DNA of 36,251 nucleotides from Desulfuromonas sp. TF (lineage in GTDB: Bacteria; Desulfobacterota; Desulfuromonadia; Desulfuromonadales; ATBO01). A program made the position numbers and the translations under genes. The stretch is taken from contig NZ_KI421424.1 in NCBI RefSeq assembly GCF_000472285.1, positions 88,181 to 124,431 on the forward strand. Reading direction: 5' to 3'. Positions 1 through 36,251 of the stretch are shown one piece after another. The notes beneath the pieces were generated by a model. That model had not been told where the DNA came from and did not search any database. It saw nothing but the letters and a program-made list of their open reading frames with translations. Position 1 is the stretch's first letter; each line of letters opens with the position of its first letter.

Positions 1-1032
1 CTGCCGTTCCAGCTTCCCCTTGAGCTGCCCGCAGGCGGCCGAGATGTCCTGCCCCTTGCTGGCCCGGCGGATGGCGACGATGTCGCGGCTGAGCAGATAG
101 GTCTGAAAGGCTTCGATGCTCTCGGGCCGGGGAGCGCGAAAGGCCGATCCCTCATGCTCGTTGTAGGGGATCAGGTTGACCTTGGCCTTGATCCCGTGCA
201 GCAGCCGGACCAGCCGTTTGGCATCGGCCGGCGTGTCGTTCACGTCCCTGATCAGGATGTATTCGAAAGTGATGCGCTGGCGCGTCGCCAGCGGAAACTC
301 CCGGCAGGCGGCCATGAGATCTTTCAGCGGATATCGCCGGTTGACCGGCATCAGCTCGTTCCGAACGGCGTCGGTTGTGGCATTGAGGGATACCGCCAGG
401 TTCACCCGGATGCGCCGGCCAAGCTCCAGCATCTCCGGGATCAGCCCCGAGGTGGAGAGGGTTACCTTGCGCGGCCCGTATCCGAATCCGTCATCGTGGT
501 AGAGGATCTGCAGGGCCTTGACCACGTTGTCCAGGTTGTGCAGCGGCTCCCCCATCCCCATCATGACGATGTTGTTGACCGGTCCCTCCCTGGCTGTGGC
601 GCAGACCTGGTTGACAATCTCCGCCGGGGAAAGATTGCGCAACAGGCCGAAGGTGCCGGTGAGGCAGAAAGCGCACTGCATGGCGCAGCCGACCTGCGTC
701 GAGATGCAGAGCGTGCTGCGCTCCCCCTCCATGGGGATGCGCACCGTCTCCACCGTCTGTCCGTCCCCAAGACGAAAGAGGTACTTGCGGGTGCCGTCGG
801 TACTGACTTCCGTCACCTCCGGCTCCCAGTCGGAAATAAAAGCCCTGCGCTCCAGTTCCTCCCGCAACGACTTGGAGAGGTCCGTCATCCCGGCAAAGGA
901 GGTCACCCCCCGGGCGTAGATCCAGCGTATGATCTGCCGGGCGCGGAAGCGCTCCTTGCCCAACCCGGTGAGGAATTCCGTGAGTTCCTCGCCGGTGAGG
1001 TTCTTGATGTCGATGAGACCTTGCCGTGACAC
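1..1032 (-). CDS. rlmN: 23S rRNA/tRNA adenine-C2 methyltransferase RlmN (3' end cut by window edge)
   Basis: Radical-SAM enzyme that methylates C2 of A2503 in 23S rRNA and A37 of some tRNAs. Reading the minus strand from a GTG at 1032 gives 344 codons open to the window edge. Visible are the iron-sulfur motif GCAMQCAFC (CxxxCxxC), the upstream STLCISTQ cysteine, MGMGEPLHN, and near the end [11 protein letters not shown], which carries the cysteine that forms the methylated intermediate. Family members are about 345 to 385 aa, so only a few C-terminal residues are probably missing. The GTG start is chosen because the reading N-terminal of IDIKNLT looks like normal RlmN; its Shine-Dalgarno sequence is weak (GGAAACAGAGA). 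It lies downstream of ndk, separated by a terminator, so it probably has its own promoter. Confidence 0.95.
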
Positions 1033-1112
1033 TCTCTGTTTCCAACCTATCTATATTTAACGAAGAGTCGTGAAGAGGGCGCCTCTGCGTTGAAGATCTT
1101 CTTTTTGATTAT

Positions 1113-1151
1113 GAAAAAGCCCTCCGGGATTGTACCCGAAGGGCTTTTTCT
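1113..1151 (-). terminator. Rho-independent terminator after ndk
   Basis: Inverted repeat AAAAAGCCCTTCGGG / CCCGGAGGGCTTTTT around a short TACAAT loop, with one G-T pair and T runs on both sides. It lies about 30 nt past the ndk stop and before rlmN. The A/T flanks would let it work in both directions. Confidence 0.85.
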
Positions 1152-1182
1152 TCACAAGGTCAAAGTACGGCAACCCCCCGGC

Positions 1183-1596
1183 TTAGAGCAGCTCCAGCCC
1201 GGAGAAGAAATAGGGGATCTCGAAATCGGCGGTTTCGGGGGCGTCGGAGCCGTGGGTGGCGTTCTCGCCGATGGAGGCGCCGAATTCCTTGCGCATGGTC
1301 CCCTCTGCGGCCTCGGCGGGGTTGGTGGCGCCCATCAGGTCGCGCCACTTTTTGATCGCCCCATCGGCCTCCAGGACCATGACGATGCAGGGGCCGCTGC
1401 TCATGAAGTCGGTCAACTCGCCGAAGAAAGGCCGCTCCTTGTGCACGTAGTAGAAGCCTTCGGCTTCCACCTTGCTCATGTAGAGCTTTTTCATACCTAC
1501 GATCTTGAAGCCTTCGGTGTAGATGCGCGAGATAATCCGGCCGGCGTAACCGGCTGCGAAGGCGTCGGGCTTGATGATGGCGAAAGTTCTTTCCAT
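1183..1596 (-). CDS. ndk: Nucleoside diphosphate kinase
   Basis: Transfers the gamma phosphate of ATP to nucleoside diphosphates through a phosphohistidine. The 137-aa product has the usual bacterial length and starts [13 protein letters not shown]. The active-site histidine sits in NATHGSD, and [13 protein letters not shown] and IGRIIS-like nucleotide-binding segments are present. The ATG at 1596 is preceded by GGAGGATACGACC, a strong ribosome binding site, so an upstream in-frame ATG at 1635 is rejected. A good sigma70-type promoter lies 49 to 77 nt upstream and a terminator follows, so ndk looks like a single-gene transcript. Confidence 0.97.
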
Positions 1597-1644
1597 GGTC
1601 GTATCCTCCAATAGTTTAATGAGTCGACGGGGCAAAATGCGCGA

Positions 1645-1673
1645 CTTGTAGCATCACCGGAGGCAAAAGTCAA
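1645..1673 (-). promoter_or_regulatory. Predicted sigma70 promoter of ndk
   Basis: On the minus strand TTGACT, a 17-nt spacer, then TACAAG. The expected start site is near 1638, giving a leader of about 40 nt that contains the GGAGG ribosome binding site. Confidence 0.6.
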
Positions 1674-1733
1674 GAAAAACGGGGGAGAACGGAAGATAGA
1701 CGGCGGAAGGCAGAGGACGGCGGACAAGGCATT

Positions 1734-1768
1734 CTGATAACTGATAACTGATGCCTGATACCTGCTTT
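1734..1768. repeat. Degenerate 7-bp tandem array (CTGATAA type)
   Basis: CTGATAA, CTGATAA, CTGATGC, CTGATAC, CTGCTTT in strict 7-nt register. The array ends inside the stop codon of the PEBP-family gene (1767-1769). The preceding GA-rich stretch 1690-1727 has looser 7-nt periodicity of CGGAAGG type. Confidence 0.75.
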
Positions 1769-2246
1769 ATCGGCTGCTTTTCTGATACGTTCCGATCAAT
1801 TCCGCCGCGGCGAGGATATGCCCTTCCATCGCCTTCTCCAACTCCTCCTTGGTCGAACGCTCGTGGAGATCCAGGGCTGTGTCCAAGGCAAAGAGCTTGT
1901 GGAAATAGCGGTGACGGCCAATGGGTGGACAGGGTCCGCCGTAGCCGGTCTTGTCCCAGTTGTTGAGCCCGCTCCGGGCTCCTTCCGGCAGATCCCTCAC
2001 ATCCATGGCTTCCGGCAATCCCGTCGAATCGGCCGGGAGGTTGTAGAGCACCCAGTGAACCCAGGTCATCTTCGGCGCTTCCGGATCCGGGGCGTCCGGA
2101 TCGTCGACGATCAGGGCCAGGCTCCGCGTCCCTTCAGGGATTCCGGACCATTCCAGAGGGGGCGAGATATCCTCGTCCTCGCAGGTGTATTTGGCTGGAA
2201 TTTCATCGTTATCGGCGAAAGCCGGGGAACGGATTTCGAGTGGCAT
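1767..2246 (-). CDS. YbhB/YbcL family (PEBP/Raf-kinase-inhibitor-like) protein
   Basis: The 159-aa product belongs to the phosphatidylethanolamine-binding-protein fold, named YbhB/YbcL in E. coli; biochemical function in bacteria is poorly known. Hallmarks are SPPLEWSGIPEGTRSLAL, the ligand-pocket segment DDPDAPDPEAPKMTWVHWV, and GPCPPIGRHRYFHKLFALD. No signal peptide is seen, so it is probably cytoplasmic. The ATG at 2246 is used because GGAGG stands five nt before it; the reading frame is open upstream to 2384 but without family similarity. It follows the barrel-protein gene by 134 nt, and a promoter candidate in that gap suggests separate expression. Confidence 0.93.
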   Translation of the reverse strand: MPLEIRSPAFADNDEIPAKYTCEDEDISPPLEWSGIPEGTRSLALIVDDPDAPDPEAPKMTWVHWVLYNLPADSTGLPEAMDVRDLPEGARSGLNNWDKTGYGGPCPPIGRHRYFHKLFALDTALDLHERSTKEELEKAMEGHILAAAELIGTYQKSSR

Positions 2247-2316
2247 GATTGCCTCCATCTGGGAATGGCAGACGCGCTGCTCCGCTGATTGACCGTCTGT
2301 CTCCTGATATGCCTCT

Positions 2317-2344
2317 ATATTAGCGGCCCTGTCACCGGTTGCAA
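2317..2344 (-). promoter_or_regulatory. Predicted sigma70 promoter of the PEBP-family gene
   Basis: TTGCAA, 16-nt spacer, TAATAT on the minus strand, about 70 nt upstream of the ATG at 2246. Confidence 0.45.
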
Positions 2345-2380
2345 GGGTCGAAGTTCTGGGGAAGTGCGGTTCTGCCGGAC

Positions 2381-3511
2381 TCAATCCCGAGGAGGGGGCA
2401 GTTTCGGGTAGTGGCCGAATAACATCTCCAGCCTCAGCAGGATGCCCGGGGTCGCATCACGGTCCCGCTCGTCCGGAAAGGAAACCTGCGGGATGACTTC
2501 GTAGAATAGCCAGTCCCTCAGGATTCTCTGCCGGTAACGGGCGCTCAACACGACGTTGTCGAGCTGGTGGTGCGGCCTGGTCCGGAAGAAGTTCCCCCAA
2601 CTGTAGATGATGACCCGCCGGGGGCTGAAACGCTGAAACACCTGAAAAGCCAAGTCGTAAAAGTACCCATCCTCCTCCGAAGTCCACGAACCGTCCAGCG
2701 TCGTGCGGAAGAAGAAGGGGCGTTTCAGTTCCCGATCGAAATCGAAGGTTGTCCGGACACCAGTTTCCCCATCGGTAGAGGCAATGAGGCGCTGCGTGAA
2801 GCGGAAAAGCCAGGAATCGAGGGGGACCGACTGCCGGTAGCGCGGTTCGAGGAATACAACCGGCAGCCCGTCTCGCCACCTGATGCCGGCCCGGAGGCTG
2901 ATATTGCGCTCTAGAGTTTCAATCAGGAAATAGCGCAGGGAGGTCGAAAAGTCGTCATCGGCCGAGGTCAGCTCCGGTCTTTCCCCTTGGACGCCGGAAA
3001 TGGTCCGGAAGTCCTCCTCTACATCATCAGGATCTCCGGCGACGACAAGCTGGAGCCTCTCCTCTAGAATCGGCAGATCGAGATGGAGATTGGCCTTCAT
3101 GTCGTACTCGACTGCGTCGTCATCCTCTGCGAAGAGGGAAAACCTGACTCTCACCCGGGTTTCCGAGATTTCGCTCTCAACCCGCGGATCGGCGAAAAAG
3201 GAATCCAGCCACCTCGCCGTCGCGAGCACTCCCGTCGAGATACGCTCGTGGGCGGCATCGATGATGATCGGCTCCCCGGCTTCTTCCTCCTCCCCTTCGA
3301 CTTTTTCTCGAGCCTCGGTCACATCGGCCCCTTCCGAGTCCTGGCTGAGATCGACCCCATTCCCGGAAATCTGCTCCGGCGCCTCCAACTCCTCCTCCGA
3401 CTCTTGGGCGGGGGGTTCGAGATAGGTCTTTTCTTCCTCCGCAAAAGCGCTCGAGGGCAGCCCGATTCCGAGCAGCAGAAGCATTATCGATGCGGGGACC
3501 CAGCGTGTCAT
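2381..3511 (-). CDS. Predicted outer-membrane beta-barrel protein, function unknown
   Basis: I do not recognise a named family. The 376-aa product begins with a clear Sec signal peptide (hydrophobic IMLLLLGIGLPSS, cleavage after AFA). A strongly acidic linker of about 70 residues rich in Glu and Asp follows. The remainder has alternating hydrophobic/polar strands with many aromatic and Arg residues (SLRYFLIETLERNISLRAGIR-like segments, FFFRTTLDGSW), typical of an outer-membrane barrel of perhaps 10 to 12 strands. The ATG at 3511 is preferred over a TTG at 3517; neither has a strong ribosome binding site. It lies 162 nt downstream of tamB on the same strand, which suggests an envelope role, but this is inference from position. 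Confidence 0.75.
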   Translation of the reverse strand: MTRWVPASIMLLLLGIGLPSSAFAEEEKTYLEPPAQESEEELEAPEQISGNGVDLSQDSEGADVTEAREKVEGEEEEAGEPIIIDAAHERISTGVLATARWLDSFFADPRVESEISETRVRVRFSLFAEDDDAVEYDMKANLHLDLPILEERLQLVVAGDPDDVEEDFRTISGVQGERPELTSADDDFSTSLRYFLIETLERNISLRAGIRWRDGLPVVFLEPRYRQSVPLDSWLFRFTQRLIASTDGETGVRTTFDFDRELKRPFFFRTTLDGSWTSEEDGYFYDLAFQVFQRFSPRRVIIYSWGNFFRTRPHHQLDNVVLSARYRQRILRDWLFYEVIPQVSFPDERDRDATPGILLRLEMLFGHYPKLPPPRD

Positions 3512-3673
3512 AGGCAATGATCGCGTTTCGAAGTATGGGAAATAATTACCCTATAATGAGAATAACAGAGAACGAGCCCATCGGGAGAAGGGCATGAAAT
3601 TTTTTTCGCCCTTTCTGATTTCCCGATCCGATGGCGATTCTATCAAGGACGGCGTCCAGCCGTGCTTGGGGGG

Positions 3674-6600
3674 TTATTTGAACTCGATCTTGTAGAAGAG
3701 ATCAACCCCGCTATCTTCCCCCATCTTTGATTCGACCTCCCAGTGCTCGCTGATCTCGTACCGCAACCTGGCCACATTGCTTTCGGTGAAGAGCGACTGC
3801 CCATAGCTGATGTAGAGGCGCGGGCTGAGGTATTTGCCGATCGTCACCATGGAACTTTCGACCTCGCCGCCTCCCGATTCGATGGTCAGGACATCGACAC
3901 CGAGTTGCCTTTTGAGGCGGTCCTGCAGCACAGCCGATTCGCCGCCGGAGAGGAGGGCGCCGGCGGCTCCCATAAGCAGACCGGCACTTTCGCGGTCCCC
4001 ACCCATCGGATGGCCGAGAACGATATAGGACAGTACATCCGTGTCCGGCATGGCAGGGTCGGAGTAGAGCTTCACCACCGGCTCCCGGGGAGTGCCGCCG
4101 ACCTGAACCCCCGCCTTTATTTCGCCGATGGTGCGCAGTGCCAGAATATCCAGGGTCGGCCGGTCGACAGGGCCGCCGGCAAAGAGAATCCGGCCTCGAT
4201 CAATCTTGAGCTGCACACCGTAGGCTGAGTAGATTCCCTCGGCGACACGGATCTCTCCCCTGGCATTGATGTCTTCGATACCCTCTGAAATCAGCGTGAG
4301 CTCCCCTGCGAGACGGGCATCGACGCCTGCGTACCTGATCAGCACGCGCTTTCCGAGGACTACCTTCACCCTGAGATCGAGCGCGATGGGGAGGTCCCCC
4401 CTTTCGGCGGGAGTTTCCCCCCCGACGATCACGACATCTGGGCTTTCCGCCACCATCTCGGGCCTTTTGCGCTCCACGAGGATCAGTTCCGGCAGCTCCA
4501 CTGTCCCGCGCACCTTGAGTCTCTCGGTGGTGCCGCTGAGCTCGAGATCGGGAGAGACGAGGAGCTGCAGCTCGGGGAGATCGACGGCCTGGAAGCGCTC
4601 TCCCTTTACCGTCGCCTGATATTCGACGACCCGCCACTGATCAAGCCGCACCTCTCCGTTCCCCTCGATGCGTCCCGGTCCGGAAAGGGCGGAGAAGGAG
4701 ACGAGACGGAGCCTCTGTCCGGACAGTTCGGCCCTGACCTCAACGTCCTGGATTTCGACGCCTGCGGCGGGGAGATAGGCGCCGGCGCCGCTCAGGTGCA
4801 CCATGCCTCCGAGATCTGGAGAACGCCAGGTTCCGCCGATACTCAGCCGGACCGCCAGTTCTCCTTCACTTTCCCGCAGCAGGCCCGGGAAAATGGCGGA
4901 GAGCAGCCCCTGCTCCCTCATCTCGCCGCTGAGGCGCACCGAGAGCGGCCCCTGCGGCGGGGAGGAAGTGGGTATCCGGGCCGGCAGAGGAAGACTGAAG
5001 GACCCTTCGATCCGTCCGACTTCGGCGAGGGCAATATCCAAGTTTCCCTCCAGGGACTCCCCCTTCCACCGCCAGCTCGCCTCGGCCGTGCTCAGGTCGA
5101 AGGCGACCTCCCCCTCCTCTCGCCTCCAGGTTACTTCTCCATCGCCGACTTCCGTGCTGCCGGTCAGAGCGAGCTTCTGGCCGGGGAGCCACTCTCCCCG
5201 TACCTCTCCGCTCAAAGCTCCCCGGAGGTGAACGGCGGAGGGAATCCAGGGACTCAGGAGGAAGAGATCGATCCGTTCCCATCTCCCCTCAAGAATTCCT
5301 CGCCGGGGCATCGCCAGCGGCGCCTCTTCGGAGTGAAGATCGGCGGCGAGCCTCCCCCCATCCTCCATCTCCGCTTCAAGACGGGCATCGAGTCCGCCGG
5401 CATCCCAGTCGACGGTTCCCTCCACCCGGGAAAAGGAAGCTTCGATGTCCTCCGTCGCCAGTTGCCCCGCCGCTTCGACCCTTCCCTTGATGACAGTTCG
5501 CTCAGCTCCAAGCAGCCTGAGTGCGGCCTCGCCACTGCTGCGCCCCTCCAGCAGGATGGTTTCCGGCAGCCAGGGTCTCAGCAGGGAGAGATCGAGGTCC
5601 CGCCAGCTCCCGTCCAGGGTTCCGCGCCGGGGCACCGTCAACGGCGCCTCTTCGGAGCTCAGATCGGCGGCGAGTCTCCCCCCTCCCTCCAGTTCCGCTT
5701 CGACGCGGGCGGCGAGTCCGCCGGCATCCCAGTCGACGGTTCCCTCCACCCGGGAAAAGGAGGCGGAAAAGTCCTCCAGCTCCAGCCGTCCCTTCGCCTC
5801 GACCCTCCCAGCGACGGCAGTCCGTCCCTGTTCCAGCAGGTGCAGGTCCGTCTTGCCGCTGCTTCGTCCCTCCAGCTTTACGGTTTTCGGCAGAAAGGGT
5901 CCCAGCAGGGAGAGATCGATCTTTCGCCATGTTCCCTCCAGAGTCCCACGCAGGGGGGAGCCGGTCAGACTGGCGGTCATTTCCAGAACCATGTCGGCGC
6001 CCCCCTCCAGGCGCAGAGGCGCAACCCTCACCCTGCCGATTCCGAGCTGCAGCGCCACCGGGTTTACGAGCCGCCAGTCTCCTAATTTGCGCGTCTCGCC
6101 ACGAAGCTGTTCAAGGGTCCCCGCCCAGAACTCTCCCGTCCATCCTCCTTCGGCCCGAAGCATTCCCCGACCCTGCGGCCCGCCTGCGGTCAGGTCCAGT
6201 TCGTGGCTCTCGAGGGTCCCGTCGAGGGACAGCTCGAGGGCGTCCAGGCGCAGCCGATCGTAGGCCAGCCCTCCGGACCGCAGGCGTACGGAAAAGGATC
6301 GTCCTTCGGGACGGTTCGCCTCGCCGCGCAGAGTCGCCGCCCGGGCCCCTGCGAATGCGATCCCATCCCCCTGAAATCCCAGACGGCCGGCGAGCTGCCC
6401 TTCTGCCCAGCGCACCCAGCCTTCCGCTTGCACACTTCCGGCAGCCCCTGGAATGAGTCCGTCGAGCCGGCGCACATCGGCGCTGATCTCCAGCCGCTCC
6501 CGCAGGCGACCGTGGGCGGCAAGATCGAAGCCGTCACCATGCAGTTCGAGGGCGGCGATATTCAGGTCTTCTCCCCGCACGGATAGATCGACCCGGCCGG

Positions 6601-7912
6601 TCAGAGGACGGCCGCGCAGGGTGCTTTCAAGAAGGGCTCCTTCCATTTCGGCCCACAGCGCTTCGCCCGGAAGCTTCTCCAGAGCGCCTTTCAGATCGAG
6701 ATTGACGACCCCGCTCCACCGGGGATCGATGACCGCCGGGTCGAGGCCGCGCCCCTGGAGCATCGCCTCGACCTGAACGCCCTCGCGCCATCCGACGGTG
6801 GCTTCGCCACCGATGGAGCCGCGGAGCCAGGCGCCGTCCAGGTCGCTGAGGGCTACCCCTTCCATGCTGCCGGAAAAACTTCCGGCCAGCCGCCCCTGGC
6901 GCCATCCGGCACCCCGGCTGGAGAGTTGGAAACTCCCCCCGTACTCCTGCAGGGTACCGGAGACCTCGATCCTTCCGCCGAGTTCGGCTGCCACGCCGGT
7001 TTGCCTAGCCAGGTCAAACCCTTTCGCCTCGACTTGCAGCGAGTAGGCGAAAGGGTCCTGCAGGGCGATCTCGCCTTCCCCGCTCAGCACTCCGCCCCAG
7101 GCGGCGTGGGTCAGCTCGAAATCCCGCAGGCGCAGAACCTCCCGGGCGAGGGAGATTTGCGCCGTCAGGTCGAGGATCACCGTCTTCCCTTTTCCCCCGC
7201 GCAGCTGTACTGGACCGGAGAGGAGTGCGTCGGCGTCTTCTTTGAGATCGGCCGTCAATCTGAATCCCTTCAGATCGGCGACCATCTCGGGGAGGCTCAA
7301 TCGCAGGTCGAGATGCAGGAGCGGGCTGACGAATCCCGCCGCCGCGTTCCCCTGCAGGCGATATCCCTCTGCGACGGCATCGAGATCGCTCACCTCCAGA
7401 ATTCCTTCATCCCAGGTGAGCCGCGCCGCCAGGTCAAGACGCCGGGCCTCCCCCTCAGGGGGATGCAGCGTGATGTCCTCAAGGCGCAATTCCTCTATCA
7501 CCGCGTCCAGGCGCAAGGCCCATCCCGATAGCCGCGGCCAGGTGAATTCGGCGGGTCCTTTCTCCTCGGAAGGAGGTTCCGGGCTCGTCGTGATCTCCCC
7601 CCCTTCGAGGGCCAGTTCCACCACCGCGAGATCCCCCTGCAGAAGGCGGCCGGGCTGCCATCGCAGGAGCAGGCGATCGAGCACCGCTTCCGTCCCCTCC
7701 CGGCGGAGCCGTATCCCCTCCAGGAGCAGGTCGTCGGCCAGCCGCCCTTCCACCCGGTCGATCTCCAACTCCGCACCGGCCGCTCCGGCGGCCGTCTCCA
7801 GAAGCCAACGCGCACCCTGCGGAGTGCGCAGCAGCCAGAGACCGGCGGTAAAAACAGAGATGACGGCCAGCAGCAGAAGCGCGGCCATAAGAAGGATCAG
7901 GCGTTTCACCAT
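3674..7912 (-). CDS. tamB: Translocation and assembly module protein TamB (DUF490 family)
   Basis: Large inner-membrane-anchored periplasmic protein of 1412 aa, within the usual range for TamB. With TamA it supports outer-membrane protein insertion and, as an AsmA-like family member, probably lipid transport across the periplasm. One N-terminal membrane segment (about residues 5-27, RLILLMAALLLLAVISVF) is followed by long beta-helical repeats. The conserved C-terminal domain is recognisable from VLGHPMGGDRESAGLL through RLYISYGQSLF to FYKIEFK. The start ATG overlaps the end of tamA by 7 nt, so translation is probably coupled. A 108-residue segment is duplicated in tandem in the middle (see repeat at 5267-5914). 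Confidence 0.93.
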   Translation of the reverse strand: MVKRLILLMAALLLLAVISVFTAGLWLLRTPQGARWLLETAAGAAGAELEIDRVEGRLADDLLLEGIRLRREGTEAVLDRLLLRWQPGRLLQGDLAVVELALEGGEITTSPEPPSEEKGPAEFTWPRLSGWALRLDAVIEELRLEDITLHPPEGEARRLDLAARLTWDEGILEVSDLDAVAEGYRLQGNAAAGFVSPLLHLDLRLSLPEMVADLKGFRLTADLKEDADALLSGPVQLRGGKGKTVILDLTAQISLAREVLRLRDFELTHAAWGGVLSGEGEIALQDPFAYSLQVEAKGFDLARQTGVAAELGGRIEVSGTLQEYGGSFQLSSRGAGWRQGRLAGSFSGSMEGVALSDLDGAWLRGSIGGEATVGWREGVQVEAMLQGRGLDPAVIDPRWSGVVNLDLKGALEKLPGEALWAEMEGALLESTLRGRPLTGRVDLSVRGEDLNIAALELHGDGFDLAAHGRLRERLEISADVRRLDGLIPGAAGSVQAEGWVRWAEGQLAGRLGFQGDGIAFAGARAATLRGEANRPEGRSFSVRLRSGGLAYDRLRLDALELSLDGTLESHELDLTAGGPQGRGMLRAEGGWTGEFWAGTLEQLRGETRKLGDWRLVNPVALQLGIGRVRVAPLRLEGGADMVLEMTASLTGSPLRGTLEGTWRKIDLSLLGPFLPKTVKLEGRSSGKTDLHLLEQGRTAVAGRVEAKGRLELEDFSASFSRVEGTVDWDAGGLAARVEAELEGGGRLAADLSSEEAPLTVPRRGTLDGSWRDLDLSLLRPWLPETILLEGRSSGEAALRLLGAERTVIKGRVEAAGQLATEDIEASFSRVEGTVDWDAGGLDARLEAEMEDGGRLAADLHSEEAPLAMPRRGILEGRWERIDLFLLSPWIPSAVHLRGALSGEVRGEWLPGQKLALTGSTEVGDGEVTWRREEGEVAFDLSTAEASWRWKGESLEGNLDIALAEVGRIEGSFSLPLPARIPTSSPPQGPLSVRLSGEMREQGLLSAIFPGLLRESEGELAVRLSIGGTWRSPDLGGMVHLSGAGAYLPAAGVEIQDVEVRAELSGQRLRLVSFSALSGPGRIEGNGEVRLDQWRVVEYQATVKGERFQAVDLPELQLLVSPDLELSGTTERLKVRGTVELPELILVERKRPEMVAESPDVVIVGGETPAERGDLPIALDLRVKVVLGKRVLIRYAGVDARLAGELTLISEGIEDINARGEIRVAEGIYSAYGVQLKIDRGRILFAGGPVDRPTLDILALRTIGEIKAGVQVGGTPREPVVKLYSDPAMPDTDVLSYIVLGHPMGGDRESAGLLMGAAGALLSGGESAVLQDRLKRQLGVDVLTIESGGGEVESSMVTIGKYLSPRLYISYGQSLFTESNVARLRYEISEHWEVESKMGEDSGVDLFYKIEFK
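5267..5914 (-). repeat. 324-bp tandem duplication inside tamB, with a diverged third unit
   Basis: Two blocks, 5267-5590 and 5591-5914, align without indels. The markers CATCCCAGTCGACGG at 5401 and 5725, and AGATCGAT/AGATCGAG at about 5265, 5589 and 5913, are exactly 324 bp (108 codons) apart. At protein level each unit contains LEGRSSG, SFSRVEGTVDWDAGGL, GGRLAADL, SEEAPL and PRRG. A third, clearly diverged unit begins at about 5915. Confidence 0.9.
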
Positions 7913-9729
7913 CCGAACCCCACACCGATGTGGAGGCGATAGGAAGGATCGGACACGCCGAGCTGCCGGGCGATGTCGATCCGGATCGGACCCACAGGAG
8001 TGTAGCGGCGAATTCCGATCCCAGCCCCCTCGAAGATCTCGTAGTCAGAAAAATTGTCGAAGGCGTTGCCGGCATCATAGAAGACGGCCACACCCCAGTT
8101 CTCACCCAGGGCACGCTCCAATTCGACGCTCCCCACCAGCAGGTTCTTGCCGCCTACAACGTCGCCATTTTCGTCTTCGGGGCCGAGATCCTGGTAGCCG
8201 TAGCCGCGAACGCTCTGATCGCCCCCGGCAAAGAAGCGGAGCGAAGGCGGGATTTCCCGGAGGGGCTCGTTCTGCCATGTGGATCCCGCCTTCACCCGTG
8301 CGAATACGGAGAAACGGGCCGGCAGGGGCACCAGGATGTTGCCCGAGCCGATCGCCTGGAGCAGACCCGTGTCCGAACCTATATCCTGATGCGTGCCTCT
8401 CACCTCGACACTGATCAGATATCCTCCCCGGGGGCGTACCGGGTCCGAATAGGTCCGCCGGCTGAATCGCACGCCGGGAAGGACCAGAAAGGAGGTATCG
8501 TCGTCCTCCTCGCCGACGGTGTAGTCCTCCCGCAGCAGACGGAGGAAGACCGAGCCGGTCATCCCCTTTTTGAAGCCATGCACTCTCTCCAGCTCCACGA
8601 ACAGGGAGGATCGTTCGTAGGTGTCCGGCTGCTCTTTTTCCAAGCCGGCCCGCAGGGCGGTCTGGGTGTTCATGTCCCGCGGGCTGGGGACAATATAGGC
8701 CGCAATGAGATCCTGGCGCAGCTCGGCCACCAGGAAATTCCCGGAAAGTTCGTGCCCGCGATGAAGCATGTTGACATCCTTGTACTGGAGCGTGAAGCGC
8801 GCGCCTGTATCGGTCCCGTATCCGATGCCGGGGCGCAGGCGGCGGCGCGCCGAAGGGACGAGCTGGATGCTTACCGGAACCCGGCGCTCCTGCGCCATTT
8901 CCAGGCGCGGGGTGACGATCACGTCCCGGAAGCGGTCGGAATCGAGGAAGTTGAGCTGTGTCTGTCCGAGGCGGGAATAGGAGAAGCGCTCGTCCGCCTC
9001 GTAGGCCATGTAGCGGCGCAGGAATTTGTCGGGAAACTCGGGTGCGCCATGAATGAGGGTCTCGCCGAACTGAAATCGAGGGCCGGTGGCCAGGACGAGA
9101 TCGATCTCGGCGCTATTTTCTTCGGGATCTACAAGAATGCGGTGCTCGGAAAAAGCGGCGTTGAGGTACCCAAAATCAATGGCCCGGGCCTTGAGTGCTC
9201 CCTTAGCTTTCTCATAGAGGTCCTGTCGCAGAACATCGCCGCGTTTAAGGGGAAAGTCAGCTGTCAACTCGCGCAGTTCCGACTCGTCGCTGCCGGGTCC
9301 CTGGATGAGGATTCCGGCCTCTGTGACCCGGACCGGCTTTCCCTGTTCGACCTGAACGATGAGGTTGTATCGATGCTCCGGAACGAGTTCCTGCAAGGAA
9401 GCCGTCGCCTGGGCATTGTAATAACCGAAGGGCCGAAGCGCCTTTTGGACCAGCTGCGGTGCCCTCTCGGCGAAGCGTTCCAGCCAGCGGCGGTCCACCC
9501 GTTCGTCCCTGACCAGACCGGTCGGCAGGACCAGGGCGGCACGGATGTTTCCCTCCTCATCCTCCCCTTCGACCCCCCGGACCGTCACCTGAACCGCTTC
9601 AGCCGCCTGCGCCGGTACCGCCGCAAGAGGAGTGAACAGCGCGAGCAGGGCAAGAAAAAGAAAGATGGAGCGTTTCGGTAGCAGTGCGCACAAGAGGACC
9701 CCCGCGAGGCGGAAAAAACCAAATTCCAT
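7906..9729 (-). CDS. tamA: Omp85-family outer-membrane assembly factor TamA
   Basis: Outer-membrane partner of TamB. The 607-aa product has a signal peptide ending near PAQAAEA, then POTRA-like repeats (about residues 45-280, including GYYNAQATASL and DFGYLNAAFSEHRI), then a 16-strand barrel domain. The diagnostic loop-6 motif VRGYGYQDLGP is present, and the chain ends with an aromatic residue (GVGFGW) as expected of barrel proteins. The start is uncertain: the ATG at 9729 has a weak ribosome binding site, and later starts would still leave a signal peptide. The small gene size and adjacency to tamB favour TamA over BamA. It follows a terminator after rlpA, so tamAB is likely its own unit. 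Confidence 0.92.
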   Translation of the reverse strand: MEFGFFRLAGVLLCALLPKRSIFLFLALLALFTPLAAVPAQAAEAVQVTVRGVEGEDEEGNIRAALVLPTGLVRDERVDRRWLERFAERAPQLVQKALRPFGYYNAQATASLQELVPEHRYNLIVQVEQGKPVRVTEAGILIQGPGSDESELRELTADFPLKRGDVLRQDLYEKAKGALKARAIDFGYLNAAFSEHRILVDPEENSAEIDLVLATGPRFQFGETLIHGAPEFPDKFLRRYMAYEADERFSYSRLGQTQLNFLDSDRFRDVIVTPRLEMAQERRVPVSIQLVPSARRRLRPGIGYGTDTGARFTLQYKDVNMLHRGHELSGNFLVAELRQDLIAAYIVPSPRDMNTQTALRAGLEKEQPDTYERSSLFVELERVHGFKKGMTGSVFLRLLREDYTVGEEDDDTSFLVLPGVRFSRRTYSDPVRPRGGYLISVEVRGTHQDIGSDTGLLQAIGSGNILVPLPARFSVFARVKAGSTWQNEPLREIPPSLRFFAGGDQSVRGYGYQDLGPEDENGDVVGGKNLLVGSVELERALGENWGVAVFYDAGNAFDNFSDYEIFEGAGIGIRRYTPVGPIRIDIARQLGVSDPSYRLHIGVGFGW

Positions 9730-9762
9730 CCATAATTCTGATCATCAACTATTTTATTCTAA

Positions 9763-9803
9763 CAAAAAAGCCCGGGTCCGGCAGGGGGAGCCGGATCCGG
9801 GCT
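9763..9803 (-). terminator. Rho-independent terminator after rlpA
   Basis: Minus-strand stem AGCCCGGATCCGGC / GCCGGACCCGGGCT (one G-T pair) followed by TTTTTTGTT. It lies between the rlpA stop at 9830 and the tamA start. Confidence 0.88.
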
Positions 9804-9829
9804 GCGGACCGGAAGGCAGGCGATGGATT

Positions 9830-10609
9830 TTAGTCCATCGCGACGGTAAAGCAGTTTGGGAAGCCGCTCTTTTCGAAGTCCACTCTCGCTGTCTCGGCCG
9901 CCTCGATGGAAGGATATTTGCCGACGCGAACCCGGTGGAAAAGGCTTCCGTTGACCCAGCCCTCCTCCACATGGGCGTGACCATGCTTTTCTTCCAACTG
10001 GGCGCTTAGTCGGCGGGCGTTTTCGGCAACGGTAAAGGCGCCGACCTGCACGCTGTAACTTCCTATGGTGTAGCTTTTGGGCTGGCGATAGGCGATTTTG
10101 CCGGCGCCGTCGGTCTCACGATATCCCAGCGCCTCGATCCGCACCGGCGCGGTGCCGGGCCCAACCACGTCAAGTTCCCTCGCCGCCGAATAGGAAAGAT
10201 CGATGATCCGCCCCTTGACGAAAGGGCCCCGGTCATTGACCCGCACAATCGACTGCCTGCCGTTGACGCGGCTGGTCACCCGCACCCAGACGCCTAGCGG
10301 CAGGGTCTTATGGGCGGCGGTCATGGCGTGCATGTCATAGGTTTCGCCGTTGCTGGTCTTTTTGCCGTGGAAATTCGGGCCGTACCAGCTGGCGAGACCC
10401 TCCTCGGAAAATCCTTCGTGCTGATCTCTTCGCATCGGCTGGTATCGCTCCCCGTTGACCTCGTAGGGCTTCTCCCATCCCTTGAGCCCTCTGGTCTCGG
10501 GAGTGTCGATTACGCGGGAGCGGTAGGCCGGTCCGCAGGCGCCGAGCAAAAGGGACAGCAGGAGGATAAGAGACAAAGGGAGGAGAAGGGATTTCAACTC
10601 ATCGGGCAT
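9830..10609 (-). CDS. rlpA: RlpA-like septal/peptidoglycan lipoprotein (DPBB + SPOR)
   Basis: Secreted lipoprotein of 259 aa; RlpA proteins are lytic transglycosylases acting on peptide-free glycan at septa in some species. A short signal sequence ends in the lipobox LLGAC (Cys25). The double-psi beta-barrel spans about residues 70-165, with GLASWYGPNFHGKKTSNGE, the histidine in MTAAHKTLPLG and the aspartate in VRVNDRGPF. A C-terminal SPOR domain (about 180-255, YSVQVGAF) would target denuded peptidoglycan. GGAGAG stands 8 nt before the ATG at 10609. It is followed by a terminator. The upstream gap to the PfkB gene contains inverted repeats. Confidence 0.93.
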   Translation of the reverse strand: MPDELKSLLLPLSLILLLSLLLGACGPAYRSRVIDTPETRGLKGWEKPYEVNGERYQPMRRDQHEGFSEEGLASWYGPNFHGKKTSNGETYDMHAMTAAHKTLPLGVWVRVTSRVNGRQSIVRVNDRGPFVKGRIIDLSYSAARELDVVGPGTAPVRIEALGYRETDGAGKIAYRQPKSYTIGSYSVQVGAFTVAENARRLSAQLEEKHGHAHVEEGWVNGSLFHRVRVGKYPSIEAAETARVDFEKSGFPNCFTVAMD

Positions 10610-10638
10610 GCTGATTACTCTCCGAAGGCCAAGACTTT

Positions 10639-10762
10639 ATCCGCAGATTACGTAGATAAACACAGATGAAAATCAATCTTGAAGGATTCTGGACGAAAGG
10701 CTAACGAGTGTAAAATATTTTGCCTTTGTTTTAATCTGCGAAAATCTGCGTCATCTGCGGAT
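10639..10762. repeat. Inverted ATCCGCAGAT / ATCTGCGGAT intergenic repeat
   Basis: The left arm at 10639-10657 (ATCCGCAGATTACGTAGAT) is mirrored by a right arm at 10733-10762 with three ATCTGCG-type steps ending ATCTGCGGAT. About 75 nt of AT-richer sequence separates the arms. The element fills the gap between the PfkB gene stop and rlpA. It resembles dispersed intergenic repeats rather than a terminator. Confidence 0.7.
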
Positions 10763-10782
10763 AAAAAAATTTCCCGGAAGCG

Positions 10783-11688
10783 CTACGCCTGTTCTGACAA
10801 AAAATTTTCCACCTCTGCAAGGGTCGGAATGGCCGTCCGGCCTCCGAGGGCTCTGGTCTTGAGTGCTGCGCAGGCGGCGGCGAAGCGCACGGTTCGCCGA
10901 AGCTCCCATCCCTGCAGCAGCCCGTAGATGTAGCCACCGTGGAACACGTCGCCACATCCGGTAGTGTCCACCGTGTCGACGGGGAAGGCCCGTTGGTGGA
11001 ACTCCTCCCCTTCGCGGCTCAGGGTGTGGCTTCCCCGCGCCCCGACCGTCACGGTCACGGCCCGGGGGCCGTGACTCAGAAGTTTTTCGAGGGCGCGACG
11101 CGGCTCGTTCCCGCCGCACGCCTGCAGGGCGAATTTTTCGCTGACCACCAGGTGATCGATCAGGGGCAGGAGATCGGCGGTGCCGCTCCGGAAGGTGCCG
11201 CCGTCGAGGACCGTGGTCACTCCGGCCTCCCGGGCGATGCGGGCCGCGGCCAACGAGGCCTCCTGCTGCAGTCCGTCCAAGTGAAGGACCCGGCAACTGC
11301 GGATCGGTGCAGGGTCGATTTCGGAAAGAGAAAGGGGCCGGGCGCTGCCGCGAGTCCAGAAGATGTTGCGGCGGCCGCTCCCATGCTCGACGGCGATGAA
11401 GGCGAACTGACTCGTGCGGCCGGGATCGGTCAGAAGGTTGCCGCAGTCGACCCCTTCGGCAAGGAGTCCGCTGCGGATGCGCGCGCCGAAATCATCGTCC
11501 CCCACCCGGCCGAGAAAGGTCGTCCCAATGTCCATCCTGGCCAGGGTCACCAGCGCCGTGGCCGCCGGTCCCCCTCCCTGGAAAAGGACCTCCCCAAGTT
11601 CAGCCTTGGCATCGACCGCAGGATACGCGTCGACCCGCCCAAGGATATCGTAGGCGCACTGGCCAAGACCGACAACGGCGAAAGGCAT
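10783..11688 (-). CDS. PfkB-family carbohydrate/nucleoside kinase
   Basis: ATP-dependent ribokinase-fold kinase of 301 aa; the substrate cannot be told from sequence. The N-terminal substrate motif FQGGGPAATALVTLARM and FLGRVGDDDFG are typical. The C-terminal signature is DTTGCGDVFHGGY, with the catalytic Asp in GCGD; most family members have GAGD, so this is a Cys variant also seen in a subset of the family. The ATG at 11688 has only a weak ribosome binding site. It follows accA by 44 nt on the same strand and may be cotranscribed with it. The stop lies next to the inverted repeat before rlpA. Confidence 0.88.
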   Translation of the reverse strand: MPFAVVGLGQCAYDILGRVDAYPAVDAKAELGEVLFQGGGPAATALVTLARMDIGTTFLGRVGDDDFGARIRSGLLAEGVDCGNLLTDPGRTSQFAFIAVEHGSGRRNIFWTRGSARPLSLSEIDPAPIRSCRVLHLDGLQQEASLAAARIAREAGVTTVLDGGTFRSGTADLLPLIDHLVVSEKFALQACGGNEPRRALEKLLSHGPRAVTVTVGARGSHTLSREGEEFHQRAFPVDTVDTTGCGDVFHGGYIYGLLQGWELRRTVRFAAACAALKTRALGGRTAIPTLAEVENFLSEQA

Positions 11689-11732
11689 GGTCCATAGGTC
11701 CTATAAGTCGTATTGGCCCAATGCCCTTGCCC

Positions 11733-12686
11733 TTACTCGGCCACCCTCGTCATGACCCGGAACTTCTGGTAACGCTGCTCGACCAGCTCTTCGGGGGTGA
11801 GGGCCTTGAGCTCATCAAGATGTTTCTTCAGGTAGACCTTGACGTTGGCGGCGGCCAGCTCGACATCGTTGTGCGCGCCTCCAAGGGGTTCGGGGATCAC
11901 GTCGTCGATGACGCAGCCGAGTTCGTCGATATCCTTGGCGGTCAGCTTGAGGGCCTCGGACGCTTGCGGTCCCTTGGTCCCGTCGCTCCAGAGGATGGCG
12001 GCGCACCCCTCAGGTGAGATAACCGCATAGACCGAGTATTCCATCATCATCACCCGGTTGCCGACGGCGATCGCCAGAGCGCCACCGGAGCCGCCCTCGC
12101 CGGTGATGGTGACGATGACCGGTACGGTAAGGGCCGCCATTTCCCTCAGGTTACGGGCGATGGCCTCGGCCTGTCCGCGCTCCTCGGCTCCGATGCCGGG
12201 AAAGGCGCCTGGGGTGTCGACGAAGGTAAAGATGGGCAGACCGAACTGCTCGGCCATCTGCATCACCCGCAGAGCCTTGCGATACCCTTCGGGATTGGGC
12301 ATACCGAAATTGCGGTACACCTTCGCCTTGGTGTCGCGCCCCTTCTGGTGTCCGATCACCACGCAGGGCTCGCCGTCAAAACGGGCGAAGCCGCAGACCA
12401 GGGCGGGGTCATCGCGGAAGTTGCGGTCGCCATGGACCTCGAACCAGTCGGTAAAAATATGTTCGACGAAATCGAGGGTAAAGGGGCGGTTGACATGGCG
12501 TGCCAGCTGGGTGCGCTGCCAGCGGCTCAGATTGGAGAAGATCTCCTCGCGAAGCTTGTCGGCTTTCTTCTCGAGCTTCCTTATATCGCCGGAAAAGTCG
12601 ACCTTGTCGGTGGAATATTCCTTGAGTTCACGGATCTTCTGCTCCAGTTCGACCAGGGGCTTTTCGAAATCGAGATAGAATTGCAT
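11733..12686 (-). CDS. accA: Acetyl-CoA carboxylase carboxyltransferase subunit alpha
   Basis: Transfers carboxyl from carboxybiotin to acetyl-CoA together with AccD, forming malonyl-CoA for fatty-acid synthesis. The 317-aa product matches AccA throughout: FYLDFEKPL at the start, [63 protein letters not shown] and PEGCAAILW. Two adjacent ATGs exist. AAGGAG is 4 nt before the one at 12689 and 7 nt before the one at 12686, so the second is preferred. It lies just downstream of dnaE, an order common in proteobacteria. Confidence 0.97.
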
Positions 12687-12714
12687 CATATATCTCCTTG
12701 AATATTAACTTGAT

Positions 12715-12785
12715 GTAGGGGCGCAGCATGCTGCACCCGCTCTTGTATCGCATTCGGCCGAGGGCGCAGCATGCTGCGCCCCTAC
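12715..12785. repeat. Paired GTAGGGGCGC...GCGCCCCTAC inverted repeats
   Basis: Two copies of a palindrome centred on GCAGCATGCTGC stand at 12715-12738 and 12762-12785. The outer ends read GTAGGGGCGC on the left and GCGCCCCTAC on the right, so the whole block is also an inverted repeat. It fills the dnaE-accA gap, and its right end covers the dnaE stop codon (TAG, 12782-12784). Same outer ends as the palindrome at 20809-20836. Confidence 0.85.
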
Positions 12786-15700
12786 TCGAATGTCACCACA
12801 TTGTATTCGAAAAGTTTCTTCGTATCATCCATGATTTCATCGCTGGCTGCAACCTTCAGATTCTCCGGCAGGGTGATCACCGTTTCGCTGCGGTTGGGGA
12901 TAACGAGGTGAATCAGCGCATCGCAGCTGCCTCGATGCCGGGAAATAATCCCCTTGAGGGCCCGCAGCTGAGTCTCGTCGAGGCCGGGGGTGGTCAGGCG
13001 GAAGTGCACTTTTTTAGTCTGCTGTTCCTTGATCTGACGCAGGGGAAAAACCTCGTTTGCCATCAGTTTGCAGGTCTCCTCGCCAATATCCAGGGTTCCG
13101 GCCACGAGGAGGGGCTCTTCGCTCTTGAGCAGTTCCATGGAAGCCGCGTAGACTTCGGGGAAAACCACCATCTCGACGAATCCGGAGAGATCCTCCAGGG
13201 TGACGAAGGCCATCCGGTCCCCTTTCCTGGTGGTCAGTTCCTTGAGACCTGAAACGATGCCGCAGACCCGGACCTCTTCCTTGTCCGTACGCTCGGCGAG
13301 AGCGGCCGTGTCGCAGGTGGCGAAGCGCCGGATCGCCTCACTGTGCCTGGCCAGGGGATGGCCGGTGATGAAGAAGCCGAGGGCCTCCTTTTCGAAGCCT
13401 AGGAGGATGTTCTCGGCCCATTCGTCCATGGCGGGAAGCTTGCCGTAGCCGTTGCCGTTGTGAGAGATGATCTCCTCTGCGCCAAAGAGCGACTCCTGCC
13501 CGACTTCTCTTTCCCGCTGCACCTTCTGCCCCACTTCCATGGCCTCTTCCAGAATGGCCATGTACTGGGACCGCTTGCCGCCAAGAGAAGCGAGGGCGCC
13601 GCACTTGATCAGGGCCTCCACCACCTTCTTGTTGACCTTGCGCAGATCAACCCGTTCGCAGAATTCATGCAGGGAGACAAAGGGCTCCTCCTTGCGCGCC
13701 TCGATGATCGAATCGAGGGCGGCCGCCCCCACCCCCTTGACTGCTCCGAGACCGAAGCGGATCGACTTGTCGTGAACGGTGAAGGAACGGTCCGAGGCGT
13801 TGATGTCCGGCGGCAGCACCTCGATCCCCATCGAACGGACCTCGGAAATGTTCTTGATCACCTTGTCCGTGTTTTCCATATCCTCGGTGAGGAGCGCCGC
13901 CATGAACTCCACGGGATAATGGGCCTTGAGGTAAGCGGTGTGATAGGCGATGAGGGCGTAGGCCGCCGAGTGGGACTTGTTGAAGCCATAGGCGGCGAAC
14001 TTCTCCATAAGGTCAAAGACCCCTTCAGCCTTTTTCGGATCGAGCTTGTTCTCCTTCGCCCCCTTGAGGAAAATCTCCTTCTGCTTGGCCATCTCCTCGG
14101 GCTTCTTCTTACCCATGGCCCGGCGCAGCAGGTCGGCGCCTCCGAGGCTGTATCCCCCCAGCACCTGGGCGATGAGCATGACCTGCTCCTGATAGACGAT
14201 GACCCCGTATGTATCCTTGAGGATCGGCTCCAGTTGCGGGAAGTCGTAGGTAATCTTCTTTCGGCCGTGCTTGCGCTGGATGAAATCGTCGACCATCCCG
14301 GAACCGAGTGGCCCCGGACGATACAGGGCACAGATGGCGATGACGTCCTCGAAGCAGTTGGGCTTGAGCTTGACCAGCAGCTCCTTCATTCCGGAGGATT
14401 CGAGCTGGAAGACACCGGTGGTCTCTCCTGCGCCAAGGAGCCTGTAGGTTTCGGGATCATCGTCCCTGATCAGCCGGAGGTCGAATTCGGGGTCCTTCCC
14501 CGCCCGGATCAGCCGCAACGCGTTGTCGATGACGGTGAGGGTCTTCAGTCCCAGGAAGTCGAACTTGACCAGACCGATCTTCTCCACATAGCTCATGGCG
14601 AACTGGGTGACCTGCCCCCCCGCCTTTGGGTCGGTGTAGAGGGGGAGGTATTCCGGAAGAGGCTTCGGCGTGACCACAACCCCGGCGGCGTGGGTGGAGG
14701 CGTGGCGGGTCAGCCCCTCCAGGGCCAGGGCGATGTTGATCAGTTCCTTGATCTTGGGATCCTTGTCCACCATCTCCTTGAGCTTCGGCTCCTGCTGCAG
14801 CGCCTCCTTGAGGGTGATGTTGAGAATCCCGGGGACCAGCTTGGCGATCTTGTCGACTTCGCCGTAGGGCATGCCTACGGCCCGGCCGACGTCGCGGATC
14901 ACCCCTTTGGCCGCCATGGTGCCGAAGGTGATGATCTGGGCGACGTTCGCCTCGCCGTATTTCCGGCGCACGTAGTCGATGACCTCCTCGCGCCCGTAGA
15001 TGCAGAAGTCGACGTCGATATCGGGCATCGAGATGCGCTCGGGATTGAGGAAGCGCTCGAAGAGGAGATTGTAGGGCATCGGATCGATGTCGGTGATGCG
15101 GATGGCGAAGGCCACCAGGCTCCCGGCGGCGCTGCCGCGACCCGGCCCGACGGGGATGTCGTTATCCTTGGCCCAGTTGATGAAGTCGGCGACGATCAGG
15201 AAATAGCCGGGGAAGCCCATCTGGTTGATGCACTCCAGCTCCGTCTCCAGACGCTGCCGGTACAGTTCCTCTTCTTCGGCGGAGAGCTCCCGAACCAGCC
15301 GAATATCCCCGAGCCGTTCCTTCAGGCCGGAACGGGACATCTCCTCCAGAACCTGGTCCAGGGTTTTTTCGGCGGGTTTTTCATACTGGGGGAAATGGTA
15401 GGTGTCGAAGTCGAGTTCCAGATTGCAGCGTTCGGCAATCTCCACGGTGTTGCGGATCGCCTCGGGAGTCGCCTTGAAGAGCTCCGTCATCTCCTCGGGG
15501 GTCTTGACGTAGAACTCGTCGTTGGAGAAGCGCATCCGGTTGGGATCGTCCATGGTCTTGCCGGTCTGGATGCAGAGCAGCACCTCATGGGCGTAGGCAT
15601 CTTCCCGGGTGAGATAATGGCAGTCGTTGGTGGCCACCAGGGGGAGCTTCAGTTCGTCGGCGATCTCGATCAGTCCCCGGTTCACCGGCGCCTGCTCCGG

Positions 15701-16252
15701 GAGGAAGTTCTCCTGCAGTTCGAGGAAGAAGCGATTGTCGTCGAAGATCTCGGCCATCTCCTTCGCCCGGCGTATCGCCTCCTCCATGCGGTTCATACCG
15801 ATCAGGGTGGGCACTTCTCCACCCAGGCAGGCGGTCAGGGCGATCAATCCGTCGTTGTGGCTGCGCAGCAGTTCCCAGTCGATCCGCGGCTTGTAGTAAA
15901 AGCCCTCCCGGTAGGCCGCCGAAACCATGCGGCAGAGGTTTCGGTAACCGTTCAGGTTCTGGCAGAGAAGAACGAGATGGTAGGAAGCTTCCGAGGAGCC
16001 GCGGGCGTTGGTTTTGTCGTGCCGGGAGCCGGGAGCGACGTAGACCTCGCAGCCGATGATCGGCTTGATCCCCGCGGCCATGGCCTTGGAATAGAATTCC
16101 ACCGCCCCGAACATGTTGCCATGGTCGGTCACCGCCAAGGCCGGCATCCGGCAGTCGCGGGCGCGTTTGAGAAGATCGCCGATCTTTATGGCCCCGTCGA
16201 GCAGGCTGTACTGGCTGTGCAGATGCAGGTGGACGAAGTTGGCGTGATTCAT
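12782..16252 (-). CDS. dnaE: DNA polymerase III subunit alpha
   Basis: Replicative DNA polymerase of 1156 aa, normal for DnaE. The PHP domain is at the N-terminus (FVHLHLHSQYSLLDG, AVTDHGNMFG), followed by the palm with VGPGRGSAAGS and the catalytic aspartates in MPDIDVDFC (about residues 408-415). Further motifs are YQEQVM, GYSLGGADLLRRAMGKK, FNKSHSAAYALIAY, tandem helix-hairpin-helix and an OB-fold near the end. The ATG at 16252 is chosen; a TTG at 16267 would add five residues and neither has a strong ribosome binding site. A good promoter lies about 125 nt upstream. The 3' end overlaps a palindromic repeat, so the last residues (NVVTFE) and stop are next to it. Confidence 0.97.
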   Translation of the reverse strand: MNHANFVHLHLHSQYSLLDGAIKIGDLLKRARDCRMPALAVTDHGNMFGAVEFYSKAMAAGIKPIIGCEVYVAPGSRHDKTNARGSSEASYHLVLLCQNLNGYRNLCRMVSAAYREGFYYKPRIDWELLRSHNDGLIALTACLGGEVPTLIGMNRMEEAIRRAKEMAEIFDDNRFFLELQENFLPEQAPVNRGLIEIADELKLPLVATNDCHYLTREDAYAHEVLLCIQTGKTMDDPNRMRFSNDEFYVKTPEEMTELFKATPEAIRNTVEIAERCNLELDFDTYHFPQYEKPAEKTLDQVLEEMSRSGLKERLGDIRLVRELSAEEEELYRQRLETELECINQMGFPGYFLIVADFINWAKDNDIPVGPGRGSAAGSLVAFAIRITDIDPMPYNLLFERFLNPERISMPDIDVDFCIYGREEVIDYVRRKYGEANVAQIITFGTMAAKGVIRDVGRAVGMPYGEVDKIAKLVPGILNITLKEALQQEPKLKEMVDKDPKIKELINIALALEGLTRHASTHAAGVVVTPKPLPEYLPLYTDPKAGGQVTQFAMSYVEKIGLVKFDFLGLKTLTVIDNALRLIRAGKDPEFDLRLIRDDDPETYRLLGAGETTGVFQLESSGMKELLVKLKPNCFEDVIAICALYRPGPLGSGMVDDFIQRKHGRKKITYDFPQLEPILKDTYGVIVYQEQVMLIAQVLGGYSLGGADLLRRAMGKKKPEEMAKQKEIFLKGAKENKLDPKKAEGVFDLMEKFAAYGFNKSHSAAYALIAYHTAYLKAHYPVEFMAALLTEDMENTDKVIKNISEVRSMGIEVLPPDINASDRSFTVHDKSIRFGLGAVKGVGAAALDSIIEARKEEPFVSLHEFCERVDLRKVNKKVVEALIKCGALASLGGKRSQYMAILEEAMEVGQKVQREREVGQESLFGAEEIISHNGNGYGKLPAMDEWAENILLGFEKEALGFFITGHPLARHSEAIRRFATCDTAALAERTDKEEVRVCGIVSGLKELTTRKGDRMAFVTLEDLSGFVEMVVFPEVYAASMELLKSEEPLLVAGTLDIGEETCKLMANEVFPLRQIKEQQTKKVHFRLTTPGLDETQLRALKGIISRHRGSCDALIHLVIPNRSETVITLPENLKVAASDEIMDDTKKLFEYNVVTFE

Positions 16253-16271
16253 AAAGGCAGGACTCAACTAT

Positions 16272-16319
16272 GAGATATCAGGTTTCAGGTAAGTTTAGGC
16301 TATCAGGTTTCAAGGTAAG
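16272..16319. repeat. Degenerate 7-bp tandem array (ATCAGGT type)
   Basis: Units such as ATCAGGT, TTCAGGT, AAGTTTA and again ATCAGGT, TTCAAGG keep 7-nt spacing. It lies just upstream of the dnaE start, within its predicted leader. Confidence 0.6.
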
Positions 16320-16376
16320 AAACCGATATCGGTGATGCTGCGGCGTTGCGGTGCCCGGCATCGAGTGAACGCCCGA

Positions 16377-16406
16377 ATATTATCACCGACGGTTTGACGA
16401 GGTCAA
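16377..16406 (-). promoter_or_regulatory. Predicted sigma70 promoter of dnaE
   Basis: Minus-strand TTGACC, 18-nt spacer, TAATAT. The start site would be near 16370, giving a leader of about 118 nt that includes the 7-bp array at 16272-16319. Confidence 0.55.
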
Positions 16407-16461
16407 GAAAACTGGCTGGAGAAATGAGGATGAAAGACAGTGACGGCGTGAGGCGTGGGGG

Positions 16462-17043
16462 TTACAAAACTTCAACCCCGAACTGCTGCAGCATGCCCGT
16501 CAGCTTAATCAGGGGGAGGCCGATGAGGCTGGTGTAGTCATCCCCTTCCATTCGCTCCATCAGGGCGATGCCGAGCCCCTCGATCTTGAAAGAGCCGGCG
16601 CAGTCGAGGGGGTTCTCCCGGCGGAGATAGGAGCGGATCTGCTCGTCCGAAAGATCCCGAAGAGTGACGCTAAAGGTGGAATAATCAACGGCGGCCTCGC
16701 CGCTGCGGCTGTCAAAAACCGCCACGCCGGTATAAAAAGTATGGGACCTGCCGGCCATGGCCTTGAGCTGCGCCACCGCCCTGTCGAAGGCGCCGGGCTT
16801 GCCCAGAATCCGGTTTCGAGGATCGACGAAAACCTGATCGGAACCGATGATAAGCGCATCGGGATAATGTTTCCGAAGACTCTCCGCCTTATGATAAGCC
16901 AGGTGCTTGACCAGTAGTTCCGGTGAGACGCTCTGGTCCAGTTTCTCGACATAAAGCGGAGCGGCCGTTATGAACGAGAACTCCAACTGGGCAAGAAGCT
17001 GGCGCCGGTAGGGGCTGGTGGAGGCGAGAACGATGCTGCGCAT
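16462..17043 (-). CDS. Maf-family nucleotide pyrophosphatase, YceF type (m7GTP pyrophosphatase)
   Basis: House-cleaning enzyme of 193 aa that hydrolyses non-canonical or methylated NTPs. The N-terminal signature LASTSPYRRQLL, the catalytic segment LIIGSDQVFVD, and HTFYTGVAVF, HPL-like NPLDCAGSFKIEGLGIAL and SLIGLPLIKL match the E. coli YceF subgroup better than the dTTP/UTP-specific YhdE subgroup, so m7GTP is the most likely substrate. The ATG at 17043 has AAGGA about 8 nt upstream; an in-frame extension to 17088 is rejected because it lies in a tandem repeat. It is upstream of dnaE, with that gene's promoter in between. Confidence 0.92.
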   Translation of the reverse strand: MRSIVLASTSPYRRQLLAQLEFSFITAAPLYVEKLDQSVSPELLVKHLAYHKAESLRKHYPDALIIGSDQVFVDPRNRILGKPGAFDRAVAQLKAMAGRSHTFYTGVAVFDSRSGEAAVDYSTFSVTLRDLSDEQIRSYLRRENPLDCAGSFKIEGLGIALMERMEGDDYTSLIGLPLIKLTGMLQQFGVEVL

Positions 17044-17061
17044 GGATGCATCCTTGATGGC

Positions 17062-17128
17062 GTCATTCGCCGGGTTTTTCGAGGGCATCGCTTAGTCATT
17101 CGACGGATTTTTTCGAGGGCATCATTTT
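17062..17128. repeat. 33-bp imperfect tandem duplication before the Maf gene
   Basis: GTCATTCGCCGGG plus TTTTTCGAGGGCATC at 17062-17089 is repeated as GTCATTCGACGGA plus TTTTTTCGAGGGCATC from 17095, 33 bp away, with one extra T in the second copy. The first copy lies just upstream of the Maf start codon. Confidence 0.7.
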
Positions 17129-17181
17129 GAGGCCCGAAGTTGCGTTCTTTTTACCCCAGCGGCCTCCGAAATGCAATCTTT

Positions 17182-17631
17182 TCAGGCGACGCTGCGATTC
17201 CATGCTGGAGCGGTCTCGCCGACCTCCATGGGGAGTTCCAACTGCTCGGCGTAGTGCCGGGGACGCAGGGCCATCCATCTTCCATCGGCCCGGTAACCGG
17301 TCACCTGCCGCCGCGGCCGGACTTCAAGGGAGGGGAAATTCTCAACGCAGAAAAAGATAGCCGACAGCTCGTCGGCAATTGCCGAAGACACCGTCTCCCG
17401 ACCGGCTTCAGCGACGAAAGCCGGAAGTCCCCTGCCGGGCATCCACTCATCGACAAAAATCACCTCCACTCCGGAACCCACCTCGATCAGCACTTCTCCC
17501 TCTTCAAGACCATTGCCGAGCATTCCGACGACGGAATAGCAGAGCCGCTCGCGCTGTTGACGCTGTTCGACCCGCTGAATGTCGAGATACAGAGCCCTGC
17601 CGTTTTCTTCCTCCATCTGCAGCCAGATCAT
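17182..17631 (-). CDS. Hypothetical protein, 149 aa
   Basis: Not recognised. The start ATG at 17631 has GGAGGTGCGAC directly before it, and the frame N-terminal of it is unconvincing, so the long reading from 17712 is rejected. The product is soluble, moderately acidic and without signal peptide or membrane segment. A mixed alpha/beta middle (EGEVLIEVGSGVEVIFVDEW) is followed by a possibly DNA- or RNA-binding basic patch (VRPRRQVTGYRADGRW). No cysteine pairs or catalytic motif stand out. It sits between the WYL regulator and the Maf gene on the same strand, 113 nt after the regulator. Coding support comes from the ribosome binding site and a clean 150-codon frame. Confidence 0.65.
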   Translation of the reverse strand: MIWLQMEEENGRALYLDIQRVEQRQQRERLCYSVVGMLGNGLEEGEVLIEVGSGVEVIFVDEWMPGRGLPAFVAEAGRETVSSAIADELSAIFFCVENFPSLEVRPRRQVTGYRADGRWMALRPRHYAEQLELPMEVGETAPAWNRSVA

Positions 17632-17744
17632 GTCGCACCTCCTGTTAAGTTGGCGATGTTCTTTCTGACTACAGGTATAAAAGATGACCGTGACAGAATA
17701 CGTCATGGCCATCAGATTTCAGTTTTCCATCTCAGTCTTCGTCT

Positions 17745-18746
17745 TCAGGCCGAAGTCTCCGATTTTTGGAACAGGATTCCTTCCGATAGTCCTTCTAGGA
17801 AGGAAGAGCGCAGGAGAGGCGGAGCGAGGACCTCGACGTGCGGGAGGTAGGAATAGAGCCAGGAGAGGATCTCCTTCTCGCCTCCGGCGCTGAAGGAAAG
17901 AAGGAGGGATCCGCCCTCTTCTTCTTCGAGAATCTGGGCGGGATGCCAGGTACGCTCTCGGATCAGGTGGGCGATTTGGGAGCCGAAGCGCACCCGGATC
18001 TCCATCGGATCGTCATCGATAAGGCCGAAAGCGCTGCCGGTGAGGTCCTCCACCCGGAAAGTATCGGGAACTTCGAAGCGCTCCGTGGTGACGGCCACCT
18101 CCTGCAGACGATCGACCAGGAAGAGGCGCAGGGCTCCGCGGTTGTGGGCGAAGCCACCAAGGTAGAGGGAATCCTTGAAGAAAAGCAGGGTGTAGGGGTC
18201 GAATCGGTAGGTTTCGGGCTCCCTCCGCGGTGGAGCGTAGAGAATCTCGCAGCGATACTGATAAAGAAGAGCCTCACGCAGCTTTTCAAGGATGGGCCGT
18301 CGGGTGCGGTAATCCCTCAGTCCCTGAAAGCGAGGGGCGGCGGCCTCGGCCAGACGTTCGAGATGGGCGACGCTGCGCGGCGGCAGCGAAGAGCGGATCC
18401 GGCCGAAGATGGCGTCGAGATCGTCCTGGAAGGGAGTCCCGGCCAGAAAGGCGAGCTGTCCCCGGCACAGATAAAGGGTCATCAGCTCGTTGAGGGAAAA
18501 GGTGATGGGGGGAATCTTCTTGAACCCGGTGATGAAGCGGTAGAGCATCCGGCCGTCATCCTGCCGCTCGGAGACCAGAGGATAGCCGGCATCGCGAATC
18601 GCCTGCAGGTCGCGATAAACGGTGCGGCGGTCGACGGCGCACTCCTCGGCCAGCTCATCAACCGTGGCTCCGTAGCGCGCCTCCAGCACCCGGATCACAT
18701 CGTGCAGCCGGGCGGCCTGGCTGTATTTCTTCGCGGGCTTGGTCAC
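17745..18746 (-). CDS. WYL-domain transcriptional regulator (HTH + WYL + WCX)
   Basis: The 333-aa protein has an N-terminal DeoR/HTH_11-like winged helix (about residues 10-65, with VDELAEECAVDRRTVYRDLQ as recognition region; wing GYPLVSERQDDGRMLYRF). A central WYL domain follows (about 145-215, EILYAPPRREPETYRFDPY and LFFKDSLYLGGF) and a C-terminal WCX extension (about 235-325). WYL domains are thought to bind nucleic-acid-like or small ligands and control DNA-damage, metabolic or defence genes. No target can be named here. It follows the MazG-like gene by 64 nt, the gap being filled by a 7-bp array. Confidence 0.92.
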   Translation of the reverse strand: MTKPAKKYSQAARLHDVIRVLEARYGATVDELAEECAVDRRTVYRDLQAIRDAGYPLVSERQDDGRMLYRFITGFKKIPPITFSLNELMTLYLCRGQLAFLAGTPFQDDLDAIFGRIRSSLPPRSVAHLERLAEAAAPRFQGLRDYRTRRPILEKLREALLYQYRCEILYAPPRREPETYRFDPYTLLFFKDSLYLGGFAHNRGALRLFLVDRLQEVAVTTERFEVPDTFRVEDLTGSAFGLIDDDPMEIRVRFGSQIAHLIRERTWHPAQILEEEEGGSLLLSFSAGGEKEILSWLYSYLPHVEVLAPPLLRSSFLEGLSEGILFQKSETSA

Positions 18747-18758
18747 GCGGCCTCCGGG

Positions 18759-18814
18759 TATCAGCTGTCAGTTATCGGATATCAGCTGCAAGCTGCAAGC
18801 TATTAAACTATCAG
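18759..18814. repeat. Degenerate 7-bp tandem array (TATCAGC type)
   Basis: TATCAGC, TGTCAGT, TATCGGA, TATCAGC, TGCAAGC, TGCAAGC, TATTAAA, then CTATCAG, in strict 7-nt register. It fills the gap and enters the stop codon of the MazG-like gene (18811-18813). Confidence 0.85.
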
Positions 18815-19185
18815 TCTTTTGATTCCTGGTAATAGGTGTATTTATGTGACTTGCCCCGCACCTTATCCTTGGGATATTTGCGGGTGTTCTTGTCCATTTT
18901 CGCCAGGATGGTTTCGGAGAGGTCCAGATCGAGGGCATTGGAGAGGGAAAGGGCGTAGATGACGATGTCGGCCAACTCCTCGCCGATATCGGCCAGGGCT
19001 TCGGGAGGAAGGTTCTTCGATTCCTCCACGGTGAGCCACTGGAAGTGCTCCATCAGCTCGGCGGCCTCGATAGCGATCGACATTGAGAGGTTCTTGGGGG
19101 TGTGGAACTGCTCCCATTCCCGTTCCCGAACGAACTCCGACATTTTCTCCTTAAGCTGCTTCAGAGTGGTGCGGCTGTCGCTCAT
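18811..19185 (-). CDS. MazG-like nucleotide pyrophosphohydrolase (RS21-C6/iMazG type)
   Basis: Small all-alpha NTP pyrophosphohydrolase of 124 aa. The Mg-binding motif is split as in the family: AIEAAELMEHFQW (ExxE) in helix two and EELADIVIYALSLSNALDLD (ExxD) in helix three. This size and the W after the first motif fit the dCTPase/RS21-C6 group that removes damaged or excess dNTPs, although the substrate is not certain. It starts 40 nt after the guaA stop and is probably in the guaBA transcript. Its last codons (YYQESKD) abut a 7-bp array. Confidence 0.9.
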   Translation of the reverse strand: MSDSRTTLKQLKEKMSEFVREREWEQFHTPKNLSMSIAIEAAELMEHFQWLTVEESKNLPPEALADIGEELADIVIYALSLSNALDLDLSETILAKMDKNTRKYPKDKVRGKSHKYTYYQESKD

Positions 19186-19195
19186 GAAACCCCCA

Positions 19196-19219
19196 TATTG
19201 GTGATTGGTGATTCGTTAC
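19196..19219. repeat. Short 7-bp tandem array (TATTGGT/GATTGGT type)
   Basis: TATTGGT, GATTGGT, GATTCGT, TACCGAC in 7-nt register, occupying most of the 39-nt gap between the guaA stop and the MazG-like gene. Confidence 0.6.
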
Positions 19220-19224
19220 CGACT

Positions 19225-20793
19225 CTACTCCCACTCGATGGTCGCGGGAGGCTTGCTGGAGATGTCGTAGGTCACCCGGTTGATGCCGCGCACCTCGTTG
19301 ATGATGCGGTTGCTGATTCGCGCCAGATCGGCGTAGGGCATCGGATACCAGCCGGCGGTCATGAAGTCTCTGGTCTCCACCGCCCGCAGGGCGATGACGT
19401 ACTCATAGGTGCGGCCGTCCCCCATGACTCCAACGCTTTTGACCGGCAGAAAAACGGCAAAGGCCTGGCTGATCTTGTCGTAGTGGCCGCTCCGGTAGAG
19501 CTCCTCGATGTAGATGGCGTCGGCGGAGCGCAGGATTTCGGCGTACTCCTTCTTCACCTCGCCGAGGATGCGCACGCCCAGCCCGGGGCCCGGGAAGGGA
19601 TGCCGCCAGACCATGCGGTGCGGAAGGCCGAGTTCCTCGCCGATGGCGCGAACCTCGTCCTTGAACAGCTCGCGCAGGGGTTCTAGGAGCTTGAGCTTCA
19701 TATAGTCGGGAAGGCCGCCGACGTTATGGTGGCTCTTGATGTTGTGGGCCTTGCCGGTCTTGGCCCCGGCCGACTCGATGACGTCGGGGTAGATCGTCCC
19801 CTGGGCCAGCCAGTTGGCATCCTTGAGCTTGTTCGACTCCTCCTCGAAGATGTCGACGAAGAGATTTCCGATGATCTTGCGCTTCTTCTCCGGGTCCCGC
19901 TCGCCGGCGAGAGCCGATAAAAAGCGCTCCTCAGCATCGACACGGATCACCTTGACCCCGAGATTCTCGGCGAAAGTCGACATCACCTGATCCCCTTCGC
20001 CCAGGCGCAGCAGGCCGTTGTCGACGAAGACGCAGGTGAGCTGTTCGTCGATGGCGCGGTGGATCAGGGCCGCCGCGACCGAGGAGTCGACGCCGCCGGA
20101 GAGTCCCAGGATGACATGATCGCCGCCGACCTGCTCGCGAATGCGCGCCACGGCATCCTCGATGATCTGCCCCGGCGTCCACTGCCCCGTGCACCCGCAG
20201 ATCTTGCGCACGAAGGTGTCTATGAGCACCTCGCCCCGGGGGGTGTGGTTCACCTCGGGATGGAACTGGACTCCATAGAGACTGCGCTCGACGTTCTGGA
20301 TGGCGCACACCGGGGCATTGTCCGTCCCCGCGACCACCTCGAAGCCGGCCGGCACCTTTTCGACGTGATCGCCGTGACTCATCCATACCGGGCTTTTCCC
20401 CTCGAGAAAGAAGCCGTCGAACAGGGGACCGGGAGCCCCTTTGGGATGAACCTGAAGATCGGCATGTCCGAACTCGCGTTTGCCTGCCGGAACCACCTCG
20501 CCACCGAAATGGCGGGAGAGAAGCTGCATGCCGTAGCAGATGCCGAGAACGGGCACGCCGATTTCGAAAAGCTCCTCCGCGACCGCGGGGGCGCCTTCCT
20601 CGTAGACCGATTTGGGGCCTCCGGAGAGAATGATCCCCTTGGGAGCGAAGGCCCGGATGGCCTCAAGCCCCATGTCGAAAGGGTGCAGCTCGCAGTAGAC
20701 GTGCGCCTCGCGCACCCGCCGGGCGATCAGCTGGGTGTACTGGGAGCCGAAATCGAGGATGAGTATTTTTTCTCTGTGGATGTCCTGCTGCAT
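19225..20793 (-). CDS. guaA: GMP synthase (glutamine-hydrolysing)
   Basis: Converts XMP to GMP using glutamine and ATP. The 522-aa product (E. coli 525) has the class I amidotransferase domain first ([15 protein letters not shown], nucleophile Cys in GICYGMQ, triad His in [11 protein letters not shown]). The ATP-pyrophosphatase domain follows (P-loop [11 protein letters not shown]) and the dimerisation domain ends in PPATIEWE. The ATG at 20793 is chosen because it gives the family N-terminus and has GGAG 10 nt upstream; the frame extends to 20823 without support. It lies 51 nt after guaB on the same strand, forming a guaBA operon, with a perfect palindrome in the gap. Confidence 0.98.
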
Positions 20794-20808
20794 TTGCCTA
20801 TCTCCGGT

Positions 20809-20836
20809 GTAGGGGCAATTCATGAATTGCCCCTAC
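20809..20836. repeat. Perfect 28-bp palindrome with GTAGGGGC ends
   Basis: A perfect inverted repeat: GTAGGGGCAATTCA joined directly to TGAATTGCCCCTAC. It lies in the guaB-guaA gap, 8 nt after the guaB stop. It has the same outer ends as the palindromes at 12715-12785 but a different core. There is no T run, so a simple terminator is unlikely. Confidence 0.9.
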
Positions 20837-20843
20837 CGTATCC

Positions 20844-22352
<1,509 letters not shown>

Positions 22353-22364
22353 TTAATCGATGAG

Positions 22365-22392
22365 TCTATAGAAGAAGACGGTTGTGCGTCAA
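22365..22392 (-). promoter_or_regulatory. Predicted sigma70 promoter of guaBA
   Basis: Minus-strand TTGACG, 16-nt spacer, TATAGA, starting 12 nt past the M42 gene stop. The leader would be about 40 nt with AAGGAG before the guaB start. Confidence 0.6.
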
Positions 22393-22403
22393 GGTTAAAA
22401 GGA

Positions 22404-23474
22404 TCAGTTGGGTATGAAACTCCCGCTGTCGTTGATCCTGTACATGAGGGCTGTCAGCAGGCGCACGGTATTCTCGATATCGGCCAGGGAGAGGACCTCG
22501 GAGGGGGAATGCATATAGCGCAGCGGAACACCGACCAGGGCCGTGGCAACGCCGCCGCGGCAAAGCTGCATGACGTTGGCGTCCGTGCCGGTGGCCCGGG
22601 GAGAGCCGGAGATCTGATAGGGAATCCCCTCGCTCCGGGCGGTTTCGACGAGCAGGGCGAAGAGGGCAGGATTGATGTTCGCCCCCCGGGTGATGATCGG
22701 ACCGCCCCCCACCTTTGTCTCACCGACCTCCTTCTTGTCCACGTCTGGAAAGTCGGTCGCAAAGCCGACCTCCACGGCAATGCCGATGTCGGGATTCACA
22801 CCATAGGCGCTGGTGGTGCCGCCGCGCAGACCGAGTTCCTCCTGCACGGTGGAGACGCTGTAGAGATCGACGGGGGCCGCGCCGCGCCGCCGCACTTCCT
22901 GGAGCACGCGGGCGACGATGAACGCCCCCATTTTATCGTCGAAGGCCCTGGAAGTCACCCGGTCCCTCTGAAGGCGCTCCATGCCGACGGCGAAGGTCAC
23001 CGGGTCGCCGACGGCCACCAGAGCCTCGGCTTCGGCCCGGTCGCCGCAGCCGATATCGATGAACTGACTTTTGAACTTGACGACGGTTTCCCGGTCCTTA
23101 GCTTCCATGAGATGGATGGGCTTCTTCCCGACGACCCCCGCCAGCGGACCGGATGCGGCATGAACCTGAACCCTCTGTCCCGGCACCAGGTGGGCGTCGA
23201 CTCCGCCGATGGGAGCAAAGTAGAGGAAGCCGCCGTCGTCTATGTACTTGACCATGAAGCCGATCTCGTCGCAGTGCCCGGCCAGCATCACCCGCGGAGC
23301 CCCTTCCCCTTTCCCCTTGAGCCGGGCGATGACGTTCCCCATCACGTCCGTGCGCACCTCGTCTGCCACCCCTTCCAACTCGCGGCGCAGTACCCGTTGG
23401 GCCGGCTGCTCGAACCCCGATGGGCTGGGGGTTTCCACGAGTTCTTTCAGAAAGTTGAAGTCTTTATCGTTCAT
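22404..23474 (-). CDS. M42-family metallo-aminopeptidase (FrvX-like)
   Basis: Dinuclear-metal aminopeptidase or endoglucanase-like hydrolase of the M42/TET family, 356 aa. Metal ligands can be placed: His in LAGHCDEIGF, Asp in SRAFDDKMGAF, the Glu pair in TVQEELGLRGGTT, Glu in AVEVGF (usually Asp-type position) and His in RYMHSPSEV. TET enzymes form large shells that degrade peptides; the true substrate here is unknown. The ATG at 23474 has AGAGG 8 nt upstream, and the frame N-terminal of it runs into a 7-bp array. It is downstream of the PHP gene on the same strand. Confidence 0.93.
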   Translation of the reverse strand: MNDKDFNFLKELVETPSPSGFEQPAQRVLRRELEGVADEVRTDVMGNVIARLKGKGEGAPRVMLAGHCDEIGFMVKYIDDGGFLYFAPIGGVDAHLVPGQRVQVHAASGPLAGVVGKKPIHLMEAKDRETVVKFKSQFIDIGCGDRAEAEALVAVGDPVTFAVGMERLQRDRVTSRAFDDKMGAFIVARVLQEVRRRGAAPVDLYSVSTVQEELGLRGGTTSAYGVNPDIGIAVEVGFATDFPDVDKKEVGETKVGGGPIITRGANINPALFALLVETARSEGIPYQISGSPRATGTDANVMQLCRGGVATALVGVPLRYMHSPSEVLSLADIENTVRLLTALMYRINDSGSFIPN

Positions 23475-23485
23475 GGGAAAACCTC

Positions 23486-23590
23486 TGTCATTTGTCACTG
23501 GTCATTGGTCACTTGCGGTTGCTGTCCGTAGTCAGTCGTCAATGGTTCTCGCCTTTACAAAGGACAAAGGACTAATGACAAATGACGCTT
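23486..23590. repeat. Degenerate 7-bp tandem arrays (TGTCATT and ACAAAGG types)
   Basis: First array: TGTCATT, TGTCACT, GGTCATT, GGTCACT, TGCGGTT, GCTGTCC, GTAGTCA, GTCGTCA in 7-nt register. A second array follows from 23557: ACAAAGG, ACAAAGG, ACTAATG, ACAAATG. Together they fill the gap between the M42 and PHP genes and end at the PHP stop codon. Confidence 0.9.
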
Positions 23591-23591
23591 T

Positions 23592-24242
23592 TCACTTCAA
23601 CGCCTTCTTCACCAGCTCTTCCGAATTCCGCCGGCACTGCTCGAACTGCTCTTCCGTCAGCCCCGCCCCCAGGGCGATCCTGCGGGCCATTTCTGGGGAG
23701 ACGAGGTCTCCCGGGCCGTGAGCATCGTTGTTGACCACCATGCGGGCGCCGGCGGCCAGGGCCGTGCGGGCCACGTGGCCGTTGGAGAGAGAGTGTCCCT
23801 TGCGGGTGGTGATCTCCAGGCAGATTCCCCGTTCCGCGGCGAGCGCCGCCTCCTCGGCGGTAATCAGTCCGGGATGGGAGAGGATGTCGATGTCCGCCGC
23901 GAGGGCGGCCCGATTGGTTCCGGGCGCCACCGGCTCGGTGAGCGTTTCGCCGTGGCAGACGACGATTCTCGCCCCCAGGGCGCGGACCTCGCCGGCAGCG
24001 GCGGCGATCATCGCCGGAGGAATGTGGGTCAGCTCGATCCCCGGCAGGATGGTGATCCCCCAGGCATCTCCGAGTTCAGCCGCCACCCGGACGAGCCGAG
24101 GAATGATCAGATCGAAATTGGAAAAATCGCCGTGATCCGTGATGGCGATAGCCCTGTATCCGGCCACCGCGGCGCGCCGGGCAAGCTCTACCGGGATCAA
24201 TTCCCCGTCGCTGAACACGGTATGGGTATGCAGGTCGATCAT
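23592..24242 (-). CDS. PHP-domain phosphoesterase (histidinol-phosphatase-like)
   Basis: Metal-dependent phosphoesterase fold of 216 aa. The metal-binding motifs in order are MIDLHTHTVFSDG, AITDHGDFSNFD, ILPGIELTHI, VVCHGETL, DILSHPGLIT and NNDAHGPGDL, all intact. A specific substrate cannot be read from the sequence; it could be histidinol phosphate or a nucleotide. It begins at an ATG preceded by GGAGGAAAA-like sequence on the minus strand and follows miaB by 58 nt, so it may be cotranscribed. A 7-bp array stands on both its sides. Confidence 0.9.
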   Translation of the reverse strand: MIDLHTHTVFSDGELIPVELARRAAVAGYRAIAITDHGDFSNFDLIIPRLVRVAAELGDAWGITILPGIELTHIPPAMIAAAAGEVRALGARIVVCHGETLTEPVAPGTNRAALAADIDILSHPGLITAEEAALAAERGICLEITTRKGHSLSNGHVARTALAAGARMVVNNDAHGPGDLVSPEMARRIALGAGLTEEQFEQCRRNSEELVKKALK

Positions 24243-24261
24243 TCTTTTCCTCCGGAAAAGA

Positions 24262-24333
24262 GGTTTCAGGTATCAGGTCTCAGGTTTCAGGCTCAGCTTT
24301 TCATGATTCCTGATTCCTGGAGCCTGATTCCTC
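24262..24333. repeat. Degenerate 7-bp tandem arrays running into the miaB stop
   Basis: GGTTTCA, GGTATCA, GGTCTCA, GGTTTCA, GGCTCAG in 7-nt register, then from about 24304 TGATTCC, TGATTCC, TGGAGCC, TGATTCC. The second group lies inside the coding region of miaB and encodes its last residues. Confidence 0.9.
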
Positions 24334-25653
24334 AATTTCGCCGAGCTGGCTGTTCTTCCGTGACGCGACGATCCTCACGTTGATGACCTTTCCGACCAGC
24401 GACCAGTCGCCGGCGAAATTGACGATGCGGTTCCAGGTGGTACGGCCGAAAAGCTGGCCGTCCCCCTGTCGGCTCTCCCCTTCAACCAGCACCGGCAGGA
24501 TTTTTCCGCAGTCCCCTTCCCAGATTTCACGGCTGTTCTTCTCCTGCAGGGCCAGCAGACGGTCAAACCGCTCCTGCTTCTCCTTCGCCCCGAGATCGTC
24601 GGAAAGTGCGGCCGCGGCGGTGCCGGGGCGGGGGGAATAAAGGAAAGAGAAGATGTCGGCATAACGCACCTCGGCGGCGAGGCTCAGAGTTTCCTCGAAA
24701 TCCTCCCCGGTCTCTCCCGGGAAACCGACGATAATGTCGGAGGTAAGGCGGATGTCGGGGCATACCGTCTTGAGGCGGCGCACCTTGTCCAGGTATCCTT
24801 CCCGGTCGTAACCGCGGTTCATCAGCTGCAGGATGCGGCTCGAACCGCTCTGCACCGGCAGATGGATATGTGTGCACAGCTTGTCCAGGATGCCGAAGCA
24901 GTCGATCAGCTCGTCGGAGAGATCCTTGGGGTGGGAGGTTGTGAAGCGGATCCGCTCGATTCCTTCGATTTCGTGAACCCGGGCCAGCAGTTCGGCAAAA
25001 GAAAGCTCCCCCGCTTCCTTGCCTCCGTAGGAATTGACGTTCTGCCCGATGAGGGTGACTTCGCGGACGCCACTGTCGGCCAGATGCCGGATTTCGTCGA
25101 GGATCTCGGCGCTGGGACGGCTCACCTCCCGTCCGCGCACGTGAGGGACGACGCAGTACGAACAGAAGTTGTCGCATCCTTGCATAACGGTGACGAAACG
25201 GGTGACCGAATCCCCTTCGGTCCGGACGGGGAAGAGCTGCAGCCGGGTTTCCCTGTCGAGAAACTCGGTCTCGTGGCAGCGCACCCGGTTTTCCTCCACA
25301 CTGCGCACCATTTCAGGGAGCTTGTGCACGTTGTGGGTCCCGAACACCAGGTCGAGATAAGGAAGCTTCCGGAGAAGGCGCTCCCCTTCCTGCTGGGCGA
25401 CGCACCCCCCGACGCCGAGGATGAGGGCCGGGTTCTCGTCCTTGAGGGGCTTGAAGCTCCCCAGGTGCCCGTACACCTTGCGCTCGGCCTTGTCGCGGAC
25501 CGAACAGGTATTGAGCAGGATCAGATCGGCCTCGGCGGCGTCGGCGACCTCCCCGTACCCGATCTGTCGGAGCAGATCGACGATCCGTTCCGAGTCGACC
25601 ACGTTCATCTGGCAACCGAAGGTCTCCAGGTAGAATTTCTTATTCATAAACAC
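24301..25653 (-). CDS. miaB: tRNA-2-methylthio-N6-dimethylallyladenosine synthase MiaB
   Basis: Radical-SAM methylthiotransferase acting on i6A37 of tRNAs reading UNN codons. The 450-aa product has the UPF0004 domain with three cluster cysteines (LETFGCQMN, LLNTCSVRDKA, GVGGCVAQQEG), the radical-SAM motif GCDNFCSYCVVPHVRG, and a C-terminal TRAM domain (about 380-440). AGGA stands 9 nt before the GTG at 25653 and 15 nt before the ATG at 25647, so the GTG is possible; choosing ATG would remove two residues. The C-terminal tail GSRNQES is encoded by 7-bp repeats. A promoter candidate lies just upstream. Confidence 0.97.
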   Translation of the reverse strand: MFMNKKFYLETFGCQMNVVDSERIVDLLRQIGYGEVADAAEADLILLNTCSVRDKAERKVYGHLGSFKPLKDENPALILGVGGCVAQQEGERLLRKLPYLDLVFGTHNVHKLPEMVRSVEENRVRCHETEFLDRETRLQLFPVRTEGDSVTRFVTVMQGCDNFCSYCVVPHVRGREVSRPSAEILDEIRHLADSGVREVTLIGQNVNSYGGKEAGELSFAELLARVHEIEGIERIRFTTSHPKDLSDELIDCFGILDKLCTHIHLPVQSGSSRILQLMNRGYDREGYLDKVRRLKTVCPDIRLTSDIIVGFPGETGEDFEETLSLAAEVRYADIFSFLYSPRPGTAAAALSDDLGAKEKQERFDRLLALQEKNSREIWEGDCGKILPVLVEGESRQGDGQLFGRTTWNRIVNFAGDWSLVGKVINVRIVASRKNSQLGEIEESGSRNQES

Positions 25654-25686
25654 GCGATTAGATCCTTTTCGACAGAATTCGCCGAA

Positions 25687-25715
25687 ATGGTAGTCAATGG
25701 TTCAGGCAAAGTCAA
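25687..25715 (-). promoter_or_regulatory. Predicted sigma70 promoter of miaB
   Basis: Minus-strand TTGACT, 17-nt spacer, TACCAT, located 34 to 62 nt before the start codon. Confidence 0.45.
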
Positions 25716-25726
25716 ACTTAAAAGCC

Positions 25727-25820
25727 GTGATGCGTGACGAGTGATGCGTGACGGGTTTAAAAGCCGGTGATATAGAAAGAGAACCGCTATTGTCACTGAT
25801 CACTGTTCACTGATCACGCT
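25727..25820. repeat. Degenerate 7-bp tandem arrays (GTGATGC and TCACTGA types)
   Basis: GTGATGC, GTGACGA, GTGATGC, GTGACGG at 25727-25754, then TCACTGA, TCACTGT, TCACTGA, TCACGCT from 25793. The second array covers the stop codon (25807-25809) and last codons of the PH-domain gene. Confidence 0.88.
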
Positions 25821-26316
25821 TTACGGTCACGGTCTCCTCCAGCAGATCGGTCGCCCTGCGGGGATACTCCAGACAGTGCAGAACGAGGGGTTTGGATGAA
25901 CGATCCCCATGGATGCGGATGGTCCCCAGGTTCTCAGCCTGATATTTTAGTTGGAAATAGGTCACCTGTGCCAGTGGCAGAGCATTCACTCGCTGCCGGC
26001 GAATCCCGCTGAGAGCCAGGACGCGCCGGTCGGTGATGGCGTAGAAAACCCTTTCCCACTCCAGCCTGGATCGCAGCAGATGACCGAGGGAGAGATACAG
26101 GGCCGCCAGCAGAACGGGCAAAGGTATCCAGGCGATGAAGGAAAGTCCGTAGGCCATGGCGAGCTCGAGTGCGACGATCTGCCAATAGACGGCGATGATC
26201 AGAAGGAAGAGGCCGAACAGGGAATGCCGCCAGTTGCGGAAGGTGAAACACCGCGGCGCAGGCCGTCCCTCCCAGCGCACCGTTTCCCCCTCCCCCAGAA
26301 AGGAAGACCAGTCCAT
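25807..26316 (-). CDS. Bacterial PH-domain membrane protein
   Basis: The 169-aa protein starts with a short segment typical of bPH proteins (GEGETVRWEGRPAP). Two membrane helices follow at about residues 32-53 and 58-78, then a soluble bacterial pleckstrin-homology domain (YAITDRRVLALSGIRRQRVNAL; LAQVTYFQ; GTIRIHG). Function is unknown. Its ATG follows the M48 protease stop with no gap (TAA-ATG), so the two are translationally coupled and probably work together at the membrane. The last codons and stop fall in a 7-bp array. Confidence 0.85.
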   Translation of the reverse strand: MDWSSFLGEGETVRWEGRPAPRCFTFRNWRHSLFGLFLLIIAVYWQIVALELAMAYGLSFIAWIPLPVLLAALYLSLGHLLRSRLEWERVFYAITDRRVLALSGIRRQRVNALPLAQVTYFQLKYQAENLGTIRIHGDRSSKPLVLHCLEYPRRATDLLEETVTVKRDQ

Positions 26317-27639
26317 TTACCGGCTCTCCAGAGTCCGCATCCGTTCGGCCGCCGTCCGACCCAGCTTCCCCTTGGGGTCGGCCTCGGCCACGGCTCGAAA
26401 CAGCTCCAGGGCCTTCTGCTTCCTCCCCAATTTCTCGTTCCCTTCGGCCAGGAGAAAGCCGCCCTGCAAGGTGGGCAGCAACTCCATGCTCCTTTCCAGC
26501 GACTGTACGGCGGCGGCACCATCTTCCTGCTGCAGGTGGACATACCCCAGTCCGAGATGAGACTGATAATAATCTCCGTCGAGTTGCACGGACTTGATCA
26601 GATAGCGGCGGGCCGGGTTCAGATCTCCAGCCTTGATGGAAGCCAGTCCCAGGCCGGTATAGATCAGCGCCTCGTTCGGCGCTATCTCCAGGGCTCGGAG
26701 GTAGGTTTCGATCGCTCCAACCAGATCGTCCCCCGCCTCAAGTCGGCGGGCCTGCTCATACAGCTCATAGGCGGGCTGCACCTTCCGCAACCCGGCGGTG
26801 GCATCGAGGAACGGCTTGGGGCGCAGTTCATGCCGGGGATCTCTCAGGGCCTGCGGAAAATTGACGCGAATATAATCTTCATTGGCCAGCATCCGGTCCC
26901 GGGAGAAGGGATGGGTGCGGAAGAGCCCGGCGAGCCAGCCAGGCTCCGCCCCCCCCTCTATCTTACTGTAGAAGAATTCCTGAAGTTGGACCGCCCCCGT
27001 CGGGTTGTAGCCGGAACGCACCATGTAGTCGATCCCCAGCATGTCGGACTCCCGCTCCTGATCGCGGCTGTAGGAGTTCTCCAGAAGGCTGGCGGTCAGT
27101 TGTCCCGCCTGCTCGGCAAGAGGACCGTACCCCGTCTCCGCGGTTACCCCCGACAGGACCGCCAGGGCCGCATTGAAAAGCGTCCCACGCTGCATCCCCT
27201 GCACGGAATGCCTGGCGGCCACATGACCGACTTCATGTCCCAGGACAGCGGCGAGCTGCGCTTCGTTCTCCAGATGGACCAGCAGGCCGCGGCTGATGGC
27301 GATGAACCCACCGGGAAGAGCGAAGGCATTCGGGGTGGAATCGTTGACCACCCGAAAGGTATAGGGGAGGTCGGGCCGCTGGCTGAGTCGGCCGAGACGC
27401 CGGCCGACGTCGTTCACATACCCATTGAGGCGGGGATCGGGATATTCGCCCCCCATCTGCTGCAGGGCACGAGGGAAGGTCTTTTCGCCTATGGCGACTT
27501 CCTCGGCGACCGGCACCTGAAAAAGAGCCAGCTCCTTCTTTCCGGTTGCCGGATTGACCGAACAACCGCCACACAGCAGGAACAGAACGAGCAGGAAATA
27601 AAGGCAGTGAAAACCGCGAACAGAACTGCGAACAGGCAT
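26317..27639 (-). CDS. M48-family metalloprotease lipoprotein with TPR repeats (BepA-like)
   Basis: Periplasmic zinc protease of 440 aa, similar in layout to E. coli BepA/YfgC, which helps quality control of outer-membrane proteins and LptD. A signal sequence ends at a lipobox-like CGGC (Cys26; Cys at -3 is unusual, so lipidation is probable rather than sure). The catalytic motif is GHEVGHVAARHS (HExxH) with the third ligand in RDQERESDMLG. C-terminal TPR-like helices (about 300-430: YELYEQARRLEAGDDLVGA, LIYTGLGLASIKAGDLNPA) follow. GGAG is 11 nt before the ATG at 27639, and a promoter lies behind it. It is the first gene of the long minus-strand run. Confidence 0.9.
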   Translation of the reverse strand: MPVRSSVRGFHCLYFLLVLFLLCGGCSVNPATGKKELALFQVPVAEEVAIGEKTFPRALQQMGGEYPDPRLNGYVNDVGRRLGRLSQRPDLPYTFRVVNDSTPNAFALPGGFIAISRGLLVHLENEAQLAAVLGHEVGHVAARHSVQGMQRGTLFNAALAVLSGVTAETGYGPLAEQAGQLTASLLENSYSRDQERESDMLGIDYMVRSGYNPTGAVQLQEFFYSKIEGGAEPGWLAGLFRTHPFSRDRMLANEDYIRVNFPQALRDPRHELRPKPFLDATAGLRKVQPAYELYEQARRLEAGDDLVGAIETYLRALEIAPNEALIYTGLGLASIKAGDLNPARRYLIKSVQLDGDYYQSHLGLGYVHLQQEDGAAAVQSLERSMELLPTLQGGFLLAEGNEKLGRKQKALELFRAVAEADPKGKLGRTAAERMRTLESR

Positions 27640-27671
27640 ATGGATATCTCCGATCAGGGTGAGTCTGCCCG

Positions 27672-27700
27672 ATCTTAAAACGTTCTCCACAACTTGGCAA
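27672..27700 (-). promoter_or_regulatory. Predicted sigma70 promoter of the M48 protease gene
   Basis: Minus-strand TTGCCA, 17-nt spacer, TAAGAT; the leader would be about 26 nt. It is one side of the only divergent gene pair in the window. Confidence 0.5.
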
Positions 27701-27812
27701 GACCGACATCATTGATGCCGTCAATCAATATGTTCTTCCTCTCGCCCCAAGGAGGGGGCGCTAGACGCCTTTCCTGGCATTGTGTGAGGAGACGTTCCGG
27801 GTCTTAATTTTT

Positions 27813-27842
27813 TTGTGGCCATTTAAAGTTCCATCCTATAAG
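27813..27842 (+). promoter_or_regulatory. Predicted sigma70 promoter of typA
   Basis: TTGTGG, 18-nt spacer, TATAAG, about 50 nt before the typA start. A 6-bp stem (CGCCCC/GGGGCG, 27743-27760) without T run lies between this and the opposing promoter. Confidence 0.4.
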
Positions 27843-27894
27843 ATGGGTGGGTTTAGCAAAGAACAACATTTATATTTTAGGAGCAGTTAATTCC

Positions 27895-29706
<1,812 letters not shown>

Positions 29707-29730
29707 GATCCAATACATTCTGCTGAAATG

Positions 29731-29759
29731 AAAAGAGGCTCCCTCAAGGAGCCTCTTTT
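29731..29759 (+). terminator. Rho-independent terminator after typA
   Basis: Perfect 12-bp stem AAAAGAGGCTCC / GGAGCCTCTTTT with a 5-nt loop, flanked by A and T runs. Confidence 0.92.
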
Positions 29760-29965
29760 CTATTTCTGCCCTTTATCTACCGGACTGGTCTGACCAAATA
29801 CAATTAAAAATCGTACATATGTTTTAAACACAAAAAATATAATGCTTACGGGAACTTGGAATAGGATTGCCGAATCGACATCCCCGCCCTTAAAAAAATA
29901 TCAAATATCGTTATGGACAGCAAACCATTAACATTCTAAGTATTTATTTTATCGACTTTTTTTAC
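29760..29965. other. AT-rich intergenic stretch
   Basis: Part of the 336-nt gap between typA and the zinc-ribbon gene. Noticeably richer in A and T than the coding sequence around it (runs such as TTAAAAAAATATCAAATATC). No open frame with a ribosome binding site, RNA gene or repeat was seen. Confidence 0.6.
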
Positions 29966-29994
29966 TTGCAATCCGCCTCGGACAGACCTATTCT
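29966..29994 (+). promoter_or_regulatory. Predicted sigma70 promoter of the zinc-ribbon miniprotein
   Basis: TTGCAA, 17-nt spacer, TATTCT. The start site would be near 30001, giving a 42-nt leader. Confidence 0.5.
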
Positions 29995-30042
29995 CTAAAC
30001 AATTGTGGTAATTATAACCAGATAGCAAAGAGGAGAGCGGCG

Positions 30043-30216
30043 ATGATGGAATGTCCGATATGCAAGAACAAAACCCATGTGGAAATTGACACTCATTCAG
30101 ACGGGTTTACGGAGAACCTGCAGGAGTGCGGCGACTGCGGCGCTCTATGGGCCGTGAAGGGAGAGCGCGAAATCATCATTCACGGAGCGACGGCGCCGGT
30201 TGCGGCCAACGAGTAG
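30043..30216 (+). CDS. 57-aa zinc-ribbon miniprotein, function unknown
   Basis: A small gene with strong support: AGGAG 7 nt before the ATG, a promoter-like sequence upstream, and a product with two CxxC pairs (C4-PI-C7 and C29-GD-C32) separated by 21 residues, the pattern of a zinc ribbon. The N-terminus reads MMECPICKNKTH, and the second knuckle is ECGDCGALW. The C-terminal tail (about residues 40-57) is aliphatic and Ala-rich. It is soluble with no signal peptide. Such proteins can be nucleic-acid or protein adaptors, but nothing indicates the partner. It stands alone on the plus strand between typA and the AMMECR1 gene. Confidence 0.75.
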   Translation: MMECPICKNKTHVEIDTHSDGFTENLQECGDCGALWAVKGEREIIIHGATAPVAANE

Positions 30217-30284
30217 GTTCTCAGGAGCGTGGGTGCGGCACACTACCCTCCGCAAGATTCACAAGTGATCACTTCTTACAATAC

Positions 30285-30336
30285 GGCCCCATGCGGCGGG
30301 TCGGCAATCGCTTTGCTGCCGGCCCGCGCCGGGGCA
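30285..30336 (+). other. Strong GC-rich imperfect hairpin in intergenic DNA
   Basis: An inner 11-bp stem GCGGGTCGGCA / TGCCGGCCCGC (one G-U) at 30296-30327 is capped by a 10-nt loop. It is extended after an internal loop by GCCCC / GGGGC (30286-30290 with 30331-30335). There is no T run, so it is not a standard terminator. It may belong to a small RNA or a 3' protective structure of the miniprotein mRNA. The rest of this 387-nt gap (30217-30603) shows no open frame with a ribosome binding site. Confidence 0.5.
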
Positions 30337-30466
30337 ATCCTCCGCGTGAATCCCAAGCTTCGACTTATTTTAATCCTTCCTGCGCCTTCATCGATCTTAA
30401 AAGGACCGGAGAGACCGATCCTTCCGAGGATAATCAGTTTTTAACTCCCATCGTGAACCAAATCTC

Positions 30467-30495
30467 TTGAAAATTACGAGGAATCCGACTAGTAT
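30467..30495 (+). promoter_or_regulatory. Predicted sigma70 promoter of the AMMECR1 gene
   Basis: TTGAAA, 17-nt spacer, TAGTAT; leader of about 100 nt containing a small hairpin CGGCC / GGCCG at 30507-30529. Confidence 0.5.
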
Positions 30496-30603
30496 TGCGT
30501 CGTCGCCGGCCTAAAAATTCCCGGGGCCGATATTCATGGCGTCGCCACACCTTGGTTTTTTTGCGAAGCATCAATATTCATGGTTTGTCTTACAGGAGGT
30601 TTC

Positions 30604-31158
30604 GTGGAAAAGGAGCTGACTTCTAAGGAAAAGGGCATCCTGCTCTCCATCGCCCGCAAATCGATCGAAACCCATATTCAAAGTGGTCAGGTCTACATAG
30701 AACCGAGGGAAGAAATGTCCCTCAACACCCGCAACGGTTGTTTTGTCACCATTAAACAGAGCGGCCAGCTCAGGGGCTGCATCGGCAACTTTCAGTCCGA
30801 GCTTCCAATATTCAGAGAGGTTGCTGAGATGGCCGTCGCATCGGCCAGCAAGGATCCTCGCTTCTATCCGATGAAAGAAGAGGATCTCCAGGATTTCACG
30901 CTGGAGATCTCCGTTCTTACACCGTTGCACAAGATTGAGGATATCACCGAAATCGAGGTGGGCAAACACGGCATCTATCTCGAAAAAGGTTATTATCGGG
31001 GCGTCCTCCTCCCCCAGGTCGCCATCGAACATTCCTGGGACCGGGAAACCTTTCTGAATCAGACCTGCGTCAAGGCCGGTCTGCCGACCGACGCCTGGCG
31101 TGCCGATGATGCCGAAATCTATATTTTCAGTGCCCAGGTTTTCGGAGAAGAAAGCTGA
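30604..31158 (+). CDS. AMMECR1-domain protein (AmmeMemoRadiSam system protein A)
   Basis: The 184-aa product matches the AMMECR1 fold. The conserved core GQLRGCIGNF is intact, followed by ASASKDPRFYPMKEEDL, LEISVLTPLHKI, GKHGIYLEKGYYRGVLLPQVAIEHSWDRETFLNQTC and KAGLPTDAW. In many bacteria this protein is encoded with a Memo-like protein and a radical-SAM enzyme; its reaction is not established. Neither partner is in this window. The GTG at 30604 is chosen because CAGGAGG stands directly before it; the ATG at 30580 lies upstream of that site. A terminator follows, so it is a single-gene unit. Confidence 0.92.
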   Translation: MEKELTSKEKGILLSIARKSIETHIQSGQVYIEPREEMSLNTRNGCFVTIKQSGQLRGCIGNFQSELPIFREVAEMAVASASKDPRFYPMKEEDLQDFTLEISVLTPLHKIEDITEIEVGKHGIYLEKGYYRGVLLPQVAIEHSWDRETFLNQTCVKAGLPTDAWRADDAEIYIFSAQVFGEES

Positions 31159-31194
31159 GCATCGCCTCTCCAAAATCCAATCCATGACGATGAC

Positions 31195-31217
31195 GCCCTC
31201 TTCACGAGGGCTTTTTT
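31195..31217 (+). terminator. Rho-independent terminator after the AMMECR1 gene
   Basis: Stem GCCCTC / GAGGGC with TTCAC loop followed by TTTTTT, 36 nt after the stop codon. Confidence 0.9.
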
Positions 31218-31331
31218 GTATTTAAGAAAATATCTTCCAAGCCATTTTATATCTTTTATCCCCTTCGAAACTCCGATAGGCTCAGGTGATGAAAGGGAGT
31301 TATTCCCAAATGCAGTTTTCCCGGTTTCAAC
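31218..31331. other. Intergenic stretch, nothing recognised
   Basis: First part of the 437-nt gap before the GGDEF-EAL gene. AT-rich, without open frames or repeats that can be supported. Confidence 0.5.
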
Positions 31332-31360
31332 TTGACTAAAATAAAACATCGTTGTAATTT
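31332..31360 (+). promoter_or_regulatory. Predicted sigma70 promoter of the GGDEF-EAL gene
   Basis: TTGACT, 17-nt spacer, TAATTT. The start site would be near 31367, giving a long leader of about 230 nt. The leader contains a small CCGG-TTCA-CCGG hairpin (31418-31429), but no riboswitch class could be recognised. Confidence 0.5.
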
Positions 31361-31595
31361 ATTCCAGCTCCTTTACTTTTTTCTACGGCATGTCAGGAAT
31401 CCTCTCTCAAAGGCGACCGGTTCACCGGAAATTCAGCACGAAAGAATTATTTAATATTCATTCATCATTTCAATTCGTTATCGCGGAAACCGGAGACTAA
31501 TTCCCAGTTCAGTCCTCCCGCGGCCTGAAACCCTGCACTAGTATAAATTGTGTTTCAAAAATAAAAATAATCTCCCGCTCCAGAGCGAATCAACC

Positions 31596-33809
31596 ATGAT
31601 CTATAAAGATATCCCATTAAAATTATCCCGGAAGATGATGGCGGTTGCCGCGGGAAGTGGTGACAATTTCATCCGTACTCTGGACGAGATCTTTTCGAAC
31701 GACCTGGATATGGACTTTCTCGTCATCGGTCGACTCGATAACGATGGCGGACACATCCGCTCGACCTCCCTGTTCATCGATCACCAGCCCCGTGAAAACC
31801 TGACCTATTCTGTCGAAGGCACCCCCTGTGAGCGGATGATCAAAGTGGGAAAACCCTCCATTGTTCCTTCTTCTCTGAAAAAGCATTTCCCTTCGCATGG
31901 AGTATTTTACCAGGACGCGGAATGCTATTTCGGCATGCCGCTTTTCAACTCTACGGGGCAGCTTGAAGGGTTGATGGCGGTACTGGGCCGCAGAAAGGCC
32001 AAAAATCCCGAAGTGATTCAGGCAGTGCTCAAATTTTTCGCAGCCCGGGTCGCCGCCGAAATGGACCGGCGGATACTGAAGGAAAAACTTCTCGCACAGC
32101 GCCGACGTTCCCAGGCGATCCTGGATGCGGTCCCTTTTCCGATATTCTTCAAGAATGAAAAAGGCGTCTACACCGGCTGCAACACGAATTTTGAAAGGTT
32201 TATCGGGCTTGACCGGAATAAAATCATCGGTCAGACCGTCTACGGAGTTTCCCCCGAAGAATTCGCCGCCGTTTACCATGAAGCGGATCAGGCACTCTTC
32301 CGCCAGGGAGGGAGCCAGAGTTACGAAACCGCGGTGCGGTATGCCGATGGCACAAATCGCGAGGTCCTTTTCCAAAAAGCCGTCTTCAAGAATCCCGATG
32401 GAGTCACAGGTGGCATCGTCGGCACCATGATCGATATAACCGCGCGAAAAGAGGCGGAAAAAGTCGCCCGATATCTGTCTCATTTCGATCCATTGACCAA
32501 CCTGCCCAACCAGGTCCTTTTCACCGACCGCATCAACATGAAAATTGCCGCTTCGCACCGGGTGAACAAGAGTTTCGCCCTGTTCTGCCTGGACCTGGAT
32601 CATTTCAAAAAGATCAACAATGCCTTCGGCCACCCCAGAGGGGATCAGATTCTTCAGATGTTTGCCAAACGGCTGACCGCCTTTCTGCACGAAAACGATA
32701 CCATCTCACGCATGGGCGGCGACAGTTTCAATCTATTGATACCCGACATCGACCAGGAGAGCACGGCGGCGCAACTGGCGAAGCGACTCCTTGAAGTGGT
32801 CAGCCTCCCGTTTACCGTCGATGAGCAGGAAGTCGTGATCAATGCCAGCCTGGGGATCTCCATTTACCCTCATGACGGCGCCGATGCCCGCACTCTGTTG
32901 AAAAACGCCGACACCGCCCTGCAGCAGGCAAAAGAGAAAGGCCGAAACACCCTTCAATTCTTCGCTTCCGAGATGAATACCCGGGCGGAGGAGCGGATGC
33001 TTACGGAAGGACAGCTTCGCAAGGCGCTGGCGAAGAATGAATTCGTCCTCCACTACCAGCCCCAGGTAGACGCTGCCACCCTGAAAGTGATCGGAATCGA
33101 GGCGCTGGTGCGCTGGCAGCACCCGACGCGAGGCTTGCTCTTCCCCGCCAACTTCATCTCCCTGGCCGAAGAGACCGGTTTGATCATCCCCCTCGGCGAG
33201 TGGGTTTTGCGGACGGCCTGCCTTCAGGGCAGAAAGTTGCAGGATGAAGGAGCCCCGGCCTGGCGAATCGGAGTCAATCTCTCTCCCCGCCAGTTTCAGA
33301 AGCCCGAGCTCTATGATTCGATCCGTCATATTCTCTCGGAAACCGGTCTCAAGCCGAAGCATCTCAGCCTGGAAATCACTGAAAGCGTCATCATGAAAGA
33401 TGTCGACCATGCGATACAGACCCTGGCCCGGTTGAAAAAGATCGGAGTGCATATCTCCGTCGACGATTTCGGAACCGGATATTCATCCTTGAGCTACCTT
33501 AAGCACCTTCCCATCGACATGCTCAAAATCGATCGATCATTCGTCATGGAAATACCCGACAGCCCGGACGACATGGCTATCGTTACCGCCGTCATTTCCA
33601 TGGCCCACAACCTCAATATCAAGGTTCTGGCCGAGGGGGTACAGCGTGATGACCAGAAAACCTTCCTGCAGGCCAGCCGCTGCGATGAATTGCAGGGGTA
33701 CTTTTTCAGCCCTCCGATGGACGCTGAAGCGCTCCGCCAGATGAACGAAGGCGCCGGCTGCGACGAGGCTGCACCGATCGAAATCACTCAATGTGCTTTC
33801 GCCCGATGA
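31596..33809 (+). CDS. GAF-PAS-GGDEF(degenerate)-EAL c-di-GMP signalling protein
   Basis: Cytoplasmic multidomain protein of 737 aa. A GAF-like domain spans about residues 10-160 (CYFGMPLFNSTGQLEGLMAV), a PAS domain about 175-290 (ILDAVPFPIFFKNEKG, GTMIDITARKEAEK), a GGDEF domain about 295-455 and an EAL domain about 470-725. The cyclase signature reads RMGGDSF: the catalytic Glu of GGDEF is Ser, so cyclase activity is doubtful, and no RxxD inhibitory site is seen. The EAL domain is intact: EALVRW, VNLSPRQF, LEITES, DDFGTGYSS, LKIDRSF, LAEGVQ and LQGYFF. It is therefore likely a c-di-GMP phosphodiesterase. The ATG at 31596 has a weak ribosome binding site; a TTG at 31548 would add 16 residues. 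It precedes the chemosensory genes. Confidence 0.93.
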   Translation: MIYKDIPLKLSRKMMAVAAGSGDNFIRTLDEIFSNDLDMDFLVIGRLDNDGGHIRSTSLFIDHQPRENLTYSVEGTPCERMIKVGKPSIVPSSLKKHFPSHGVFYQDAECYFGMPLFNSTGQLEGLMAVLGRRKAKNPEVIQAVLKFFAARVAAEMDRRILKEKLLAQRRRSQAILDAVPFPIFFKNEKGVYTGCNTNFERFIGLDRNKIIGQTVYGVSPEEFAAVYHEADQALFRQGGSQSYETAVRYADGTNREVLFQKAVFKNPDGVTGGIVGTMIDITARKEAEKVARYLSHFDPLTNLPNQVLFTDRINMKIAASHRVNKSFALFCLDLDHFKKINNAFGHPRGDQILQMFAKRLTAFLHENDTISRMGGDSFNLLIPDIDQESTAAQLAKRLLEVVSLPFTVDEQEVVINASLGISIYPHDGADARTLLKNADTALQQAKEKGRNTLQFFASEMNTRAEERMLTEGQLRKALAKNEFVLHYQPQVDAATLKVIGIEALVRWQHPTRGLLFPANFISLAEETGLIIPLGEWVLRTACLQGRKLQDEGAPAWRIGVNLSPRQFQKPELYDSIRHILSETGLKPKHLSLEITESVIMKDVDHAIQTLARLKKIGVHISVDDFGTGYSSLSYLKHLPIDMLKIDRSFVMEIPDSPDDMAIVTAVISMAHNLNIKVLAEGVQRDDQKTFLQASRCDELQGYFFSPPMDAEALRQMNEGAGCDEAAPIEITQCAFAR

Positions 33810-33910
33810 ATCTCCTTTACCTGCACAACTGCTGATTTCAGCTCAACCAGGAGCATGTACCTGATTTTTCAAATCGAATCGAGAGACAATCCATGAAAAA
33901 GGAATCATCA

Positions 33911-34285
33911 ATGGCAGCAAAACGCGTCGTCGTGATCGACGACAGCAAGCTGGTTCTGGCCGTGGCCGCCGATGCCCTGCAAAGTGCAGGCTATGAGGTC
34001 ATTACTGCCGACTCGGGGATTGAAGCCAACCGCCACATCTATTCATCCCGCCGCCCCGATCTGATCCTGATCGATGTCATGATGCCTATGCTCAACGGCG
34101 ACCGGAAGGTGCGACTGCTCAAGGAACGCGAATCAAGCCGCAACATTCCCATACTCCTGATGTCGACCAAACCCCGGGAAGAACTGGAAATTCTCGCCCG
34201 GAATTCCGGAGCGGACGGATACGTTCTGAAACCCTTCGACGGCAGGTCCCTGATACGGCATGTGGAAAGTATTCTCGCGGCTTGA
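33911..34285 (+). CDS. Single-domain CheY-like response regulator
   Basis: Receiver domain with no output domain, 124 aa from this start. The acidic pair is in VVVIDDSKL, the phosphoacceptor Asp in LILIDVMMPMLNGD (Asp55), the switch Ser in LLMSTKP (Ser85) and the conserved Lys in YVLKPFDG (Lys107). All catalytic residues are therefore present. The ATG at 33911 has AAAGGA 7 nt upstream; another ATG at 33893 with GAGAGA before it would add MKKESS, so the start is uncertain by six residues. It lies 101 nt after the GGDEF-EAL gene and 33 nt before the CheW gene, suggesting an operon in which it receives phosphate from a CheA outside the window. Confidence 0.93.
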   Translation: MAAKRVVVIDDSKLVLAVAADALQSAGYEVITADSGIEANRHIYSSRRPDLILIDVMMPMLNGDRKVRLLKERESSRNIPILLMSTKPREELEILARNSGADGYVLKPFDGRSLIRHVESILAA

Positions 34286-34318
34286 TCCGAATCGATTGAA
34301 CCATCTGCGGGGACCGGC

Positions 34319-34882
34319 ATGAAAAAACAGCAGACCTACCAGATCCAGGACGTTCTTAAGGAAATGCGGGAGGAGTACTGGAGGGGAATCGAGGAGGCCG
34401 AAGAGGCCACGGCTTCTGAAACCCGCGATTTCGTGGTGATCCGCCTGGCCGGTGAACGCTACGGTCTTTCCGCCTCGGCAGCCCGCGAAGTCCTGCGGAT
34501 GCCCCGCCTCATCCGCGTGCCGAGGGTAGTCGACCATATCCGGGGGGTCATCAACCTGCGCGGAGAGATCGTGGCGGTCACCGATCTGCGTCGAATGCTG
34601 GGGTTGCCCGGAGAGGATCTCCCTGCCGGCGGGAGGCTGGTGGTGGTGGAGACTGCCGGGCTGGTCACCGCCCTTCTGGCGGAACGGGTGGAAGGAATCC
34701 AAAGCATCGCCGTCGATTCGATCGAACCGTGTACGGAGGGGTTTGCCGGGTTTCCCCGGGAGGCGGTTGCGGGACGGACGGTGGGGGAGGAAGGTCTGTT
34801 GATTCTCCTCAACCTGGAGCATATCCTGTCCCGCTCGGAGTTCGTGATCGATCAGAAAAGAGAGGGCACGCATAACGCGTGA
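34319..34882 (+). CDS. CheW-like chemotaxis adaptor protein
   Basis: Couples receptors to the CheA kinase. The 187-aa product is longer than simple CheW (about 150-170 aa) because of an N-terminal helical extension of about 36 residues (QDVLKEMREEYWRGIEEAEE). The CheW core follows: DFVVIRLAGERYGLSASAAREVL, IRVPRVVDHIRGVINLRGEI and VAVTDLRRMLGLP. The C-terminal residues EGTHNA are encoded where a 7-bp array begins. It lies between the receiver and the receptor gene on the same strand, as expected for an Mcp signalling cluster. Confidence 0.93.
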   Translation: MKKQQTYQIQDVLKEMREEYWRGIEEAEEATASETRDFVVIRLAGERYGLSASAAREVLRMPRLIRVPRVVDHIRGVINLRGEIVAVTDLRRMLGLPGEDLPAGGRLVVVETAGLVTALLAERVEGIQSIAVDSIEPCTEGFAGFPREAVAGRTVGEEGLLILLNLEHILSRSEFVIDQKREGTHNA

Positions 34883-34935
34883 AACGTGACGAGCGGAAGC
34901 CGCTGGTTGTCACTCGTTATCCGTTACCTGTCAAG
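34868..34935. repeat. Degenerate 7-bp tandem array (ACGCGTG/GTTACCT types)
   Basis: ACGCGTG, AAACGTG, ACGAGCG, and after a short break GTCACTC, GTTATCC, GTTACCT, GTCAAGA in 7-nt register. It covers the stop codon of the CheW gene (34880-34882) and ends before the MCP ribosome binding site. Confidence 0.75.
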
Positions 34936-34955
34936 ATTTATTAAAGGGAGTTGCC

Positions 34956-36251
34956 ATGTTCGACTGGATCAAGAATCGGATATCGATGAAAATCGCTCTC
35001 GCTCTCATCATCGTCCTGGCGGTGATCATGGGAGCATTCAACATCCTGCTCGTCAAACAGCGTGCGGAGGTCCTGCGGGGACAGCTTCTAACCAAGGCCC
35101 GGGCGATGGCGCTGGTGGGGGCGAGGACCATGGAGCAGGTCCTGGAGGACGCCATAAGCAGCGGGCAGTTCTTTAAGGAGCAGATTTTCGACACCGACTA
35201 CCGGAAGATCACCGAAGGCCCGCTGGCCGGCGCGGCGATTCCTAAGTATCACACCATCTACGACACCTACCTGGATTTAAACCTACAGAAGATCGAGGAT
35301 ACCTTTGTCGAGGAGGACAGCATGGTGGCTTTCGCCGTGCTGGTGGATCGCAACGGTTATCTGCCCACCCACAATTCCATCTATTCCCAGCCCCTCACGG
35401 GGGATCCCGAGATCGACAAATTGCAGAACCGCACCAAGCGCATCTTCAATGATCCGGTGGGGCTGGCTGCGGCTCGCTACGACGGCGACGACGGGAACAA
35501 GATCCTGCGCCAGGAATACAAAAGGGATACCGGCGAGACGATGTGGGACATCTCCGCTCCGGTTTTCGTGCGCGGGGAACACTGGGGAGCTTTCCGCATC
35601 GGCCTCTCCATGAATGAGATTGAAGAGGCGATCGGCGAACTGCGCAGGACGGTCGGTCTATTCATGCTGGCGGTTCTGCTGCTCGCCTCGATCACCATCT
35701 ATTTCGTGGTCGCCCGTATAATCCGCCCCCTCCTCAACGTGACCAGGGTGGCGGAGAGGGTCGCGGGGGGCCACCTCGATGAAACCATCGAAATCGAATC
35801 CAATGACGAAATAGGGCGCCTGGCCAGCGCCTTCAACAAGATGACCCAGGTCATCGTCAAGAACCTCAAGGGGGAGATTGATCGAAGTCAGCGCATGGTC
35901 GCCAGCGTCAAGGAGGCGATTCATCAGCTTTCCTCCAGCGCCAACGAGATCATGGCCATCTCCGCCCAGCAATCCTCCGGCGCCACCCAGCAGGCCTCGG
36001 CGGTGCAGCAGGCGACCACCACCAGCGAGGAGATCGCCGTGACGGCCAAACAGGTGGCGGAAAACGCCATGCGGGTGGAAGCCCAGGCCGCCCAGGCCAG
36101 CACCGCCTGCAACAACGGAGTCCAGGTGGTGGACAACGCCATCGCCGGAATGGGGAAGCTCAAGAACCAGGTCCAGAGCGTCGCCGAGGCGATGCTGGAA
36201 CTGGGGGAGAACTCCCAGAAGATCGGCGGCATCGTCGACATCATCGACGAG
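34956..36251 (+). CDS. Methyl-accepting chemotaxis protein (3' end cut by window edge)
   Basis: Transmembrane chemoreceptor; 432 codons are open to the window edge. TM1 spans about residues 12-31 (IALALIIVLAVIMGAFNILL). A periplasmic sensor domain follows, with AVLVDRNGYLPTHNS and TKRIFNDPVGLAAAR, a Cache/PAS-like fold common in MCPs of this lineage. TM2 is at about 235-252 (LFMLAVLLLASITIYFVV), then HAMP (IIRPLLNVTRVAERVAGGHLD). The start of the methyl-accepting coiled-coil domain (SQQSSGATQQASAVQQATT-like) is visible. No CxxCH haem motif is present. AAGGGAG stands 6 nt before the ATG. The conserved tip region is beyond the edge. Confidence 0.95.
   Translation, partial: MFDWIKNRISMKIALALIIVLAVIMGAFNILLVKQRAEVLRGQLLTKARAMALVGARTMEQVLEDAISSGQFFKEQIFDTDYRKITEGPLAGAAIPKYHTIYDTYLDLNLQKIEDTFVEEDSMVAFAVLVDRNGYLPTHNSIYSQPLTGDPEIDKLQNRTKRIFNDPVGLAAARYDGDDGNKILRQEYKRDTGETMWDISAPVFVRGEHWGAFRIGLSMNEIEEAIGELRRTVGLFMLAVLLLASITIYFVVARIIRPLLNVTRVAERVAGGHLDETIEIESNDEIGRLASAFNKMTQVIVKNLKGEIDRSQRMVASVKEAIHQLSSSANEIMAISAQQSSGATQQASAVQQATTTSEEIAVTAKQVAENAMRVEAQAAQASTACNNGVQVVDNAIAGMGKLKNQVQSVAEAMLELGENSQKIGGIVDIIDE

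Follow-up and report, generated by a model that had tools for sequence, protein, structure and literature searches.

The stretch analysed here, referred to throughout as the window, comprises 36,251 nucleotides (G000:C13:88181-124431) of the Desulfuromonas sp. TF genome (G000; 4.40 Mb in 17 contigs), and several of its gaps between protein genes carry arrays of 7-nt units. At three of these gaps, two arrays face each other as inverted arms. The first site holds an element of the heptamer family GTC[AC]TT[TG], with an arm of four heptads at 23487..23514 (lag-7 cluster 23481-23516) that adjoins the start of the minus-strand gene 22404-23474, a 44-nt loop without notable open reading frame (23515..23558), and an opposite arm of four heptads at 23559..23586 (cluster 23552-23593), which lies 5 nt off the stop codon of the gene 23592-24242, also on the minus strand. 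At the second site, an arm of four GGTnTCA units plus GG (24262..24291, units counted by eye; cluster 24255-24334) is located near the start of gene 23592-24242 and is paired with four TGATTCC-type units at 24304..24332, which overlap the 3' end and the stop codon of a MiaB-like gene (24301-25653, minus strand). The third site consists of four GTGAnGn units at 25727..25754, where TRF reports 1.9 perfect copies of a 14-mer (25727-25753), and of three TCACTGn units plus TCAC at 25793..25817 (cluster 25790-25828), overlapping the 3' end of the minus-strand gene 25807-26316. RNA fold z values for the three hairpins are -2.6 (23487-23586), -4.0 (24262-24332) and -3.5 (25727-25817). We note that the array at 24301-24340 encodes the final residues of the MiaB-like gene (about EIEESGSRNQES) as well as its stop codon; the G000 MiaB-like protein, named by eye, is 78-79% identical to Desulfuromonadales MAG proteins.

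Two further arrays are single, and both were found as lag-7 clusters and by TRF. One is made of 4.4 copies of CTGATAA, a rotation of TAACTGA, at 1728..1771, and the other is a mixed TATCAGC/AGCTGCA array at 18766..18802; neither forms a hairpin (RNA fold z of +0.9 and +0.6, respectively). Thus, the stem from complementary ends that characterizes a 23S rRNA intervening sequence (IVS) is present at the three paired sites and absent at 1728-1771 and 18766-18802, and all window elements sit between protein genes, not inside a 23S rRNA gene. The initial annotation had listed eight gaps with period-7 arrays, and those at 1734, 18759, 23486, 24262 and 25727 are solid. The one at 19196 is marginal, with 2.4 copies of ATTGGTG detected by TRF at 19197..19213 and a best lag-7 score of 14/21 for the gap. 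The remaining two are not supported: at 16272..16330 there is an inverted repeat containing GGTTTCA (z -3.9) with a TRF period of 25, below threshold for period 7, and at 34868 neither a TRF row nor a lag-7 cluster was obtained. No Rfam family matched the window elements at gathering score, and no PF05635 match was found in the window on C13. Elsewhere in the window, a 324-nt tandem repeat (1.9 copies, 5296-5919) lies inside a 1412-residue open reading frame (3674-7912).

Scanning the window with a sliding 28-nt frame, in which a cluster was called at 20 or more lag matches, gave six clusters at lag 7, two at lag 9, one each at lags 18 and 21, and none at lags 3-6, 8, 10-17, 19 and 20. The analysis was extended to 436 kb of G000, with genes from a home-made caller and 15 of 21 lag matches required per gap; stretches picked around GTCATT matches were excluded from gap counts, coding-chunk counts and the inverted-pair search. 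Lag 7 was detected in 21 of 267 gaps against 0.2 in shuffled sequences, so that the excess over shuffled intergenic sequence on which the initial annotation had staked its observation is borne out; lags 14 and 21 were found in 18 and 8 gaps, and the mean for lags 4-6 and 8-13 was 1.7 gaps. Coding 250-bp chunks showed no lag-7 excess (3/1067). By gap type, lag 7 was present in 17/194 co-directional, 3/31 convergent and 1/42 divergent gaps. The earlier statement that divergent promoter regions are devoid of arrays is thereby reduced to a trend (1/42 divergent versus 20/225 other gaps, P=0.12), and divergent gaps with lag 7 occur in two other genomes, G019 (2/25) and G012 (1/16). In relatives, lag 7 was present in 11/117 gaps of G019, 5/88 of G012 and 1/71 of G033, in 11/36 gaps of three pooled loci (L111, L110 and L010), and in 5/176 gaps pooled from fifteen further stretches of fifteen genomes. 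The heptad arrays are therefore real, genome-wide and intergenic, and, as 7-nt direct repeats that lie between genes and exceed chance, they have the properties of STRR-like heptanucleotide repeats.

The typical strong site consists of two inverted arms of approximately 30 nt (four heptads plus about 2 nt) that flank a short loop, and the pair typically spans the whole gap from stop codon to next start; the initial annotation had missed that most strong sites are such inverted pairs. When 509 gaps were searched for two arms with reverse-complementary consensus, pairs were found in 17 gaps at lag 7, compared to 3, 0, 2, 3 and 1 at lags 5, 6, 8, 9 and 10, and in none of the lag-7 shuffles. Four units was the commonest arm size (14 arms), followed by three (8) and five (6). 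The GTC[AC]TT[TG] family was characterized from 20 stretches fetched around family matches plus the unbiased sample; of 34 arrays, only those in the 20 pairs were kept, and 12 of these 20 paired elements, from stretches partly chosen around matches, have exactly 4+4 units. Positions 1, 2, 3 and 6 of the unit are near-fixed (151, 152, 149 and 148 of 153 units) and positions 4, 5 and 7 are variable; a unit of four constant and three variable nucleotides is seen by eye in several families, and was counted for GTC[AC]TT[TG] only. Fifteen of the 20 elements start 3-7 nt past the stop codon that precedes them; 18 are located between co-directional genes, and 13 of these end 5-13 nt ahead of the next start. 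Their loops range from 3 to 84 nt and are apparently unrelated by eye, which speaks against simple copying of whole elements. A second set, of 20 loci from G013, G070, G120 and G132, contained 11 paired elements, five of them 4+4. Positive covariation between the units of the two arms was absent. We also considered that arms might avoid perfect complementarity, which was indicated in 12 G000 elements (P=0.007) and not reproduced in the second set (five elements, P=0.38; ten elements with at least four units, P=0.46); the pooled value (17 elements, P=0.001) is given for completeness and avoidance is not claimed.

Rfam searches of the GTCATT elements of L149, L154 and L160 returned nothing at gathering score, and that of the L153 element at E<=1 nothing besides a sub-threshold snoRNA match. 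Three observations were made in passing in these stretches: in L153 a GTCATT element lies in frame within a mannose-1-phosphate guanylyltransferase-like open reading frame (7765-9252, named by eye), with ...VPMVNNDFTNDQGQMTND... as its translation; in the same locus the reading frame 9709-11076 begins inside a right arm (MTNDKGQMT...); and the minus strand of L149 carries, at 19250-19344, an Rfam atoC RNA (RF01733) with 50.8 bits for a gathering score of 50.

Comparison with relatives indicated turnover at individual gene boundaries. The boundary at the 3' end of the MiaB-like gene carries CAGGnnT in G000, CAGnnnC in G008, CATCCTT in G009 and AAGGnnn in L010 (with another gene following), and in G010 the gap is 9 bp. 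The neighbouring boundary holds the GTCATT element in G000 and, by eye, inverted 8-mer arrays in G008 and G009, and has gaps of -1 to 28 bp in five relatives. Occupied, differently occupied and empty versions thus exist, indicating that a boundary can be empty and that its occupant differs. In L111 and L110, the gap orthologous to window positions 23475-23591 is occupied by 8-nt arrays in inverted orientation, which by eye resemble CGCAAAGA, as against the 7-nt element of the window. For conserved gene pairs compared between G000 and G008, G009 or L010, arrays were present in both genomes in 3 cases, in G000 only in 8, in the relative only in 5 and in neither in 5; same-gap occupancy does not demonstrably exceed chance, and we do not claim conservation of sites. 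In cases with an array in G000 but not in the relative, the median gap is 117 versus 72 bp (33 comparisons, 7 gaps).

A link to a protein family emerged from L153, in which GTCATT arms 420 bp apart enclose a 122-residue open reading frame encoding a TIGR02436/PF05635 four-helix-bundle (S23) protein. This protein (P0002) scores 87.2 bits against TIGR02436 (cut-off 24) and matches 2gsc_A with an E value of 9.9e-7. G000 itself has nine PF05635 matches, eight of them above the Pfam cut-off, at eight places (two are broken genes) on contigs C1, C2, C3, C7 and C11. A tandem array adjoins all eight places, and arrays occur on both sides of seven, at lag 7 in six cases and at lag 8 in one; 6/8 PF05635 places thus have lag 7 on both sides, versus 3/365 genes in general. 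The flanking units are GTGATCG, GTCCCGA-like, GCTTACA, the 8-mer TTCAACGA, GTCCTCn, GTCATTn and GTGATCT-like, together with one lag-9 array.

We surveyed the strand-corrected flanks of the best-scoring PF05635 loci, 37 genes of the order and 29 of the rest of the phylum, at lags 4 to 12. Loci were taken by protein score and not by their flanks, the order set including the eight G000 places that had originally drawn attention to the link; L177, the second half of a broken gene, was dropped and treated with L176. An array was found upstream of the gene in 26/37 cases in the order and 24/28 in the rest of the phylum (lag 7 in 23 and 19), and downstream in 29/37 and 17/29 (lag 7 in 26 and 13). Both sides were occupied in 22/37 and 15/28, and at least one in 33/37 and 25/28; controls placed 600 bp further out gave 1/34 and 0/26 for both sides, and 9/34 and 6/26 for either. 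When the 65 genes testable on both sides were pooled, 37 had arrays on both sides and 58 on either (controls 1/60 and 15/60), with P values of 7e-13 and 7e-14 that are optimistic, since some loci are close relatives; seven of the 65 had an array on neither side. In the cases with lag 7 on both sides, the inverted orientation fits better than the direct one in 12/20 (order) and 12/13 (phylum), and direct pairs do exist. Periods of 8, 9 and 6 were also found beside PF05635 genes. Five near-identical PF05635 matches with in-frame stops lie in a nested regional duplication at G347:C1:3064000-3088500 (L272, L273); we considered these copies as a test of element ends, for which the nesting of 215-nt units with heptads makes them unusable. 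In addition, many genomes contain a weaker PF05635-like group (E of about 1e-8 to 1e-4), often covering model positions of about 8-73 in frames mostly of some 190-330 residues, which is possibly a distant relative.

Arrays without an adjacent PF05635 gene resemble those that flank such genes in the same genome. When solo arrays were compared with own-genome flanks and with an equal number of flanks from other genomes, treating arrays as independent, the own flanks were closer for 23 of 31 arrays in G000 (six PF05635 loci, P=2e-4), 14 of 18 in G019 (one locus, P=0.019) and all 7 in G012 (one locus, P=0.008). The solo families GTCATTn, GCTTACA, GTGATCn and GTCCTCn each also flank a PF05635 gene in G000; for the CAGG and AAGG solo families, no PF05635 copy with such a heptamer was seen by eye in G000. 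Within the order, the pattern GTCATTKGTCATTKGTC (GTCATT) has a patchy distribution, occurring in 15 of 136 genomes, and its reversed control occurs in one (G053). A PF05635 match at E<=0.001 was obtained in 14 of these 15 genomes versus 57 of the 121 without the pattern (P=5e-4), although the matches of G117, which is among the 14, fall below the family cut-off. Tract lengths, measured without reference to any heptamer family, are also similar: the commonest lengths are 27-32 nt beside PF05635 genes (25/78 tracts) and 30-35 nt in solo gaps (14/50 tracts), with medians of 30 and 29.5 nt, respectively, among tracts of <=45 nt; shuffled sequences gave four periodic tracts, all shorter than 24 nt. 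The initial annotation was thus right that the period-7 phenomenon is not tied to one sequence, since several heptamer families exist; its view that the heptamer differs from site to site is correct as regards families, and has to be qualified in that heptamers recur, GTC[AC]TT[TG] at 20 paired sites. The various heptamers seem to represent separate families within a single kind of element.

The association extends beyond the phylum. A tblastn search with P0002 identified 17 plasmid records (12 cyanobacterial, four from Riemerella and one from Azospirillum), and 12 of the genes, 11 cyanobacterial and the Azospirillum one, were fetched and examined for arrays within 150 bp. Lag-7 arrays lie upstream of 10/12 and downstream of 5/12, compared to 1/12 each at control distances, in counts where L213 and L218 share one identical protein; the array is absent in L207. 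The likeness to cyanobacterial heptanucleotide repeats suggested by the initial annotation is hence strengthened, as cyanobacterial four-helix-bundle genes are bracketed by arrays of the same kind. Several plasmid copies occupy operon gaps, between cas10/cmr2 and cmr3 in L208 and between cas6 and cas4 in L212 and L214, so that four-helix-bundle genes are found among CRISPR-cas genes on these cyanobacterial plasmids. The Azospirillum copy (L216) lies within a 23S rRNA gene (RF02541, 2430.6 bits) with arms AGAGGACGGATGACAGAGGACGGAGGACAG and CCGTCCTCTGTCTTCTGTCATCC; it is an intervening sequence of 23S rRNA whose arms are made of heptads. In one open-access library we found no paper describing a general link between PF05635 and heptads.

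Our proposal is that each heptad array forms a terminal arm of an IVS-like element, and that these elements make up a family linked to the S23 protein; we give this reading a probability of about 0.72. A full element would consist of an arm of about four heptads, an S23 (PF05635) gene and a second arm of about four heptads, usually inverted; the paired sites of the window would be gene-less versions with a short non-coding loop, located between co-directional genes, and its single arrays would be lone arms. Once transcribed, the arms could pair as an imperfect stem that brings the stop codon beside the next start, and RNase III might cleave this stem, as happens in rRNA IVSs. Because arm pairing would fold the insertion away, operon gaps and rRNA loops would be tolerant sites. 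A ring-shaped S23 protein could recognise the 3-4 nt that stay constant in each heptad and recur about five times, once every 7 nt; a ring reading evenly spaced cores would account for a fixed period and arm length despite a freely changing sequence. Passages of PMC4990558 describe the Xanthomonas S23p as a homopentamer, and S23 four-helix-bundle proteins as being without known function. We infer that the S23 protein binds the arms and, as to the route of spread, that it helps the elements persist or spread; arrays as long as 10 units or more would have expanded later by slippage.

The main alternative is that the arms came first, heptad hairpins arising and spreading alone and PF05635 genes landing in their loops. 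It would fit the abundance of gene-less pairs, the G000 families for which no PF05635 copy was seen by eye and the unrelated look of the loops of gene-less elements. Nevertheless, bracketing on at least one side is frequent and recurs in a 23S rRNA gene, and the solo arrays of a genome resemble the flanks of its PF05635 genes, and we regard this order of events as unlikely; even if it applied, the frequent bracketing and the 23S rRNA case indicate that the arms would still belong to the system. The initial annotation had instead argued that the arrays are not copies of one mobile element and hence are made or maintained locally. Such a view amounts to replication slippage with a preferred 7-nt step at permissive gene boundaries; a slippage proposal by Mrazek 2007 is quoted in PMC4679880. 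Long near-perfect arrays, such as GTGATCG with about 10 units (C17:63437) or CTCACTC in G019, and copy numbers that differ between relatives are what slippage would produce. It predicts, however, neither inverted pairs nor arms of about 30 nt, recurrent families or the bracketing of one gene family. The recurrent family, the two-arm design of about four units and the PF05635 bracketing leave the claim of local origin unsupported, and slippage as the whole story, disfavoured by arms that are paired, inverted, about four units long and recurrent, seems to us scarcely probable.

We likewise consider it very unlikely that the arrays resemble REPINs or MITEs mobilized by a transposase that has nothing to do with PF05635, with PF05635 as a passenger. 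Families that are dispersed, inverted, intergenic and genome-specific would suit such elements, and G000 has two Y1 transposase genes; yet the one examined, in L100 (G000:C10), has no arrays beside it, and bracketing that recurs in other phyla is not what one would expect of a gene merely carried along. A RAYT likewise appears unlikely, judging from this Y1 gene, one of two, without adjoining heptad arrays. Two copies of GTATACTGTCCCCGTAAC, a sequence with no relation to the heptads, come after the Y1 gene in this locus (7500-8400). We also rejected a reverse transcriptase acting in trans, and an assignment to diversity-generating retroelements (DGRs) or other retroelements, since PF00078 (RVT_1) has 0 matches in G000, the control search being positive in 3/14 genomes.

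Intergenic heptanucleotide repeats are known from separate descriptions in a number of bacterial groups, and their origin is not agreed. We tentatively extend the S23-linked element reading to these, and consider it possible, if doubtful, that the heptanucleotide repeats of distant bacteria, including STRRs and TAACTGA repeats, are one phenomenon, the tracks of pentameric S23/Avd-like proteins. Each arm would then offer about five cores of 3-4 nt placed 7 nt apart, one per ring subunit, in a manner comparable to the TRAP ring, which reads evenly spaced triplets; protein and core would change together, so that period and arm length stay and the sequence drifts; and, with no reverse transcriptase in the genome, the protein would drive the spread of its own gene, and of copies that lack it, to rRNA genes and operon gaps. 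A rule that links heptad arrays to S23 genes makes both testable, the arms offering a candidate substrate for an orphan protein family and a source for STRR-type repeats. In this picture, an element that frequently sits between protein genes would have rRNA intervening sequences as one of its outlets and, if this is right, several puzzling bacterial repeats share one explanation.

Among known systems, the heptanucleotide STRRs of cyanobacteria, reportedly described by Mazel in 1990, resemble the arrays in their 7-nt tandem units between genes, and cyanobacterial four-helix-bundle genes are bracketed by heptads. The STRR2 unit, which we take to be TTGGTCA, has GTCATTG as a rotation. Unlike the elements reported here, STRRs have to our knowledge been described as direct arrays with no linked gene family. 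TAACTGA repeats of Beggiatoaceae, Cyanobacteria and Bacteroidetes, as presented in passages of PMC4679880, are likewise intergenic, and the CTGATAA array at 1728-1771 is a rotation of their unit; they differ in being mainly one heptamer located mostly just upstream of start codons. The same passages propose them as the binding site of a translational regulator and do not mention a link to S23 genes. PF05635 is said, in a passage of PMC10053308, to resemble Avd of DGRs, from which G000 differs in having no RVT_1 gene. The closest comparison is with the 23S rRNA IVS of Coxiella, whose excision by RNase III is described in passages of PMC4990558. The window elements, which may undergo such excision, differ from it in that they sit between protein genes and have no open reading frame. 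In both cases complementary ends close a loop, which in Coxiella holds the S23/PF05635 gene; according to the same passages, heptameric GACAGAT repeats precede the S23p open reading frame, and the stem measures 28 bp, that is 4 x 7.
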